Origin: Sphingomonas hengshuiensis
Lineage (GTDB): Bacteria; Pseudomonadota; Alphaproteobacteria; Sphingomonadales; Sphingomonadaceae
Assembly: GCF_000935025.1 (NCBI RefSeq)
Contig: NZ_CP010836.1
Location: 4,216,001-4,280,000 of the forward strand
Length of the DNA stretch: 64,000 bases
Direction of reading: 5' to 3'
Shown in pieces: positions 1 through 64,000 of the stretch. The stretch's first letter is position 1; every line of letters starts with the position of its first letter. The translations under genes and the position numbers were made by a program. The notes beneath the pieces were generated by a model. It made no database searches, had not been told where the DNA came from, and saw only the letters and a list, made by a program, of their open reading frames with translations.

Positions 1-258
1 CATCAGCCGCCGCACCCGTCGTCGTCCGACATCATGGCCATTGCGGCGCAGATGCCGGACCATCTGGCGGCTGCCGTACCACGGCATGTCGAGGAACGCC
101 GCATCAATCACCCGCATCAGCGCCAGCGTCTCTTCGGTCTCCGGCACTGGCGCGTAATAGTAGCTCGACCGGCTGATCGACAGCAGGCGGCATTGCGCCG
201 CGATCGACAGGCAGTGGTGAGCAGGATCGATCCACTCCCGCCGCCGTGCCACGCTCAT
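1..258 (-). CDS. IS3-family transposase OrfB, N-terminal part only (continues beyond the window)
   Basis: Reading the minus strand from the ATG at 258-256 gives an open frame of 86 codons that continues past base 1. It contains the OrfB N-terminal region (CRLLSISRSSYYYAPVPE, then DAAFLDMPWYGSRQMVRHLR), which precedes the DDE integrase core in IS3 elements. The catalytic core is not in the window. The ATG overlaps the orfA stop (ATGA), so orfB is probably made both by coupling and by frameshifting. Confidence 0.85.
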   Translation of the reverse strand, partial: MSVARRREWIDPAHHCLSIAAQCRLLSISRSSYYYAPVPETEETLALMRVIDAAFLDMPWYGSRQMVRHLRRNGHDVGRRRVRRLM

Positions 259-533
259 CGACCGGAGGCCTTCGCTAAAAAATCCCGCTCCACCAGCAAC
301 TGCCCGATCTTCGCGTGCAGCTTGTCCACCTCGGCGTCGCTGGCTGCTCGGGCCGCATCACCCGCGCCGGAGAACGTCACCGACATCCCCTCGATAGCCT
401 GCCGCTTCCAGGCCGCGATCATCGTGTGGTGGACGCCATGTTTGGCCGCCAGTTCCGCAAGGTCGCCACGGATCGACTCCAGCGCAACCTTGGCCTTGAA
501 ATCTGCGCTGTAGCGCTTCCTCGTCGTCTTCAT
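255..533 (-). CDS. IS3-family transposase OrfA (helix-turn-helix subunit)
   Basis: This 92-residue protein is the small DNA-binding subunit of an IS3-family transposase. The N-terminal part (about residues 5-50: KRYSADFKAKVALE, then LAAKHGVHHTMIAAWKRQA) is the usual helix-turn-helix. The C-terminal part is a short leucine-rich coil (EVDKLHAKIGQLLVERDFL), expected for dimerisation. It normally acts as a regulator and as the N-terminal half of the OrfAB fusion transposase. The last codons hold a T-TTT-TTA slippery heptamer in frame, so part of the product should shift into orfB. Length is typical of the family. Confidence 0.9.
   Translation of the reverse strand: MKTTRKRYSADFKAKVALESIRGDLAELAAKHGVHHTMIAAWKRQAIEGMSVTFSGAGDAARAASDAEVDKLHAKIGQLLVERDFLAKASGR
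276..282 (-). promoter_or_regulatory. -1 programmed ribosomal frameshift site (T TTT TTA)
   Basis: On the minus strand bases 282-276 read TTTTTTA. The first T is the third base of the orfA codon GAT, followed by TTT and TTA, which is exactly the X XXY YYZ register. A slip of -1 here joins orfA to the orfB frame (...RDFL-SEGLRSMSVARRR...) and bypasses the orfA stop 21 bases later. IS3 elements usually make transposase this way. Confidence 0.75.
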
Positions 534-664
534 TCCCGTCCGTTCCTCACGTCGGGATTAGCTTAACGCCCTGCCCAGAAATCCGGGACCACCTCTGAGA
601 GGAAGTCACCGCCTCCGTCATGCGTGCGTTCGAGCATCTCGCGATCCGGGGATCGCGACGGGCT

Positions 665-2236
665 TCAACCCCTCTTTCGCCCTTGTTGCGGGGTCCGGAA
701 GAAAGATGGCGGGAAGCCGGCCTGCGGGCTGCCGGCGGCGTTGCGCAGCTCGTTGCGCTCGCCCGCGTCCGCGCTAAGCGGAATCTGCATGCCGTTGGTT
801 TCGTCCAGCAGCGCGAACAATTTGCCGCTCAGGCGTTCGGCCAGGTCTTCATGGCCGGGTCGCGCCAGCAGATTGTCGTTTTCGTGCGGATCGGCGACGA
901 TGTCATAGAGCTCGTCCAAATCCCAGATGCCGTGGAAATGCATATATTTGTAGCGGTCCTCACGCAGAGCGTGCACCGTCGGCGTCTGCGGGAAATTGCG
1001 TTCCCAATAATATTCGTAGAGCAGCTCGCTGCGCCACGGTGCCTTGGGATCCTGCGCCAGCGGCAGCATGTCGGATCCGGCCATATAGTCCGGCGCCTCG
1101 AGCCCCGCCGCAGCTAGCAGCGTCGGCGCGATGTCGATATTGGCGACCACGGACTCGATCGTGCTGCCCGGTTTGAACAGCGAGGGGCAGCGCACCAGCA
1201 ACGGCACGCGCATCGATTCCTCATAGGCGTTGCGCTTGTCGATCAGTCCGTGCTCGCCAAACAGGAAGCCATTGTCGCCCATATAGACGATCAGCGTGTC
1301 GTCGAGCTCACCGCGCTGTTCGAGCAAATCCAGGATCCGCGCCAACCCTTCGTCAACGGCGAGCAGCGTCTCCATGTAGCGCTTGTAATAGTCGGCGATG
1401 TCGAGCGTGCCGTGATAGGCATAATCCACGCCGTGCCAGCTGTTGCGCTGGTTCTCGACCCACATCGGGCGCCCCGGCACCCCGGGCTTCATGTTCTCGG
1501 GGTAGCGGAAGGTTTCGTTGTCGTAGCGCCCCTTGTGGCGCTCGGCCGGCAGGAACTCGGCATGCACAGCCTTGTGCGCCAGATGCATCATCCACGGCTT
1601 GTTGCGATCGCGCTTGCGGATCCAGTCGATCGCATAGTCGGTCAGCTCGTCGGTGATATAGCCCTTTTGCGGGACCTGCCGGCCGTTGACGTTGAGTCCG
1701 TTCGGGCTCGGCAGATAGGTACCCTGTCCCTTGAAACTCACCCAATGGTCGAAGCCGGGTTGCGGGGCATCGCCTTCGTTGCCCATATGCCATTTGCCGA
1801 TGAACGCCGTGTCGTACCCGGCGCGCTGCAGATACCTGGGATAGAAGATCAGCTCGGGCGGGAACGGATGGTTGTTGTCCACCACCTTGTGCTGATGCGC
1901 GTAGAGGCCGGTGAGGATCGAGGCGCGTGACGGCGAGCAGAGCGCCGTCGTCACAAACGCGTTGCGGAAATGCGTGCCCTCGCGCGCCAGCCGATCGAGG
2001 GTCGGCGTGTCGCCAAAGTCCTGGGCTTTCATGAACCCCATCGCGTCGTAGCGATGATCGTCGGTAAGGACGAACAGGATGTTCTTCGGCTTCACGCCCG
2101 GCTTGCGCTTGAGCCGCAGGTCCTGCTTCCCAGGCTGCCCCTGCGCGACCTGCGCACCGGCCGCCCAGGAATAGAGCCCGAACGCGCCGCCGCTGCCTGC
2201 GAGCAGCACGCCGCGCCGATCAAGTTTGTCGACCAT
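665..2236 (-). CDS. Tat-exported sulfatase (arylsulfatase A-like, formylglycine-dependent)
   Basis: This 523-residue sulfatase should hydrolyse a sulfate ester in the periplasm; the substrate cannot be read from sequence. The N-terminus (MVDKLDRRGVLLAGSGGAFG) is a twin-arginine type export signal. The N-terminal metal ligands are in FVLTDDHRYD (Asp59, Asp60). The formylglycine signature C-S-P-S-R has its Cys at residue 100, as in the Cys-type S1 family. The C-terminal metal-site motif MGDNG is followed by GEHGLIDKRN. I start at 2236 because AAGGGAG lies just upstream; a longer frame from 2335 lacks a signal. It lies 52 bases downstream of a TonB receptor in the same orientation, suggesting uptake and desulfation of one substrate. 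A formylglycine-generating enzyme must be encoded elsewhere. Confidence 0.92.
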   Translation of the reverse strand: MVDKLDRRGVLLAGSGGAFGLYSWAAGAQVAQGQPGKQDLRLKRKPGVKPKNILFVLTDDHRYDAMGFMKAQDFGDTPTLDRLAREGTHFRNAFVTTALCSPSRASILTGLYAHQHKVVDNNHPFPPELIFYPRYLQRAGYDTAFIGKWHMGNEGDAPQPGFDHWVSFKGQGTYLPSPNGLNVNGRQVPQKGYITDELTDYAIDWIRKRDRNKPWMMHLAHKAVHAEFLPAERHKGRYDNETFRYPENMKPGVPGRPMWVENQRNSWHGVDYAYHGTLDIADYYKRYMETLLAVDEGLARILDLLEQRGELDDTLIVYMGDNGFLFGEHGLIDKRNAYEESMRVPLLVRCPSLFKPGSTIESVVANIDIAPTLLAAAGLEAPDYMAGSDMLPLAQDPKAPWRSELLYEYYWERNFPQTPTVHALREDRYKYMHFHGIWDLDELYDIVADPHENDNLLARPGHEDLAERLSGKLFALLDETNGMQIPLSADAGERNELRNAAGSPQAGFPPSFFRTPQQGRKRG

Positions 2237-2288
2237 GTCATTCTCCCTTGCGATCGGCCGGCACCTGGCCGGCGCGATCCTGAATTTG

Positions 2289-5063
2289 TCAGAAGTTGAG
2301 GCGGATACCGCCGAACACGCGGCGCCCGGCATCAAGATAATTCGCGGGAAGCCCCGTGGTGTATTCCACGATCTCGTCGCGATCGAGCAGGTTCACGGCC
2401 TCCAGCACCACCGAGGCATTGGGCGTGACCTTGAGGCTGATGCTCGCATCGAGCGTGCCGAAGGCGCGGTTCACCCGCCCCTGGGCGGGCGCGGCAGCTG
2501 CGGAGGCCAGATAACTGCTCCGCCAGGAATAGGAGACGCGCGCGCCGACCGGCCCTTTCTCGTAATAGCCTATCAGATTGTAATTGTGCTTCGATGCCGC
2601 GGTCAGCTGGTTGGGATCGCTATTGTCGATGTAGGTGTAGTTGACGATTGCCCCCAAGCCGTCGAGCGGGGCCGGCAGCCAGGTGAAGGCCTGCTGGAAA
2701 TAGAGCTCGACACCCTTGAGATCGACGCCCGCGCCGTTGACCAGTTGGCTTACCGTGAAGTCGGTCTGGATCGTCGTCGTGCCGGTCGTCCGGATATAGG
2801 AAACGGGCAGCGAGATGATGCTGGTCTCACGACGTATCAGGCTCTCGAGGTTCTTGTAGAAAAGCGATGCCCCGACCAGCGAGTCACGTCCGAAATAGTA
2901 TTCGACCGTCGCGTCAAGATTGTTCGAGCGAAAGGGATCTAGATACGGGTTGTTGCGCGTTACCGTCAGGGCGTTTCCGTTGGCGGTTGTGGTCGGCGAG
3001 ATGTCCCCCAGATTGGGGCGCGAGATCGTCCGCGACGCCGAGAAGCGCAGTTGCAGTTTGTCGGTGGCCTCGAACTTGAGATTGAGGCTCGGCAGCCAGT
3101 CCCAATAGCTCCGTTCCGCCCGAAGCGGCGCGGCGGCAGGCACACGGGTGGTCATGCCAGTCTCGACGGCCACGGTGATGCCGTTGAGATCCGGCGCGAC
3201 GCCCACCGTTGTCTGGTTGGTACGCACTCCCCGCAATCCCAGATTGCCGGTGAACTTGCCGAAAGCGAAGTCGCCACGCGCATAGAAGGCCAGAATCTTC
3301 TCCTTGACGTCGAGGATACCGGTAGCGTCGTTGGTATAGGTGCCCGCCGCGATCAGCTGGGCCTTGGTGAACCGGGATGCGAACGACTTGGCGTCCGAAC
3401 CGAGCCAGTTGCTCGGGAAGGACGCGCTGCCGCCATAGCTGCCGAGGAACGATCCCGAACCCGGACGGATCGGGATCATGAAGGGGGCAGCGCTGAACGA
3501 GCCCACGATAGGCCCCGCCGGTAGCCCACCATAGAGCTGGGCGACGCCGGCGGCGGCAATCGTCAGAGTCTTGTTGTCGGAATAGAGCGCGCGATCGGTG
3601 TATTTCACACCCGCCCTCAGCGCCGTGAGCCCACGATCTCCAAAGGCGCGCCGGACGTCGAGCTTGATGTCTCGCAGGCGGTCGGTGGTGATGCGATCGA
3701 GTTCGCCGTTCAGGCTGAGCAGGCGGAAATTGTTCGCATCGAGCTTCCGATCGGCAAAGCCATCGAGATAGGTGATGCTCGGAATGGAATCGCCGGGATT
3801 GGCGACAACCCGGACAGTCCCGTTGATGCTGTCGGCGATGTTGAGCGTATCGCGGGTCTGGCGCGAGCCCTGTTCAGACCCTTCCAAGACCACGGTCCAC
3901 CCACCGCTCTCGAACTTCGCACCGCCGATGACGGAGCGGATATAGCCGCTGCGATCCTGATAGCGCCCCCCATCGCGCAGATCGATCCCACTGACGGTGA
4001 AGTCGGTCGCCGTCTCGACCCCGTCCAGCACCTGGGTATGCGACGCCACGGCCCCGCTCGATCCGGCGAAATTCTGCCAGTTCTCCTGCCGCACCGCTTC
4101 GACATCTACATGTGTGTAGAAGCCGTCGACATAGAGTTCGAGCTTGTCGCTTGGACGGAACTGCACCGATGCGATGCCGCTGAGCCGACGGTTATTCTCG
4201 GTGAACATGTCGTGGATGATGAGACCGGGGATCCGGACGAGCTTGTTAGGCTCGATCACGCCGTTGCCGTTGAGGTCGTCGGCACCACCGCCCAGCGGTA
4301 CGCCCTGTGCCTCGGTCACGGTGTTCCAGCCGGTTTCCACCTGCTGGGTTTGCGGGCGCCGCTGGGAATAGGAGGCGCCCAGGGTCACCCCCAATCGGCC
4401 GTCGAGGAAAGTATCCGCGTAGAGGCCCGAGATGCGCGGCGACGCCTTGCCGGAATTGCTCTCATATTCCGCTTGTGCCGACACGGCGAGCACGCGCTTG
4501 CCGATGTCGAGCGCGCGCGGCGTCCGCACGTTCACGGTGCCCGCCAGGCCACCGTCCTCGAGATCGGCGGTCGGCGACTTATAGACCTCCAGGGTCCGCA
4601 CGAACTCGGGTGCCAGCGCCGAGAAATCGAACGAACGCGAGACGCCCGCGAACAGGTCGTTGAGCGCGTTGGGGACGGCACGACCATTCAGCGTGACCAG
4701 CGTGAAGGTGTCCGGAAGCCCGCGGATGTTGACGCTGCGCCCCTCACCGCGCGTGCGGTTGATCTGTACGCCGGTGATGCGCTGCACCGACTCGGCGACG
4801 TTCACATCCGGGAAGCGGCCAATGTCCTCCGCACTGATCACATCGACGATACTGTCGGCATTGCGCTTGATCCGCACCGCCTGCTCGATACCGCCACGGA
4901 TGCCGATCACAACGATATCAGGCCCGGTCGTACCGTCGGCCTCCAACTGTCCCACCACCGGTTCTCCCGCCCCCTGCTGCGCTGTCTGGGCGATGGAGAC
5001 CCCAGGCACGCCAACCAACATCGATGCCGCAGCACCGGCGACCCACTTTCTATTCGCGCTCAT
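2289..5063 (-). CDS. TonB-dependent receptor (outer membrane), first gene of a sulfatase operon
   Basis: This 924-residue outer-membrane receptor has a signal peptide ending near VSIAQ (about residue 26) and a plug domain with the usual run of motifs (DVISAEDIGRFPDVNVAESV, then ITGVQINRTRGEGRSVNIRG). A beta-barrel follows and the protein ends in an aromatic residue (GGIRLNF), as outer-membrane barrels require. The style matches receptors used by sphingomonads and Caulobacter for glycans and other large nutrients. GGGGAG stands 5 bases before the ATG. The next gene is a sulfatase in the same direction, so a sulfated glycan or sulfated ester is the most likely ligand. No SusD-type partner is present. 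Confidence 0.9.
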   Translation of the reverse strand: MSANRKWVAGAAASMLVGVPGVSIAQTAQQGAGEPVVGQLEADGTTGPDIVVIGIRGGIEQAVRIKRNADSIVDVISAEDIGRFPDVNVAESVQRITGVQINRTRGEGRSVNIRGLPDTFTLVTLNGRAVPNALNDLFAGVSRSFDFSALAPEFVRTLEVYKSPTADLEDGGLAGTVNVRTPRALDIGKRVLAVSAQAEYESNSGKASPRISGLYADTFLDGRLGVTLGASYSQRRPQTQQVETGWNTVTEAQGVPLGGGADDLNGNGVIEPNKLVRIPGLIIHDMFTENNRRLSGIASVQFRPSDKLELYVDGFYTHVDVEAVRQENWQNFAGSSGAVASHTQVLDGVETATDFTVSGIDLRDGGRYQDRSGYIRSVIGGAKFESGGWTVVLEGSEQGSRQTRDTLNIADSINGTVRVVANPGDSIPSITYLDGFADRKLDANNFRLLSLNGELDRITTDRLRDIKLDVRRAFGDRGLTALRAGVKYTDRALYSDNKTLTIAAAGVAQLYGGLPAGPIVGSFSAAPFMIPIRPGSGSFLGSYGGSASFPSNWLGSDAKSFASRFTKAQLIAAGTYTNDATGILDVKEKILAFYARGDFAFGKFTGNLGLRGVRTNQTTVGVAPDLNGITVAVETGMTTRVPAAAPLRAERSYWDWLPSLNLKFEATDKLQLRFSASRTISRPNLGDISPTTTANGNALTVTRNNPYLDPFRSNNLDATVEYYFGRDSLVGASLFYKNLESLIRRETSIISLPVSYIRTTGTTTIQTDFTVSQLVNGAGVDLKGVELYFQQAFTWLPAPLDGLGAIVNYTYIDNSDPNQLTAASKHNYNLIGYYEKGPVGARVSYSWRSSYLASAAAAPAQGRVNRAFGTLDASISLKVTPNASVVLEAVNLLDRDEIVEYTTGLPANYLDAGRRVFGGIRLNF

Positions 5064-5106
5064 TCTTGCTCCCCGAGCGTTGCCATTACCCTATTATTTC
5101 TATCGG

Positions 5107-5755
5107 AATGATGGGATTAGCGAACAAGCTTTCCTTGCCAGCTCGACAAAGGAGGTTGCCAGGATCAGTGCGCAGGCACCGGGAGATCGCCCGCTATAGC
5201 CCCAGACCGTGAATTTCGGCTGTCGGCGCGAAACAGTTCCGGCATCGCCATGATGCTGGGAAGCTTAGGGCAATCGCGCCGCAGAATTGCCACTCTGACC
5301 TCCATCCTGGCCTGGATAGCAACGGGATGCGAGCGGAGCTCTGCTCGGCAACGGCGGCTTTCGAGATCGAGCCTTTGAGTTTGAAATGACCGAACTGAGG
5401 GCGCAAAGCCGACCTCATCCGGCTGCGCTCGCGATCGTCACCGCCCATGGCGGCCGAGACCTTCCAGGGCTCGGTGCCGCGGAGCGGCATAGAGCGCGGT
5501 CGCGCCGAAGGCGCGAAGCGCCCAGATCGAGGCGACTTCCACATCGACCAAAAGGTTGGCTTCGGGACGCAATTGCCCAGCTGCGCGGACATGACGAGAG
5601 CCCGTAACCCCCATCAGTCCGCCGTAGGGCTGCGACTATCGCCATCGGCGCCGCTCGCCCAGCCACCGATGCGACTTCGGGCTGGCCGCAGCCACCAGAC
5701 CGCCCGCGCGCCTTTGCTGCTTACGATCCGGGCCGGAACCGGATAGCAACGCATC
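5107..5755. other. Intergenic stretch without a recognisable gene
   Basis: About 650 bases separate the TonB receptor start from the small genes at 5756. Several overlapping open frames of 60-130 codons exist on both strands, but they are arginine- and serine-rich, antisense to each other and match no family I recognise. Part of this stretch must hold the promoter of the receptor-sulfatase operon; I could not pick a convincing -35/-10 pair. Confidence 0.4.
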
Positions 5756-5953
5756 ATGGTCGACGAACGTGAGCTCTGGGCATGCGCGAACCAGGTGATC
5801 CGGCAACATGGTGCCGAGGCCTCGTCGTTTGCGAAAAAGCGTGCCGAGGAACTACTCCGCATCGGCGATCAGAAGGGAAACGCAGTCTTCCTGGCGATAG
5901 CAACGCGTGTCGACCAGCTTGAATGCCTGGTTGCTCCCGGCACGCCGCACTGA
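5756..5953 (+). CDS. Short conserved protein of sphingomonad type (possibly DUF6961)
   Basis: A 65-residue protein beginning MVDERELWACANQVIRQHG and rich in alanine and charged residues, with a central KKRAEELLRIGDQKGNAVFLAIA that looks helical. Short proteins of this style (an N-terminal tryptophan, then a HG and an AEE-L-GD pattern) are common in sphingomonads and I believe they are grouped as DUF6961; that assignment is from memory. No function is known to me. It lies nine bases upstream of another small gene in the same direction, so the two may be cotranscribed. Confidence 0.55.
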   Translation: MVDERELWACANQVIRQHGAEASSFAKKRAEELLRIGDQKGNAVFLAIATRVDQLECLVAPGTPH

Positions 5954-5962
5954 GCACACATC

Positions 5963-6163
5963 ATGCCGATGGGAACGAGGCACCGCGTCACCCGAATTCT
6001 GAAGGACTCCCGCCGGGGCCTGATCCTCGAGATCGCCGATGGCGATGTCTATGCGCTCGACTGCGAGCGGGATGCGCGAAAGCATCTGGGCCAGAAGGTC
6101 ACGGTGGAGGGCATCCGGTCCGGTTTCGATCGGATCGATGTCGAGTGGATCGGAGCCGCCTAG
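5963..6163 (+). CDS. Short conserved protein, DUF5818-like
   Basis: A 66-residue protein that reads as a compact beta-barrel: an initial strand (RHRVTRILKD), a second (GLILEIADGDVYALD), then a helix with a strand (ARKHLGQKVTVEGIRSGFDRIDVEWI). The closing pattern G-x-x-V-T-V-E-G-x-R-S-G-F-D-x-I-D-V is what I associate with the short sphingomonad family DUF5818. It probably binds something small or a nucleic acid, but no catalytic residues stand out. It follows the previous small gene by nine bases. Confidence 0.6.
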   Translation: MPMGTRHRVTRILKDSRRGLILEIADGDVYALDCERDARKHLGQKVTVEGIRSGFDRIDVEWIGAA

Positions 6164-6353
6164 CGGATCTCACCCGGCCGCTCCGGCACAAGACAGGTTC
6201 TTCGATTTCATCGCATGCCGACGCTGCATGGAACCGAGCGCGGCAAGGCTAGGTCCAGACGGCGCCCGCGAGCCTGCGGGGCGTCACCGCGCATATTCCC
6301 GCTCAGTCGCCTGGAGTATGCCAGCGGGCACGCCCTCGCGTCGTAGTGCTCGG

Positions 6354-7664
6354 TTACTGTGCTATCCGGACATCGATCATGCCCGATGCATCGCCGCGGA
6401 CGATCACGGTGCCGTCCCACCCGGTCGCGTAGACTGCATGATCCATCGCGAACGGCAGGAAGGTCTTCACGGCCTTGGCGACCTGCACGGACTTGGTGGC
6501 ACGCCTCCCGCTAACCGCGCTGTAGAGCAGGTCGGTCGTCACCTTGCGAGGATGGCCATAAGCCCAGGCCGTCCATTTCTCCTGCGTCGTCCAAGGTCCC
6601 ATCGACATAACGGCGACCTGCGGTGAAACCGCCGCGAGGAACGGGGCGGTGGTGCCGTTGACCGCACCATGGTGGCTGACTTCAAGCACATCGGCGTCGA
6701 GCATGGCAGTGCCCGAATAGCGCGCGATAAGATCAGTGATGGCAGCGTTCTCGATGTCGCCGGGAAACAGGAATGCGGTCTCGCCATAATCGACGCGGAT
6801 CACGAGGCTGTGATTATTGCCATTGTCCATGTCGTCATCCCCCCAGTCTGCGGGACGATATTCGGTACCATCGGGCAACTCACGGCCGCCTGCCAGAATG
6901 CGGACTTTTGGATCGGTGCCCGCGCATGCCAGCGGGTCGATCACGCCGTCGGTAAGCCCCACCCTGCCCGCGGCCTCGACCTCGCCTTCGGAAACGGGCC
7001 TGAGCGCGATTTGCGGCGCAGTCTGCTGTGCGTGGTTCAACATCCACCTGGCGTTGGAGCGGCCAGACCCTCGCGCGACGCCATTATAGACATAGGCGCC
7101 CACCTTGAATCGCGTCGCGACCTTGTCGAGGCTGGCATTGTGGTCGATGTGCGTGTGCGTGACATACACAGCCGCAAGGCGACCATCGAGATCGGTGCGG
7201 CGGGCAAAGAAAGCGTCGAGATAGTCGAGCAGACGAGCCTCGGCATCCGCGCCGCGGCCACCGGCATCGATCAGGATCGCGCCGCAGGGAAATTCCAGCA
7301 ATGCCGAATTGCCCTGGTCGACATCGATGAAATGCGCGACCACCGCGCCTGCCGGAGCCACGAGCCCGTCGGCGCCGCTCGGTGGAATGCGACGGACATA
7401 GCTTTGGTAGATCCAGCCTTCCCGACCGTCCTCCAGGCGGACATGATAATAGCCCGCACGGCGGACCCCGCCATCCAACAGCGTGAGTTGAGCGCCGATC
7501 TTGGGATAGTCGATCTTCGCGCTTTCGCGGGCAGGCGCGGCGCGCACCGTGACATGCCGGAGGACGACGACCTCCTGGGCACTGGCAGCAACCGGCAAGA
7601 GCGACGCGAACAGCATCGCGCTCACAATAAGCAGGCCTCGAATGGGAAGCAGGATAGCGCGCAT
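6354..7664 (-). CDS. Secreted SH3-domain metallo-beta-lactamase-fold hydrolase (ComEC C-terminal type)
   Basis: A 436-residue exported protein. Residues 1-30 form a signal peptide (MRAILLPIRGLLIVSAMLFA, cleavage near ASAQ). Residues 31-93 are a bacterial SH3 domain (LRHVTVRAAP, then GYYHVRLEDGREGWIYQSYV). The rest is a metallo-beta-lactamase fold of the ComEC/Rec2 kind: HFIDVDQGNSALLEF, the metal motif THTHIDH (His170, His172, Asp174, His175), LFPGDIE, and VSHHGAVNGT. In ComEC this domain is a nuclease that degrades one DNA strand; here it is a free-standing exported protein. SH3 domains of this kind often bind cell wall. I chose Met at 7664 because it begins the signal peptide; a frame from 7754 adds 30 unlikely residues. 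Substrate is unknown. Confidence 0.85.
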   Translation of the reverse strand: MRAILLPIRGLLIVSAMLFASLLPVAASAQEVVVLRHVTVRAAPARESAKIDYPKIGAQLTLLDGGVRRAGYYHVRLEDGREGWIYQSYVRRIPPSGADGLVAPAGAVVAHFIDVDQGNSALLEFPCGAILIDAGGRGADAEARLLDYLDAFFARRTDLDGRLAAVYVTHTHIDHNASLDKVATRFKVGAYVYNGVARGSGRSNARWMLNHAQQTAPQIALRPVSEGEVEAAGRVGLTDGVIDPLACAGTDPKVRILAGGRELPDGTEYRPADWGDDDMDNGNNHSLVIRVDYGETAFLFPGDIENAAITDLIARYSGTAMLDADVLEVSHHGAVNGTTAPFLAAVSPQVAVMSMGPWTTQEKWTAWAYGHPRKVTTDLLYSAVSGRRATKSVQVAKAVKTFLPFAMDHAVYATGWDGTVIVRGDASGMIDVRIAQ

Positions 7665-8087
7665 GAGGGGTTCCCAGGTCGATACGCGGCACTCTTGGAG
7701 AAGCATCCGCCGATCGGTTCCCCTCGTCAATCGCGGGTCGCCCGACCACACCATTTCGGTTTGAATTGTCCGCGTGCCGTGACTTCCAGCCCGCTCCGGC
7801 GACCGTCAATAGTCGATTTCCGCACGTCCTGATGCGCTGCACGGTTCCGGTACTCGCGCGCGCCAGCGTCAAGCGAAATTGCGCTGGCAAAAGTATCGGT
7901 GACCATACGCCCTGTTCGTAGGAGATCGGGGGGAACATTTACGGCTCAGATGCGGCTCGATGGCGCCTTGGTGGTTGATCCGAATCGCCGCCAGCAAGCG
8001 GTGCCTCTCTGCCTGCCAATCTCTTGGCCTCTCCGATACAAAAGCTTGGTCATTGCATGTAAACACCGAGGACTTATATCATGCCGC
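7665..8087. other. Intergenic region between divergent genes
   Basis: This 420-base gap between the metallo-hydrolase start and abiEi holds both promoters. The last 40 bases contain a possible abiE promoter (see 8053-8080). No gene or RNA was recognised. Confidence 0.4.
8053..8080 (+). promoter_or_regulatory. Possible abiE promoter close to the start codon
   Basis: TTGCAT at 8053-8058 and TATATC at 8075-8080 are spaced by 16 bases and end seven bases before the ATG of abiEi at 8088. If used, the transcript would be nearly leaderless. There is no Shine-Dalgarno at proper spacing for 8088; the nearest purine run (GAGGA, from 8068) is too far. Prediction by eye only. Confidence 0.3.
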
Positions 8088-8696
8088 ATGGAACCGACGA
8101 CTCATCGACAACGGGCCCTGGAGGTCGTTCGGCACCGCGGCATAGCGCGGGGACGCGATTTCGATGCGGCCGGCATCACGCGGGCGACCCTGCAAAGGCT
8201 GCGTGACGAAGGCGTCCTCCAGCAGGTCGGCCGCGGACTCTACAAGCTGGCCGATGCTGAGGTCGACAGCGCGACGAGCCTGGCCGAGGCCGTCCGCATC
8301 CAGCCACGCGGCGTCATCTGCCTGCTGTCGGCGCTGCAGTTCCACGAACTGACCACGCAGACGCCCCATGCCGTGTGGATGATGCTCGGCCAAAAGGACT
8401 GGGCACCGGTCAATCCGTCCGTGGCGCTGAAGATTGTTCGCGCGAGCGGCGAAGCGCTGACAGCGGGCGTCGAGACACACGTCATCGACGGCGTTCCCGT
8501 GCCCATCACCGTACCGGCCAAGACCGTCGCCGACTGCTTCAAGCACCGCAACAAGATCGGTATCGACGTGGCGGTCGAGGCCCTGCGCGATTTCATGAAA
8601 TCCCGACCCCGTCCGGACCTCAATGCGATCTACCGTTACGCCCAGCTCGATCGGGTCCAATCGGTGATCCGGCCCTACCTAGAAGCCATGACATGA
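8088..8696 (+). CDS. abiEi: AbiEi antitoxin / transcriptional autorepressor of a type IV toxin-antitoxin system
   Basis: A 202-residue AbiEi-family protein. Residues 5-65 form the winged helix-turn-helix (RQRALEVVRHRGIARGRDF, then LQRLRDEGVLQQVGRGLYKLAD). The remainder is the antitoxin domain, with the usual VICLLSALQFHELTTQ, the phrase GVPVPITVPAKTVADCFKHR and the IGIDVAVEAL helix. Family members repress their own operon through inverted repeats and counteract the partner toxin without direct contact. The start at 8088 fits the domain boundary; an upstream in-frame Met at 7899 would add 63 residues of non-domain sequence. The stop overlaps the abiEii start by ATGA. Confidence 0.9.
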   Translation: MEPTTHRQRALEVVRHRGIARGRDFDAAGITRATLQRLRDEGVLQQVGRGLYKLADAEVDSATSLAEAVRIQPRGVICLLSALQFHELTTQTPHAVWMMLGQKDWAPVNPSVALKIVRASGEALTAGVETHVIDGVPVPITVPAKTVADCFKHRNKIGIDVAVEALRDFMKSRPRPDLNAIYRYAQLDRVQSVIRPYLEAMT

Positions 8697-9607
8697 GCCG
8701 GCCGCCGAAGAATATGGCGATTTCGGTGCGCGACCGGCTGACGGCGGTTGCCCGCGAGCGCCGGGAAAACGCACAGCTGCTAATGACCCGCTACGTCATT
8801 GAGCGCCTGCTCTTTCGTCTCAGCCTGTCGCCACATCGCGACCGGTTCGTGCTCAAGGGCGCGATGCTGTTCAGCCTGTGGGCGGCAGCGCCCTATCGCG
8901 CCACCGGCGACCTCGATCTGCTGGGCATAGGGGAAAATGCGCCCGAGCAGCTCGCAGCGGTTTTTCAGGAAATCCTTGGCGTCGCGGTCGATGACGACGG
9001 CATCGTGTTCCGGCCAGAAACCCTGCGCGCTGCCGCCGCCCGTGCCGAGGATGAATATGCCGGCGTCCGTATCGACTTCGTCGCCGAACTCGCGGGCGCA
9101 CGCCTGCCGATGCACGTCGACATCGGCTATGGCGACGCGATCACGCCGGGCGCGATCGAGATCGAATATCCGTCGTTGCTCGGCCAGCCCACCGCGCATC
9201 TTCGGGCCTATCCGCCCGAAACGGTGGTGGCCGAGAAATTCCAGGCCATGGTCGCGCTCGGTATGCTGAACACGCGCCTGAAGGATTTCTACGATATCTG
9301 GGCGATCGCGGGATCGTTCGCGTTCGATGGCGCCGTGCTGTCGCGCGCCATCCAGGCCACCTTCGATCGCCGCCAAACCCCGTTGCCCGTACAGACGCCT
9401 CCGGCGCTCACGCCCGCCTTCGCCGACGAAAAGCAGGACCAATGGACAGCGTTCCTGCGGCGGACCGAAATCGCGCTGGCGCCCGAACCGTTCGCGGCAA
9501 TCCAGGCCCAAATCGCGACGTTGGTAATGCCGCCGGTGCTGGCGCTCGCCCAAGGCGCCGGCTTTGACAGCAAATGGCCCAGTGGAGGTCCCTGGCAGGA
9601 GAAGTGA
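8693..9607 (+). CDS. abiEii: AbiEii nucleotidyltransferase toxin
   Basis: A 304-residue AbiEii/AbiGii family protein of the DNA polymerase-beta nucleotidyltransferase superfamily. Motif I is FVLKGAMLFSLW with the paired acidic motif GDLDLLG close behind. Motif III is VRIDFVAEL, and motif IV lies in VVAEKFQAMVALG followed by RLKDFYDIW. Toxins of this family stop growth, in studied cases by adding nucleotides to tRNA. The ATG overlaps the antitoxin stop (ATGA), giving the tight coupling typical of the pair. Together the two genes protect against some phages by abortive infection and also stabilise the DNA that carries them. All motifs look intact, so the toxin is probably active. Confidence 0.9.
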   Translation: MSRPPKNMAISVRDRLTAVARERRENAQLLMTRYVIERLLFRLSLSPHRDRFVLKGAMLFSLWAAAPYRATGDLDLLGIGENAPEQLAAVFQEILGVAVDDDGIVFRPETLRAAAARAEDEYAGVRIDFVAELAGARLPMHVDIGYGDAITPGAIEIEYPSLLGQPTAHLRAYPPETVVAEKFQAMVALGMLNTRLKDFYDIWAIAGSFAFDGAVLSRAIQATFDRRQTPLPVQTPPALTPAFADEKQDQWTAFLRRTEIALAPEPFAAIQAQIATLVMPPVLALAQGAGFDSKWPSGGPWQEK

Positions 9608-9652
9608 CGATATGGATGTGCAGACGGGCACTTCGGAAGATCGTTCGATAAT

Positions 9653-9674
9653 CGGTGATTACCCGGTGATTACC
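9653..9674 (+). repeat. Two tandem copies of an 11-bp near-palindrome
   Basis: CGGTGATTACC occurs twice without a gap (9653-9663, 9664-9674), 46 bases after the abiEii stop. Each copy contains the imperfect palindrome GGT-N4-ACC. It may be a protein-binding site or a chance duplication. Confidence 0.5.
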
Positions 9675-9785
9675 TGGGCAATCGCATAATTACGGATCAG
9701 CATGATTCTCGATTTCTGCTCAATACCTTGCGAGCGATTGGCGACTAAGGCTTGGTATTACACCCTGCCCAAGCCATGGAATGGC

Positions 9786-11114
9786 TCAAGGAGCGTGGTG
9801 GGCATCCAGAAAAGCAAGGGCGCTCAGCACATGAGCCGTCACGCCGACCGGAAGCACCGCTTCGTCTATGTCGAAACGGTCGCTATGGTTGGTGGGCGCC
9901 TGGGCCGGGTCTATGCCCGCCGGGGTCGAGCCTAGAATATAATAAAGCCCGGGGATTTCCTGTTCGAGGAACGAGAAATCCTCTGCCGCGCCACGCAGGC
10001 GGCTGTTGGGATCGACCCCGGCGACCCCGGCGGCGGCGCGGAGCGCGGGCATGAGGCTATCAAGCAACTTTGGATCGTTGCGCGTTACCGGTGTGCTGTC
10101 AGTAAAGCTGACCCGTGCCTGCGCGCCGTAGCTTTGAGCCAGGCCGTCTATGCTGGTACGGATGAGGGCCTGGATGCTGGCTTGCTGATCCTGATCGAAG
10201 GTTCGGATGATGCCGCGCATTTCGGCCGTGCCGGGCAGGATATTCTTGCGCAGCCCAGCCTTAAGCGACCCCACCGAGATCACATTGGGGTAGGCGACCA
10301 GGTCCAGCCGCCGGGCGGAAATAGTCGTCAGCGACTTGACGATATCGGCGCTCAGATTGATCAGGTCTGTTCCTTCCCAAGGCCGGCCAGCATGGGTTTG
10401 CCGCCCGGTAAGGTCGATGGAAAGGTCGGTCGACCCCGCAAGGAAGGGTCCGGGGCGCACCTGTATCTGGCCGACCGGGCCGGGCTCGACATGCAACGCC
10501 AGAATCGCCGACGGCTTTTCGCGCGCGAAGAGGCCGTCGGCCAGCATCGCCCTGGCGCCCGACACCATGTTCGGCGGGCCGCCCTCTTCCGCCGGTTGGA
10601 AAATGAACATGATCGTGCCGCTGATACGGTCGCGCATCCCGGCCAGCACCGTCGCGGCGCCCATCAGCATGGCGGTGTGGGCATCATGACCACAGCCATG
10701 CATAACAGGCACTTCATGGCCGTCGAAAAGGCCGGTCGCCTGCGACGCGAAGGGCAGGCCAGTCGCCTCACGGATCGGGAGGGCATCCATGTCGGCGCGC
10801 AGGGCCAATATCGCCCCCGGTCGCGCACCCCGTAACAGGCCGACGACTCCCGTCCGGCCGACCCCTGTGCGTACCTCGTCAAAGCCCAGGCGACGCAGAT
10901 GAGCGGCGACGAGGGTCGCCGTGCGCCGTTCCTCATTGGCCAGTTCGGGATGGCTGTGGATGTCCCGGCGCCATTCCCTGACCTGCGGCGCGACTGCGGC
11001 GACCCGGGCGCTGACGTCGGGGGGCGGGGCGGGCGCCTCTGCCCGCACAGCACCGGACCAAGCCAGGGCGAGGCATGGCAGCAGGACGAGCGATAGGGCA
11101 GGGAAGTGAAACAT
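9786..11114 (-). CDS. Exported M20D amidohydrolase (hippurate / N-acyl amino acid hydrolase type)
   Basis: A 442-residue metallopeptidase-family amidohydrolase. A signal peptide covers about residues 1-25 (MFHFPALSLVLLPCLALAWS, then GAVRAEA), so it acts in the periplasm. Catalytic and metal-binding motifs of the M20D family are present: DIHSHPEL, LRADMDALPI, MHGCGHDAHTAML with the metal-binding Cys and His, FQPAEEGG, LALHVEP and the dimerisation-domain LTGRQTHAGRPW. Relatives split hippurate, indole-acetyl amino acids or N-acetyl amino acids. The start at 11114 has AAAGGA six bases upstream; that SD overlaps another in-frame Met at 11129. It lies 109 bases downstream of a TonB receptor and is probably cotranscribed with it. 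Confidence 0.9.
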   Translation of the reverse strand: MFHFPALSLVLLPCLALAWSGAVRAEAPAPPPDVSARVAAVAPQVREWRRDIHSHPELANEERRTATLVAAHLRRLGFDEVRTGVGRTGVVGLLRGARPGAILALRADMDALPIREATGLPFASQATGLFDGHEVPVMHGCGHDAHTAMLMGAATVLAGMRDRISGTIMFIFQPAEEGGPPNMVSGARAMLADGLFAREKPSAILALHVEPGPVGQIQVRPGPFLAGSTDLSIDLTGRQTHAGRPWEGTDLINLSADIVKSLTTISARRLDLVAYPNVISVGSLKAGLRKNILPGTAEMRGIIRTFDQDQQASIQALIRTSIDGLAQSYGAQARVSFTDSTPVTRNDPKLLDSLMPALRAAAGVAGVDPNSRLRGAAEDFSFLEQEIPGLYYILGSTPAGIDPAQAPTNHSDRFDIDEAVLPVGVTAHVLSALAFLDAHHAP

Positions 11115-11223
11115 GCTGAATCCTTTCATCCTCTGAACATGGGCCGGGCCGCGCCGGACGACAGGACGGTGCGGCGCGACATGATGCACGCCACCGCGCC
11201 TGCTCCCGATCAATCCGGACTCG

Positions 11224-14166
11224 TCAGAAGCTTTTATTGACGGTCAGGGATACGGTGCGGCCATAAATGGTAGCATTGGATGCATCATAGACTTCCGCGG
11301 CGTTGCCCGAAACGATCCGACCAGTATCGACAAAGGGCGGGTCTTTGTCGAACAGGTTGGTCGCCCCCAGGGTCAGGCGGGTTCTACCTAGCACGCCACC
11401 GCCATCGGGGAAGGCATAGGACAGGCGCAGGTCGAACGTGTTCCAGGATCCGATCCTCAGATCCTGCGTGTTGACGGTCGGCGCCCCGGTGGAGGAAGCA
11501 ACATAACAGCCGCCCGCCCGGCACTTATAGGACGCGGTATGGTTGACTGTACCCTGCGCCGAGAAGCCGCCGGAGATCCACTCGACCCCGGCCCGACCGC
11601 GGAAGTTCACAGGGTTGCCGGTACTTTCATAGACGCCCAGCTTGCTTTCATAGGCGCCGCCCGGCGTCGACTGGACATCGTAGGAACTCACGATGGTACC
11701 ATTGCCGAACAGCGAGAGGCGCCCGATGCCCCCTACATCGAAGCCATAGCTGGCAGCCAGGTCGAAACCGTCCATGCGCAAAGATGCCAGGTTCATCTGC
11801 GTGGCATAGATGATGGCCTGAATCTGGCTGGCCGTGCGCGTCGGCCCAGGCCCTGACAGGCCGGTGAACCGCGGATCGTCCATGAGCGCCTGAACGACCG
11901 CGTCGTCGGGATCGAAATCCAGATTGCTGATATAGGGGCTGGATCCGGTAGCGAAATAGCTCGACAGGATGCTGGCCAGCGACCCCGATGTGATGCGGAC
12001 CAGGCGATCCTTGATCTTGATATGGTAATAATTGACGCTCGCCCGGAAATTGGGCAGCTGTGGCGACTCGATGTCAAAGCCCAGGCTCCAGCTGCTTGCT
12101 TTTTCCGGCTTGAGCTTTGCGGACGTGCCCCCAGCAACCACCATGCCGGTGAAGGAGCAGTTGCCGCTTCCGCCCGGTGTCCCGCTATAGCCGTTAAGTG
12201 TCACCAGCGTGGTGGTGCAGGGCGCGGTATAAAAGGAATTGGCATAAAAGATGGCGTTGCCGCCGTTCACAGGCTGAACCCCGGTGAACTGATAGCGCAT
12301 GGGCGGGGTGTGGAACGACGTGCCCCAGCTTCCCCGCAGGTTGAAGCCCTCGACAGGGGCGTAGCGAAAGCCGAATTTCGGATTGGTTGTGCGGAAGCCG
12401 GACAGATCGTTCGACCGTTCGTGTCGGAGCGCCACCGAAAAATCGAGATTGACGATGCCCCGAATGGCGTTGCGCCGCGAAAATAGCGGCAGCGACAATT
12501 CGCCAAAGGCGGCGAACACATTCTGGGTGGTCGCGCCATAGGGCACGGTCGTGTCGTCGATGCTGCGATAGTTGAAGGTCAGTTCGCCGTCGATTTTCTC
12601 ACGCCGCCAATCAATGCCGGTCGCCACCTTGAACGCACCGCCGGGCAGGTCGATCAGGCTACCGTCAACCTTCAGCGTCGCCTGCAGGACGCGCGAGGTA
12701 AAGGTCAGATCCTCATAGCCGACCAGCTGGTTATAAAGCGTGTCGCTGAGCGGCTCGGTCGAATAGGGGTTCCAGGTTTCATAGCCCAGGCTGTTACAAT
12801 AGGCCTGCGCCGCCGTCGCGGGCGTTGCCACGGTGCCCATCAGCGAACAGGCGACGGAGCTGGGCGCGGAAGCGCCGGTGCTCAGCTTTTCGATGACATT
12901 GCTGTCGCGCAGCGCCGTCTGGTAGCGATTTTGCCGTTCCTGACTGTAGGAAACGCCAAGGTCCATCGCCCAAGTGGGCGCGAAGGACCAGGACGAACCG
13001 GCATTGAGGGCCAGACTGTCAACCTTGACTTTGCGCTCCTGCACCAAGTCGTCGATCAGCACGCCGAAATTGTTGGTTACCCCGCTAATATAGGCGGGAT
13101 TGCTGGTCGGAACGGTGCCGTAATAGGCCAGGTAGCCCAGATTATATTTACCCTTGCGATGGGTATATCGGCCATCGACGCGCAGCGTCAGACTGTCCGA
13201 AACCCCCTGGTCGAATGCCGCAAACAGGCTGTGTCGCTCCATTTCCGGGACGATGTCGACATCATTCCACGGGTCGAAGCTATTGCCTATGCCACCGGTT
13301 GTCGGCGTCAGGTCGGCAATGGTAAGGCCCGTTCCGTCGCCTTGCGGCACCGTATAGGCGACCGCGCCATTGTAGGCGGCGTTACCCGAGAAAATATTGG
13401 CGGCAGCCCCCGCCCGACTGGTATAGGCTGGCCAGCTGACACCGCCATAGGATGACAGGTTGCCGCCCTTGAACCCGCGGTCATTCGCCAGCACGTTCGC
13501 GCGCCGATTATATTCATATCCCACGACGAAGCCGCCGCTGTTCCAGTTGCGGCCATAGCTGATGCCGCCCTGATATTCCATTTCGCCGCCGCGGGTGGCG
13601 GCGCCGATCCGGCCGGATGCATCGAAGCCCTTTTGCCGCTTTTTAAGGACGATATTGGCGACGCCCCCAACGGCATCCGATCCATAGACCGCCGACGCGC
13701 CGTCCTGCAGTATCTCTATGCGTTCAATGGCATTGGTGGGAATGTTCGATATATCGACAAAGTCGCCAAATTGACCTGACAGCGCGACACGGCGCCCGTT
13801 GACCAGCACCAGCGTGGACAGTGACCCCAGCCCGCGCAGGTTGATGCCGGCGCCGCCGGTCAGGTTGGCCGCCGCAGAACTGCTGTCCTGCCCCCCCCTG
13901 TTCCCATCGGGATTGGCAACGCCGCCCGCGAAATTGACCGGCAGGTCGCGCATCAGGTCGGCCAGCGTCGCGCGGCCGGATTTGGCGATCGCGGTAGCGT
14001 CCATCGTTTGGATGGGGCTGCCGATCACCGGCGCACCGCGAATATTGGTGCCGGTTACAATGATTTCCTGCCCTGCATCGTCGTCCTGGGCATAGGCGAA
14101 CTGCGCTTGCCCGATGGCGAGCAGTGACACCGTTGCCAGTGTCGCTAAACGGAATGGTCCCGTCAT
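11224..14166 (-). CDS. TonB-dependent receptor
   Basis: A 980-residue outer-membrane receptor. The signal peptide ends near FAYAQ (residue 27), a short TonB-box-like stretch follows (QEIIVTGTNIRG), and the plug contains GINLRGLGSLSTLVLVNGRR and then IERIEILQDGASAVYGSDAV, the classical plug motifs. The barrel ends with SLTVNKSF, an aromatic C-terminus. AGGGGT stands six bases before the ATG. The next gene in the same direction is an exported amidohydrolase, and a PepSY protein is divergent across the shared promoter region. That context suggests uptake of an N-acyl or aromatic conjugate, or of iron complexed to it. The ligand is not identifiable from sequence. Confidence 0.9.
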   Translation of the reverse strand: MTGPFRLATLATVSLLAIGQAQFAYAQDDDAGQEIIVTGTNIRGAPVIGSPIQTMDATAIAKSGRATLADLMRDLPVNFAGGVANPDGNRGGQDSSSAAANLTGGAGINLRGLGSLSTLVLVNGRRVALSGQFGDFVDISNIPTNAIERIEILQDGASAVYGSDAVGGVANIVLKKRQKGFDASGRIGAATRGGEMEYQGGISYGRNWNSGGFVVGYEYNRRANVLANDRGFKGGNLSSYGGVSWPAYTSRAGAAANIFSGNAAYNGAVAYTVPQGDGTGLTIADLTPTTGGIGNSFDPWNDVDIVPEMERHSLFAAFDQGVSDSLTLRVDGRYTHRKGKYNLGYLAYYGTVPTSNPAYISGVTNNFGVLIDDLVQERKVKVDSLALNAGSSWSFAPTWAMDLGVSYSQERQNRYQTALRDSNVIEKLSTGASAPSSVACSLMGTVATPATAAQAYCNSLGYETWNPYSTEPLSDTLYNQLVGYEDLTFTSRVLQATLKVDGSLIDLPGGAFKVATGIDWRREKIDGELTFNYRSIDDTTVPYGATTQNVFAAFGELSLPLFSRRNAIRGIVNLDFSVALRHERSNDLSGFRTTNPKFGFRYAPVEGFNLRGSWGTSFHTPPMRYQFTGVQPVNGGNAIFYANSFYTAPCTTTLVTLNGYSGTPGGSGNCSFTGMVVAGGTSAKLKPEKASSWSLGFDIESPQLPNFRASVNYYHIKIKDRLVRITSGSLASILSSYFATGSSPYISNLDFDPDDAVVQALMDDPRFTGLSGPGPTRTASQIQAIIYATQMNLASLRMDGFDLAASYGFDVGGIGRLSLFGNGTIVSSYDVQSTPGGAYESKLGVYESTGNPVNFRGRAGVEWISGGFSAQGTVNHTASYKCRAGGCYVASSTGAPTVNTQDLRIGSWNTFDLRLSYAFPDGGGVLGRTRLTLGATNLFDKDPPFVDTGRIVSGNAAEVYDASNATIYGRTVSLTVNKSF

Positions 14167-14388
14167 AAATTTACCCCTTTTCCTCGCTCAGATTTCCCGC
14201 TAAGCGAAAATACAATGTGTACGTTATATTTTTTGGAGTCAAAGCCTTTTCGCAATTCACAATAATATTTCATACTTTTGAAAAATAATAATATTATGCC
14301 AAATTGACTACAAATAGCAGTCGCAGCGGAGCTGCGTGGCGAAGCGATATGACAATTCAGCGATCAGGGTGGGGGCGAAAGAACAGAT
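14167..14388. promoter_or_regulatory. AT-rich divergent promoter region
   Basis: This 222-base spacer separates the divergent TonB receptor and PepSY genes and is much richer in A and T than its surroundings, particularly 14205-14310. It should contain both promoters. A 15-bp element at 14213-14227 recurs upstream of the tannase-family gene. Confidence 0.7.
14213..14227 (+). promoter_or_regulatory. Shared operator candidate, copy 1
   Basis: CAATGTGTACGTTAT. With the preceding A it forms an imperfect 16-bp palindrome of the size bound by MarR-family dimers. The same sequence with one mismatch lies at 29862-29876 (opposite strand) upstream of the tannase-family esterase. A MarR regulator is encoded 1.4 kb away at 15669. 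Confidence 0.5.
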
Positions 14389-15552
14389 ATGCAAAGCGCA
14401 GCAGATCGGGCCAGGCCGGCCGGGCCGCGATTGAGCCGCAAGGCACAAATCCGGCAATTCTGGCTAAAAATCCATCGCTGGATGGGGCTGGCCGGGTTGC
14501 TGTTCATGGCGGCTTTCGGCCTGACGGGCGCCCTGCTAGTCTGGCCCACGACATTCGACGCCATGGCGCACCCCGCACGCTATCCCAGCGTTTCGAACCG
14601 CGATTTCGTCCCCGACACAGCCTTCCTGACCAAGGCGGCGGCGGCTTTGCCGATGGGCGATCGGATCAGCGGATTGCGGGTGATGCAGGGCCAAGGGGCC
14701 ATCCTGGTCGCCGGTGAAGCACGGGGACGGCCTCCGCTCGGCCTTGGCCCCGCCAGCCGGGTCCAGCTCTGGCTGCATCCGCAAACAGGCGAGTTGCTCG
14801 ACCGGCAGGAGCGAGCGGGCGGCTTCATCTGGGCCTTACACGCGCTGCACGGCCATATGCTGCTGAAGCAGGGCGGGCGCATCGTCGTCGCATTACTCGG
14901 CGCCGGGTTGCTTGCCCTGTCCGCGATCGGCCTGTGGCTCTGGTGGCCGGGCCTGCGATCGGTGCGGCAGGGGCTGCGTTGGCGCAAGCAATTCAGCCGT
15001 TCCATGAACCTGCACCGTCAGGCGGGGGCAATCGTCGCCCTGATATTGCTGGTGGAGGCATTTACCGGCGCATGGCTTGCCCTGCCCACCCTGTTCGCCC
15101 AGATCGTTTCCCCCGGCAGCATGTCAGGACGGACCGAGGCCAGCGAAGGGCCGCCGACCACGCGACCGGCCGCCTCTACCATGCTCAATGCCGATCAGGC
15201 GGTACGCCGCGCCCGGACGTTGACGACGCCGGATGCCCGGTTGACGAGCATTTTCTTCCCGGACGACGCGAAGGGCCTATGGGCAATAGGCCTTGCCGCG
15301 CCATCGGCTCGCCCGGTCACGATCATGATCGACGACCGCACGGGCTCTGCCTCGCTCCGTCCCGCGCCGCGCCCCGACCGCGCCGAACGGGCGGCGGGAT
15401 TGATGATGACGATCCACGCCGGACGATTTGGCCTGGCCGGCCAGATCATCGTTTTCCTGTCGGGACTGGTGCTCACCCTGTTGGCCGTCACCGGCTTGCT
15501 GCTCTGGCTTCAGGGGCACACCCTGCGCCGCCGCCGGATGCGCCGGACATGA
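14389..15552 (+). CDS. PepSY-associated membrane protein (possible ferric reductase-like)
   Basis: A 387-residue inner-membrane protein of the PepSY-associated TM helix family. Membrane segments are visible at about residues 33-52 (GLAGLLFMAAFGLTGALLVW), 165-185 (VVALLGAGLLALSAIGLWLWW), 212-232 (AGAIVALILLVEAFTGAWLA) and 350-375 (IIVFLSGLVLTLLAVTGLLLWL). Conserved histidines sit at KIHRW, LHALHGHML, NLHRQ and IHAGRFG, the pattern thought to bind haem or metal in this family. Periplasmic loops carry the PepSY domains. Such proteins often accompany TonB receptors and are proposed to reduce or release iron from imported chelates. It is divergent from the TonB receptor. Confidence 0.8.
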   Translation: MQSAADRARPAGPRLSRKAQIRQFWLKIHRWMGLAGLLFMAAFGLTGALLVWPTTFDAMAHPARYPSVSNRDFVPDTAFLTKAAAALPMGDRISGLRVMQGQGAILVAGEARGRPPLGLGPASRVQLWLHPQTGELLDRQERAGGFIWALHALHGHMLLKQGGRIVVALLGAGLLALSAIGLWLWWPGLRSVRQGLRWRKQFSRSMNLHRQAGAIVALILLVEAFTGAWLALPTLFAQIVSPGSMSGRTEASEGPPTTRPAASTMLNADQAVRRARTLTTPDARLTSIFFPDDAKGLWAIGLAAPSARPVTIMIDDRTGSASLRPAPRPDRAERAAGLMMTIHAGRFGLAGQIIVFLSGLVLTLLAVTGLLLWLQGHTLRRRRMRRT

Positions 15553-15668
15553 TGGAAAGGAATTGATCCCGCGCACGCGCCCGCCACCGGCCTGCATGTT
15601 GCGGCGTATGCCGGGCACCTATCCGCCAAGAACGGACATGATAGAATAAGAGTTGGAGAGTTGCCGAA

Positions 15669-16121
15669 ATGACATCAAAAACCACGATTCCATTCGAGAA
15701 TTTCGAACTGAGCCGGTCCCCCGGTCATTTACTACGCCGGTGCCACCAGCGCAGCCATGAGATATTCCATCACCATGCCGGCGAGTTCGACCTGACCCGG
15801 CAGCAATTCGCCATGCTGCTCGCCGTGTTCCGGCATCCCGGGGCCAGCGTGCAGGACATGGCCGATCTGACCGCAGTCGACCGCAATACGCTGGTCGGCA
15901 TCGTTCAGCGACTGGTGGCCAAGGGGCTGGTGAAGAAGCAGCGTTCGTCACGTGATGCCCGGGCCTATGAACTGGAGATTCAGGCGAGCGGGATCGACCT
16001 GCTCGAACGCATGGAAGAGAGCATAAACGAGGTACAGGACAAGATATTCGAGCCCTTATCCGATGACGAGCGCGAAATTTTCATCCTCTGTGCCCAGAAA
16101 CTGAGCGGCATCGGATTCTGA
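15669..16121 (+). CDS. MarR-family transcriptional regulator
   Basis: A 150-residue winged-helix regulator. The domain runs through FDLTRQQFAMLLAVFRHPG, the recognition helix VQDMADLTAVDRNTLVGIVQRL and the wing KGLVKKQRSSRDARAYEL, followed by the C-terminal dimerisation helices. MarR proteins of this subtype often repress genes for aromatic compound use and release DNA on ligand binding. It lies 116 bases after the PepSY gene in the same direction. A plausible regulon is the adjacent receptor, amidohydrolase and PepSY genes, and possibly the tannase-family gene at 28113, because of the shared motif. Confidence 0.88.
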   Translation: MTSKTTIPFENFELSRSPGHLLRRCHQRSHEIFHHHAGEFDLTRQQFAMLLAVFRHPGASVQDMADLTAVDRNTLVGIVQRLVAKGLVKKQRSSRDARAYELEIQASGIDLLERMEESINEVQDKIFEPLSDDEREIFILCAQKLSGIGF

Positions 16122-16179
16122 ACATAACGGAGCCAAATTCCCGAAGCTCCCATGATTCCGGTTCGGGGCACTCCTTCCT

Positions 16180-16402
16180 CGACCAGCGCCGTATCGGCAT
16201 CTGCCCCCAACATGGGCCTTGAAGCCGTGAGCGGCTCGCTTTCCCTTGTGCTTGACCCAGCGCGCATCTCCATCGTCCTCGCTGGCAGAGGCGATGATGG
16301 TCGCATCGACCAGCGTGCCTGCCTTGACCGTTACTGCCTTGGATGTGAGCTGCGCTGTCACTGTCGTGAACAGCAGTCGATCCAGCTTATCTGCCTGCGG
16401 CG
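16180..16402 (-). pseudogene. Remnant of an IS5-like transposase (central part, left side of the IS66 insertion)
   Basis: Minus-strand translation gives DKLDRLLFTTVTAQLTSKAV, then VKAGTLVDATIIASASE and DARWVKHKGKRAAHGFKAHV, the first catalytic block of IS5-family transposases. The frame then breaks: removing one G near 16211 restores GADADTALVEE. The sequence after about 16180 is unrelated. The N-terminal side was separated by the IS66 element. This is a decayed copy, not a functional gene. Confidence 0.75.
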
Positions 16403-16410
16403 CTTGGTCA
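16403..16410 (+). repeat. Target-site duplication, left copy (CTTGGTCA)
   Basis: This octamer directly abuts the left end of the IS66 element and is repeated exactly at 18892-18899 on the other side. Eight bases is the usual IS66 duplication length. Confidence 0.95.
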
Positions 16411-16435
16411 GTAAGCGCGGTCTGCAGGCCGCAGA

Positions 16436-17989
16436 TTATGCGGCTTGCGCGGTTGGCTGCTCCGCTGGCGGGGTCCAGTTCCACGGCAGGAGTTCGTCCC
16501 AGCGCGCGGCGGGCCAGTCGCCGGCAACCTTGGCGATGACGTCAGCGATATAGGCCTGCGGGTCGATGCCGCTCGCCTTGCAGGTCTGGATAACGGTGTA
16601 GATGGCTGCGGCGCGTTCACCGCCCACGCGCGAGCCGGCGAACAGCCAGTTGCGACGGCCGATGGCGACGCCGCGTAGCGCGCGTTCGGCGATGTTGTTG
16701 TCGATCTCCAGTCGGCCGTTGTCGAGGAAGCGCGACAGCGCTGGCCAGCGCTTGGTGCCATACGCAATTGCCTTCGCCATGTCGGACTTGGGCGACAGGC
16801 GACGCAGCGCGGTGTCGAGCACTTCGCGCAAGGCCTCGGCCAGCGGTTTGCTGCGTTCCTGCCGTGCCCGGTGCCGGATATCCGGCGGCTGGCCGCGCAC
16901 CTCGGCCTCGACGGCGTAGAGCGCGCCGATCCGCTCCAGAATGTCGGTAGTCAACGGCGTGGAGGTGCGCTCATGCAGGTCAAAGATCTTGCGCCGGAAA
17001 TGTGCCCAACAGGCAACCTCAGTCACGCCGCCCCGATACAGCCCGTCATAGCCGGCATAGGCATCGGCCTGGAGGAATCCGCGAAAGCCGGCGAGATGCG
17101 CCAGCGGGTGCGCGCCGGTGCGGTCCGGCGTGAAGCGATACCAGGTCGCGCGCGGCGCCGTGCTGCCCGAGGCCTGGTCGTCGGCCGCGTACACCCATAG
17201 CCGCCCGGTTGCGGTCTTGCCGCGGCCGGGGTCGAGCACCGGTACCGGCGTGTCGTCGGCATGGATCTTGTCGGCCTTGAGGACTTCGTCGCGGATGCGG
17301 GCGACGACCGGATCGAGCAACGCTGCGGCCTGTCCGGCCCAGCCGGCCAGCGTCGAGCGGTCGATATCGAGCCCTTGCGCCGCCATCATCTCGGCCTGGC
17401 GATACAAGGGGAGATGGTGCTCGAACTTGGATACCACGACATGCGCGAGCGTGGCGAAGCTGGCCTTGCCGCGCGCGACGGCGCTGGCCGGCGCGGGTGC
17501 CTGGACAATCTTCTCGCAGACCCGGCAGCTATATTTGGGCCGGATGTTGCGCACGACCCGCCAACGCACCGGCACCACGTCGAGCATCTCATGGGCATCC
17601 ATGCCCAGCCGGCGCACCGCGCCGCCGCAATCCGGGCAGGTGCAGGTGCCCGAGGCCGGTTCGTGGACAACGTCCTCGCGCGGCAGATGCGCCGGCAGGC
17701 TGCGAACCGGTGCCGGCCGCGCCGTCGCCTCCGACGGGCGCTCCTCTACCGGCGCCGCGTCGCGCTCGGCTTCCAGCTCTTCCAGCGCCAGTTCGAGCTG
17801 CTCGATCTCGCGGCCCAGCTTCTCGGACGAGGCGCCGAACTGCATCCGCCGCAGCCGGGCGATCTGCCCGCGCAAGCTGTCGATGAGCAGATCGCGCGCG
17901 GCGAGCGCGGCATTGGCCCGGGCGAGCATCGCCTCCAGCGCGGCGATCCGCGCGGTGGCATCGGCAGGGGAAACGGGCGCTTCCGGCAC
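16436..17989 (-). CDS. tnpC: IS66 transposase TnpC
   Basis: A 517-residue IS66 DDE transposase. An N-terminal leucine-rich coil (residues 12-85) precedes a zinc-binding segment (CTCPDCGG, residues about 136-143) and the IS66 C-domain phrase PVRWRVVRNIRPKYSCRVCEK. The catalytic core includes KIHADDTPVPVLDPG, then YRGGVTEVACWAHFRRKIFD, and the glutamate in LEIDNNIAERALRGVAIGRRNW. The C-terminus ends [11 protein letters not shown] as usual. It starts with GTG at 17989 with AGGAAA upstream and lies 61 bases after tnpB. Length is normal, so the protein is probably functional. Confidence 0.93.
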   Translation of the reverse strand: MPEAPVSPADATARIAALEAMLARANAALAARDLLIDSLRGQIARLRRMQFGASSEKLGREIEQLELALEELEAERDAAPVEERPSEATARPAPVRSLPAHLPREDVVHEPASGTCTCPDCGGAVRRLGMDAHEMLDVVPVRWRVVRNIRPKYSCRVCEKIVQAPAPASAVARGKASFATLAHVVVSKFEHHLPLYRQAEMMAAQGLDIDRSTLAGWAGQAAALLDPVVARIRDEVLKADKIHADDTPVPVLDPGRGKTATGRLWVYAADDQASGSTAPRATWYRFTPDRTGAHPLAHLAGFRGFLQADAYAGYDGLYRGGVTEVACWAHFRRKIFDLHERTSTPLTTDILERIGALYAVEAEVRGQPPDIRHRARQERSKPLAEALREVLDTALRRLSPKSDMAKAIAYGTKRWPALSRFLDNGRLEIDNNIAERALRGVAIGRRNWLFAGSRVGGERAAAIYTVIQTCKASGIDPQAYIADVIAKVAGDWPAARWDELLPWNWTPPAEQPTAQAA

Positions 17990-18050
17990 CCGGATTTCCT
18001 AGCAGATCGCAGCGCTTCAGGCGAGCAAAACCGACGCAAAACCGCCGGTT

Positions 18051-18398
18051 TCAGCCCGCCAGCGTCGGCGTGCACGTCCGCTCCGGACGGCGCCAGTCGA
18101 TGCCCTCCAGCAGCATCGACAATTGCGCCGGCGTCAGCACCACCGTGCCGCTCGCCGTCACCGGCCAGACGAAACGGCCCCGGTCGAGCCGCTTCGAAAA
18201 CAGGCAAAGGCCTTGCCCGTCGAACCAGAGCAGCTTGACCAGATGCCCGCGCTTGCCGCGAAACGCGAACAGCGCGCCCGAATGCGGGTTTTGCGCCAGT
18301 ACCTGCTGCACCAGCACCGCCAGCCCGTCGAAGCCCTTGCGCATATCTGTCACGCCGCACGCCAGGTATACCCGCGTCGGCAACGGCGCCGGGCTCAC
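18051..18398 (-). CDS. tnpB: IS66 accessory protein TnpB
   Basis: A 115-residue IS66 Orf2 protein with the family core RVYLACGVTDMRKGFDGLAV, then GALFAFRGKRGHLVKLLWFDGQGL, and KRLDRGRFVWP. Its exact role in transposition is not established, although IS66 elements usually require it. The GTG start at 18398 overlaps the tnpA stop by GTGA, implying translational coupling. A longer upstream frame only reads through tnpA out of frame. Confidence 0.9.
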   Translation of the reverse strand: MSPAPLPTRVYLACGVTDMRKGFDGLAVLVQQVLAQNPHSGALFAFRGKRGHLVKLLWFDGQGLCLFSKRLDRGRFVWPVTASGTVVLTPAQLSMLLEGIDWRRPERTCTPTLAG

Positions 18399-18769
18399 CG
18401 CAGCACCGACAACACCCGCGCCAGCGCCTCCGCATCCACCCCGCCGTCGACGCTGATCCGCACGCCGCCGGGCAACGCGATATCGATGCGCCCCGACGAA
18501 CACGGAACCGGCGGCGACGCCGGCACGATCGGCTCGGCGAGCCGAACCTCGGCAAACACCGGCAGCGAAGGCGCAGCCCCGGCCAGCCTGCCTTCGCGCA
18601 GTTGCTTGCGCCACGTATAGATCAGGCTGCTCGACACCTCGCGCCGGGCGATCACATCGCAGACCCGAACGCCGGGTTGGAACGCCTCGGCCAGGATCTC
18701 CAGCTTCTCCGCGTCCGACCAGCGCCGCCGGCCCGACACCCGGCCCACGACCTCCATGCGACCAGTCAT
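18395..18769 (-). CDS. tnpA: IS66 protein TnpA (helix-turn-helix)
   Basis: A 124-residue IS66 Orf1 protein with an N-terminal helix-turn-helix (RRRWSDAEKLEILAEAF, then VCDVIARREVSSSLIYTWRKQL) and a C-terminal strand region (RIDIALPGGVRISVDGGVD). The ATG at 18769 has AGGAG seven bases upstream. Both lie in a perfect 12-bp inverted repeat (18759-18770 with 18781-18792), so the mRNA could hide the start codon in a hairpin. Confidence 0.88.
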   Translation of the reverse strand: MTGRMEVVGRVSGRRRWSDAEKLEILAEAFQPGVRVCDVIARREVSSSLIYTWRKQLREGRLAGAAPSLPVFAEVRLAEPIVPASPPVPCSSGRIDIALPGGVRISVDGGVDAEALARVLSVLR

Positions 18770-18792
18770 ACGAGTGCTCCTATGACTGGTCG
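18759..18792 (-). promoter_or_regulatory. Hairpin overlapping the tnpA start codon
   Basis: Arms CGACCAGTCATA (18759-18770) and its exact complement TATGACTGGTCG (18781-18792) enclose a 10-base loop. On the minus strand the loop carries GGAG, the Shine-Dalgarno core, and the downstream arm carries the ATG (18769-18767). Such a structure would dampen translation and protect the element from read-through transcription. Confidence 0.65.
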
Positions 18793-18891
18793 TCGAACCC
18801 GAAACTTCCTGCACCACCACCGCCCTCGTCAAAGGCGGCAAGCATCCCGGCTATCGACGATGCCGCAAGGCGGCCTGCAGACCGCGCTTAC

Positions 18892-18899
18892 CTTGGTCA
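18892..18899 (+). repeat. Target-site duplication, right copy (CTTGGTCA)
   Basis: Exact repeat of 16403-16410, abutting the right end of the IS66 element. Confidence 0.95.
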
Positions 18900-19040
18900 G
18901 GCATCCCCGCCAGCCGATCAGCGTGTTGTCGACCACCAGGTACGGCTTGCCTCCATGGCTGCCGGGCCTGCGCTTACTCAGCTCTATCTACCGACTTGGC
19001 TCACGAGTCATATCTTTCGTGAGCGCCAACCGCCGGCCGG
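18900..19040. other. Remnant sequence right of the IS66 insertion
   Basis: About 140 bases lie between the IS66 target duplication and the M20 hydrolase stop. Minus-strand frames give SHGGKPYLVVDNTLIGWRG, which looks like decayed mobile-element sequence continuous with the remnant left of the IS66 element. No intact gene is present. Confidence 0.4.
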
Positions 19041-19042
19041 TA

Positions 19043-20269
19043 TTAGAATGAAGGCATACCCTCACGGGCAAGATGGCATAGAAGGAGCGCGGACAGCGAG
19101 GCACGTTCAGCCAGACTGGACGGTATCAAATATTCGTCGGAAGAATGGATTGCGCCGCCGCGCACGCCCATTGTATCCACCACCGGAACCCCACAAGCTG
19201 CGATATTGTTGCCATCACAAACCCCGCCCGTGTCGCGCCATCCGATATTCTGGCCCAGTGCTTTGCCGCAGTCCTGAACTAGGCGAAGCAGAGCAAGCGT
19301 AGGTTCGTCCAGCGGTTTGGGTAGGCGCGTGAAGCTGCCGTGAACGTGAACACCGATATCGCGAGATCGGGAGACATCATCCAAGATGGCCTGCAAGGCG
19401 ATCTCGGCCAAACGCTTATGTTCAGGGCTTCGTGGGCGCATATTGACGTGCAGAACCGCATGGGAAGGCACGACATTGTGCGGGCCGCCACCATCGATGC
19501 GCGCAGGATTAACGCTCAGACCATCGCGGACCATTGCTTCAAGCCCGAGCGCGATATCGGCCGCGGCCAGCAACGCATTACGGCCGTCTTGGGGGTTGCG
19601 CCCTGCATGTGCGCTGCGTCCAGTCACGATGATCGAGAAATTGCCACTACCTGGTCGCGCGCCGGCGAGCGTGCCGTCCGGGAGCGCAGATGGCTCATAA
19701 GTGAATGCAGCAAGCTTATTGCGCGCAGCATTTGCGATCAGAGGTGCCGATCCCTGCGAACCTATCTCCTCATCGCTGTTGAGTACGACCTGATAGCCGA
19801 TCCGCTCGCGCAGCAGCGAGAGTTCGAGCGCGCGCAGCGCCGCCAGCATGATGGCAATGCCGCCCTTCATGTCGGCGACGCCGGGACCTACTAGAAGGCC
19901 CTCCGCGCGCCACGTGCAGTCTTGAAATGCGCTATCAGCGGCGAATACCGTGTCCATGTGTCCGGTGAGGAGAAGCTGGATCGGCGCCTCCGGCCGAACG
20001 GTGAGGAGGATATTATCGCCGAATTGGACTCGCTTTTCGCAGCCGTCCCCGCGGATCACGGTGCTGGCATGCGCAGGAAGCCGTTCTAGCCGTCCCGGCA
20101 GCACCGCGAACGCATCGCACAACCGATCCGCCATGTTGGCAAGACCTGCCATGTTACCCGAACCACTGTTGATGGAGGACCATTCGAGGACCTGATCGAG
20201 CATGGGCGCGGAGGCCGCCGCCTCCACCACGGCCCGATCGGTGCCGACCAGTTGGGCGGTATCGATCAC
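19043..20269 (-). CDS. M20-family deacylase, proposed N-succinyl amino acid desuccinylase
   Basis: A 408-residue M20 metallopeptidase of the ArgE/DapE/CPG2 group. Metal motifs are LTGHMDTVF (His104, Asp106), GVADMKGG (Asp133), the NSDEEIGSQG glutamates and a C-terminal GAIHSSDEYL. A dimerisation domain covers roughly residues 200-310 (IIVTGRSAHAGRNPQDGRNA). I place the start at GTG 20269, which overlaps the preceding stop by GTGA; a frame from 20326 runs inside the dehydrogenase gene. It is the last gene of an operon with astA, astC and astD homologues but no astE, so it probably removes the succinyl group at the end of the succinylated pathway. AstE belongs to a different fold (M14), so this would be a non-homologous replacement. 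Confidence 0.85.
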   Translation of the reverse strand: MIDTAQLVGTDRAVVEAAASAPMLDQVLEWSSINSGSGNMAGLANMADRLCDAFAVLPGRLERLPAHASTVIRGDGCEKRVQFGDNILLTVRPEAPIQLLLTGHMDTVFAADSAFQDCTWRAEGLLVGPGVADMKGGIAIMLAALRALELSLLRERIGYQVVLNSDEEIGSQGSAPLIANAARNKLAAFTYEPSALPDGTLAGARPGSGNFSIIVTGRSAHAGRNPQDGRNALLAAADIALGLEAMVRDGLSVNPARIDGGGPHNVVPSHAVLHVNMRPRSPEHKRLAEIALQAILDDVSRSRDIGVHVHGSFTRLPKPLDEPTLALLRLVQDCGKALGQNIGWRDTGGVCDGNNIAACGVPVVDTMGVRGGAIHSSDEYLIPSSLAERASLSALLLCHLAREGMPSF

Positions 20270-21672
20270 AGCCCGGGAAGCGCTTGTGTCTCCACGATGC
20301 CGGCCTCGAAGCTGGCTGCGGGCCAAGCGCAGTAGTCGGCGGCATAGTAGGCACTGGGCCGATGATTACCGCTGTCTCCCAGGCCTCCGAACGGCATTGA
20401 GGACGCCGCGCCGGTGGTCGGTCGATTCCAATTAACCACGCCCGCGCGCGACCCTGCCGCAAAGCGCTCCCATAACTGCGCATCTGCGCTGACCAGCCCG
20501 GCGGAGAGACCGTAGTTCGTGGCATTGGCTTCAGCGATGGCCGCGTCGAAGTCGGGCATACGGCGTACCTGGAGGACGGGCGCAAAGATTTCGCTGTCGG
20601 GCATCGCAAGCCCTGTCGTCTCCAGGACCACCGGCGCCATGAACGCGCGGCTACGCTCTTCCAGCGGGCGTGACGGCAGCAGCACCCGCGCACCGTTACC
20701 AATCAGGCCCTCCACCGCATCGTGCGCCGCATCTGCAGCGCGGGCGGAGATCAGCGGGCCCATGAAGGCGTCGCCAGCCTCGTCCCATGCCGCGACCGGC
20801 AGGCGGGCGGCGAGATCCACCACAGCTTCAACGAACCGGTCACCGTCCGCGCCGACGGGAACGATCAGGCGGCGCGCGCAGGAACAGCGCTGACCGGTGG
20901 TGACGAACGCGGAGTGTGCGACCAGAGAAGCGATCGCCTGTTCATCGCCGTCCCAAGCCAACATCGGATTGTTGCCCCCCAGTTCCAACGCCAGTATCAC
21001 ATGCGGACGATCGGCAAAGAGGCGCCGGAAATGCGCTCCCGCACCCGCAGAACCCGTGAATAGCAGACCATCGATGTCGGCCTCGACCAGTGCCGCGCCC
21101 GTCTCCCGCCCGCCCTGTAGAACCTGCAGCACGTCTTCGGGCAAGCCCGCCGTTCGCCACGCCTGCATCATGCGCTCCGCCGTGGCAGGGGCTTCCTCGG
21201 AGGGCTTGAAGACCACCGTGTTGCCGGCCAGCAGCGCAGGAACGATGTGCCCGTTCGGCAAGTGGCCAGGGAAGTTGTAGGGGCCCAGCACCAGCATAAC
21301 CCCATGCGGGCGATGTCGCAGAACGGCGCGGCCGAACGGCATCGTCTGCTCGCGGCTGCCTGCACGTTCGGCCTGTGCAGTGATGGAGATTTCCACCTTG
21401 CCTACCATCGCGGCTACTTCGGCGCGGGTCTCCCAGAGCAGCTTACCAGTCTCGCGCGAGAGAATTTCACTCAATCCAACAGCATCTGCCTTGAGGGCAT
21501 CCGCGTAGCGGCGGGCTAGTGCAATGCGCTCCTCCAGCGGGGTCGCGGCCCAACCCGGGAAGGCGGCGCGGGCACGTTCCACGGCGGTACCGCACTCGGC
21601 GGGCGTGGCCGCCGAGCCGTCCCAGACGACCGCCTCGCTGGCGGGATCGATCGAACGCAGCAATTGGGTCAT
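20266..21672 (-). CDS. astD: N-succinyl amino acid semialdehyde dehydrogenase (AstD homologue)
   Basis: A 468-residue NAD(P)-dependent aldehyde dehydrogenase matching AstD: cofactor region VLGPYNFPGHLPNGHIVPAL, glycine motif FTGSAGAGAHF, general base in LELGGNNP (Glu230) and nucleophile in TTGQRCSCARRL (Cys263). AstD oxidises N-succinylglutamate semialdehyde to N-succinylglutamate. In this operon it might instead, or also, oxidise the one-carbon-longer N-succinyl-aminoadipate semialdehyde derived from lysine. The ATG overlaps the astA stop by four bases and the stop overlaps the next GTG, so the block is tightly coupled. Confidence 0.9.
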   Translation of the reverse strand: MTQLLRSIDPASEAVVWDGSAATPAECGTAVERARAAFPGWAATPLEERIALARRYADALKADAVGLSEILSRETGKLLWETRAEVAAMVGKVEISITAQAERAGSREQTMPFGRAVLRHRPHGVMLVLGPYNFPGHLPNGHIVPALLAGNTVVFKPSEEAPATAERMMQAWRTAGLPEDVLQVLQGGRETGAALVEADIDGLLFTGSAGAGAHFRRLFADRPHVILALELGGNNPMLAWDGDEQAIASLVAHSAFVTTGQRCSCARRLIVPVGADGDRFVEAVVDLAARLPVAAWDEAGDAFMGPLISARAADAAHDAVEGLIGNGARVLLPSRPLEERSRAFMAPVVLETTGLAMPDSEIFAPVLQVRRMPDFDAAIAEANATNYGLSAGLVSADAQLWERFAAGSRAGVVNWNRPTTGAASSMPFGGLGDSGNHRPSAYYAADYCAWPAASFEAGIVETQALPGL

Positions 21673-22673
21673 GCACTCACCTGAACCAAGGCGCCGTCGT
21701 TGAACCCCAGAAGAGCCAGCGTGGCGGAGGAAACGAGAACGTGGTCGGCACCGATCCGCGCCGGCGCGCGGGTTGCACGAAATCCTTGGATTGCCGTCGT
21801 CGACAAAAGCGCTAACTCGGCATCTTCCACATCGCCCACGCGCCAGGGCAGCATGCGTGCCCGAGCCAGAGTGCGAATGGAATCGCGCGGCGCCGTCATT
21901 GTCGGTCCGCCATCGAAGATATCGACGAGGCCGGAATGGCGAAAACCCTCCTTCTCCAGCATCCGCTTCGCCGTAACGCCATGACGGTGAACGGCGCCGA
22001 TCACGTCCCGGGCATCCGCGTTGACCAGTTCGAGGTAGATCGGATGACGCGGGGCAAGGTCGCGAATGAACTGGCCGTCGGTGGACGTGATCATGCGGTC
22101 CGCGTCCTCGAACGGCAGGCGGTAGAATTTGCTGGCGATGCCATCCCAGAACGGGCTGTTGTCCGCGTCATCGAACCATCCGCGCAATTCGGCCATTACG
22201 GTATCGCAGAACCGATCGCGTTCAGTGCCGATCAGCAGATATCGCGAGCGGGCCAGTAGTGATCCGGCCCCGCTCTGACGCTTGCCCGGTCGCAGGAACA
22301 GCGTACCGACCTCCGAACAATCGCCGCACTCGTTCACCAGCACAAGCGCCTTGTGATCGAAGCGCGTCTCGGTCGCGGAGGAGTACTGCTCCATCGTCAC
22401 CACGCGGAAAGAAAAATGGGGGCGCTGGATGCCCACCCCGCCCTTGACGGCGGCAAGACCATCGACCTGCCCTGTCTCGGTGTTCTCGAGCATCAGCACG
22501 AACCAGGCTTGGCGAGGGAGGACGTCCCCCGCAAAGCTCGCCTGCGACAGCAACAGGCGTTCGGACAAAACGCCCCTGTCCTCCGGCAGGCTCGTGAAGC
22601 CTCTGCCGGACAGGTACGCCAGTTCCATCAGAGCATCGATGTCGGCGGGGCCCGCCTGACGGACAACCAGCAT
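21669..22673 (-). CDS. astA: N-succinyltransferase of the AstA family (arginine / basic amino acid)
   Basis: A 334-residue AstA/AruG-family acyltransferase that transfers succinyl from succinyl-CoA to the alpha-amino group of arginine or ornithine in known cases. Family motifs include LMELAYLSGRGFTSLP, then VKGGVGIQRPHFSFRV, GTLFLRPGKRQSGAGSLL and the C-terminal VHRHGVTAKRMLEKEGFRHSG. The start codon overlaps the preceding stop by one base. Because the operon has no astB, arginine itself could not be processed by this gene set. Lysine or ornithine are better candidates, which is inference from context. Confidence 0.88.
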   Translation of the reverse strand: MLVVRQAGPADIDALMELAYLSGRGFTSLPEDRGVLSERLLLSQASFAGDVLPRQAWFVLMLENTETGQVDGLAAVKGGVGIQRPHFSFRVVTMEQYSSATETRFDHKALVLVNECGDCSEVGTLFLRPGKRQSGAGSLLARSRYLLIGTERDRFCDTVMAELRGWFDDADNSPFWDGIASKFYRLPFEDADRMITSTDGQFIRDLAPRHPIYLELVNADARDVIGAVHRHGVTAKRMLEKEGFRHSGLVDIFDGGPTMTAPRDSIRTLARARMLPWRVGDVEDAELALLSTTAIQGFRATRAPARIGADHVLVSSATLALLGFNDGALVQVSA

Positions 22674-23881
22674 CAGGCCGCCGCATCCGCCGGAACGGCG
22701 GCCTTCGTTCGAGTAGCTGCAAAGGTCGCCTCAAGGCGCACCACGGCCTCGTCCGCTTCCTCGCGGGTCAGCAGCAGCGAAGGCAGCATGCGCACGCAAT
22801 TCTCGCCGCCGCCCGCGATCAGCAGGCCGTGATCGCGCGCGATCGCCATCATCTCGCGGTTGTTGGTAACGAGCTTGACGCCGACCAAAAGCCCCTTGCC
22901 ACGCACGTCCACGGCGATGTCGGGATAGCGGGCCACGAGTTCGCTCAACGCAGCCTTAAGGTGCGCCGAGACGTCGCGAACGTTGGCCAGCGTCTCTTCC
23001 GCAGCGATGATGTCAAACGCGGCGCCGGCGACGGCCATCGCCAGCGGATTGCCGCCGAAGGTGGAACCGTGGACGCCCACGATCATGCCCTGCGCCGCCT
23101 TCGCGCTGGCAAGGCACGCGCCGACCGGGAAGCCGCCGCCCAGCGCCTTGGCCACCGCCATCAGGTCGGGCTCAACACCTTCGAACCACTGGTGCGCAAA
23201 GAGTTTGCCGGTGCGGCCCATACCGCATTGGACCTCGTCGAATATTAGCAGCGTGCCGGTCTCGTCGCATAGCTCGCGTACGCGCCGCAGCCATGCCTCA
23301 TCCAGTGCACGGGCGCCGCCCTCACCCTGTACCGGCTCGACGATAACGGCAGCGGCGGTAGGGCGGTGGATGGCGGCTTCGATGGCATCCATGTCATCGA
23401 CGAGGAACTGCTCGTAGCCCGGCAGGCACGGGCCAAAACCATCGAGGTACGACGGGTTGCCCGAGGCATTGACCGCAGCATAGGTGCGCCCGTGGAACGA
23501 ACCCGCAAAGCCGAAGATATCGATCCGCTCCGGCGCACCATTGACCGAATGGTAGCGGCGCGCGGCCTTCAGCGCACATTCGACGGCTTCTGAGCCAGAG
23601 TTGCCGAAGAACACCACGTCCGCGAACGAGTTCTGCGTCAGCTTGCGCGCGAGTTCCTCCTGTCCCGGGATGCGGAAGATGTTGGAGACGTGCCACAGTT
23701 TGCCCGCCTGCGCGGTCAGCGCAGAAACGAGCGCGGGGTGCGTGTGGCCAAGGCCGTTGGTGGCAATACCCTGCACAAGGTCGAGAAATACGCGCCCGTC
23801 GGCGGCGTGCAGCCACGCGCCCTCACCGCGCTCGACTTCGACGGGCGCGCGGTTGTAGACCGCCATCAGCTCGTTCGACAT
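22673..23881 (-). CDS. astC: Class-III aminotransferase, acetyl/succinylornithine type (AstC/ArgD)
   Basis: A 402-residue PLP-dependent omega-aminotransferase. It shows the substrate-binding GIATNGLGHTHPAL, the PLP phosphate site FFGNSGSEAVECALK, GFAGSFHGRTYAA, the DEVQ motif (IFDEVQCGMGRTG) and the Schiff-base lysine in AVAKALGGGFP (Lys245). AstC moves the terminal amino group of N-succinylornithine to 2-oxoglutarate. Enzymes of this type are often tolerant of chain length, so N-succinyl-lysine is a reasonable substrate. The gene lies four bases after the FAD dehydrogenase and is directly coupled to astA. Confidence 0.9.
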   Translation of the reverse strand: MSNELMAVYNRAPVEVERGEGAWLHAADGRVFLDLVQGIATNGLGHTHPALVSALTAQAGKLWHVSNIFRIPGQEELARKLTQNSFADVVFFGNSGSEAVECALKAARRYHSVNGAPERIDIFGFAGSFHGRTYAAVNASGNPSYLDGFGPCLPGYEQFLVDDMDAIEAAIHRPTAAAVIVEPVQGEGGARALDEAWLRRVRELCDETGTLLIFDEVQCGMGRTGKLFAHQWFEGVEPDLMAVAKALGGGFPVGACLASAKAAQGMIVGVHGSTFGGNPLAMAVAGAAFDIIAAEETLANVRDVSAHLKAALSELVARYPDIAVDVRGKGLLVGVKLVTNNREMMAIARDHGLLIAGGGENCVRMLPSLLLTREEADEAVVRLEATFAATRTKAAVPADAAA

Positions 23882-23885
23882 TGCT

Positions 23886-25310
23886 TCACTCCATTCCGAA
23901 ATCGATGCGCCCGCCGGGGACGGGTGCGAAAAGACGTTGCACAGCGCCCGTCAGCTTCCTGACACGAGCAGACACGAAGCGCCGATAATTCGAGATATTG
24001 CGTGGGCCGATGCCATGTTCGGCGCTGAAACTGCCGCCGTATTCACGCACTACAGTGTCGAAGATGATAGCCCGTGCGCGCTCGACGGCGGCAGCGTCGA
24101 CCGGACCAGAATCACGCGGCCAAACACAGTTATAATGAAGGCCGCCATCGCCGATGTGACCGAAATCGTGCGGCACCAGTGCCGGCACTTCTGTCGCAAT
24201 CCGGGCAGCTACATCGTCGCGGAAGCGCATCACCTGGCCGCGCGTCAAGGCGATATCGCAGGCGACGACGGTGCCGCTGGCGCGCAACCCTTCGGGGACG
24301 GCATGCCGGATGGCCCACAGGCCGTCGCGATGGTCGATTGCGACATCCAGGATCGGCGCATCATCACCCTCCATCAGCGGCGCGAGCAGTTCGGCAAGCT
24401 GCTCTTCCAGCCATTCGGCCTCGAACGCCGCCCCTGCGGAGATTTCCAGCAGCACGACATAAGGCGGGGTGGGTGCGAACGGCGCGCGCAGACCCGGGAC
24501 GTGGCCTAGCGCTGCCTCGAATGCTTTGGGGCCAATTCCTTCGAATGCAGTCAACAGGGTGCCCAGACCGCCCTCCAATACCCGCAGCAGGTCCAGAACT
24601 TTGTGCGGATCGCGCAGGGCCACCATCGCGGTCAGCTGAACTGATGGCAGAGGTTGAAGCGCTACTGTCACCCGCGTGACAATGCCCATCGACCCGCCGC
24701 TCCCAACCAGCAGCTGCTTCAGGTCGATACCGGTATTGTTCTTCCACAGCGGCGCGCCCAGCGTCAGTCGCGTGCCTTTGCCATCCGCCATGACGACGTC
24801 GAGCACCATCAGGTTCGCGCGCACATCGCCATAGCGCAGCAGTCTTGCACCGCCCGTATTGGCGGCAACCATACCGCCCAGCGATGGATCGGCGCCAAGA
24901 TCCACTGGGAAGAACAGGCCGTGTTCAGCAGCCGCTGCATTCAATGCGGACAGGCGCACGCCGGCATCAACCGTCGCGGTCCGGTTCTCAGGGTCGATCG
25001 AAATATAGCGTGAAAGGCGGTCGAGGTTGATGACTAGATCACCATTTTCCGCGAGACCAGCGCCCGCCAGCCCAGTGCAGGCGCCTTGTACCACGAGACG
25101 CAAACCCTCGTCCGCTGTCAGTCGTACCAAAGCAGATACGCCCTGTTCATCGACCGGCCGCACTACGGCTAGCGGTAGCCCGCCGCCCATACCGCGACCG
25201 TCCATACGATAACCGGCCAGATCATCGGAGTTCACCAAGACATTGGATGCTCCCACAATGCCCCGTAAACGCTCGAGGACCCCCTCATTAGATGGCAGGG
25301 AGGTGCTCAT
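23886..25310 (-). CDS. FAD-linked D-2-hydroxyacid dehydrogenase, probably D-2-hydroxyglutarate dehydrogenase
   Basis: A 474-residue flavoprotein of the GlcD/DLD family. The PCMH-type FAD domain spans roughly residues 40-220, with VVQGACTGLAGAGLAENGDLV, DLGADPSLGGMVAANTGGARLLRYG and LLVGSGGSMGIVTRVTV. The C-terminal cap contains HDFGHIGDGGLHYNCVWP (metal and substrate site) and SAEHGIGPRN. Close relatives oxidise D-lactate, glycolate or D-2-hydroxyglutarate. Here the upstream, overlapping gene encodes a 2-oxoadipate decarboxylating oxygenase whose product is D-2-hydroxyglutarate, so oxidation of that compound to 2-oxoglutarate is the most economical reading. The ATG overlaps the previous stop (ATGA). 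Confidence 0.85.
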   Translation of the reverse strand: MSTSLPSNEGVLERLRGIVGASNVLVNSDDLAGYRMDGRGMGGGLPLAVVRPVDEQGVSALVRLTADEGLRLVVQGACTGLAGAGLAENGDLVINLDRLSRYISIDPENRTATVDAGVRLSALNAAAAEHGLFFPVDLGADPSLGGMVAANTGGARLLRYGDVRANLMVLDVVMADGKGTRLTLGAPLWKNNTGIDLKQLLVGSGGSMGIVTRVTVALQPLPSVQLTAMVALRDPHKVLDLLRVLEGGLGTLLTAFEGIGPKAFEAALGHVPGLRAPFAPTPPYVVLLEISAGAAFEAEWLEEQLAELLAPLMEGDDAPILDVAIDHRDGLWAIRHAVPEGLRASGTVVACDIALTRGQVMRFRDDVAARIATEVPALVPHDFGHIGDGGLHYNCVWPRDSGPVDAAAVERARAIIFDTVVREYGGSFSAEHGIGPRNISNYRRFVSARVRKLTGAVQRLFAPVPGGRIDFGME

Positions 25311-26329
25311 GCCGCCTTAGTCATGTGGAAGATTCCGGTCGCGTTGCCGCTGTCGAAGGAAAGGTCGAGGACGCCTGTATCGGGATCAAGATCCCGGCTT
25401 ATGAATTCATAGAACGAACCTGGAACAAAAAGGGTCTGGTCGCCTTCAGGCGTGGAAAACTTCCTTTCGATCATGTCAGCTCGATAAGCGGTCTGCCGGA
25501 CACGTCCCTTGCGCGAGACCTCGATTTTTTCTTTCATCGGTCGCCCCATTGCCTTTTGTTCCGCAGCCAGCTTGTCGATGTCGGGGACACGATCGGTCGC
25601 GTGATTGAAGGCGTTACCTTCGGTGGCGATCCAAGCTGCTTCCTTGGACACGATCTTCAGCACTTCGTAATCGGCAAGTGAGGGCTGGGCATGTTGGCGA
25701 TCGAACGCTCGCACGAGAGTAGGCAGCACCCGCCTCGCTTCTTCGAAGGACAGCGCCTGCCCAGCGGCGAAACGTGCCAGCGCGGCGTTTGCAGCCGCAT
25801 CGAGCGGATCCTGCGAGGTGCCGAACACGCGCTGCGCCGCCGCGCCGAACGCCTCATCGAACTCCTCGACATGCAGTTCGCTGACGAAGAATTGTGGGAT
25901 CGTCTCGGGAAAATCACGATGACGATAGGCCCGGCCCGTCATCTTCAGGGTAGGAAGCGGGTAGATAGCGGCGACTTCGTAGCCAAGGGGCTCTAGGATG
26001 CGCCGGAAGGCAAGTTCGCCCTGCGGCAGCAGCCCAGTCATGCCATCCGGGAAGCGAATCGTTCGGATTGCACCATGATCGAAGCAGACCTTGCCCCCGG
26101 ACCAGCGCACATCGTCGACATAAGTTGCACCGCTCGGCACGCGGTAAAGAAGGTCGGCGAACAGGACGAGGTTCAGTGCCGCAGCGAAGCAGGAGCGAGT
26201 TACGCCCTGACCGTCGGCCTGGGCTGCGGGCACCATCGGCTCAAGCAGGTTCTCAATGTAATCCCGGCGGCTTTCATCTAGAAGTGTCCCGGCCAGTGCT
26301 AGCGCACCGCATTCATTCTGAACGATCAT
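25307..26329 (-). CDS. hglS: DUF1338 2-oxoadipate dioxygenase/decarboxylase (HglS/YdcJ type)
   Basis: A 340-residue DUF1338 protein. Members of the family (HglS of Pseudomonas putida) are Fe(II) enzymes that convert 2-oxoadipate and oxygen to D-2-hydroxyglutarate and CO2 in lysine catabolism. Family marks include LFADLLYRVPSGATYVDDVR, the FDHGAIRT metal-ligand region, QFFVSELHVEEF and the characteristic ATEGNAFNHATDRVPDID with its metal-binding His. I start at the ATG at 26329, which has AAGGGAG ten bases upstream; a TTG further upstream is less likely. It is the first gene of the operon and is divergent from a LysR regulator. Its presence points to a six-carbon substrate, i.e. lysine, rather than arginine. 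Confidence 0.88.
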   Translation of the reverse strand: MIVQNECGALALAGTLLDESRRDYIENLLEPMVPAAQADGQGVTRSCFAAALNLVLFADLLYRVPSGATYVDDVRWSGGKVCFDHGAIRTIRFPDGMTGLLPQGELAFRRILEPLGYEVAAIYPLPTLKMTGRAYRHRDFPETIPQFFVSELHVEEFDEAFGAAAQRVFGTSQDPLDAAANAALARFAAGQALSFEEARRVLPTLVRAFDRQHAQPSLADYEVLKIVSKEAAWIATEGNAFNHATDRVPDIDKLAAEQKAMGRPMKEKIEVSRKGRVRQTAYRADMIERKFSTPEGDQTLFVPGSFYEFISRDLDPDTGVLDLSFDSGNATGIFHMTKAA

Positions 26330-26372
26330 GTTTGAGGAACTCCCTTGGGCCAATTGAGGACCTTATGAACCT

Positions 26373-26387
26373 GTGATAGTGATTCAC
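26373..26387 (+). promoter_or_regulatory. LysR-type operator candidate
   Basis: GTGATAGTGATTCAC is a dyad (GTGA-N7-TCAC) containing the T-N11-A signature of LysR sites. It lies between the divergent hglS (start 26329) and lysR-type gene (start 26425), where such regulators bind. Confidence 0.5.
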
Positions 26388-26424
26388 GAAATCGATTAGG
26401 ATCATCTACAAATGACGTTTTGGC

Positions 26425-27339
26425 ATGAGTGAGAGCCGGCGCCTCCTGCCACCGATGTCCGCGCTCAACACTTTTGTGGCAGCCGCTCGCTATGACAGCT
26501 TCTCGCGCGCAGGCGAACAAGTGGGACTGACTCAAAGTGCCGTCAGCCGGCAGGTCGCTATACTTGAGGACTGGTTGCAGACCCCGCTGTTCGATCGGCG
26601 CGGGCGGCGCGTTTCGCTCAACTCCGCAGGGCAGGCTTATGCTGACCAGATCCGCCCTGCTCTCGACCGCGTTCGCGCAGCAACCGAGCGGGCTCTGCGG
26701 CACCGCGAAGGTCGAGAACTTTTGATTGCTACGCTGCCCAGCTTCGGAATGCGATGGCTTGCCCCGCGACTGCCCGAGTTGACCCTTCGTCATCCAGGCA
26801 TGACGGTCAGCTTCTCCCTACGGTCGCTTCCCTTTGATCTGAGGGACGAGACGTTTGATGCTGCAGTGCATTTCGGGCAACCGGACTGGCCGAACGGATC
26901 GCATCTTTTTCTCTTTCGTGAAGAGGCGATCGTCGTCGCGGCGCCGGATTGGCTCGCAGCTCATAGGGTTGCTTCGCCGGAGGATCTCGTTGGCCTGCCA
27001 CTGCTTTCGCAGTCCTCCCGCTCCACTGCTTGGTCGCGATGGTTCGCGAGTTGCGGCATAGCCTGTCCGGAAACGATCGTTGGCGCCAAGTTCGAGCAGT
27101 TCCTTATGCTTGCGCAGGCGGCTGCAGCCGGTGCAGGCGCCGCCCTGATCCCACGGTTCTTGATCGAACCTGAAATTAAGTCTGGGACTTTGGTGCAGCC
27201 TTTTGCGCAAACCCTGTCGAGCGACGATGCCTATTACCTTGTCACCCGTCTTGATCGACCCGACGATGTATCGGTTAATATGTTCCGGGATTGGATCGCA
27301 GACCATGCAGAAATAGAAGCTTCGTCCCTCACAAGCTGA
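26425..27339 (+). CDS. LysR-family transcriptional regulator (GcvA-like)
   Basis: A 304-residue LysR protein. The helix-turn-helix is at residues 11-70 (LNTFVAAARYDSFSRAGEQV, LTQSAVSRQVAILEDWL, then PLFDRRGRRVSLNSAG). The effector domain has the GcvA-style phrases LPSFGMRWLAPRLPELTLRH, DAAVHFGQPDWPN and the C-terminal AAAAGAGAALIPRFLIEPEI. It is divergent from the catabolic operon, with a LysR-type dyad between them, so it should control that operon in response to a pathway metabolite. Confidence 0.9.
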   Translation: MSESRRLLPPMSALNTFVAAARYDSFSRAGEQVGLTQSAVSRQVAILEDWLQTPLFDRRGRRVSLNSAGQAYADQIRPALDRVRAATERALRHREGRELLIATLPSFGMRWLAPRLPELTLRHPGMTVSFSLRSLPFDLRDETFDAAVHFGQPDWPNGSHLFLFREEAIVVAAPDWLAAHRVASPEDLVGLPLLSQSSRSTAWSRWFASCGIACPETIVGAKFEQFLMLAQAAAAGAGAALIPRFLIEPEIKSGTLVQPFAQTLSSDDAYYLVTRLDRPDDVSVNMFRDWIADHAEIEASSLTS

Positions 27340-27515
27340 GCGCTAATGAGACCTGCGCGGGTGGGTGTAGACGGGCACGAATGTTGCTAGTTCTATGGGT
27401 TTTCCGAGGAGGAGGGCATCGGGTGGCGCAGCGTTCGATTGGTCAGGAGCGGTTTGGCTTTGCGGAGCGCAAGCGGGCGACTTCGTCGCTCGACGGGCTT
27501 GCCTATCGCGGCAAT

Positions 27516-27862
27516 CCCCGAGAAGGGATCACGCTGCAACTCGCGCTCGACCAGCGCGGCGAGACCCACCATGCCCTTCCGGAAGTCGACCGGCTTGACC
27601 GCCACCAGCACCTTCAACGGCCCCGGCGGAATGATCACCGCGCTACCTTCGCCGCCAGCAAAACACGCTCGATATGATCGGCGCTGGCCCCGTCCGGCAC
27701 CCGGATCGTCATGCCGCCAAGCTCGATCAGGATTTCCCCGCACGCCCATCAGACATGGCCAACTGAGCGACAATCGCCGACACGAACGCCGTTTCGTCGC
27801 CCGCCTGCATCCGGTCGCGCGCCTCGCGTCGCCAAGCGTAGAGATGCTGATCCGCGCCGCCT
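27516..27862 (-). pseudogene. IS66 tnpA-tnpB remnant
   Basis: On the minus strand the C-terminal end of a TnpA is readable in two frames (WRREARDRMQAGDETAFVSA, then IELGGMTIRVPDGASADHIE). Its stop overlaps a GTG that starts TnpB (VIIPPGPLKVLVAVKPVDF, then RKGMVGLAALVERELQRDPFSG) at 27638. TnpB breaks off after DPFSG. This IS66 is a different lineage from the one at 16411. Confidence 0.75.
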
Positions 27863-27992
27863 CCGTCCGGCTTGCTCCTTCGTAGATCGCCGCCAGCGCC
27901 AGCAAGCGCCGCGTTTGCGCGCCGTCCTTCGAATGGCAGGCCGCCTTTCTCACAGAGGACGCATCATAATCCGGGCGAAGCGGGATCGGCAT
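27849..27992 (-). pseudogene. Fragment of an IS630-type transposase N-terminus
   Basis: MPIPLRPDYDASSVRKAACH followed by QTRRLLALAAIYEGASRTEAAR is the N-terminal helix-turn-helix region of IS630-family transposases. It ends where the IS66 tnpA remnant begins, so the two fragments were joined by recombination or deletion. Confidence 0.65.
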
Positions 27993-28112
27993 GGCAAACT
28001 CCTATCCGTTTGCCAGGTTGAATCAGCGATCCCCGATAGCTGCAACCCATTCGAGTCACGATCTCCGAGCTTTGGTATAAGGCCCCGCCCGGCAGCAGAA
28101 ATATCTGAGGTG

Positions 28113-29762
28113 TCAGGGGGCCGTGCGCCGATAGCTTTCGGTCGCACCCATATCACCCTTCCCCTTATAACGGGACAGGGCGGGCCACGGGTAAAAGGCG
28201 CGCTGCCGCATCGGTGCCGTTCCGGGCATGTCTCCCATCATCAGTTGCGACGGGGCGACCTTCTGTTCAACCCAGCGAACAAGCGCGGATTGCGCATCGA
28301 ACACGAACGGGCCGGTGCCGCCGCTGCCATGGGCCATTCCGGGAATGACATAGAGTTGGACGAAATCGGCGACCGTGCCTGCCCCCATCTTCTTGTTGAC
28401 CTCCGCGAACCAGTCGATGGTCATTGCCGCCGAAACCATCGCATCGCCCCAACCATGAACGATGATCATCTTGCCGCCGCGTGCGTGAAAGGCGCTGAGG
28501 TCGATCGCGTCAGGGTCCAGCGTTCGCGACATCTCGTCGATCCTGGCCTTTTCCTTAACATAATGAAACTGGGTCCAGTCGTAGCCGGGACCGGGATTGT
28601 CCTTGACCGCCATGTAGCGCAGACCCGTGGCCGCGCCGGTCAGGGCGAAGGGGATGCCCGGTACGGCCGGGCCGGGCGGCGGCAGGATTGACCCTGCCCA
28701 GTCCATTTCAGACCCGATGTCGACCGGATAATCGAAATAGGTTTCCCCCCGCTCGTTCGTCGGCTTCGTATAGATTTTGCGCAGCGCCGCGACCTGGGCA
28801 CCGTTCAGGCATTCGTTTTTGCCTTCCGATTGTCCCGCCTTGCACAGCAATATGGCAGGATCGTACCGGCATTGGCGCGGGTCGTCGATCACGCCGTCCC
28901 TTGCGCCGTCCAGAGCATCGCATGCCTGCGTCACCGAACGATGGATTAGGGGGATTTTGTCGGACGCCATGACCGGGCGTTTCCCGTCGGGGTAGACGGC
29001 CAGTGCCAGCCAGGGAAAATGGGCGGCGTTTTTGGGGTTATAGTGGACGACCGGGGCCTTCACGAATACGCCGTCAAAATCCTCGGGATAGCGCTGAACC
29101 GTCATCAGCCCGGCATTTCCCCCCTTGGAAAAACCGGCAATGTAGCTGTGGTGCGGCCCCTTGCCGTAAAATTCCGATATGATGGCTTTTGCCGCCTGTG
29201 CCGACACATGATTGGCGCGATAGGCAAAATCGACGCGGGCCTGTTGGTTGTTATGGGCCCACACCCCGTCGAAGGGGGCTCGACCATAGTGGCCGCCATC
29301 GTTCGTCAGCGTCGCATAGCCGCCGTGCAGGCCGGGCACGACGATGTCTTCCCCCACCTTTCCGCACCACGCGTCACAGGCCGCGAGCATGAAGCGACCG
29401 TTCCATGCATTGGAAAGGGGTAGCGAAAGGCTGAATTTAACGGACGGCGTGATATATCCTTCTACCTTGCAATGGGTCGGATAGACGGAGATTTCCTGCA
29501 TCGGATTGCCTTGCGAATGGCTTCGCCGCACGAACATCATCCGTTCTTGCGGGGAAGCGACCCGACCTGCAACGACTGCGGTCGAAACGATGACGCCCGG
29601 CGTGTCGGCCACCGTTTCGATGTTAAGATTGTTGATCGCGTGGCATCGGGCCGCAAATTCCGCCGGAACGGCGGGAGTTGCTGGCGCGGGTTCGGCCTGT
29701 GCCGACGGTATGGTGGCAAGTGCCGCTGTCATAATGACGGTCATAGTTTCGAATATTTTCAT
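28113..29762 (-). CDS. Tannase / feruloyl esterase family hydrolase, exported
   Basis: A 549-residue esterase of the tannase family, expected to split esters of phenolic acids. Residues 1-23 are a signal peptide ending SAQAE. The nucleophile lies in YIAGFSKGGNAGLM (Ser212). The acid is probably in IIVHGWGDAMV and the base His in YVIPGMAHGSGG. The family-typical paired cysteines with calcium-binding acids are present (ACDALDGARDGVIDDPRQC). The ATG at 29762 follows a GGGGGG run; a TTG at 29765 is alternative. Upstream at 29862 is a motif shared with the TonB receptor/PepSY promoter, linking it to aromatic conjugate uptake. It is flanked on both sides by IS debris. Confidence 0.9.
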   Translation of the reverse strand: MKIFETMTVIMTAALATIPSAQAEPAPATPAVPAEFAARCHAINNLNIETVADTPGVIVSTAVVAGRVASPQERMMFVRRSHSQGNPMQEISVYPTHCKVEGYITPSVKFSLSLPLSNAWNGRFMLAACDAWCGKVGEDIVVPGLHGGYATLTNDGGHYGRAPFDGVWAHNNQQARVDFAYRANHVSAQAAKAIISEFYGKGPHHSYIAGFSKGGNAGLMTVQRYPEDFDGVFVKAPVVHYNPKNAAHFPWLALAVYPDGKRPVMASDKIPLIHRSVTQACDALDGARDGVIDDPRQCRYDPAILLCKAGQSEGKNECLNGAQVAALRKIYTKPTNERGETYFDYPVDIGSEMDWAGSILPPPGPAVPGIPFALTGAATGLRYMAVKDNPGPGYDWTQFHYVKEKARIDEMSRTLDPDAIDLSAFHARGGKMIIVHGWGDAMVSAAMTIDWFAEVNKKMGAGTVADFVQLYVIPGMAHGSGGTGPFVFDAQSALVRWVEQKVAPSQLMMGDMPGTAPMRQRAFYPWPALSRYKGKGDMGATESYRRTAP

Positions 29763-29861
29763 CAACCCCCCTGTCTGGCTGGAGCGCTACCCTCAGCCCC
29801 CGGCTCAGCCTGCCTTTTCAGGCACCTGCCGCTTGAGGGTAGTTATCGACCGACCGAAACA

Positions 29862-29876
29862 ATAACGCACACATTG
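29862..29876 (-). promoter_or_regulatory. Shared operator candidate, copy 2
   Basis: The minus strand reads CAATGTGTGCGTTAT, 14 of 15 identical to the element at 14213-14227. It lies 100 bases upstream of the tannase-family start. A partial third copy, TTGTGTACG, is at 29896-29904. Confidence 0.5.
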
Positions 29877-29954
29877 CATTTTGCAATCGCATAGGTTGTG
29901 TACGGCAAGTCCTGCAAATTGTGGCCGGGCACGCTGACTAGGGCCTGTGGGGAT

Positions 29955-30341
29955 TCATCGAGATTTGATGATGGCGGCAGCGAGGTAGATCATGGCCTCG
30001 AAGCTGCGGTCTGTTTTGCAGGCGCGCATGGCGATGCGCTTGAACTCTTTGAGTTTACAGAAGAAGTTTTCGACGAGGTGGCGCCACGTATAGATGGCGG
30101 CATCGATCTTGAGCTTCTGTGCGCGGCCGGGGTGCTGCGAGATGACGACGCGGGCGCCACGCTCGTTGAGTTCGGTGACAAGCGCATTGCTGTCGAAGGC
30201 CTTGTCGGCGATCAGCCCGTCAAAGGCGATGCCGTCAATGAGCGGCGGCACCTCGACGCTGTCATTGCGCTGGCCCGGCATCAGCCGGAAGCGCACCAGA
30301 TTGCCCAGCGCGTCGGTGAGCACCAGGATCTTGGTCGTCAT
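29955..30341 (-). CDS. IS5-family transposase, C-terminal frame (OrfB)
   Basis: The C-terminal 128 residues of the same transposase: MTTKILVLTDALGNLVRFRL, LIADKAFDSNALV with the second catalytic Asp, VVISQHPGRAQKLKID, and YTWRHLVENFFCKLKEFKRI with the catalytic Glu. Its ATG overlaps the OrfA stop (ATGA), but the functional enzyme is probably the frameshifted fusion. All three acidic residues are present. Confidence 0.85.
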   Translation of the reverse strand: MTTKILVLTDALGNLVRFRLMPGQRNDSVEVPPLIDGIAFDGLIADKAFDSNALVTELNERGARVVISQHPGRAQKLKIDAAIYTWRHLVENFFCKLKEFKRIAMRACKTDRSFEAMIYLAAAIIKSR

Positions 30342-30706
30342 GCCGCCCTTGGAGCGGCCAATGGCCTGGCTCCGAGTCCCCCTTTTACGCCCTGCCCGTG
30401 GCGGTGGACCTTCACGATCGTGGCATCGACCATGGCGTATTCCATATCCGGATCATCCGACAGCGCATCGAATATACGCCTGAAAACATCGGCTTCCCGC
30501 CAGTCGCGGAACCGCCGAAACGCCGTGCTCCAGTTGCCGAACCGCTCCGGAAGATCGCGCCATGGACTGCCCGTGCGAGCAATCCACAGCACTGCCTCCA
30601 GGAACAGCCGGTTGTTCCTCCCGCTACGTCCGGGGTCGCTCGGCTTGCCCAGGCACTGCGGCTCGATCTTCGCCCACTGGGCGTCCGTCAGAATATCTCG
30701 ATCCAT
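30338..30706 (-). CDS. IS5-family transposase, N-terminal frame (OrfA)
   Basis: A 122-residue N-terminal half of an IS427-type transposase: MDRDILTDAQWAKIEPQCLG, the WRDLPERFGNWSTAFRRFRDW segment and DMEYAMVDATIVKVHRHGQG, which carries the first catalytic Asp (VDATIV). After GVKGG the frame leaves the conserved sequence. The poly-A/G run at 30386-30378 allows a -1 shift into the second frame, whose first residues would then be the expected TRSQAIGRSKGG. Confidence 0.85.
   Translation of the reverse strand: MDRDILTDAQWAKIEPQCLGKPSDPGRSGRNNRLFLEAVLWIARTGSPWRDLPERFGNWSTAFRRFRDWREADVFRRIFDALSDDPDMEYAMVDATIVKVHRHGQGVKGGLGARPLAAPRAA
30378..30386 (-). promoter_or_regulatory. Likely -1 frameshift site of the IS5-family element
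   Basis: The minus strand reads AAAAGGGGG, in register GTA AAA GGG GGA. Slipping back one base continues as AGG GGG ACT CGG AGC and joins the two transposase frames. Confidence 0.55.
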
Positions 30707-30735
30707 CCGCAGCGTGATGATGTGGACGCCCCCGC

Positions 30736-30918
30736 ATGATCGAAGCTCCCAAGATTCATGGCGACGAAACGCCGGTCACATTGCTCATGGGTGAGGAGGC
30801 TTGGTTTACCGACGTCATCGCGCGTATCGGCAACCACCCGATCAACCGGATCGACGAATTGCTGCCATGGAACTGGCATGCGGCGAGAGAAGTCCAGAAC
30901 CTGGAGTATGCTGCTTGA
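30736..30918 (+). pseudogene. Internally deleted IS66 tnpC remnant
   Basis: This 60-codon frame joins the TnpC active-site phrase [14 protein letters not shown] directly to the TnpC C-terminus ([22 protein letters not shown]), omitting about 200 residues. It is a deletion derivative of an IS66 transposase gene, in plus orientation, immediately followed by the pRiA4b ORF-3 gene. Confidence 0.8.
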
Positions 30919-31481
30919 GCAACGCCTTCATCGTGCGGATGACAATCACCTTGGACGACGTGACCCCGGCCGTCAGCCGCGTGATCGAAGTGCCGCTGGG
31001 TATCCGGCTTGACCGTCTTCACAGCGTCTTCCAGGCGGCATTGGCGTGGACGGACAGTCATCTGTGGGAGCTGACCTTCGGCCGTACTGGCTTCGGCATC
31101 CCGGATCCCGAATATGGCTTTGGCGGTCCGCTCGATGCCCGCAAAACGACCTTGGGTCAGGCTCTGGAGGGGATGAGGGGCAAGACCTTCCGATACCTTT
31201 ACGACTTCGGTGATGCCTGGGAGCACAGCGTCAAAATCCAGGGCATCGCTCCGGCCGAGCCCCAAGGCAGCTATCCTCGCCTGCTCGCAGCGACCGGCAT
31301 GCGACCGCCAGAGGACTCAGGCGGACCTTGGGGCTATGCCGAGATGCTAGAGGCTCTCGCCGATCCGACCCATGAATACCATGAGGAGGCGTTGGAAGCC
31401 TTGGGCGACGACCATGATCCCGATGCTCAGCCCGACGTCGACCTCATCCATAACCGCTTAGCAGTGCTCGCAAAGAAATGA
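30915..31481 (+). CDS. Plasmid pRiA4b ORF-3 family protein
   Basis: A 188-residue protein of the pRiA4b ORF-3 family, whose function is unknown to me. Conserved features are [35 protein letters not shown], the central [17 protein letters not shown] and the C-terminal [21 protein letters not shown] start at TTG 30915, which overlaps the preceding remnant's stop (TTGA) and has GGAG eight bases upstream; an ATG at 30939 would remove eight residues. Family members are often found beside IS66-type genes, as here, so it is probably a passenger of the older IS66 copy. Confidence 0.8.
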
Positions 31482-31512
31482 CCGGCCCCCACTGAGTGGT
31501 CCGTGCTGATTG

Positions 31513-31662
31513 TTAGTGCATTGTCACCTCCATCGCCAGTGTCGCCCGGAGGTGGAGCGAAGCGGAACCGGAGGGCGGCACTGGCGATGGAACGGCTTCC
31601 GGGGCCGGTGGGCGGTAGCCCAGGCTGCTGTGCGGGCGAACGGTATTGTAGAACGCGGCAAC
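31513..31662 (-). pseudogene. C-terminal remnant of an IS3-family OrfB
   Basis: Minus-strand frame reading FYNTVRPHSSLGYRPPAPEA is the C-terminal signature of IS3-type OrfB transposases. Upstream sequence is unrelated, so only about 50 codons survive. Confidence 0.75.
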
Positions 31663-31993
31663 GGAACGCCCACGGGACCGATGTTCGCGAGATTCTCTAT
31701 CGGTGGCACCCTTGGGCGGGGCGGCGGGTTCACATTCATGAGACCGTCGAGCGGGTGGGCTTGAACATTTACCGCTGCAGTATCGGCGGTTCGATGTCGG
31801 AGCGCTGTCTTGAGGTTCCGGCATGGATGTTCGATCGCGGGATTTGCGCCAAGGTGCGTTTCGGCGCTGCTCCCCATGTTGATATTGGCGCGCTGGTTGA
31901 CCTGGTAAAGCTGCTGCGGGGGACGCGCCCTATTTCGGCTCCGCCGATTTCGGGCGCAGCATCGGGCTCTCACGACTCGCATCGAGGAGGCCT
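31663..31993. other. Unassigned sequence before the recombinase module
   Basis: About 330 bases in which overlapping frames on both strands match nothing I recognise. It probably includes the end of the recombinase-bearing element and the promoter for the genes at 31996 and 32183. Confidence 0.4.
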
Positions 31994-31995
31994 TC

Positions 31996-32193
31996 ATGCC
32001 GCGCAAGCCCATGACGTTTCAGTTCGATCTGTTTTCCAGCCCTCGCGATCCCGGGATCGCGCAGATGCCGCAGTGGCGGGCTCTGCCGATAGCGACGCGC
32101 CAGAAGTTGATGCCGCTGATCGTGCGCCTGCTCCTCGACCACGCCACCGCCGATCCCGCCCTGGCCAGGGAGGAGATGCGCGATGATATTTGA
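31996..32193 (+). CDS. Small protein preceding a serine recombinase
   Basis: A 65-residue protein (MPRKPMTFQFDLFSSPRDPG, then ATRQKLMPLIVRLLLDHATAD) with GGAGG six bases before the ATG. It overlaps the recombinase start by 11 bases. Short proteins of this kind usually sit directly upstream of this recombinase type, and I take it as part of the same mobile module. Its function is unknown; the C-terminal half looks helical. Confidence 0.65.
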   Translation: MPRKPMTFQFDLFSSPRDPGIAQMPQWRALPIATRQKLMPLIVRLLLDHATADPALAREEMRDDI

Positions 32194-34251
32194 GAAGATC
32201 GGCCCCCAGCATCTCGGGCGCAAGGCGATCCTTTATGTGCGGCAGTCGTCGGCGCATCAGGTCCTGCACAATCGGGAGAGCAGCGCCTTGCAATACGCCA
32301 TGCGCGATCGCCTCGTGGCGCTGGGCTGGTCGCGCATCGAGACCGTCGATGACGATCTCGGGCGATCCGCAGCAGGCGGGGTGACGCGTGCCGGTTTCGA
32401 CCGGATGGTGGCCGAGGTCTGCCTCGGCAAGGTCGGCGCCGCCGCGGCGCGGGAAGTCTCGCGTTTCGCCCGCAACAGTCGCGATTGGCAGCAACTCATC
32501 GAGATGTGCCGCGTCGTCGATACTGTACTGATCGACCAGGAGATCGTGCGCCGCGCCAGGGCAACGATCGGCTGCTGCTGGGCCTGAAGGGAAGCCTCAA
32601 TGAGTATGAGCTCGACCTTCTGCGGCAACGTTCTCTCTCGGCGCGCTATGAGAAGGCCCGCCGCGGCGAACTCATCGTCGCCGCTCCAGTCGGCTTTGTG
32701 AAAGCAGGGGGTCGGATCGAGAAGGATCCCGACCGCCGTGTCCAGGAAGCGATTGCCCTCGTCTTCGACAAGGTGTCCGAGCTCGGCAGCGCGCGGCGGG
32801 CGTTGCTCTGGTTCAGAGAGCATGGCCTGGATTTGCCCGCAAGACGCAACAACGGTGATGTCGTGTGGCGCAGGCCAAGTTATGCGACGATCCATCGGAT
32901 GATCGATAACCCGATCTACGGCGGCGCCTATGCCTATGGTAAAACAAGTGTCGTAGCCGGATATGATGGTACCACCATGCGGTCGAGGAGTCGTCGCAAA
33001 GGGCGGGATGAGTGGCTGGCGCTGATCCCCGGCTCACATGAAGGGTATGTCAGCTGGGAGCGATCGGAGGATATCCGTAAACAAGTGAGCGACAATGTCC
33101 CCATCAGCCGACATCACGGCGCCCCGAAGCACGGCGACGCCCTCCTCGCAGGGCTGGTTCGCTGTCGGCGCTGCGGACGCAAGCTGACCGTGCGCTACAC
33201 CGGCACCAAGCACGATATTCCCCGTTACTCCTGCTGGCGCGGCCTACTCGATAATGGCGAACCGCGCTGCATCGCCTTCGGCGGATTGCGCGTCGATGAC
33301 GCGATCGAGCAAGCGCTCATCCCGGTCATCGAGCCCGGCGCGATCACGGCCGCAGTCGAGGCCGAGACACAGGCTTCCGGTCACCGCGACCAGGTTCGGG
33401 ACGCGCTGACGCGCGATCTCGAGGCTGCCAGCTACGACGTGGATCGGGCCTTCCGGCAATATGACGCCACCGATCCGCAGAACCGACTGGTGGCGGCAGA
33501 GTTGGAGACGAGATGGAACCGGGCGCTTGCGCGGGTCGGCGAGATCGAGGCTCGGATCGCCGCGCACGATGGATCAACACCGGATCGAGCATCACTGTCT
33601 TGCGCCGATATCGCCGAGCTCGCGACCGATCTCAAAGCCGTCTGGACGGCTCAGCGGACCAACGCACGTCTCAAGAAGCGCATCGTGCGCACCCTCATTC
33701 ATGAGGTTGTCGCCGACATCGACGATGACGCCTCCGAGATCGTCCTGCTGGTCCATTGGGCCGGTGGCATTCATAGCGAGTTGCGGTTGCCGAAGCGACG
33801 CCGCGGGCAGCGCAACGCGACATCTGCCGATATCCTCGCTGCCGTCCGGCAACTCGTTCTCATCGCCAGTGACGATCTGATCGCTGGCATCCTCAACCGC
33901 AATGGTCTGATGACGGGCAACGGCAATCGCTGGACGCGCGAACGTGTCACTGCGCTCCGGTCGCATCACAGGATTCCAGTGTTTCGGGCCGCGCCGGATG
34001 GAGACGAGCCGTGGCTCAACCTGAGCGGCGCCGCGCGCCATGTCGGCGTTACCGCCAAGACGCTTCGGCTCGCTGCCGAAGCGGGTGATATCGAAGCGAT
34101 CCATCCCTTGCCCGATGGGCCTTGGATATTCAGCAGAGCCGAGCTTACCGGTCCAGGCGCTCGACAGATCGCCGACCGCGCGCGGCTGAACCCAAAATAC
34201 CCCACGGGATCGCACCCCGATCAGCAAAGCCTATTCACTTCAACAACATAG
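32183..34251 (+). pseudogene. Large serine recombinase, disrupted by a frameshift
   Basis: The N-terminal catalytic domain (AILYVRQSSAHQVLHNRESS with the nucleophilic serine in VRQSS, then [20 protein letters not shown]) is open from ATG 32183, which has GGAG seven bases upstream. The frame ends at 32587 without the expected continuation. About position 32550 the sequence resumes in another frame as [20 protein letters not shown] and continues to 34251. The second part holds the recombinase domain ([20 protein letters not shown]), the zinc ribbon ([13 protein letters not shown] ... YSCWRG), a coiled region and a C-terminal helix-turn-helix ([20 protein letters not shown]). A one- or two-base indel explains it. 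Either the gene is dead or the base call is wrong. Confidence 0.8.
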
Positions 34252-34262
34252 ACAGATGGGTG

Positions 34263-34504
34263 TTATGAAACAGGATTGTAATAGGTGATCCACCGGCCGA
34301 GGCCAGCCGCAACTCCGAGCCGGTCTCGAAGGCATGAAGGTAGACGCATTCGTACTTCAATGACCGCCAAAGGCGTTCGATGAAGACGTTGTCCATCCAG
34401 CGGCCCGTCCCGTCCATGCTGATGCGGACCTCGGCGTCGCGCAGCACGCTGGTGACGGCTTGCGACGTAAATTGGCTGCCCTGGTCGGTATTGAAGATCT
34501 CGGG
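34263..34504 (-). pseudogene. IS3-family OrfB fragment (DDE core part)
   Basis: Minus-strand frame with IFNTDQGSQFTSQAVTSVLR, then DGTGRWMDNVFIERLWRSLK and YECVYLHAF: the second Asp and the Glu of an IS3-type integrase core. The end continues in another frame as WITYYN. It is cut at both sides and non-functional. Confidence 0.8.
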
Positions 34505-34550
34505 CGCCCTGGAACTGGGCACCTCGGATGCAGGTTGCTAAGGCCGCCTG

Positions 34551-34784
34551 ATGTCGGAACCGTCGATGGTGTTCACCGCTCGCTACGCCGCGAGATGGCT
34601 CGGCGTCGACATCGACGTGGTCGAGGTACTTGCCCGGGAGATGGCCCCCGAAGACGGTTGCCTCGCCGTCATCGACAGCCTCGACGACGACGCTGTCTCC
34701 ACAACAGCGTTCACCCGGCGCGGTCTCGACCACCTCGACGAACTTCTCAATCAGCGGCGCTCGGACTTCATGCAGGAAAGCTGA
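34551..34784 (+). CDS. Small hypothetical protein
   Basis: A 77-residue acidic protein (MSEPSMVFTARYAARWLGVD, then VLAREMAPEDGCLAVIDSLD and DDAVSTTAFTRRGLDHLDEL). The composition is protein-like, with alternating hydrophobic and charged residues, but I do not recognise a family. It lies between an IS3 fragment and a recombinase on the other strand. There is no strong ribosome binding site, so it may be a remnant. Confidence 0.35.
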   Translation: MSEPSMVFTARYAARWLGVDIDVVEVLAREMAPEDGCLAVIDSLDDDAVSTTAFTRRGLDHLDELLNQRRSDFMQES

Positions 34785-34875
34785 CACCACCCGCGGCCTT
34801 CGGCGGATGGATACGATGAAATCGGGGTCGCCGTGCTATCATTGCCTCGGCAACCTTGAGAGGTAGGGTTCTCGC

Positions 34876-36468
34876 TTAGCGAGCCGAGCTTACGCTCCCT
34901 TTGGGGCATTGCATGGTGAGCGCCAGCACCTGATCGACTTGGCGGACCACTTCCAACTCCACGCCCCGCTTTGCCGCTGGCATGACGATGATCCGAGAGA
35001 TCATGCTGCGCGCTCGCGGAACAGCTTCGATGGCGGCATGCGGCTCAGCCAGTGCAGCCTCCAACGCCTCGACTTGCCGGCGATACTCCTCCTCCAGCCG
35101 AGGGTGGAAGCTCAGCACCGTCGGGATCGCGTCTATGCTGGAAAGCTCACGGGTCAGCCGCTCCGTGTCCGCCTTCGCCGCAGCCAGCATGACCCGTATC
35201 TCTGCAAACTCGCTGCCGCCATCCGCAAAGGCTTCGAGCATACGCTTCGCCTTGCGCTCCGCCTCGCAGAGCTGGCGCTCGATTCGCGCGCGATCACGGG
35301 TGAGGGCGGCTGACTGGCGCGCGAAGTCACGATGGTATTCGCGGACATAGGCGGCCACCACGTCGGGGGCGAGCATGTTGGCCTTCAGATCGGCGAGCAC
35401 GCGGCGCTCATATTGGCGCGTCGCGATGTTGCGGTTGTTGGCGCAGGCATTGCCCAGGCGGTGGCGGCTGCATCCCCAGTTGAGGCTGCTGATCTTGATC
35501 CACGGTCCGCCGCAGACGCCGCATTCCCCCAGGCCTGAAAGCAGATGCTTCGGCCGGCGCTGTCGATCGACGGGAACGCCTCTGTTCGCTTCGATGCGAT
35601 CATGGACCCGCTGCCAGAGCGCGTCGTCGACAATGCGCAGGTCGGGCACATCGTGCTCGACGATAGCCGTCCGGTCCGGGTTGGGCCGCATCAACTTGCG
35701 CCGCGTCACCGGGTTCATCGCCGACTTGGATCGGCCGTAGACCAGCTTGCCCAGGTAGACGCGATTACGAAGGATGCCGAAGCCGGTCTTGTTGTGGCCG
35801 AGGATCGTGCTCGTCTGCCAGATCGCGCCGCCGCGCGGCGGTCGCACACCCTCTGCATTAAGCGTCATGGCGATGGCGCGCGGGCTGATACCGGCGGCGT
35901 ACTCGCGGAAGATCCTGCGCACCACCTCTGCGCGCTCCGCATCGATTTCGCGTAGCCCGGCGACGAGCTGACCGCGCTCGTCCAGCCGATTGGCGATGCG
36001 GTAGCCATAAGCTACGCCGCTGGACGCCCGGCCCCGGTTGATGTTGGCGATATGGCCGCGCCTGCTGCGCGCTGCGAGATCGGTGCGGAACTGAGAGTCG
36101 GTAAAGCCCTTGATCAGGCCGATGATCGGCGTGACCGTACCGTCGAACAGGGTAAAAAGCCGTGCTCCGGCGAATTCCAGCCGTTCGCGGATCATGTGCG
36201 CGTCGGCAACGTGTCGGGAGACGCGATCCGTGGATTCGGCAAGCACCTGGTCGATGCCGCCGCCCTCCACCAAGCGGAGCATAGAACTTAGGCCGGGGCG
36301 CTGATCTTCGCCGATACCGGCGGCGCCGGAGGTCGCGACATCCTGAAACACGGCGATGACCGGCCAGCCTTCGCGATCGGCGCGCTCACGGCAGACGGCA
36401 ATCTGATCTTCGGCGGAGCGAGGATTCTGGTTATCGCTGCTGAAGCGGGCGTAGATCACGGTACGCAC
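34876..36468 (-). CDS. Large serine recombinase (site-specific integrase/resolvase family)
   Basis: A 530-residue recombinase. The catalytic domain starts MRTVIYARFSSDNQNPRSAE, with the nucleophilic Ser in ARFSS (Ser10 or Ser11), and includes ESTDRVSRHVADAHMIRERL. The recombinase domain follows (VAYGYRIANRL, YAAGISPRAIAMTLNAEGVR, then GILRNRVYLGKLVYGRS), with a zinc ribbon (LGECGVCGGPWIKI and the later C-N repeats) and a coiled C-terminal region. Unlike the upstream recombinase the frame is intact. It could be the integrase of the accessory block that contains the putative defence operon, although its attachment sites were not found. Confidence 0.88.
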   Translation of the reverse strand: MRTVIYARFSSDNQNPRSAEDQIAVCRERADREGWPVIAVFQDVATSGAAGIGEDQRPGLSSMLRLVEGGGIDQVLAESTDRVSRHVADAHMIRERLEFAGARLFTLFDGTVTPIIGLIKGFTDSQFRTDLAARSRRGHIANINRGRASSGVAYGYRIANRLDERGQLVAGLREIDAERAEVVRRIFREYAAGISPRAIAMTLNAEGVRPPRGGAIWQTSTILGHNKTGFGILRNRVYLGKLVYGRSKSAMNPVTRRKLMRPNPDRTAIVEHDVPDLRIVDDALWQRVHDRIEANRGVPVDRQRRPKHLLSGLGECGVCGGPWIKISSLNWGCSRHRLGNACANNRNIATRQYERRVLADLKANMLAPDVVAAYVREYHRDFARQSAALTRDRARIERQLCEAERKAKRMLEAFADGGSEFAEIRVMLAAAKADTERLTRELSSIDAIPTVLSFHPRLEEEYRRQVEALEAALAEPHAAIEAVPRARSMISRIIVMPAAKRGVELEVVRQVDQVLALTMQCPKGSVSSAR

Positions 36469-37399
36469 CGAATATCTCCCTTTTGGAGCGAAAAGCGGCT
36501 ATGTCTCTGGTAACATTAGCGCGCGCGAGTGCCTCGGCGAACGCAATCATATCCGTATCGGAGCAAGTTCTTGTGGTCGCCATCACATGCGCCGGCAGAA
36601 GCTCAGGAGTCCGCAGGACATAGCGTCAGTCCGCCAGATGCTCGAAAATCGAGATGGACGTTTTTGGGCGTCCGACCGAGCCAGAGTCTCGCGAGGATGT
36701 AACGCGTGTTGGACTGGACGCTTTCGTGAGGCTGCTGTGCGCAATCGGATCATTCAGAGGGGCGCGGTTGAGGCCGGTACGGGTGAGCGCCACCTTGCGG
36801 CGGATCATGCGGTAGGGACGGTTGGACATGCGTCGATCCTTCTCGCGCTGCCTATGTCTTTTCGGAGCAGGATCAGGCGCGAGGCATGGGCGCAAGGGGC
36901 GACGTTCGATGGTCGTACTGTAGCGTGCAAAAACAAGCTGGCGTCGAGGTTGGTCTCCAGGTTCCCCGATCTTTGGCGTCTCACGCCTGCGGCGTGACCG
37001 CGCTCTACACCGTTGCGCGGCGCCGAGTCGCTCTACGGCGTTTCGGTCCCGTCGGATGACGATCGGCTAACGCGCGCCGGCAAGTGCCGGTTGAAGCGGA
37101 ACGCGGGAATCAGCTGAGCGCACACTGGCGCGCTCTTGGCAGAGACGCCAGAGGTCGCAGCGTTCTTTGTGCCGCGTGGCACGCCCGATCCGGCCGGAAG
37201 GCGCGGCGGCGGCTGGCACACGGGTGCGTGCGCACGCCGCCGCGACGGTCGGCCGGATTCGAGAGAGCCGACTTTGTGCAGCGCCGCTGGCGCTGGGCAG
37301 CGCTGCGCGCTGATTGGCTGCGGTCGCGCCGCTGCGCGGCGCGGCGTTGGCCTCTGTGCAACCGGTCATGTGGGTGACGTTTCAGACCGGGCAGCTGGG
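36469..37399. other. Unassigned GC-rich stretch
   Basis: About 930 bases between the recombinase and an IS481 remnant. Frames up to 136 codons exist on both strands (e.g. 36587-36997 plus, 36626-36895 minus) but are antisense to each other and arginine-rich, with no recognisable domain. The part from 37200 to 37380 is very GC-rich with short internal repeats around GCTGCGCGGCGCGGC. I see no RNA gene. Confidence 0.4.
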
Positions 37400-38285
37400 T
37401 GACAGTTTCCGCGCATGGAACGCCGGTTTTGCCCGGGCTTCACTCGGACGAGCTCGTTCTTGCCGTTGATGTAGCCGAGCGGAAGCGCGCCGTAGCGGAC
37501 CTCGTATTGGTCCTCCGCTATCTCGAAGATACCGATGCGTTCGCCTCTGAGCACCTCCGATACGAACAGCTCACGCCGATGCCACTTGATCGATCCGCTC
37601 AGATGAACCGGGCGGACGTGAGTGGCACCCCAATGTTCCGCGAGCGCAGCTTGCCATCCCAGAGGCGCGTGCTGGGATGATAGACCCTCGCCGGCGGGAT
37701 CTGACCGAGTGCCTCATTCGGTCATTCGTCGTTGAAGATGTGCCGGAACCGCTCAAGCCGCGCCAGTTGCGCCTTCGCCGTAAGCGAAGGCGGGGTTGCT
37801 GCCTTGCGCTTGAGCGTCTGATGCATTCGCTCGTGGCGGCCGTTCTCTTGTGGTTTGCCGGGTGTGATCCGTTCTGGCGTGATCCCCATTCGCACGAAGT
37901 TGACCGCCAGCCTCGATAGCTCACCCGCGGCGGTTGATCCGAACGGCGGCCCATTGTCGGATCGGATCGCGCGCGGCAGCCCATATTCCTTGAACGCCCT
38001 GACTAGGATCGGCCACACTGTCTCGAAGTCCGGATGCTCGACCGCCTGGCAGACCAGCAGATAGCGGCTGGCCGCGTCGGTGACGGTGAACGGCAGTACC
38101 CGCACGCCGTCGCCGGTCTTCCAGAAGCCCTTTAAGTCGATGCACCAGACGTCGTTCGGTGCATCAGCACCGCGAAATGGACGCTGCGCAGTCGGCGCGC
38201 GAGGACGCAGTTTGCGAGCCCGGACCAGGCCCTCGCGTTTGAGTATGTCGCAGATAGTCGACGCCGCCGGCCACTTCCTTGGTTA
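37400..38285 (-). pseudogene. IS481-family transposase remnant with several frameshifts
   Basis: Pieces of one IS481 transposase lie in order on the minus strand. The helix-turn-helix end (WPAASTICDILKREGLVRAR) is near 38280. The DDE core at 38105-37722 includes VLPFTVTDAASRYLLVCQAV, then PRAIRSDNGPPFGS and TPGKPQENGRHERMHQTLKR. The C-terminal part (GIFEIAEDQYEVRYGALPLG, then YINGKNELVRVKPG) is near 37540-37420. Stops and shifts separate these, and the N-terminus is missing. The remnant ends about 55 bases before the membrane operon starts. Confidence 0.8.
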
Positions 38286-38340
38286 GGACGCGAGCAGAAG
38301 TTGCTTGGATTCTCACGTCGCCCCCGTCTAGGTTCGATTT

Positions 38341-39741
38341 ATGGGGGCATGGCCGAAGGTTAGGGGATTCTTCGATCGGAGCGAGCCGCTGCGCGCTCCG
38401 ATGGACGATCCTTTTATTCAGATAGACAGGGCGGAGGCGACTTCGGCACTCCGCTTGCGCGAACGTGGCGCCGAACAGGGAGCTTTGGAGCTTCCCGCGA
38501 CGTCCATGCAGACGCTGGACGTCGTAGAGGCCGATGTCGCCGCCTTCATTCAGGACCACTTCGAGCGTGCCCAGATTGATGCGGCAAACAGCATTCGGAC
38601 TTATGATTCTCGACTCAATGCACTGTCGTTGATCGCGAATCTTAGCTCTATCCGGACGCAGGCGATGATTGCCCTGAGCGATTTCAAGGCCGAGGTTGTC
38701 AATCGTCGTGGCCGACTTACAACCAGCCGCGACGCCATCGTCGACAGCTACGCCGAGCTTCGCGACTTCCGTAAGGACAATCGTCTCAGGCGGCCCGCGC
38801 ACGATGCTCCACCCAGCACTGCGACCATCGGGACCATCCTCGTTTGCTGGCTGCTCGAGACTATTGCGAACTCTATGTTCCTGCGGCTTGGTGACAGCAT
38901 GGGGTGGTTGGGCGGCGTCATCGCCGCCGCGGTCGTCGGCGCGATCAACGTCGGTGTGGCCGCTGTGGTCGGGCGTGTCCTCTGGCCCTTGGTGAACCGC
39001 CGTGAGACCGGCATGCGCGTCGTCGGGTGGCTGGCTATCGCCACATGGTTCGTCCTGACCGTGACCTGGAACCTCCTCGCGGGTCATTACCGGGATGCGA
39101 AGTCGCTGGCGCTGCCCAGCCCAGAGACGGCGGCGCTCGGGATGCTCGGGTCCGGTCTAGAAAGCATCTACTCCTACGGGCTTCTCATCGCCGGTCTGGT
39201 CTTCGCCTTCGGTGCCGCGATCTCAGGCTATAAGATGGACGATCCCTATCCCGGCTACGGACCGGTATCGCGCAGACATGCTAAGCGGTGCGATGACTAC
39301 GTCACCGATGTCGAGGATGCGACGGGTGAGCTGACGGCCATCCGGGACGACGCCGTCGGCGAGGCGACCGATGTGCGGTTGGAGCTCGGACGCCAACTGG
39401 CGCAGCGTCAGCAGATACTGACGCACCGGGACGCCTTCCGGCGTCGTTACGAGGAATACGCCGAGCATCTCGAAGCGACCGCGAACGCCCTCCTGCAGGA
39501 GTATCGTACCGCCAACCGATCGGCACGGTCCACCGACGCGCCCACGCGTTTCGACCAGACCTGGTCGCTGCCGCGATCTCCGTTGCCCCATGCCCCAGGT
39601 GAGGACGTGCCGCGATCGGCCATCGACGCGGCGGAAGCGGACCTTGAGCAGACGGTCACCAACATCTCGAAGGCGTTCGACGAGGCCATCGGTAGCTTCG
39701 AGCCCCTCGATGAACTGAAGAGGCGGATCGCCGATGGCTAG
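38341..39741 (+). CDS. Membrane protein with flanking coiled coils, first gene of the putative defence operon
   Basis: A 466-residue protein I cannot assign to a family. Residues 60-150 are helical and charged, probably coiled. Four membrane segments follow at about 160-182 (TIGTILVCWLLETIANSMFL), 188-218 (LGGVIAAAVVGAINVGVAAV), 228-248 (VVGWLAIATWFVLTVTWNLL) and 277-295 (YGLLIAGLVFAFGAAISGYK). The C-terminal 170 residues are another long charged helix region. The N- and C-terminal parts are probably cytoplasmic and could sense or transmit a signal to the motor-like proteins encoded downstream. The start is uncertain: no clear ribosome binding site precedes 38341 or the alternative ATG at 38401. 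Its end overlaps the next gene by eight bases. Confidence 0.7.
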   Translation: MGAWPKVRGFFDRSEPLRAPMDDPFIQIDRAEATSALRLRERGAEQGALELPATSMQTLDVVEADVAAFIQDHFERAQIDAANSIRTYDSRLNALSLIANLSSIRTQAMIALSDFKAEVVNRRGRLTTSRDAIVDSYAELRDFRKDNRLRRPAHDAPPSTATIGTILVCWLLETIANSMFLRLGDSMGWLGGVIAAAVVGAINVGVAAVVGRVLWPLVNRRETGMRVVGWLAIATWFVLTVTWNLLAGHYRDAKSLALPSPETAALGMLGSGLESIYSYGLLIAGLVFAFGAAISGYKMDDPYPGYGPVSRRHAKRCDDYVTDVEDATGELTAIRDDAVGEATDVRLELGRQLAQRQQILTHRDAFRRRYEEYAEHLEATANALLQEYRTANRSARSTDAPTRFDQTWSLPRSPLPHAPGEDVPRSAIDAAEADLEQTVTNISKAFDEAIGSFEPLDELKRRIADG

Positions 39742-40585
39742 GTCTCCCAGGGATCGTGCTAGGGGACGGGATCGGGGCCGATCCGCGGCCTCGAACCGAG
39801 CGGGTGCCGAGAGCCGCACCGCCATGTTCAAGATCGTTGCGGTCGTGGGCGTCGTCCTAATCGTGGGCGTGGTCTATTTCACGGTGGCGTCCGCTCGTCG
39901 CGATCTCGACCCTGTCACCCTCTGTCCGACGATGGCCGACAGCGTCACCGTCCTGCTTGTCGACGTGACGGATCCGATGAACACCGCTCAACGTCAGGAC
40001 TTCGCCAACCAGCTCGCGAAGCTGAAGAACTCGATCCCTCGTTACGGGAAGCTGATCGTCGCGAAGGTGGATGCGACGGGTGACCAGCTTCTCGCGCCTG
40101 TGATCACGAGGTGCAATCCTGGAACGGCGGAGGACGTCAGCTCGACGACTGGCGACCCGGCCGCCGTGCAGAGGCAGTGGGCGGACGGCTTCGACAAGCC
40201 GCTGACGCTGGCGTTCGAGCAGCTCGCCAAGGCCAGCGGTGCAGGACAATCCCCCATACTCGAAAGCATCCAGTCCACGGCGCTGACGGAATTCCAGAAG
40301 CCCGGACTAGAGAATACGCCTAAGCGGCTGATCGTCGCGTCCGACCTTCTCCAGAACACCGGAGACGTTAGCTTCTACCGTAGTCTCCCAGAACCGCGGA
40401 CGTTCACGGACAGTGGCCCGTTTCGCCGCGTGCGCACTGACCTGCGGGGTGTAGACGTGGAGTTGTGGATGCTCGAGCGATCCGACGCGGCGTCGACGCA
40501 GCCGCGTTCGCTGGCTGAGCTCTGGGAACGCATCATCGGCGCCGAAGGCGGCGAGGTGCGTCGAATCTACAACGTGAGTGGGTGA
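39734..40585 (+). CDS. Membrane-anchored VWA-like protein
   Basis: A 283-residue protein with a basic N-terminus, one membrane anchor (residues about 31-51, FKIVAVVGVVLIVGVVYFTV) and a soluble domain that would lie outside the cytoplasmic membrane. The domain begins SVTVLLVDVTDPMNTAQRQD, similar to the first strand and metal site of von Willebrand factor A domains, and later has PKRLIVASDLLQNTGDVSFY, resembling the fourth strand. The classical DxSxS is not exact (D-V-T-D-P), so metal binding is uncertain. It overlaps both neighbours, which places it firmly in the operon. It probably is an adaptor or sensor for the complex. Confidence 0.65.
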   Translation: MARSPRDRARGRDRGRSAASNRAGAESRTAMFKIVAVVGVVLIVGVVYFTVASARRDLDPVTLCPTMADSVTVLLVDVTDPMNTAQRQDFANQLAKLKNSIPRYGKLIVAKVDATGDQLLAPVITRCNPGTAEDVSSTTGDPAAVQRQWADGFDKPLTLAFEQLAKASGAGQSPILESIQSTALTEFQKPGLENTPKRLIVASDLLQNTGDVSFYRSLPEPRTFTDSGPFRRVRTDLRGVDVELWMLERSDAASTQPRSLAELWERIIGAEGGEVRRIYNVSG

Positions 40586-40587
40586 GG

Positions 40588-41904
40588 ATGAGCGATATGC
40601 AAGGCCACCAGCGGAACGTCCTCGAGGAACGAGGTTGGATCGACCGGTGGGGGTTCTTGCTGTTCGCCTTCGGCGGCGCAGGAAGCATCCTCATCGCCAA
40701 GGCGGTAGGCCTCACGGCGATCCCTGTCGCCGTCGGCGCCGCCATCGCGATGGTCGCGTACGCCTTCGTCGTCCAGACCTCAGGCACCGGACGGCTCCGC
40801 GCCGATCAGGCGGGTGACAACTGCTACTACCTAGGCCTGATCTACACGCTCATCAGCCTGGCCTATGCGATCTTCTTCTTTGATCCGGCGACGACCGCGA
40901 CCACGGTAGTACAGGGGTTCGGCGTTGCGCTCGCGACGACGATCATGGGGCTCATCCTGCGCGTTTTCTTCAGCCAGAGCCGCGTGGACCTCGTCGAAAC
41001 CGAGGACACCGCACGTATTGAGCTCGCGGATGCGGCAGGCAGGTTGAAGGCCGAGCTTCAGGCGATGACGGTCAGCATGAGCGACTATGGCCGCGAGACC
41101 CGTCAGACGCTTGAGGAGCTTCGCGCGCAGATCGTCGGGGACCTAATCGACGTACAGGGGCAGGCCACCAAGGCTATTGCCGAGACGGTGGCGGTAGCGA
41201 GCAAGGCAATCTCGACGGCGTCGATGTCGTCTCGCGATGGGGTCGCCGCGATGTCCGCGGAGGCCACGGCTGCGGTGAACCAGCAATCAGTCGAGGCGAT
41301 AGCCCGCGCGAAGCGGATGTCGACCGCGACCGACAAGATAGTCGCCGGAATCGAGAAGCATGCCGAGGCAATGGGGGGCATCGAACGATCCTCGACAGCC
41401 ATCGCAGCCAGCCTCGTCACGCTTGAGGGCGCAGCCGAGCGGACGCAGCAAAACCTTGGGGAGCTGTCTCGTCGATCCGAGGAACTGGCCGGGGCGCAGA
41501 CCACGCTGGCGAAGACCGGAGACGACCTGCGTGGTGCCGTGGCGGGAATGGTGGATCAGGTGAAGGGCTTCGACGCGACGACCATGAGGTTCGACACCGC
41601 GCTTAAGTCGAGACTGGAAGAGCTGAAAGACGTGCCCGGGGACATGGCAGCACGCACCGCTGAGGCATTCCAGCGCGCATCCACGGCGATGCAGGATCAG
41701 TTCACCGCAATCGCCGGGGGGCAGCGCGAATTCGCCAATCAGCTCTCCCTCCGGACGGAGGAGAGCGTCGCGATACTCGATCGTCACAACGCTGCGATGG
41801 AGGAGGAACTGGCGCGCTCGCGCGATAATGTCTCGAAGGTCCACGGCGCGCTGGTCGAGATGACCGGGACGCTCGTTTCGCGGGTTCGGACGGCAGACGC
41901 GTGA
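40588..41904 (+). CDS. MotA/TolQ/ExbB-like channel subunit with a long cytoplasmic coil (ZorA-like)
   Basis: A 438-residue membrane protein. Four membrane helices are visible in the first 130 residues (WGFLLFAFGGAGSILIAKAV, IPVAVGAAIAMVAYAFVVQT, YYLGLIYTLISLAYAIFFF, VVQGFGVALATTIMGLILRV). The fourth resembles the pore helix of MotA/ExbB proteins. The remaining 300 residues are a continuous alanine-rich coil, the kind of long tail described for ZorA of Zorya systems. The following gene encodes the MotB/OmpA-type partner, so the two should form an ion-driven stator-like motor. GTG 40582, overlapping the previous stop, is an alternative start. Assignment is by topology and neighbours, not close similarity. 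Confidence 0.7.
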   Translation: MSDMQGHQRNVLEERGWIDRWGFLLFAFGGAGSILIAKAVGLTAIPVAVGAAIAMVAYAFVVQTSGTGRLRADQAGDNCYYLGLIYTLISLAYAIFFFDPATTATTVVQGFGVALATTIMGLILRVFFSQSRVDLVETEDTARIELADAAGRLKAELQAMTVSMSDYGRETRQTLEELRAQIVGDLIDVQGQATKAIAETVAVASKAISTASMSSRDGVAAMSAEATAAVNQQSVEAIARAKRMSTATDKIVAGIEKHAEAMGGIERSSTAIAASLVTLEGAAERTQQNLGELSRRSEELAGAQTTLAKTGDDLRGAVAGMVDQVKGFDATTMRFDTALKSRLEELKDVPGDMAARTAEAFQRASTAMQDQFTAIAGGQREFANQLSLRTEESVAILDRHNAAMEEELARSRDNVSKVHGALVEMTGTLVSRVRTADA

Positions 41905-42821
41905 ACGATCCGCAGCTCGATTTACGTCAGGACAAGTCATACAGACGTGGTCTCGTCCTCGGATTGACGATGGCCGAAGTTATGATCCTGCTGCTGTTCG
42001 TCCTCCTAATGGCCTTGGCGGCCGCGTTGCAGAACCGCGATGATCGGATTCGCGTCCTGGACGGCGGTGGCGCTTCCCGAATGGTGGAGGAGTTGCAGCG
42101 TGCCTACCCGCAGGCGAAGAGCTCCGACGACTACTTCAAGGAGTTGACTCGCGCGATCGAGGCCAGGCGGCAGGTCGAAGAGGCTGGCGCGAAGGACGGG
42201 ACGAAGAACCTCCTCGCCGACGCCGAGGTTGGGCGTCAGGTCCGCGAGGCCGCCGCGTCGAGTGGCGTCAAGGACCCGGAGAAATTCGTTAAGGAGGTCG
42301 TGGCGGCATCGACCAAGGGACGGAAGGGCCAGTGGCCGCCGTTCTTCAGTCTGAGCGAGGCCGGTGGATACTTCTTTGATAGCGGCAAGGCGACGTTGCG
42401 GCCTGAATTCGAGCGTAGCCTGAGATCGGAAGTCATCCCGATGCTGGCGAAGAGCGTGGCCGACTACGACGTCGACGTCATTGAGGTTATTGGCCACACT
42501 GACGAGGTTCCGATGTCGGGCATTAGCAATCTGGACGCCGCTCTCATCCAGGCTTCGGTCGGTCGCGTGCCCATCGGCGCCTTGCGGTCAAATGATAATG
42601 CAGGGCTGGCGATGGCGCGCGCCGTTGCTGTTGTCCAGCAGCTTCGGGCGGATCCCCGACTTCGGGGGGCTGTCATCCTGCCATTGTCGGGCGCACAGAT
42701 GATCGTGCCTGTCGATGGGGTGGCGAACGGCTCCGCTCGGGGCAGCGACCAGCGCCGGCGCCGCATCGAAATCCGACTTAGGAAATCGACCCAGCAGGCG
42801 TCGCCGGTGGTGAGGAGGTAG
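41901..42821 (+). CDS. OmpA/MotB-like peptidoglycan-binding partner (ZorB-like)
   Basis: A 306-residue protein with one N-terminal membrane helix (residues 17-43, LVLGLTMAEVMILLLFVLLM) and a C-terminal OmpA-like domain. That domain has FFDSGKATLRPEFERSLRSE, then VDVIEVIGHTDEVPM, which are peptidoglycan-binding marks, and ends near DQRRRRIEIRL. An acidic residue, Glu26, lies in the membrane helix where MotB and ZorB have the ion-carrying Asp. The GTG start at 41901 overlaps the upstream stop (GTGA). With its partner it should sit as a wall-anchored ion channel. An insertion (residues about 60-140) separates helix and OmpA domain. Confidence 0.78.
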   Translation: MNDPQLDLRQDKSYRRGLVLGLTMAEVMILLLFVLLMALAAALQNRDDRIRVLDGGGASRMVEELQRAYPQAKSSDDYFKELTRAIEARRQVEEAGAKDGTKNLLADAEVGRQVREAAASSGVKDPEKFVKEVVAASTKGRKGQWPPFFSLSEAGGYFFDSGKATLRPEFERSLRSEVIPMLAKSVADYDVDVIEVIGHTDEVPMSGISNLDAALIQASVGRVPIGALRSNDNAGLAMARAVAVVQQLRADPRLRGAVILPLSGAQMIVPVDGVANGSARGSDQRRRRIEIRLRKSTQQASPVVRR

Positions 42822-42825
42822 TTCG

Positions 42826-43044
42826 ATGGACCAGCTCGACGTCAATCTATCGGAACTGCGGATTGCGCTGGTTGAGAAGCGGCGGGCCAGAGCTTCTCGC
42901 ATAACGCCCGTCGCGCGCATGGGCGACGATGGCGGCAATCACGATGCGTCGATGATTTCCGAGGTGTCGTGCGACCAGTCGCCCCCCCGTTCCATCGAGC
43001 CGGAACAGGCCCGCAGCTGGTTTCAGCGCTTGTTTGGCGCCTAA
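42826..43044 (+). CDS. Small hydrophilic protein of the putative defence operon
   Basis: A 72-residue protein (MDQLDVNLSELRIALVEKRR, ending EQARSWFQRLFGA) with no membrane segment. An AGGAGGT lies seven bases before the ATG, the strongest ribosome binding site in the operon. Its stop overlaps the next ATG (TAATG). I do not recognise a family. High expected expression and the C-terminal amphipathic helix suggest an accessory or regulatory subunit. Confidence 0.65.
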   Translation: MDQLDVNLSELRIALVEKRRARASRITPVARMGDDGGNHDASMISEVSCDQSPPRSIEPEQARSWFQRLFGA

Positions 43045-43706
43045 TGTCCGCGCGAGGCAGCCGTGGGGTTCGAGCTGGCCGCCGCGGCCGTCGCTCCGAA
43101 GTGCGAGGCGACCGACGTGGGCGGCTCGGAGTGTCCGAGCGCTTTCTCCTCGCGGCGGTGTCATTGATCTTCGTCGGTGTTTTCGCATTCACCTACCTTT
43201 ACGCCGATCGTAATCGTCGTTCGGCGCCCCTCGCAGCGTTTGGTGCGGATCGACCTTTACCGGTTGATATCGTGGATGCACCACGCGAGCCCCCCGGCAA
43301 TCGAGCGATTGCCGATATACGGACACCCACTCCGTCCGGGCGTCCAGTAGTCGCGGGTCCCGCACCGACCTTTTCCATCTGCCATACTGGGGGCGGCGCG
43401 AACTGCGTGGTGGACGGTGATACTGCTTGGATTCGTGGCGAGAAGATACGCATCGCTGACATCGACGCACCCGAGACGCATCCGCCACGGTGCCAGTCGG
43501 AGGCAAGTCTCGGCAACAGGGCGACGGAACGTTTGGCGGAGTTGATGAACTCCGGACCGTTCGAATTGCGGACGCTCGACCGGGACATCGATCGGTACGG
43601 GCGCAAGCTCCGGGTTCTGGTCCGAGATGGCCGGTCGCTGGGCGATCAGCTCGTTGCTGAAGGGCTTGCACGCTCTTGGGAAGGGCGACGCCGGCCGTGG
43701 TGCTGA
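43044..43706 (+). CDS. Membrane-anchored staphylococcal-nuclease-like (thermonuclease) protein
   Basis: A 220-residue protein. Residues 1-32 are very arginine-rich, residues 33-53 form a membrane helix (RFLLAAVSLIFVGVFAFTYL), and residues 108-220 are an SNase domain. Catalytic positions are in place: VVDGDT (Asp124, Asp126), KIRIADIDAPET (Arg137, Asp141, Glu144) and DRYGRKLR (Arg187). The C-terminus ARSWEGRRRPWC is usual for short bacterial members. These enzymes cut DNA and RNA with Ca2+. With a positive N-terminus the nuclease should face the periplasm, where it could meet incoming phage DNA. The ATG overlaps the previous stop, and the alternative longer frame from 42969 is less likely. Confidence 0.85.
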   Translation: MSARGSRGVRAGRRGRRSEVRGDRRGRLGVSERFLLAAVSLIFVGVFAFTYLYADRNRRSAPLAAFGADRPLPVDIVDAPREPPGNRAIADIRTPTPSGRPVVAGPAPTFSICHTGGGANCVVDGDTAWIRGEKIRIADIDAPETHPPRCQSEASLGNRATERLAELMNSGPFELRTLDRDIDRYGRKLRVLVRDGRSLGDQLVAEGLARSWEGRRRPWC

Positions 43707-43959
43707 GGGACGAGCTTTGTCAGCGATGGCGCGCGTTAATCAAGATCACCTGAACGAACGACAACTTCTGGGATCGATGTCGGACCTCGAAACGACCGGA
43801 ATTAGGGCGCATAGCGGTCGCAGGCGATGCTAATTCGGCCCAAGAGATCGTGCGCGAAGTGTGGGGAAAAATGTTGGGTAGGCGACCTTTGCCAGAAATA
43901 TTCTATAGGACAATTAGTGCTTTATAGTGAATTCTGAGCTTCCTCCCGGGTAGCCCCGT
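43707..43959. other. Right flank of the accessory block
   Basis: About 250 bases with no recognisable gene, partly AT-rich (43880-43940). Together with the tail to about 44056 this is foreign sequence that replaces the 3' part of the glycosyltransferase gene on the right. Confidence 0.4.
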
Positions 43960-44703
43960 TCAAGTAAACAGCGGCCCGCGAGTCCTTCCCAGCAATGAAG
44001 CAGCGCAAAGCTGATGACCGACATTCGGAAATTGTACTGTTAATGCGCAATTTGCTTCGGCGAACTCATCGCCATAATGGCCCGAGACGAAGCGCGAGCG
44101 CGGGTGCGGCAGGGGCAGCACCGGCAACTGGACGGCGTCGAACAACCGCATCCCGTGCGCATAGACTTCCAGTTCGCGCGGGTGGACGACGTCCTCGGCA
44201 TCGTGGAGCACGATCGCAAGCGCCGTGAACCCCTCCGCCGCCTCGTCGCGGAGCAGCGCGCGCCACAGCGCATTGAGGCAATCGGCCTTGGTCGTCGGCC
44301 CGGGCACCGCGCCGATCACCAGCCGCACGCGCGGATCGCCTGTTGCCACCTCGGCGACCGCGGCGATCGTCGCGGGATCGTTGGGATAGGTCCCGACATA
44401 GAGCGCGAAGTCGGTCGCGCCGAACCGTGCCAGCGCGCTGCGCAGCATCGCGCCGATCACTGCCGATTCGTCCCATGCCGGCACGAATATCGCGATGCGC
44501 CCGGCCGCCTGCACGATCTCTCCGGCCCCGGCGTCCGCAGCGCGCGCGCCAAGGCGGACGAGCCCCCGCAACCGGCGCATGGCGTAGAGGATGTCGACCA
44601 GCAGGTCGTCGAGACCGCCGACAAGGAAGCCCAGCGCCGCGAACAGCGTCGCCTCGCGTACGGCCGCATCGATTGCGGCGGTCAGCATCGCCCCCAGCTG
44701 CAC
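43960..44703 (-). pseudogene. Truncated NfrB-like glycosyltransferase (N-terminal part only)
   Basis: The first about 215 residues match family-2 membrane glycosyltransferases of the NfrB (phage N4 adsorption protein B homologue) type: an N-terminal membrane helix (LFAALGFLVGGLDDLLVDIL), IAIFVPAWDESAVIGAMLRS, YVGTYPNDPATIAAV, TTKADCLNALWRAL, LHDAEDVVHPRELEVY and RFVSGHYGDEFAEA. After that (about position 44057) the reading becomes unrelated and stops 32 codons later, whereas relatives run for 700 or more residues. GTG 44703 has GGAGG eight bases upstream. The missing part coincides with the border of the accessory block, so an insertion or deletion removed it. Confidence 0.8.
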
Positions 44704-44866
44704 CGATATCCCTCCGAATCGGACAAGCCATTAGTCATGACGTCACCGAAACGAGCAAGCCATGCGGAGGGAATAGCCGACAAAATACTCCGATTCGGCG
44801 GTTAATTCGCCGCTGGACACCCCGCCCTCCCCCGCTAGGGTGCGGCGCCAATAGGGGAGACGTGCT

Positions 44867-47800
44867 GTGAAGCGCATGACCAAGCTCGGAATTTTGGCGC
44901 TGCTGCTGGCGCCGCTGGGCGCGATTGCCGCGATGGGCGACAACAGCCCGCAGGTCGAACTGGCGACGCCCGGCGTGGGTGATGGCGCGATCGAGCGCTT
45001 CACCGTACGCTTCAACCAGGCGATGGTCCCCCTTGGCGATCCGCGCGCAGCGGGGCCGTTCGAAGTCGAATGCCCGGTGGCTGGCGAAGGGCGCTGGGTC
45101 GACCAGCAGACCTTTGTCCATGATTTCGCCACCCCGCTCCCCGGCGGCGTCACCTGCACCTTCACGATAAAGCCAAAGCTCAAATCGGTTTCGGGCTATG
45201 CGATCGCCGGCCAGACCAAATTCACCGTCGACAGCGGCGGCCCGATCGCGCGCGCGGTGCTGCCGAGCCGCTATGGCCGCGAGATCGAGGAGGATCAGAC
45301 CTTCCTCGTCGCCGCCAACCTCGCGCCCGATCCCGCCTCAGTCGCCGCCGGCGCCTATTGCGCGGTCGACGGCATCGGCGAGAAGATTCCGGTCGATGTG
45401 CTGCCCGCCGCCGTTGCAGGCAAGCTGATCGCCGATCTCGGCACCGATCGCTGGGAGATGCAGAGCTTCCTGGAAGAAGCGGGCCTGCCCAAGGCGCTCC
45501 CCGCCGCCGAGGCCGACCGGATCAAGGCGACCGCCAGCGTTGTCGCGCTCAAATGCCGCCGCCCGCTGCCTCCCGGGCGCGACATGGCGCTGATATGGGG
45601 CAAGGACATCAAGAGCGCATCGGGACGCGCTGCGGGCACCGACCAGCGCTTCGACTTCACCGTGCGCAAGCCGTTCACCGCGCGCTTGGAATGCTCGCGC
45701 GTCAATCCGCAGGCGGGGTGCAACCCGGTGCAGGAGGCGTTCGTGCGCTTCTCCGCGCCGATCCCGCGCGCGCAGGCGGAGGCGATCCGCATCAAGCTGC
45801 CCGACGGCAAGGAACTGAGCCCCGCGCTGTCCGACGAGGACAAAAGGCGCGCGACGATCGGCGATGTGAAGTTCAAGGCACCACTCCCCGCCGCCGTCAC
45901 CGCGCAGCTCGTGCTCCCCGCCGATGTCGCCGACGAGAGCGGGCGCAAGCTGTCCAATGCCGAGCGCTTCCCGCTCGAAGTGAAGTTCGACGAAGCGCCG
46001 CCGCTGATCAAGTTCGCGGCCAATTTCGGGATATTGGAGGCCAAGGAAGGCGGCGTGCTGCCCGTCAGCGTCCGCAATATCGAAGGCGCGCTGACGGCCA
46101 AGCAGATGAGCGTCGAGGGCCAGAGCCTGAAGGTAGAGGGCGGCGATGGCGAGATCGCCAAATGGCTGCGCGCGATCGACGATGCCGCCAGCACCAAGAG
46201 CGACGAAGTCAAGCGCGGCACCGAAACGGTACGCATCAACCAGACCGGCGCAAAGCCGCTGCTCACCCCCGCCACCGGCAAGCCGCTCCAGATCGGGCTG
46301 CCCGGCGCGGGCAAGGACTTCGAAGTCATCGGCGTGCCGCTGACCAAGCCCGGATTCTATATCGTCGAGTTCGCGAGTCCCAAGCTCGGCCAGGCGCTGC
46401 TGGGCCGCGCGGCGCCGCGCTATGTCGCGGCGGGCGCGCTCGTCACCAATATGAGCGTCCATTTCAAATGGGGACGCGCGTCGTCGCTGGTCTGGGTGAC
46501 ATCGCTCGACACCGGCCAGGGCGTCGCCGCCGCCGAGGTGCGGATCACCGACAGCTGCACCGGGCAAGTGCTTGCCAAGGGAACCACCGACAGCTCGGGC
46601 CGGCTGGGCGTGCCCGCCGGGCTGCCCGAGCCCGAAACCTATGCGAATTGCGAGAACGGTAATGCCTCGCCGCTGATGGTGTCGGCGCGCAAGGCCGATG
46701 ATTTCAGCTTCACGCTCACCGATTGGGGCCAGGGCATCCGGCCCTATGATTTCGACTTGCCCTATGGCTATTCGAAGCCAGAGCAGATTTTCCACACCGT
46801 GTTCGATCGCGCGCTCGTCCGCCAGGGCGAGACGATCCACATGAAGCACATCGTCCGCCAGCCGATCGTCTCGGGCTTCGCCACGTCGCCGGCGTTCAGC
46901 GGGACTTTGCGGCTGTCGCATCGCGGCTCGGACACCAAGTACGAACTGCCGCTGACGATCGACACCAATGGGATCGGCGAGACCGAATGGACTGCGCCCC
47001 AGGGCGCGAAGATGGGCGAGTACGACATCCAGGTCGTCTATCAGCAGGATGGCGGCGAAAAGACGCTCTATACCAGCCAGTCGTTCAAGGTGGACGAGTA
47101 TAAGCTGCCGACGATGAAGGCGTCGGTCGCCGGGCCGAAAGAGGCGGCGGTGCGCCCGCGCACGTTGCCGCTCGACCTGTTCGTCGGCTATCTGTCCGGC
47201 GGCGGCGCGGCGAACCTGCCGGTCGAATTGCGCGTCGGTTATTTCGAGGGATTCCCGACGCCGTCGGGCTATGAGGCGTACAGCTTTGGCGGGCGCCCGC
47301 TGACGGAGGGCGTCAAGCCGCTCAACGGCAGCGACGAGACCGACGAGCAATCGACTCCGCTCCCCCCGACCCAGACGCTGCCGGTGACGCTGGGCGCCGA
47401 CGGCACCGCGCGGACGACGATCGACGTTCCCCAGTCGCTCGACCAGTCGACCAACCTGCAGGTCGAGATGGACTATCAAGACGCCAATGGCGAAATCCTG
47501 ACCGCGTCGCACCGCGTGCCGATCTTCACTTCGGGCGTACAGCTGGGCATCAAGACCGATGGCTGGCTGATGAAGCAGGACGATTTGCGGCTGCGCTTCG
47601 TCGCGCTCGACACCGCGGGCAAGCCGCTGGCGAACCAGAATATCTCGGTCGAGCTGTACAGCCGCGAAATCCTGACCGCGCGGCGGCGGCTGATCGGCGG
47701 CTTCTATGCCTATGACAATCAGATGAAGACGACCAAGCTGGGCGCGACCTGCTCGGCGACCACCGATGCGCAGGGGCTGGCGACGTGCCAGATGGCGCCC

Positions 47801-50623
47801 GGCGTCTCGGGCGAAGTCTATGCCGTCGCGACGACGACCGACGCCAATGGCAATGTCGCGCGCTCGACGCGTTCGGTATGGCTGGTCGGCGACGAGGATT
47901 GGTGGTTCGGCGGCGACAATGGCGACCGGATGGACCTGATCCCCGAGCAGACCGAGTATAAGGCAGGCGAGACCGCCAAGTTCCAGGTGCGGATGCCCTT
48001 CCGCGAGGCGACCGCGCTGGTGACGGTCGAGCGCGAGGGCGTGCTGTCGAGCTTCGTCGTCGGGCTGTCGGGCAAGGACCCGGTGATCGAAGTGCCGATG
48101 CCCGGCGACTATGCCCCCGATGTCTATGTGTCGGTCATGGCGGTGCGCGGGCGCGTCGCGGGCTGGTCCAATTGGGGATCGAGCCTTGCGCGCGACTGGG
48201 GCCTGCCCTTCTTCTCGAAGGATGGCGGCGCGCCGACCGCGACGGTCGATCTCGCCAAGCCCGCCTATCGCCTGGGCATCGCCAAGGTTAAGGTCGGGTG
48301 GGAAGGCCATCGGCTGGGCGTGACGGTCAAGGCCGACAAGCCGAGCTATGCGACGCGCGACACCGCGAACATCGATCTCGAGGTCAAAAACCCCGACGGC
48401 AGCCCCGCCGCGCAGGCCGATGTCGCCTTCGCCGCGGTCGACGAGGCGTTGCTCCAGCTTGCCCCCAATGAAAGCTGGGACGTGCTTTCGGCGATGATGG
48501 GGGATCGCCCGCTCTCGGTGCTCACCTCCACTGCGCAAACGCAGGTCGTCGGCAAGCGCCATTACGGCAAGAAGGCGGTCGAGGCGGGCGGCGGCGGTGG
48601 CGGTGACCTGTCCGGGCTCAACCGTGAGAATTTCCAGCCGGTGCTGCTATGGAAGGGCAAGGTCGCGCTCGACGCCAAGGGCCATGCCCGCGTCCAGGTG
48701 CCGCTGTCCGACGCGCTGACCTCGTTCAAGCTGGTCGCCATCGCCACCAACGGCGCGCAATGGTTCGGCACCGGCGAGGCCAGCGTGCGCACCGCGCAGG
48801 ACCTGACCATCTATGCCGGGGTGCCGACTCTGGTCCGCACCGGCGACACCTATGGCGCGATGTTCACGCTGCGCAACGGATCGAGCAAGCCGATGCGCGT
48901 CACCGCCGAAGTCGCGCTGAGCCCGGCCATCGCCTCGGGCAAGCCGCTGACGGTGGACATTCCGGCGGGCGGCGCCGCGCCGGTTACGTGGAACCTGACC
49001 GCGCCTGCGCAAGCCGGCAAGCTCAGCTGGACGGTCACCGCCAAATCCGCCGACGGCAAGGCGGTGGACCGCGTGACGGTGGCGCAGGACGTGATCAACG
49101 CGGTGCCGGTCGAAACCTGGGCCGCCAGCCTGACGCGAGTCGGCACCACCCTGCCGATCGCAGCCCCGGCGGGGGCGCTGCCTGGGTTCGGCATGGTCGA
49201 AGTGACGCTGGCCGACACGCTGGCGCCTCCGCTCCAGGGGGTGCGCGACTATATGTCCGCCTATCCCTATGGCTGTCTCGAGCAGCGCACGTCGAAGGCG
49301 ATTGCGCTGGGCGACAGCGGCGCATGGACGCTGATCGCGGGCGAACTTCCCGCCTATCAGGATGGCGACGGGCTGCTCCGCTATTTCCCCGGCGAATGGC
49401 CGGGGTCGGAGGCGCTGACGGCGTACATGCTCTCGATCACCGCCGAGGCGGGGCTGCCACTGCCCGATGCGCCGCGCGCGAAGATGCTCGATGCGATGAA
49501 GGCAGTGCTCGACGGACGGCTGCGCCACGAGGATTATGGCGATGTCCGCTTCCAGAAGATCGCGGCGTTCGCGGCGCTGGCGCGGCAGGGCGCGGCGACT
49601 CCGGCGATGCTCGGCCAGCTCGGTATCGCCCCTGCCGAAATGCCCACGGCGCTGCTCGCAGACTATGCGATCGCGCTGGGCAAGGTGCCGGGGCTCGCCA
49701 ATGGCGCCGCGCTGCGCGCCGCCGCCGAACAGACGCTCAAGACCCGGCTGAACTATGAGGGCACCCGCATCGACCTGAGCGACAAGGGCGCGAGCCCCTG
49801 GTGGCTGATGTCGTCGGATAACGAAGCGGCGATCAAGGCCGTGCTTGCGACGCTCGGCCGCCCCGGCTGGCAGGACGAGTCGGGCAAGATGATGGTGGGC
49901 GTCGCGATGCGCCAGCAGCGCGGCCATTGGGGCACCACTACCGCCAATGCCTGGGGCGCGATCGCGGCGCGCAAGTTCAACGCGCTGTATCCGGCGGAGG
50001 CGATAGCCGGCGTGACCACGGCGTCGTTCGGCACCACCAGCGTCAGCCGAAGCTGGCCGCTCGCCTTGCCGCAGCGGATGTTCACGCTGCCGCTGCCGTT
50101 CCAGTCGACTCCGCTCGCGCTGACCCAGGCCGGCGGCGCCGCGCCCTGGGCGTTCGTCCGGGTCAAGGCGGCGGTGCCGCTCACCCAGCCGCTGATGGCG
50201 GGGTACAAGATGACCAAGCAGGTCAGTGTGGTGCAGGGCATGACCCCCGGGCGGACGACGCGCGGCGACGTGATCAAGGTCACGATCACCGTCGAGGCCT
50301 CCGCAGAACGCAACTGGGTAGTGGTCGAGGACCCCGTGCCCGCGGGCGCCACGGTGATCGGGTCGCTGGGCGGACAGTCCCAGATGCTGGCGGCACAGGC
50401 CGATAGCGGCGAGGGCGTCTCGCCCAACTGGACCGAGCGCGGGCGCGACTCCTGGCGCGCCTATTTCGGATGGGTGCCGCGCGGGACCTTCACCGTCTCC
50501 TATGTGATGCGGCTCAACAGCGCCGGGCGGTTCAGCCTGCCGTCGACGCGCGTCGAGGCGATGTATTCGCCCGAGATTCGCGCCGCGCTGCCGAACCAGC
50601 CGGTGGTCGTCGCCGAACGGTGA
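44867..50623 (+). CDS. Bacterial alpha-2-macroglobulin (YfhM type, thioester-containing)
   Basis: A 1918-residue periplasmic protease trap. The N-terminus is a signal peptide (GILALLLAPLGAIAA). MG-type domains follow (e.g. VSGFATSPAFSGTLRLSHRG, LRLRFVALDTAGKPLANQNI). The thioester motif GCLEQ is present (Cys1470, Gln1473), inside YPYGCLEQRTSKAI, and a TED-type helical domain surrounds it. Attack by a foreign protease should spring the thioester and trap the enzyme. GTG 44867 is chosen as start because GGGGAGA stands six bases upstream; ATG 44876 is alternative. The stop overlaps the penicillin-binding protein 1C gene by GTGA, the classic pairing in Gram-negatives. Confidence 0.93.
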   Translation: MKRMTKLGILALLLAPLGAIAAMGDNSPQVELATPGVGDGAIERFTVRFNQAMVPLGDPRAAGPFEVECPVAGEGRWVDQQTFVHDFATPLPGGVTCTFTIKPKLKSVSGYAIAGQTKFTVDSGGPIARAVLPSRYGREIEEDQTFLVAANLAPDPASVAAGAYCAVDGIGEKIPVDVLPAAVAGKLIADLGTDRWEMQSFLEEAGLPKALPAAEADRIKATASVVALKCRRPLPPGRDMALIWGKDIKSASGRAAGTDQRFDFTVRKPFTARLECSRVNPQAGCNPVQEAFVRFSAPIPRAQAEAIRIKLPDGKELSPALSDEDKRRATIGDVKFKAPLPAAVTAQLVLPADVADESGRKLSNAERFPLEVKFDEAPPLIKFAANFGILEAKEGGVLPVSVRNIEGALTAKQMSVEGQSLKVEGGDGEIAKWLRAIDDAASTKSDEVKRGTETVRINQTGAKPLLTPATGKPLQIGLPGAGKDFEVIGVPLTKPGFYIVEFASPKLGQALLGRAAPRYVAAGALVTNMSVHFKWGRASSLVWVTSLDTGQGVAAAEVRITDSCTGQVLAKGTTDSSGRLGVPAGLPEPETYANCENGNASPLMVSARKADDFSFTLTDWGQGIRPYDFDLPYGYSKPEQIFHTVFDRALVRQGETIHMKHIVRQPIVSGFATSPAFSGTLRLSHRGSDTKYELPLTIDTNGIGETEWTAPQGAKMGEYDIQVVYQQDGGEKTLYTSQSFKVDEYKLPTMKASVAGPKEAAVRPRTLPLDLFVGYLSGGGAANLPVELRVGYFEGFPTPSGYEAYSFGGRPLTEGVKPLNGSDETDEQSTPLPPTQTLPVTLGADGTARTTIDVPQSLDQSTNLQVEMDYQDANGEILTASHRVPIFTSGVQLGIKTDGWLMKQDDLRLRFVALDTAGKPLANQNISVELYSREILTARRRLIGGFYAYDNQMKTTKLGATCSATTDAQGLATCQMAPGVSGEVYAVATTTDANGNVARSTRSVWLVGDEDWWFGGDNGDRMDLIPEQTEYKAGETAKFQVRMPFREATALVTVEREGVLSSFVVGLSGKDPVIEVPMPGDYAPDVYVSVMAVRGRVAGWSNWGSSLARDWGLPFFSKDGGAPTATVDLAKPAYRLGIAKVKVGWEGHRLGVTVKADKPSYATRDTANIDLEVKNPDGSPAAQADVAFAAVDEALLQLAPNESWDVLSAMMGDRPLSVLTSTAQTQVVGKRHYGKKAVEAGGGGGGDLSGLNRENFQPVLLWKGKVALDAKGHARVQVPLSDALTSFKLVAIATNGAQWFGTGEASVRTAQDLTIYAGVPTLVRTGDTYGAMFTLRNGSSKPMRVTAEVALSPAIASGKPLTVDIPAGGAAPVTWNLTAPAQAGKLSWTVTAKSADGKAVDRVTVAQDVINAVPVETWAASLTRVGTTLPIAAPAGALPGFGMVEVTLADTLAPPLQGVRDYMSAYPYGCLEQRTSKAIALGDSGAWTLIAGELPAYQDGDGLLRYFPGEWPGSEALTAYMLSITAEAGLPLPDAPRAKMLDAMKAVLDGRLRHEDYGDVRFQKIAAFAALARQGAATPAMLGQLGIAPAEMPTALLADYAIALGKVPGLANGAALRAAAEQTLKTRLNYEGTRIDLSDKGASPWWLMSSDNEAAIKAVLATLGRPGWQDESGKMMVGVAMRQQRGHWGTTTANAWGAIAARKFNALYPAEAIAGVTTASFGTTSVSRSWPLALPQRMFTLPLPFQSTPLALTQAGGAAPWAFVRVKAAVPLTQPLMAGYKMTKQVSVVQGMTPGRTTRGDVIKVTITVEASAERNWVVVEDPVPAGATVIGSLGGQSQMLAAQADSGEGVSPNWTERGRDSWRAYFGWVPRGTFTVSYVMRLNSAGRFSLPSTRVEAMYSPEIRAALPNQPVVVAER

Positions 50624-52872
50624 AGCTGCCCCGCCTGCCGGAGTCGTTGCCTGCGCGCGTGCGCCGCTGGATCGTGCGCATCGACGGCTTTCCGCAGGCG
50701 CTTGCCGGCTGGGCCGGCGCCGAGCGGGCGGCGTGGCGCGCGCGCGGCTGGCGCGGGGTCTTTACCCCGCGCCGCCTGATCCTCGGCGCCACCGGCACCG
50801 TGCTGCTCGGATTCGGGACGCTCTACTGGACCACGCTGCCGCCGCCGCTCCCCGGCTATGCCGCGGTCCGCGCCAAATGGCAGCCGTCCGAGGCGTGGCT
50901 CTACGATCGCAACGGGCGGCTGATCGACAGCAGCCGGGTCGATTATCAAGCACGGCGGCTGGCCTGGACGCCGCTTGCCGATATCGCCCCGGCCGCGCGC
51001 GACGCGCTGGTCGGTGCCGAGGACCGCCGCTTTCGCAGCCATGGCGGGATCGACTGGATCGCGATTGGCGGCGCAATCCGCGACAAGCTGGCCGGGCGCC
51101 ACGCGCGCGGCGCCTCGACGCTCTCGATGCAGGTCGCGGCCTATCTGGCCCCCGGTCTCGCCACGCCGGGACGGCGCACCAACTGGGACAAGCTGCGCCA
51201 GATGCGCAGCGGCGCGGCGATCGAGGCGAGCTGGAGCAAGGACCAGATCCTGGAGGCCTATCTCAACCTCGCCGGGTTTCGCGGCGAGGCGCAGGGGATC
51301 GGCGCCGCCGCGCTGGGGCTGTTCGGCAAGACCCCCGCGGCACTGACGCGCGACGACGGCCTGCTGCTCGCCGCGCTGCTGCCCAATCCGCGTGCCGGCG
51401 CGAGCGAGATCGCCCGCCGCGCCTGTGCGCTCAGCCATGATGCCGATTGCAGCCGCTTTGCCGGCGCGGCGGCGTCGATGCTCGGCCCGGCGCGCACGCT
51501 CGCGCTCGATCCGGGGCTGGCGCCGCATCTCTCGGGGCGTCTCCTGACCACGCCGGGCGCGAAGGTCACGACCACGCTCGACGCGCGCATCCAGGCGTTC
51601 GCGATCGCCGCGCTGCGCCGCCAGTTGGTCGGGCTGGGCGGCAGCCGTGCGCGCGACGGCGCGGTGGTCGTGGTCGACAATGCCAGCGGCGACGTGCTCG
51701 CCTATGTCGGCGGGATTGGCGGCGAATCGACGGCGCCCGCAGTCGACGGTGCGGCGGCGTATCGCCAGGCGGGATCGACGCTCAAGCCGTTTCTCTACGC
51801 CCAGGCGATCGAGAAAGGGTATCTGACCGCCGCATCGATCCTCGACGATTCGCCGGTGCAGCTCGACACCGCATCGGGGCTGTACGTGCCCCAGAATTAC
51901 GACAAGGCATTCAAGGGGCCGGTATCGGCGCGCGTTGCGCTGGCGGGATCGCTCAACGTGCCCGCAGTGCGCACATTGCTGCTGACCGGAGTCGATGCGT
52001 TCCGCGATCGGCTATGGGATACCGGCTATCGCGGGCTGGTCGAGGACGGCCAATATTATGGCTATTCGCTCGCGCTGGGCTCCGCCGAAGTCACGCTGAC
52101 GGAGCAGGTCGCGGCATTTCGCAGCCTCGCGCTCGGCGGGCGCTGGGCGCCGCTGCGGCTTACGAAGGACGATCCGCACGTGGCCCCGCGGGCGATCACC
52201 AGTCCGCAGGCGGCGTGGATCGTCGCCGATATCCTCGCCGATCCCAATGCCCGCGCCGGCACCTTCGGCGTCGATTCGGCGCTGCGCCTCCCCTTCTGGG
52301 CAGCGGCGAAGACGGGCACGTCGAAGGCGATGCGCGACAATTGGTGCATCGGTTTTTCGGATCGGTTCACGGTCGGGGTATGGGTCGGCAACCTCGAAGG
52401 CGATCCCATGCGCGCGGTCTCGGGCACCAGCGGCGCCGCGCCGGTGTGGCGCGACATGATGATCGCGCTGCATCAGGGCCGCCCCAGCCATGCGTCCCCG
52501 CCACCGCCGGGAATCGAGACGCGCGCGATCCGCTTCGCCGCCGGCATCGAACAGCCCCGGCGGGAGTATTTCACGCGCGGCACGGCGCTGACCGACGTCG
52601 CATCGGCACCGGCGGCGGCGCGGCGCCCGCGTATCGTCAATCCGGTTGCGGGCAGCGTCTATGCGCTCGACCCCGATATTCCGCGCGACCGCCAGCGGCT
52701 GGCAATCGGGGTTTCGGGCGAAGTGATGGGGCACCGGCTAAGGCTCGATGCCCGGGATCTGGGGTCCGCCGATTCGCATCCGCTGGTGCTGGCGCCGCGC
52801 GGGCGCCACCGGTTGCAACTGGTCGATCTGGGCGGGCGGGTGGTCGACCAGGTGCTCTTCACCATCCGCTGA
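50620..52872 (+). CDS. pbpC: Penicillin-binding protein 1C
   Basis: A 750-residue bifunctional peptidoglycan synthase. A membrane anchor lies near residues 50-68 (LILGATGTVLLGFGTLYWTT). The glycosyltransferase domain has VGAEDRRFRSHGGIDWIAI, then GASTLSMQVAAYL. The transpeptidase domain has the serine nucleophile in GSTLKPFLYAQAIE, the SLN motif in AGSLNVPAV and KTGTSKAM. The C-terminal PBP1C domain covers the last 100 residues. It repairs or remodels the wall and is thought to cooperate with the alpha-2-macroglobulin encoded just upstream, by GTGA overlap. The start is GTG 50620. Confidence 0.93.
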   Translation: MKLPRLPESLPARVRRWIVRIDGFPQALAGWAGAERAAWRARGWRGVFTPRRLILGATGTVLLGFGTLYWTTLPPPLPGYAAVRAKWQPSEAWLYDRNGRLIDSSRVDYQARRLAWTPLADIAPAARDALVGAEDRRFRSHGGIDWIAIGGAIRDKLAGRHARGASTLSMQVAAYLAPGLATPGRRTNWDKLRQMRSGAAIEASWSKDQILEAYLNLAGFRGEAQGIGAAALGLFGKTPAALTRDDGLLLAALLPNPRAGASEIARRACALSHDADCSRFAGAAASMLGPARTLALDPGLAPHLSGRLLTTPGAKVTTTLDARIQAFAIAALRRQLVGLGGSRARDGAVVVVDNASGDVLAYVGGIGGESTAPAVDGAAAYRQAGSTLKPFLYAQAIEKGYLTAASILDDSPVQLDTASGLYVPQNYDKAFKGPVSARVALAGSLNVPAVRTLLLTGVDAFRDRLWDTGYRGLVEDGQYYGYSLALGSAEVTLTEQVAAFRSLALGGRWAPLRLTKDDPHVAPRAITSPQAAWIVADILADPNARAGTFGVDSALRLPFWAAAKTGTSKAMRDNWCIGFSDRFTVGVWVGNLEGDPMRAVSGTSGAAPVWRDMMIALHQGRPSHASPPPPGIETRAIRFAAGIEQPRREYFTRGTALTDVASAPAAARRPRIVNPVAGSVYALDPDIPRDRQRLAIGVSGEVMGHRLRLDARDLGSADSHPLVLAPRGRHRLQLVDLGGRVVDQVLFTIR

Positions 52873-53055
52873 AGCGGCCGCGGTCGGGGTCTCTGGCGAC
52901 AGGGGTTCCGCCGACGTGAAAAATCACACGATCGCCACGGCACCGAAACACGCCGCCGCGCGTTCTCTCGCCCGGTCCTATCCCCCCTTTCGGGACCGTG
53001 CCCACGGGCACCGGCCGCGCCGTCCCCCCGGCGGCGCGGCCGAACCGCTATTGGC

Positions 53056-53577
53056 TCACCAATAGAAGGACGGGATCACGCGCAGCACGACGCCACGGCG
53101 CGTATCGACCAAGAGCACGTCGTTATAATGCCGCACCCAGGTCTGGAAACGGCCGGCACGCGGCAGGTGGTAGCGCCACGGATCGGCGACGACGAAGCGC
53201 GAGCCATAATAGGGTGCGCCGATCCGCCCGCCCGGACGGAAGCGGTTATATGCGAACGGCGCCCGCCAATTCCCGCGTGCGTAGAGCCCGCGATTGCCAT
53301 TGCGGTGCGCCCGCCAATCGTCATTGCCCCAGTTGCGGTCGCGGTCGCGCAGGTCCTCGCGATATTCCTGGTGCGCCTCGCGGACGTCGCGGCGCTGTTC
53401 GCGCACGTCGCGCGGACTGCCATGGCGCTGGGCCTGGCGCAGCTCGCGCTGTTCCTCGCGAATGTCCTGGCGATCGCGGCGCAATTCGCGCTGCGATTGC
53501 GCGCTGGCGACGGTTGGGATGGCGACCGCCGGCAGGGCGACTGCGGCGAACAGCGCGGCGGTGATGATCTTCTTCAT
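53056..53577 (-). CDS. RcnB-like periplasmic protein
   Basis: A 173-residue exported protein. Residues 1-27 are a signal peptide (MKKIITAALFAAVALPAVAI, cleavage near ASAQ). Residues 30-85 are an arginine/glutamine-rich charged helix region with repeated (R/Q)RELRRD-type units. The C-terminal part contains HYNDVLLVDTRRGVVLRVIP and ends SFYW, as in RcnB-family proteins (PF11776). RcnB of E. coli affects nickel and cobalt resistance, but most relatives are uncharacterised. GGAGGA lies four bases before the ATG at 53577. Confidence 0.8.
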   Translation of the reverse strand: MKKIITAALFAAVALPAVAIPTVASAQSQRELRRDRQDIREEQRELRQAQRHGSPRDVREQRRDVREAHQEYREDLRDRDRNWGNDDWRAHRNGNRGLYARGNWRAPFAYNRFRPGGRIGAPYYGSRFVVADPWRYHLPRAGRFQTWVRHYNDVLLVDTRRGVVLRVIPSFYW

Positions 53578-53688
53578 GGCGTCCTCCAAATCAATTCAGG
53601 TCCGGCACCAGGTGTCGGGACGCTGTTGTTCTGGAGCAGCCGGGCTGAACGCGGCGGGAACGCGTTTGTCAGCCAATAGCAAGAATGA

Positions 53689-54165
53689 TTACTGGCCGCC
53701 GCCCGGTGCACCGCCACCGCCGGTGCCCGGTGCGCCGACCGTGCCGATATTGCCGAACAGGTCGGAGAAGAAGCTGCGCTTGTGGCCGAGCGTCGGCGTG
53801 GTCTTGCCATAGGGATCGATCGACGCGATCATTTCCTTGCCCATCCGATCGACCGTGGCGACATTGCCCGCGGCGTCGAATCGGATGCGCAGCGTGGTCT
53901 GGTCCGCCGGCTTGAGCGTCTGGAAGCCCAGATTGCTGCTGTCGCGCGACACATAATACCATTCGCCTTCGGCGAACTGGCTGGTCAGCGTCGGGCGGCC
54001 CAGCGTCTGGAGCACCGAGTCGCGATTATCGATGCCGGGCTGGATCGCGTCGACCAGTTCCTTGTCGATGACATAGCCCTGGTGCGTCTTCATCGGCGCG
54101 CATGCCCCGGTCCCGAGGGCGATGAGCAGCGCGGCACAGCCAAGCGCGCGGACGGGAAGGGGCAT
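53689..54165 (-). CDS. bamE: Outer membrane assembly lipoprotein BamE (SmpA/OmlA family)
   Basis: A 158-residue lipoprotein. The lipobox is LGTGAC (lipidated Cys about residue 21), followed by the BamE fold: GYVIDKELVDAIQPGIDNRD, SVLQTLGRPTLTSQF and EWYYVSRDSSN. BamE is an accessory subunit of the complex that folds beta-barrels, which suits a cell with many TonB receptors. The C-terminus is glycine-rich (GAPGTGGGGAPGGGQ). Two adjacent Met codons (54168 and 54165) exist; the second has the better spacing to GGAG. Divergent from the cytochrome bc1 chaperone gene. Confidence 0.88.
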   Translation of the reverse strand: MPLPVRALGCAALLIALGTGACAPMKTHQGYVIDKELVDAIQPGIDNRDSVLQTLGRPTLTSQFAEGEWYYVSRDSSNLGFQTLKPADQTTLRIRFDAAGNVATVDRMGKEMIASIDPYGKTTPTLGHKRSFFSDLFGNIGTVGAPGTGGGGAPGGGQ

Positions 54166-54283
54166 CATGGTCTCCAGCAGAACGCAGCACGGGCGCGCAT
54201 TGCATCGCGCGCCGTTCGCCTCAATATGCGGCAAAATGCGGCCAAACAAGGTCGCACCCCTCCACGCCGGGACAGAAGACGAC

Positions 54284-54796
54284 ATGGGATTGCTTCAAAA
54301 GCTGTTGCGGCGCTCCGATCGGGGCAGCGTACCGGTGTTGTACCGCGCCGTCGTCGAGCGCGGGCGCGCGGCGCATTGGTACGAAACGGGCGCGGTCCCC
54401 GACACGATCGACGGGCGATTCGACATGATCGCCGCGGTGCTCGCGGTGGTGCTGCTGCGGCTGGAACGCGAGCCCGAGGGGATCGCGCCCAGCACGGTGC
54501 TGGCCGAATGCTTTATCGAGGATATGGACGGGCAATTGCGCGAGATCGGAGTCGGCGACGTGGTGGTCGGCAAGCATATGGGCAAGATGATGGGAATGCT
54601 GGGCGGAAGGCTGGGGGCCTATCGCGACGGGCTTGCCAATGGAACTCTGGGGGCGGCAATCGTCCGCAACATCTATCGCAGCAACGCCCCCGCGCCCGCC
54701 GCGCTGGCGCATGTCGAGCAATCACTGACGGCGCTGGCGAAGGCGCTGTCTGCACAGCCGATCGTGGCGATCATCGCCGGGGAGCTGCCGCGATGA
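54284..54796 (+). CDS. Ubiquinol-cytochrome c reductase assembly chaperone (CBP3-like)
   Basis: A 170-residue protein of the ubiquinol-cytochrome C chaperone family. It shows MGLLQKLLRRSDRGSVPVLY, RAAHWYETGAVPDTIDGRFD, ECFIEDMDGQLREIGVGDVV and KHMGKMMGMLGGRLGAYRDG, the conserved blocks of the family. The mitochondrial relatives help cytochrome b assembly. I start at 54284, where the family consensus begins; an upstream frame adds 54 unrelated residues. Its stop overlaps the yceD-like gene by ATGA. Confidence 0.9.
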   Translation: MGLLQKLLRRSDRGSVPVLYRAVVERGRAAHWYETGAVPDTIDGRFDMIAAVLAVVLLRLEREPEGIAPSTVLAECFIEDMDGQLREIGVGDVVVGKHMGKMMGMLGGRLGAYRDGLANGTLGAAIVRNIYRSNAPAPAALAHVEQSLTALAKALSAQPIVAIIAGELPR

Positions 54797-55326
54797 CCCC
54801 CGAATTCCCCCGCCCGCAACGGCTCGACCAGATCGGCACCGGCGACAACCAGATCGTGCTGGCCGCCGACGCGGACGAACGCGCCGCGCTGGCCAAGCGA
54901 TTCGGGCTGCTGTCGCTGGAAGCCCTCGAATCGCGCTTCGTCCTGCGCCGCGAATCGCAGGGGATCGTCGCGCGCGGGCATGTCTCGGCGCGGGTGACGC
55001 AGGCCTGCGTCGCCACCGGCACGCCGCTTCCCGCCACGGTCGAGGAGGATTTCGCGATCCGCTTCCTTCCCGAACCCGCCGGCGGCAGCGTCGACGACGA
55101 AGTCGAATTGTCGGCGGACGAATGCGACATCGTCTTCTATACGGGCAACGCCATCGACCTGGGCGAAGCTGCGGCGGAGACGATGGCGCTCGCGCTCGAC
55201 CCCTTTCCGCGCAGCCCGCAAGCGGCTTCCGTGCTGAAGGCCGCAGGCGTGCTCAGCGAGGAGGAGGCGAAGCCGTTCGGCGCGCTCGCCGGATTGAAGG
55301 ACGCGCTCGCGAAGAAGGGTTCCTAG
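54793..55326 (+). CDS. DUF177 (YceD-like) protein
   Basis: A 177-residue YceD/DUF177 protein with RRESQGIVARGHVSARVTQA and CVATGTPLPATVEEDFAIRF, then DIVFYTGNAIDLGEAAAETM and ALALDPFPRSPQA. In other bacteria YceD is linked to 23S rRNA maturation and sits upstream of rpmF; rpmF is not next to it here. The ATG overlaps the previous stop by four bases. It converges with the next gene, the two stops overlapping by four bases (55323-55326). Confidence 0.88.
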   Translation: MTPEFPRPQRLDQIGTGDNQIVLAADADERAALAKRFGLLSLEALESRFVLRRESQGIVARGHVSARVTQACVATGTPLPATVEEDFAIRFLPEPAGGSVDDEVELSADECDIVFYTGNAIDLGEAAAETMALALDPFPRSPQAASVLKAAGVLSEEEAKPFGALAGLKDALAKKGS

Positions 55327-55595
55327 ATCTCGATCACTTCCCTGGTATCGCCGGGCTCTACGAAGCCGCGGATGATGGTCAGCATCCCCTCGGTCCCGAA
55401 CAGCTGGTAGAGCGTGAACAGCCCGCCCGCGAGCGCCCCGTCGAGCTGCCAGGAGAAGCGGTCCATGCGGCACCCCTCCATGTCGACGCCGGTGCCCGCA
55501 TATTTGAGCACCACGTCGCGGAAGGTGCAGTTGCGATAGCTGTTGCCGTCCAGCGTGACGGTGGTGCGTTCGAAAATCTGGTCCACATAGTCCAT
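55323..55595 (-). CDS. Small hypothetical protein
   Basis: A 90-residue protein (MDYVDQIFERTTVTLDGNSY, RNCTFRDVVLKYAGTGVDME, then SWQLDGALAGGLFTLYQLFG). The central repeats of short strands (YRNCTF, VVLKYAG) resemble a small right-handed beta-helix. I do not know its function. The start at 55595 fits where protein-like composition begins; a longer frame to 55760 is arginine-rich and unlikely. Convergent with the yceD-like gene. Confidence 0.65.
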   Translation of the reverse strand: MDYVDQIFERTTVTLDGNSYRNCTFRDVVLKYAGTGVDMEGCRMDRFSWQLDGALAGGLFTLYQLFGTEGMLTIIRGFVEPGDTREVIEI

Positions 55596-55689
55596 CGTGG
55601 CGGCCCCTAATCCGGTCTGGTGGCGCCGAAGCGCGGTTGCCCGTGCCCCAATCCACGCATTGGCGCGCTTGTCCAGCCGCGTTGCGCCG

Positions 55690-56343
55690 TCACCCCTCGG
55701 GCGCGAGCCCTTTGGCCAGCAGCGTCGCGACGGTCTCGGCGATCGCCTCCGGTGCCGCATCCTCGGCCCAGACGCTGTAGCGCAGCCCCAGGAACACGTT
55801 CATCCCCATGATCGCCCAGGCATGGACCTCGCCGACGTCGCTGCGCACTTCGCCGCGCGCCGCCGCGGCCTGGAGCCGGCGGGCGATGCGATCGGCGGTG
55901 GTCGCATAATGGAGCCGGAAACTCTCGGGATCGACGAATTCGGCCTCGTCGATGATCCGGTAGATTTCCTTGTGCGTCCGCGCAAAGCCGATGAACGCCG
56001 CCAGCGCGGCCTGTTCGGCGGCGATCTGGTCGGGCGCGCCCTTCAGCGCGGGGGCGACATGGTCGCGCACCTGGTCCGACATGTCGCGGACGAGCGCGCG
56101 GAACACCGCGTCCTTCGAATCGAAATAGGTGTAGAAGCTGCCCAGTGCGACGCCCGCGCGGCGGGTAATCCCGCTGATCGAGCCCTCGTGAAACCCCTTT
56201 TCGCCGAACTCGGCGGCGGCGGCATCGAGGATCGCGCGCAGCGTACGCCGCCCGCGTGCGGTGCGCGGCTCCTTGCCGGCGCTCGCGACGTCGCCGCCCT
56301 GTTCGGCCTGCGATGTGGCCTGGGTGCCACGCGCGCTAACCAT
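55690..56343 (-). CDS. TetR/AcrR-family transcriptional regulator
   Basis: A 217-residue TetR repressor. The helix-turn-helix is at residues 30-80 (ILDAAAAEFGEKGFHEGSIS, then GITRRAGVALGSFYTYFDSK). The ligand domain has FARTHKEIYRIIDEAEFVDP. GGGGAG is upstream of the ATG. The gene is divergent from a TonB receptor; a perfect inverted repeat at 56371-56391 between them is its probable operator. FadR-type members respond to acyl-CoA-like ligands; the ligand here is unknown. Confidence 0.9.
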   Translation of the reverse strand: MVSARGTQATSQAEQGGDVASAGKEPRTARGRRTLRAILDAAAAEFGEKGFHEGSISGITRRAGVALGSFYTYFDSKDAVFRALVRDMSDQVRDHVAPALKGAPDQIAAEQAALAAFIGFARTHKEIYRIIDEAEFVDPESFRLHYATTADRIARRLQAAAARGEVRSDVGEVHAWAIMGMNVFLGLRYSVWAEDAAPEAIAETVATLLAKGLAPEG

Positions 56344-56370
56344 TTCGCCTCTCCCCTTTCGATCCGAAGT

Positions 56371-56391
56371 TGAAACCCGGTTCAGGTTTCA
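56371..56391 (+). promoter_or_regulatory. TetR operator candidate
   Basis: TGAAACC (56371-56377) and its perfect complement GGTTTCA (56385-56391) enclose 7 bases. It also contains TGAA-N6-TTCA. The position between the divergent TetR and TonB receptor genes would let the repressor control both. Confidence 0.7.
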
Positions 56392-56460
56392 GTATAGCCT
56401 CTGTCAACCGCACACAACCCGCCACCAAGGACGGGCCGAAATCGGGGGAGGAACGCACTG

Positions 56461-58815
56461 ATGTCTGCACGGATACCATCTGCTCGCACGTTTTTGTCCA
56501 CTGGCGCCGCACTAGTGGCGCTGGGGGCGGCGCCCGCCTTCGCACAGGACGCGACTGCAGCCTATGACGCGCAAGCCGACGCCGCCGCCGATCAGGCCGA
56601 CGGCGAGATCGTCGTCACTGCGCGCCGCCGCGAAGAGCGCCTGCTCGACGTGCCGACCGCCGTCACCGCGCTGAGTGCCGCGACGCTCGACCAGCGCGGC
56701 GCGGTCGACCTGACCGACATCCAGAATTTCACGCCCAACACCACGCTCAAAAGCGCGCGCGGGACCAATTCGACGCTCGCCGCCTTCATCCGCGGCGTCG
56801 GCCAGCAGGACCCGGTGCCGGGGTTCGAGGCGGGGATCGGCATCTATCTCGACGATGTCTATCTCAACCGTCCCCAGGCGGCGGTACTCGATATCTATGA
56901 CGTCGAGCGCATCGAAGTGCTGCGCGGGCCGCAGGGCACGCTGTACGGGCGCAACACGATCGGCGGCGCGGTCAAATATGTGACCAAGAAGCTCGCCGAC
57001 GTGCCGACGCTGTCGGTGCGTGGCGCCTATGGATCGTACAACCAGGCCGATGTGGTCGTCAGCGCGTCGCTGCCGCTGGGTTCCGGTTTCAAGTTCGGCG
57101 TGGGCGGCGCGCGGCTGACGCGCGACGGCTTTGGCGAGAACAAGACGCTGGGCATCGACAATTATAACAAGGACCTATGGGCGGCACGCGGCACGCTCGA
57201 GTTCGAAACCCCCGATGCGCGCATGTCGATCCGGCTGACCGGCGACTATACCCATGACAAGTCGAACGCGCGCAATGGCCACCGGCTGTTCGCGGGGCTG
57301 CTCACCGGCTCCCCGTCGCTGGGCAATGTCTATGATACCAATGCGGGCCTGCGGAATCCGGAGAACGATATCGAGGCGGGCGGTATCTCGATGACCGTCA
57401 ACGCCGAACTGAGCGACCGCATCACGCTGCGCAGCATCAGCGCCTATCGCGAGGACACGTCCTACACCCCGATCGACTTCGATTCGACGCCCTCGGTCGA
57501 TGTCGACGTTCCGGCGGTGTACAAGAACGACCAGACCAGCCAGGAATTCCAGCTCCTCTACAATAGTGAGAAGCTCAACGGCCTGTTCGGCTATTATTAT
57601 CTGGGCGCAAAGGCGACGACCGGGTTCGGCGTGCTGCTGTCGACCACGCTGGCGGGGCTGAACGCCTATACGGCGGGCGATGTGCGGACCGAGACGCATT
57701 CGGTCTATGGCGACTTCACCTACGACATCACGCCGCAGTTCAGCCTGACCGTGGGCGGTCGCTATACCTGGGACCAGCGCCAGTCGCGGGTGTTCAAGGC
57801 GAATTATATCGGGCTGACCAGCGAGTTCGGCGGCACTCCGATCGCGTTCGGCAATCCTTCCACCGATTTCCGCGGCACCGCCAATTTCAAGCGCTTCACC
57901 CCGCGGGCAACGCTCAGCTTCAAGCCGACCGAGAACCACATGCTCTATGCCTCCTATTCGGAAGGCTTCAAGGGCGGCGGCTTCGATCCGCGCGGCTCGG
58001 GCACCTCGGCGCCGATCAGCAATGTCGCGGCAGGGCGCACCTACCAGGACATCTATAACTACCTGTCCTTCGATCCCGAAACGGTGAAGAGCTATGAGAT
58101 CGGGTGGAAGGGATCGGCATTCGATCGCCGTCTTACCTGGGCGCTCGACGGCTTCTATTCAAACTATAGCGATGTCCAGATCCCCGGATCGGTCGGCTGC
58201 CTGGTCGGCGGGGTCCAGACCTTTTGCGGGATCACCACCAATGCGGCGAAGGCCGATATCAAGGGCGTAGAGCTGGAGAGCAACGCCGTGCTCGCGCGCG
58301 GCTTCGCGGGGCCGGGATCGAATCTGAGCTTCACCGGATCGCTCGGCTATATCGACGCCAAGTATAAGCGCTTCATCGGGCCGACCGGCGTCGACATCGC
58401 CAATGTCCGCGTGTTCCAGAACACCCCCGAATGGAACCTCACCGGCACGCTCGGCGCCGCGCTGCCGGTGGCGAGCGGCCAGCTCACGCTGAACGGCACC
58501 GCCGCCTATCGGAGCCTGACCCACCAGTTCGAATTCGCGAGCCCGTTCCTCGACCAGCCGGGCTATACGCTGTTCGACGCGAACCTGACCTACAGCTTCG
58601 CCGAGGGCCGCTATACGATCGGCATCCACGGCAAGAACCTGACCGGCGAGACGTACAAGATCGGCGGATACCAGTATATTTCCAGCACCATCGCGGGCGT
58701 GCCGATCAAGAACGCCTCGGGCGGATACACGCCGACGCTGGGCAAGGAAGGGATCGCCACCGCCTTCTACGGCAATCCACGCCAGATTTTCGCGACGTTC
58801 GGCGTGAAGTTCTGA
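56461..58815 (+). CDS. TonB-dependent receptor
   Basis: A 784-residue outer-membrane receptor. A signal peptide ends near AFAQD (residue 29); a TonB-box-like EIVVTARRREERLLDVP follows. The plug contains IRGVGQQDPVPGFEAGIGIY, LDDVYLNRPQA and DVERIEVLRGPQGTLYGRNT. The barrel ends TFGVKF. GGAGGA lies seven bases before the ATG. A TetR gene is divergent and an MFS transporter follows after a repeat, so a chain from outer to inner membrane transport of one compound is plausible. The receptor belongs to the common sphingomonad pesticin-receptor-like class; its ligand is unknown. Confidence 0.92.
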   Translation: MSARIPSARTFLSTGAALVALGAAPAFAQDATAAYDAQADAAADQADGEIVVTARRREERLLDVPTAVTALSAATLDQRGAVDLTDIQNFTPNTTLKSARGTNSTLAAFIRGVGQQDPVPGFEAGIGIYLDDVYLNRPQAAVLDIYDVERIEVLRGPQGTLYGRNTIGGAVKYVTKKLADVPTLSVRGAYGSYNQADVVVSASLPLGSGFKFGVGGARLTRDGFGENKTLGIDNYNKDLWAARGTLEFETPDARMSIRLTGDYTHDKSNARNGHRLFAGLLTGSPSLGNVYDTNAGLRNPENDIEAGGISMTVNAELSDRITLRSISAYREDTSYTPIDFDSTPSVDVDVPAVYKNDQTSQEFQLLYNSEKLNGLFGYYYLGAKATTGFGVLLSTTLAGLNAYTAGDVRTETHSVYGDFTYDITPQFSLTVGGRYTWDQRQSRVFKANYIGLTSEFGGTPIAFGNPSTDFRGTANFKRFTPRATLSFKPTENHMLYASYSEGFKGGGFDPRGSGTSAPISNVAAGRTYQDIYNYLSFDPETVKSYEIGWKGSAFDRRLTWALDGFYSNYSDVQIPGSVGCLVGGVQTFCGITTNAAKADIKGVELESNAVLARGFAGPGSNLSFTGSLGYIDAKYKRFIGPTGVDIANVRVFQNTPEWNLTGTLGAALPVASGQLTLNGTAAYRSLTHQFEFASPFLDQPGYTLFDANLTYSFAEGRYTIGIHGKNLTGETYKIGGYQYISSTIAGVPIKNASGGYTPTLGKEGIATAFYGNPRQIFATFGVKF

Positions 58816-58829
58816 TCGCGGCTCGATCG

Positions 58830-58919
58830 CCCTCACCCTTCCCACCGCCTTTGGCGGCGGGCCCCTTCCCTCTCCCGTCGGGAGAGGGAGGGAGGCGCGA
58901 AGCGCCGGAAGGGTGAGGG
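58830..58919. repeat. Palindromic intergenic repeat (REP/MITE-like), possible terminator
   Basis: Arms CCCTCACCCTTCC (58830-58842) and its exact complement (58907-58919) enclose about 64 bases that contain further inverted segments (CCCTCTCCC-GTC-GGGAGAGGG around 58868-58888). It follows the TonB receptor stop by 15 bases. Elements of this form are dispersed in many alphaproteobacterial genomes; it could end transcription. Confidence 0.8.
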
Positions 58920-58972
58920 TGACCCGCTCGCCCACTGGCGCCTCGGCGTCGATCGCGGCAAAGGATTCCCCG

Positions 58973-60220
58973 ATGCAGCCCGCCCGCCCTTCCGCCCCGC
59001 GCGGCATCGTCCTGGCGATGCTGCTGCTGGTCTATATCTTCAACTTCCTCGACCGGCAGATCCTCAGCATCCTCGCCCAGCCGGTAAAGGCCGATCTCGG
59101 CCTGGACGACGCCCAGCTCGGGATGCTCGGCGGGCTCGCCTTTGCCGTGCTCTATTCGACGCTCGCGATTCCGCTGGCGCTGCTCGCCGACCGCACGAGC
59201 CGGAGCTGGGTCATCACTGTGTCGCTCGCGGTATGGAGCGCGTTCACGGCGCTGTGCGGGACGGCGCAGAGCTTCACCTCGATGTTCCTGTTCCGCCTCG
59301 GCGTCGGCGTCGGCGAGGCGGGGGGCGTCGCGCCCAGCTATGCGCTGATCGGCGATGCCTATCCGCCCGAGCGGCGCGCGCGGGCGCTGTCGATCTATTC
59401 GCTCGGCATACCGCTCGGCTCGGCGGGCGGCGCACTGCTGGGCGGGTATATCGCGCAGACCGTGGAGTGGCGCACGGCGTTCCTGGTCGTGGGGGTGCTG
59501 GGCCTGCTCGTCGCCATCCCGTTCAAGCTGATCGTCCGCGATCCGCCGCGCAGGGCGGTCCCGGCGGGGCAGGTGCCGATCTGGCACGTGTTCGGCATCC
59601 TCGCCGTCAAGCCCAGCTTCTGGCTGCTCGCCTTCGGCGCGGCGGCGGGATCGATGTGCGGCTATGGCGTCGCCTTCTGGTTGCCCAGCATGGTGATGCG
59701 CAGCTTCGGGCTCAATCTCGGCCAGGTCGGCCAGTTCTTCGGCGCGCTGCTGCTCACCGGCGGGGTTGCGGGGATATTGCTCGGCGGCTGGCTGGGGGAC
59801 CGGATGGGTGGCCGGAACAAGCGCTGGTACGCGCTCGCCCCGGCGCTTTGCTATGTCGCGGGCACGCCGCTGTTCATCGCCGGCGTGCTGGCGGGAAGCT
59901 GGCAGGCGGCGTTCGCGTTGTTCGTGCTGCCCCAGGCGCTGGTCTATGTGTGGCTCGGCCCGGTGCTCACCGCGGTCCAGCACCTCGTTCCTGCGCATAT
60001 GCGCGCCACGGCCTCCGCCTGCTTCCTGCTGATCAACAATTTGATCGGGCTGGGGCTGGGAAGCTGGGTCGTGGGCTCGCTGTCCAAGGCGCTGACCCCC
60101 GCTTATGGCGCCGCCGACGGCCTGCGCTATGCGATCGCCACCGGGCTGTGCCTGTATCTGGTCGCAGGCGCGCTGATGGCGCTGGCGAGCCGCAAGCTGG
60201 CGAGCGACTGGGTGGCGTAG
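58973..60220 (+). CDS. MFS transporter (spinster-like)
   Basis: A 415-residue membrane transporter with twelve predicted helices. Marks are LLLVYIFNFLDRQILSILAQ at the first helix, PLALLADRTSRSWVI (loop 2-3), GVGVGEAGGVAPSYALIGD in helix 4 and GGWLGDRMGGRNKRWY (loop 8-9). The FNFLDRQ opening is usual for the spinster-like group common next to TonB receptors in sphingomonads. The start at 58973 is the first Met with a sensible N-terminus; a frame from 58913 begins inside the palindromic repeat. Confidence 0.88.
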   Translation: MQPARPSAPRGIVLAMLLLVYIFNFLDRQILSILAQPVKADLGLDDAQLGMLGGLAFAVLYSTLAIPLALLADRTSRSWVITVSLAVWSAFTALCGTAQSFTSMFLFRLGVGVGEAGGVAPSYALIGDAYPPERRARALSIYSLGIPLGSAGGALLGGYIAQTVEWRTAFLVVGVLGLLVAIPFKLIVRDPPRRAVPAGQVPIWHVFGILAVKPSFWLLAFGAAAGSMCGYGVAFWLPSMVMRSFGLNLGQVGQFFGALLLTGGVAGILLGGWLGDRMGGRNKRWYALAPALCYVAGTPLFIAGVLAGSWQAAFALFVLPQALVYVWLGPVLTAVQHLVPAHMRATASACFLLINNLIGLGLGSWVVGSLSKALTPAYGAADGLRYAIATGLCLYLVAGALMALASRKLASDWVA

Positions 60221-60229
60221 CGCGCCGCC

Positions 60230-61801
60230 CTATCGCTCGCGGGTCGCGGCGAACTTCACCTTGGTATAGCGGTCGGCGATATAGCCGACTTCCCACGCCG
60301 ATTTTGCCATGAACACCGGGTTGCCGTCGCGGTCCTTGGCCATCGCGCCGCGATTGAGCCCCATGAATTCCTGCAAATCCTTGGGGTCCTCGCTCGAAAT
60401 CCAGCGCGCGGTTTCGAACGGCGCCATTTCGAGCCCCGCCGCGACCTTATACTCCGCCTCCAGCCGGCTGAGCAGCACTTCGAGCTGGAGCTGGCCGACC
60501 ACGCCGATGATCCAGTTCGAGCCGATATCGGGATAGAAAACCTGGGTCACGCCCTCTTCGGCCATGTCGTCGAGCGCCTTGCGGAGCTGCTTGGTCTTGG
60601 TCGGGTCCTTCAGCGCGACGCGGCGCAGGATTTCGGGGGCGAAATTGGGCAGCCCGGTGAAGCGCACATCGGCGCGCTCGCTCAGTGTGTCGCCGACGCG
60701 CAGCACGCCGTGGTTGGGGATGCCGATGATATCGCCCGGATAGGCCTCGTCCGCCAGCTCGCGCTCACGGGCGAAGAACAGGATCGGCGAATGGATCGCG
60801 ATCGGCTTGCCGTGCCCGGTCGGGGTCAGCTTCATGCCGCGCTTGAACACCCCCGAGCACAGCCGCATGAACGCGATACGATCGCGGTGATTGGGGTCCA
60901 TGTTCGCCTGGACCTTGAACACGAAGCCCGTGACTTCGTCGCGGCTGGGCGCGACCGGCTCGGGCTCGGCGGGCTGGGTGCGGGGCGGCGGCGCAAAGGC
61001 GGCGATGGCGTTGATCAGCGAATCGACGCCGAACTCCTTGAGCGCGGAGCCGAAATAGACCGGGGTCAGGTCGCCGCCCTGATAGGCCTCGACGCTGAAC
61101 GGCTCGTACCCGGCCATCGCCAGCTCGGCATCCTCGCGCAGCTTGGCGACGCCCTCTGCCGAGAGGATCTCGTCGAGCTTCGGATCGTCGAGCCCGGTCG
61201 TCTCCACAACCTTGCCCTGAAACTCGCGGCTTCCGCCCTCGGGCAGCAGCAGGCGGTTGGCGACCAGGTCGTAAATCCCCTCGAACTCGCCGCCCATGCC
61301 CACCGGCCAGGTCATCGGCACCACGTCAAGCGCGAGCATGTCGGCGATCTCGTCGAGCGTCTCGAACACCGGGCGGCCTTCGCGGTCGACCTTGTTGACG
61401 AAGGTGATGATCGGCACGTTGCGCAACCGGCAGACTTCGAACAGCTTCCGGGTCTGCGGCTCGATGCCCTTGGCGGCGTCGATCACCATCACCGCCGAAT
61501 CGACGGCGGTCAGCGTGCGATAGGTGTCCTCGCTGAAATCCTCATGCCCCGGCGTATCGAGCAGGTTGAAAGTAATCCCCTCACGCTCGAACGTCATTAC
61601 GCTGGACGTGACCGAGATGCCGCGCTGCTGCTCGATCTTCATCCAGTCGGAGCGCGCGCGGCGGGCCTGGCCGCGCGCCTTGACCTCGCCGGCAAGATGG
61701 ATCGCGCCGCCGAACAGCAACAGCTTTTCGGTCAGCGTGGTCTTGCCCGCATCGGGATGCGAGATGATCGCGAAGGTACGACGGTCGGAAACGGAAGCCA
61801 T
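60230..61801 (-). CDS. prfC: Peptide chain release factor 3
   Basis: A 523-residue GTPase that recycles release factors RF1 and RF2 from the ribosome. GTP motifs are ISHPDAGKTTLTEKLL (P-loop), DTPGHEDFSEDTYRTLTAVD (switch II) and FVNKVDRE (NKxD). Family-specific ARRARSDWMKIEQQRGISVT and the C-terminal QLQLEVLLSRLEAEY are present. Length matches RF3. It converges with the MFS gene, ten bases apart. Confidence 0.95.
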   Translation of the reverse strand: MASVSDRRTFAIISHPDAGKTTLTEKLLLFGGAIHLAGEVKARGQARRARSDWMKIEQQRGISVTSSVMTFEREGITFNLLDTPGHEDFSEDTYRTLTAVDSAVMVIDAAKGIEPQTRKLFEVCRLRNVPIITFVNKVDREGRPVFETLDEIADMLALDVVPMTWPVGMGGEFEGIYDLVANRLLLPEGGSREFQGKVVETTGLDDPKLDEILSAEGVAKLREDAELAMAGYEPFSVEAYQGGDLTPVYFGSALKEFGVDSLINAIAAFAPPPRTQPAEPEPVAPSRDEVTGFVFKVQANMDPNHRDRIAFMRLCSGVFKRGMKLTPTGHGKPIAIHSPILFFARERELADEAYPGDIIGIPNHGVLRVGDTLSERADVRFTGLPNFAPEILRRVALKDPTKTKQLRKALDDMAEEGVTQVFYPDIGSNWIIGVVGQLQLEVLLSRLEAEYKVAAGLEMAPFETARWISSEDPKDLQEFMGLNRGAMAKDRDGNPVFMAKSAWEVGYIADRYTKVKFAATRER

Positions 61802-61819
61802 GCCGCGCGCCCTAGCGGG

Positions 61820-62683
61820 TTACACGCGCAGCGTCACCTCCATGCTGAAGGTCCGCGCGGCGCCGGGCGCCAGCCGCAGCATGCCCGGCTTGTCCCAAAT
61901 CTCACCGTCGAACCCCACCGGGTCGGCATGGCCCTGCCATGGCTCGATACACACGAAGCGCGCGCCGGCTTTGCTCCAGATCGCGAGGCTCGGCATGTCG
62001 GGAAAGGCGAAGTCGAGCTGTGGCCCCTCCGGGGCGCCATAGGACAGCGCGCGGCTGGCGGGCGCCTGCCACACCAGTGCATCCTGCGCGAACAGGTCGT
62101 CGTGCAGCGCCAGCGTGTCGCCCTCGACCGGGCTTGGTCGAGTCGCGGGGCCGATCAGCCCGCCTTGAATCGCGTTGAGCGCTCCGGGTTCGGGGTGGGC
62201 GAACCGGATGCGGTGCGCTTCCTTCGCCCCGCCGCCCGGCAATGGCCACGCAAAGGCGGGGTGGAAGCCGAAGCTGGCGGGCATGTCGACGTCGCCGGTA
62301 TTAGTCACGGTGATCGCCATGCGCAGCGTCGCGCCCGTGAGCGCATAGGCCGCATCAAGCGCGAAGGCGAAGGGATAGACCGCCCGCGTCGCCTCGTCGT
62401 CGGTCAGGCGGAACAGCACGCGATCCGCCGCCTGCTCGACCAGCGCGAAATCGCGGCGCCGTGCGAAGCCGTGCTGCGGCAGGGGGTATTCGGTGTCCCC
62501 GATCCGGTATCGATCCCCCGCAAGCCGCCCGACGATCGGGAACAGCAGCGGCGCCCGACCCGCCCAATAGGCCGGGTCGGCATCGGTCATCAGCTCGCGC
62601 CCCGCCGAATCGCGCAGCGACGAGAGTTCGGCGCCGAGCGGGTTGATGGTCGCCCTCAGCGCGTCCGATTCGATCGCAATCAT
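61820..62683 (-). CDS. Aldose 1-epimerase family protein (LacX-like)
   Basis: A 287-residue galactose mutarotase-fold protein with IESDALRATINPLGAELSSL, FPIVGRL, EYPLPQHGFARRRDF and FGFHPAFAWPLPG holding the catalytic His, then FVCIEPWQGHADP with the catalytic Glu. It converts anomers of a sugar; the LacX-like subgroup has uncertain substrates. I start at 62683, where the ATG overlaps the cytochrome b561 stop by ATGA; an upstream frame to 62995 is out-of-family. Confidence 0.88.
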   Translation of the reverse strand: MIAIESDALRATINPLGAELSSLRDSAGRELMTDADPAYWAGRAPLLFPIVGRLAGDRYRIGDTEYPLPQHGFARRRDFALVEQAADRVLFRLTDDEATRAVYPFAFALDAAYALTGATLRMAITVTNTGDVDMPASFGFHPAFAWPLPGGGAKEAHRIRFAHPEPGALNAIQGGLIGPATRPSPVEGDTLALHDDLFAQDALVWQAPASRALSYGAPEGPQLDFAFPDMPSLAIWSKAGARFVCIEPWQGHADPVGFDGEIWDKPGMLRLAPGAARTFSMEVTLRV

Positions 62684-63279
62684 CGCGCGAGCGGCGCCTT
62701 CACCCACGGCGCCATCCGCACCAGCACGCGATCGCGGACATGATAATGGTGGTAGAGCGCGGCAAGCGCATGGCCGAACGCCAGCACCACGATGATCCAG
62801 CCGACCAATTCGTGCCGCTCCATCATCATATGATGCTCCTCGCGGCTCCATGCGGCGAAGGGCGGTTGGAGCAGCAGCCCGAAGAAATTGAGCGGCTTGC
62901 CCTCGGACCAGCGCCCGATCCAGCCGAGCACCGCCTCCGCTGCGAGCAGCAAATAGAGCAGGCCATGGACGGCACGCGCGGCGATCGTCTGCCATCCCGC
63001 CGTCAGCGGTGCGACGCGGTGGCCGGGGAGCAGCCGCCAGACCAGCCGGGCGACGATCACTGCGGTCAGCAGCACGCCCAGCGACATATGCGTGATCACC
63101 AGGAAGCGATGCGTCGGGCGATCGAACCAGCCCCAGGTCTGCGCGGTGACGAACTGCGCGATGACCAATGCGGCGGTCGCCCAGTGGAGCGCTATCGATA
63201 CCCGGTCATAATGCATCGCATCGTCGCCCTCGGCGATCCCCGCAACGCTGTCGATCACGGCTTCGGTCCCACGGTCCAT
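62680..63279 (-). CDS. Cytochrome b561 family protein
   Basis: A 199-residue, four-helix inner-membrane dihaem cytochrome. Haem-ligand histidines lie in VSIALHWATAALVIAQFV, VITHMSLGVLLTAVIVA, ARAVHGLLYLLLAAEAVLG and FGHALAALYHHYHV. It moves electrons from quinol or superoxide in related proteins. The ATG at 63279 has GGGGGA six bases upstream, but most relatives begin near the Met 21 codons later (MHYDRVSIALHW), so the true start could be at 63216. Confidence 0.85.
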   Translation of the reverse strand: MDRGTEAVIDSVAGIAEGDDAMHYDRVSIALHWATAALVIAQFVTAQTWGWFDRPTHRFLVITHMSLGVLLTAVIVARLVWRLLPGHRVAPLTAGWQTIAARAVHGLLYLLLAAEAVLGWIGRWSEGKPLNFFGLLLQPPFAAWSREEHHMMMERHELVGWIIVVLAFGHALAALYHHYHVRDRVLVRMAPWVKAPLAR

Positions 63280-63300
63280 GCGCATTCCCCCGGTGTTCGT

Positions 63301-64000
63301 TCAGCCCTCGCGGTGCACGAGGAACGGCGACCATGCCTGATTGACTGGCATGAGTTCCAGTTTGTTGATGTTGAGGTGCGGCGGCAGTGTCGCGACCCAC
63401 AGCATCGTCTCGGCAATATCCTCGCCGGTCATCGGGTTGACCCCGGCATAGACCTTGTCCGACACGTCCTGGCTGCCGCTGCGGACCAGCGTGAATTCGG
63501 TTTCGACCATGCCAGGCTCGATCGACGTCACGCGCACCCCCGTCCCGATCAGGTCCGACCGCAGGTTGAGGCTGAACTGGTGGACGAACGACTTGGTCGC
63601 GCCATAGGTGTTGCCGCCCGGATAGGGGTAGGTCGCCGCAACAGACGACAGATTGATGATCGCGCCCTTGCGCTCGATCAAACCGGGCAACAATTTGTGG
63701 GTGATCGAGACCAGAGCGGTGATGTTGGTGTCGATCATCGTCTTCCAGTTGGAAAGCGATGCCTGTTGCGCGGGCTCCAGCCCCAATGCCAGCCCGGCAT
63801 TGTTGATCAGCAGGTCGATGGCCGAAAACGGCGCGGGCAGCGCGTCGAGCGCGGCGTCCCGCGCGGCCTCATCCCGCACGTCGAATACCAGCGGCAGGAA
63901 TCGCTCGCCCAGTTCGGCGGCCAGCGCGTCGAGCCGGTCGGCGCGGCGTCCGGTGCCGATGACGTGCCAGCCAGCGTCGATAAACGCCCGCGCCGCCGCT
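63301..64000 (-). CDS. Short-chain dehydrogenase/reductase, N-terminus beyond the window
   Basis: The C-terminal 232 residues of an SDR enzyme of the YdfG type (NADP-dependent 3-hydroxy acid dehydrogenase). The active site is complete: INNAGLAL, the Ser in NLSSVAATYPYPG, and Tyr-Lys in NTYGATKSFVHQF. Downstream EPGMVETEF is the usual closing loop. The nucleotide-binding glycine motif is cut off at base 64000. It precedes the cytochrome gene in the same direction. Confidence 0.9.
   Translation of the reverse strand, partial: AAARAFIDAGWHVIGTGRRADRLDALAAELGERFLPLVFDVRDEAARDAALDALPAPFSAIDLLINNAGLALGLEPAQQASLSNWKTMIDTNITALVSITHKLLPGLIERKGAIINLSSVAATYPYPGGNTYGATKSFVHQFSLNLRSDLIGTGVRVTSIEPGMVETEFTLVRSGSQDVSDKVYAGVNPMTGEDIAETMLWVATLPPHLNINKLELMPVNQAWSPFLVHREG

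Follow-up and report, generated by a model that had tools for sequence, protein, structure and literature searches.

The locus analyzed here raises the question of what the predicted parts of a stator-type ion channel are doing beside a nuclease. In the 64-kb window (the whole stretch of DNA that was analyzed, C1:4216001-4280000), the ORF list contains six ORFs (A-F), all on the plus strand and so tightly packed that A and B overlap by 8 nt, B/C and C/D overlap by 4 nt each, and D and E lie 4 nt apart. The preliminary description read this block as a possible Zorya-like defense system, and the ORFs and overlaps that it reported were confirmed with the start of F as the sole correction. The listed GTG start of F (42969) would overlap E by 76 nt; the true F is probably 43044-43706 (220 aa), because an in-frame ATG at 43044 shares one base with the E stop (TAATG) and lies nearer to the start of several SNase homologues. 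No description of this gene set was found among open-licence papers.

Gene A (38341..39741) encodes a membrane protein of 466 aa whose N- and C-terminal parts are both long and which has about four hydrophobic helices, counted as three or four depending on the threshold. The first helix carries both E173 and N177, which are invariant in an alignment of 18, and the protein had no Pfam, NCBIfam, or PADLOC match. Gene B (39734..40585; 283 aa) encodes an N-terminal anchor followed by a VWA domain, which is predicted to be extracytoplasmic and adopts the VWA fold in the predicted model. Residues C64, C127, D77, D80, S173, S203, and D204 of B are invariant among 19 sequences. A full MIDAS motif reads DxSxS...T...D, and B holds a partial version of it, DVTDP with the invariant D77, D80, S173, and D204. 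Profiles of A and B returned nothing useful from solved structures.

The channel pair consists of C (40582..41904; 440 aa), with a four-helix membrane core and a coil of about 300 residues, and D (41901..42821; 306 aa), a MotB/ZorB-like protein in which one TM helix near the protein start precedes an OmpA-like domain. C occurs once in the whole genome (5.2 Mb) and by predicted fold resembles MotA, TolQ, ExbB, and ZorA. The structure search recovered the proposed likeness of its membrane part to TolQ and ZorA (Foldseek on the predicted model, pLDDT 61), but the best E value of 0.05 was not significant, and designed helical proteins reached similar Z scores to motor proteins against the C model. 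T89, S92, and T120 are invariant among 20 C sequences. Sequence profiles of the C membrane part and the D helix found no motor protein among solved structures; with the full-length C profile the top rows were coiled coils, and ZorA was matched via its tail at 17.4 bits. Matches of C to PADLOC ZorA reached at most 17.3 bits, over stretches extending into the coil.

D matched PADLOC ZorB1 over residues 157-296 (27.9 bits, E 4e-07). The ZorAB-type pair with a VWA protein put forward in the preliminary description is supported. The Pfam OmpA match of the window D is below the cut-off (20.2 versus 27.2 bits); among D proteins fused to a nuclease it lies above the cut-off in L084, L073, and L085 and below it in L068 and L074. 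On sequence grounds we assign D an OmpA-type domain, with peptidoglycan binding predicted; in five loci D appears, by eye, to be without it. Aspartate is the ion carrier in Tol and Exb. At the corresponding position of the D helix, all 38 D proteins (36 distinct) carry a glutamate, Glu26 in the window copy, where it stands in TxAE. According to PMC11890865, ZorB has an aspartate there (D24/D21), and aspartate is the ion carrier in ZorAB and MotAB.

The A-F block is a genuine conserved operon. The order A-B-C-D is kept in 34 distinct loci, a count which includes the window and all full-core loci after two repeats were dropped (L066 = L019; L081 = L080). In the database, 311 relatives of C and 355 of B were found (E ≤ 1e-3), each search scoring only the approximately 8,000 candidates that shared most words. 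Among the first 20 loci (L002-L021; genomes, MAGs, and plasmids), 18 have A, B, C, and D in order on one strand, including L009, where A is cut by the contig start; L004 begins inside the operon, and the L010 copy is missing A, B, and the first part of C. Of 35 further regions, 15 carry the full core (A is partial at the contig start in L073), one (L072, uncounted) shows A-B-C before the contig ends, 10 have A and B, show no detected C and D, and were kept apart, and 9 have only a weak B-like match. As likely other VWA proteins, these last nine (L064, L065, L079, and L087-L092; L079 is also weakly D-like) entered none of the counts. The predicted co-occurrence of all six genes held for A-D, which recur together in many loci, mostly along with an SNase; E (42826..43044), a small protein of 72 aa, had matches in the near relatives L003 and L005 alone. 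The profiles were also run on control DNA totaling 240 kb: those for SNase, A, B, and D had zero matches, and the one for C matched a single 1924-residue ORF (1.5e-06), so the C coil can match unrelated proteins.

The spread of the A-D core is patchy. Named loci among the 34 are alphaproteobacterial, and in samples of the order, class, and phylum, which overlap in some genomes including the window's own, B-family matches occur in 9/396, 15/385, and 17/398 genomes and full cores in 2/396, 9/385, and 8/398, respectively. A C relative is present in 24 plasmid records. The core was also seen on two viral-collection contigs of unknown host, and phage records, searched with D only, gave no match.

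The nuclease gene F encodes a TM-anchored staphylococcal-type nuclease scoring 36.4 bits against Pfam SNase (cut-off 21) with the catalytic motif DGDT..R..IDAPE..DRYGR. The pattern D[GA]DT..R..D[AT]PE is present in 24 of 25 SNase copies, fused ones included, and the L140 copy fails it. C and D are present in 36 loci, namely the 34 full-core loci plus L004 and L010, and 26 of these have a nuclease attached. In 21 of the 36 it is a separate SNase within 1.3 kb of the core (downstream in 15, of which 13 are on the same strand and 2 on the opposite strand, and upstream in 6). In four (L068, L073, L074, and L084) the C-terminus of D continues into a fused SNase domain (Pfam scores of 24.7 to 51.0 bits, all above the cut-off), and in L085 an HNH (GmrSD_C) domain takes this place (44.2 bits, above the cut-off). 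The SNase profile found none nearby in nine loci, the SNase of L007 lying 5 kb off, and L011, whose contig stops just past D, was counted in neither group.

As the 240-kb control was too small for SNase, whole genomes were counted for background: 22 core-bearing genomes (about 104 Mb) hold 55 SNase matches, and 16 of them have one adjacent to or fused with the core, where approximately 0.12 would be expected (10-kb windows). The other six are L007, L012, L067, L070, L071, and L085, the last with HNH. A search with fused D returned 98 close relatives, 24 labeled SNase and 27 labeled GmrSD_C, which are not population frequencies given that the query was made of fusions; 23 of the 27 GmrSD_C relatives have a DxDHxVP-type motif. 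On a tree of the C membrane part, in which long branches meet, 12 changes are required to explain the arrangement labels, and at least two, which may be gains or losses, to explain the SNase-fusion label. Co-occurrence, fusions, SNase/HNH exchange, and these label changes lead us to conclude from sequence that the nuclease belongs with the complex, as first proposed, and is exchangeable.

On which side of the membrane the nuclease would work is indicated by its attachments. Fused nucleases sit C-terminal to both the TM helix and the OmpA domain of D, and a domain past a peptidoglycan-binding domain should be periplasmic. Among the 21 separate SNases, all 18 that were checked begin with a hydrophobic anchor or signal-like stretch (14 by a simple hydropathy rule and 4 by eye; L139 and L140 fall outside the sample). 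Scored alongside them, the window F has an anchor with the more positive side at the N terminus, placing its nuclease domain in the periplasm by prediction, and the SNase of L080 carries an Excalibur calcium-binding domain, which fits an enzyme active outside the cytoplasm. The fused and separate forms thus strongly suggest that the nuclease is extracytoplasmic and should act in the periplasm, a side of the system that the preliminary description had missed.

The IS pieces and recombinases placed near the block by that description are real and lie upstream of it. They comprise an IS-type transposase remnant (integrase core; 37725..38105, minus strand; Pfam rve 37.3 bits), a large serine recombinase (34879..36468, minus strand; Pfam Resolvase 70.2 and Recombinase 69.6 bits), and a second serine recombinase recognized by Pfam (32183..34251, plus strand) in two overlapping frames (32183-32587 and 32485-34251). 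Downstream, the minus-strand gene at 43963..44703 is the N-terminal half of a glycosyltransferase (Pfam 72.3 bits), the C-terminal half of which is at C1:4144781-4145533, on that same strand but some 114 kb distant; the best glycosyltransferase matches in 21 same-genus genomes are open frames of 463 to 556 aa. The interval between the halves holds TrbI, a T4SS coupling protein, serine recombinases, and a DUF3363 protein with a relaxase match below the cut-off, and it is mostly lower in G+C than the outer flanks. The split glycosyltransferase, conjugation genes, G+C, and recombinases together place the operon, as read from sequence features, at one edge of an island of conjugative type, about 114 kb long, that integrated into and split the glycosyltransferase gene. 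Its right edge is near 44030, and no clear direct repeat was seen at the two junctions. Beyond this edge the window also contains a transglycosylase/transpeptidase gene (50470-52872).

Nearby defense genes had been named as something to check, and they were seen in single relatives but not beside the window copy, where Pfam identified no known defense gene among 20 neighbors. A short pAgo and its partner lie directly upstream of A in L007, Cas10 and Csm3 (type III CRISPR) neighbor the core in L070, STK_OB in L069, and PDC-S02 in L002, and AbiEii is found about 40 bp past D in L019 (a Tistrella plasmid) and its near relative L067. Such named neighbors were thus placed at 6 of 28 loci, and among these six L019 and L067 are near-identical relatives. 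Elsewhere in the 28 genomes or records searched there was one further pAgo and no further AbiEii, PDC-S02, or STK_OB, which indicates a low background and not independent enrichment, since these four were picked after being sighted beside the operon. More broadly, 148 neighbor proteins from the 28 loci, chosen by a simple G+C rule rather than a gene finder, matched 72 PADLOC families at E ≤ 1e-10 (25 are listed, and some, such as mad3, mad8, and AriA, are loose) compared with 8 for an equal number of control proteins (148), drawn from arbitrary positions in 12 genomes that do not include those of L002-L021. A repeated tie to motility, secretion, or wall synthesis, which would have spoken against defense, did not appear in six records with annotated neighbors; there were only single cases, namely a penicillin-binding protein upstream in L020, a T6SS VgrG in L021, and an SH3-domain protein in L014.

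The reading that we favor, with somewhat more confidence than doubt, is that the operon encodes a Zorya-like but distinct envelope defense that would cut DNA in transit through the periplasm. A defense role is suggested because of the neighbor company and mobility of the core, the periplasmic cutting step because of its anatomy, and motor action and trigger by analogy with Zorya as described in PMC11890865; phage DNA would be the target. C subunits would encircle the D helices to form a stator-type ion channel in which glutamate replaces aspartate as ion carrier, with the OmpA domain of D gripping peptidoglycan and the long coil of C extending into the cytoplasm. B, placed in the periplasm, and A, placed in the inner membrane, would be additional subunits that may hold the nuclease or let it go. 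A phage tail disturbing the wall would cause D to bind peptidoglycan, ions to flow, and the complex to move, and the nuclease tethered at that site (an SNase beside or fused to D, or an HNH fused to D) would cut DNA crossing the periplasm. Host DNA is absent from this compartment, and location alone could therefore tell self from non-self. We give about even chances to the wider idea of a distinct class of periplasmic immunity in which the MotB-like arm of a peptidoglycan-anchored ion motor bears an exchangeable nuclease (SNase or HNH) that destroys invading DNA between the membranes, and in which the compartment alone, with no sequence or modification signal, separates self from foreign.

The mobile setting could also mean that the operon serves mobile elements against competing conjugative or naturally taken-up DNA, its nuclease destroying plasmid or environmental DNA at the envelope. 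The window island with its TrbI, coupling protein, and DUF3363 protein would fit, as would the 24 plasmid records with a C relative and the A-B pairs without detected C and D that adjoin a VirD4-type protein (L061) or a relaxase (L059). However, some copies adjoin anti-phage genes, and conjugating DNA is thought to cross the envelope inside the secretion channel, and we regard this explanation as rather unlikely. SNases are often secreted degradative enzymes, and a Tol/Ton-like motor with a scavenging nuclease might instead feed on extracellular DNA or serve the wall, as the penicillin-binding protein of L020 and the transglycosylase/transpeptidase gene past the island edge might hint. A housekeeping machine of this kind is in our view improbable, as full cores occur in only 2/396 genomes of the order and 9/385 of the class, neighbors vary, SNase and HNH are exchanged, and copies sit on plasmids and an island.

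A Zorya subtype in the strict sense, in which the nuclease replaces ZorE and acts on DNA inside the cell, would account for the ZorA-like core with its coil and for the ZorB-like partner. It is the least probable of these explanations and a very improbable one, given that fused nucleases lie C-terminal to the OmpA domain and others behind an anchor or signal-like stretch, that glutamate replaces aspartate, and that two extra subunits are conserved. Membership in Zorya was likewise rejected on the C score against NCBIfam ZorA_1 (11.9 bits versus a cut-off of 190), the glutamate of D, and the six proteins themselves, among which no match to ZorC, D, E, F, or G was found at E up to 1. The absence of Zorya effectors noted in the preliminary description was therefore upheld, and its Zorya-like reading stands as a related layout and not as membership.

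Should the envelope-defense reading be true, a stator-type motor would be working for defense at the outer face of the inner membrane, and in some lineages the motor arm that binds the wall would itself carry the nuclease. This would explain how such a nuclease spares the host, provide a second case of motor-based immunity for testing what the Zorya motor does, and add a family whose effectors and motors lend themselves to swapping and assay. Thanks to the gene fusions, simple topology reporters could test where the effector lies.

Among known machines, the TolQR, ExbBD, and MotAB stators share the predicted membrane fold of C and the layout of D, but they have no nuclease, no VWA subunit, and aspartate rather than glutamate. 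Secreted thermonucleases of the SNase family share the catalytic motif and an extracytoplasmic location, predicted here; what sets the present nuclease apart is its genetic link to a channel complex, which in the fusions is a physical link as well. SNIPE, as described in PMC13190303, is a single GIY-YIG/DUF4041 protein, membrane-tethered and facing the cytoplasm, which cuts entering phage DNA. The operon would resemble it in having a tethered nuclease at the point of DNA entry with location giving specificity, whereas SNIPE has no motor and the operon would act one compartment earlier; the six proteins had no GIY-YIG or DUF4041 Pfam match at E up to 1. The closest comparison is with Zorya, whose types I-III combine ZorAB with ZorCD, ZorE, or ZorFG (PMC11890865). 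Measured against that account, both have a MotB-like OmpA partner, a nuclease, and a patchy spread, the MotA/ExbB-kind inner-membrane channel with a long cytoplasmic coil is a putative likeness, and the present operon differs in its lack of ZorC-G, its invariant glutamate for the ZorB aspartate, its VWA and multi-helix membrane subunits, and a predicted periplasmic nuclease that in some loci is fused to the MotB-like partner. Its nuclease should thus lie on the opposite side of the membrane from the Zorya effectors.

An island of about 114 kb splits a glycosyltransferase gene in two, the halves of which lie at positions 43963-44703 of the window and at G000:C1:4144781-4145533 on the contig of the same genome.

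Among loci carrying relatives of the operon, L004 lies on a contig labelled Phycisphaerales and clusters with the sphingomonad copies on the tree; the label is probably a binning error. The core and SNases are also present on two contigs from viral collections (L139 and L140), the former with a resolvase-like ORF upstream, as judged by eye.

The MotB/ZorB-like partner protein D varies at its C-terminus. Judged by eye, D of L012, L013, L069, L070, and L071 has no OmpA domain and shares a different C-terminal domain with a CW motif; D of L070, the only such variant run against Pfam, gave neither an OmpA match nor any other significant one. Four relatives of D (P0310, P0322, P0329, and P0330) carry SNase-like C-termini which were missed by Pfam labels and appear degenerate.

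The membrane protein A and the anchored VWA protein B were also found paired where the channel protein C and D were not detected (L059, L060, L061, L062, L063, L075, L076, L077, L078, and L086). Since a VirD4-type coupling protein adjoins the pair in L061 and a relaxase lies near that in L059, conjugation-linked elements may make use of the A-B module as well.
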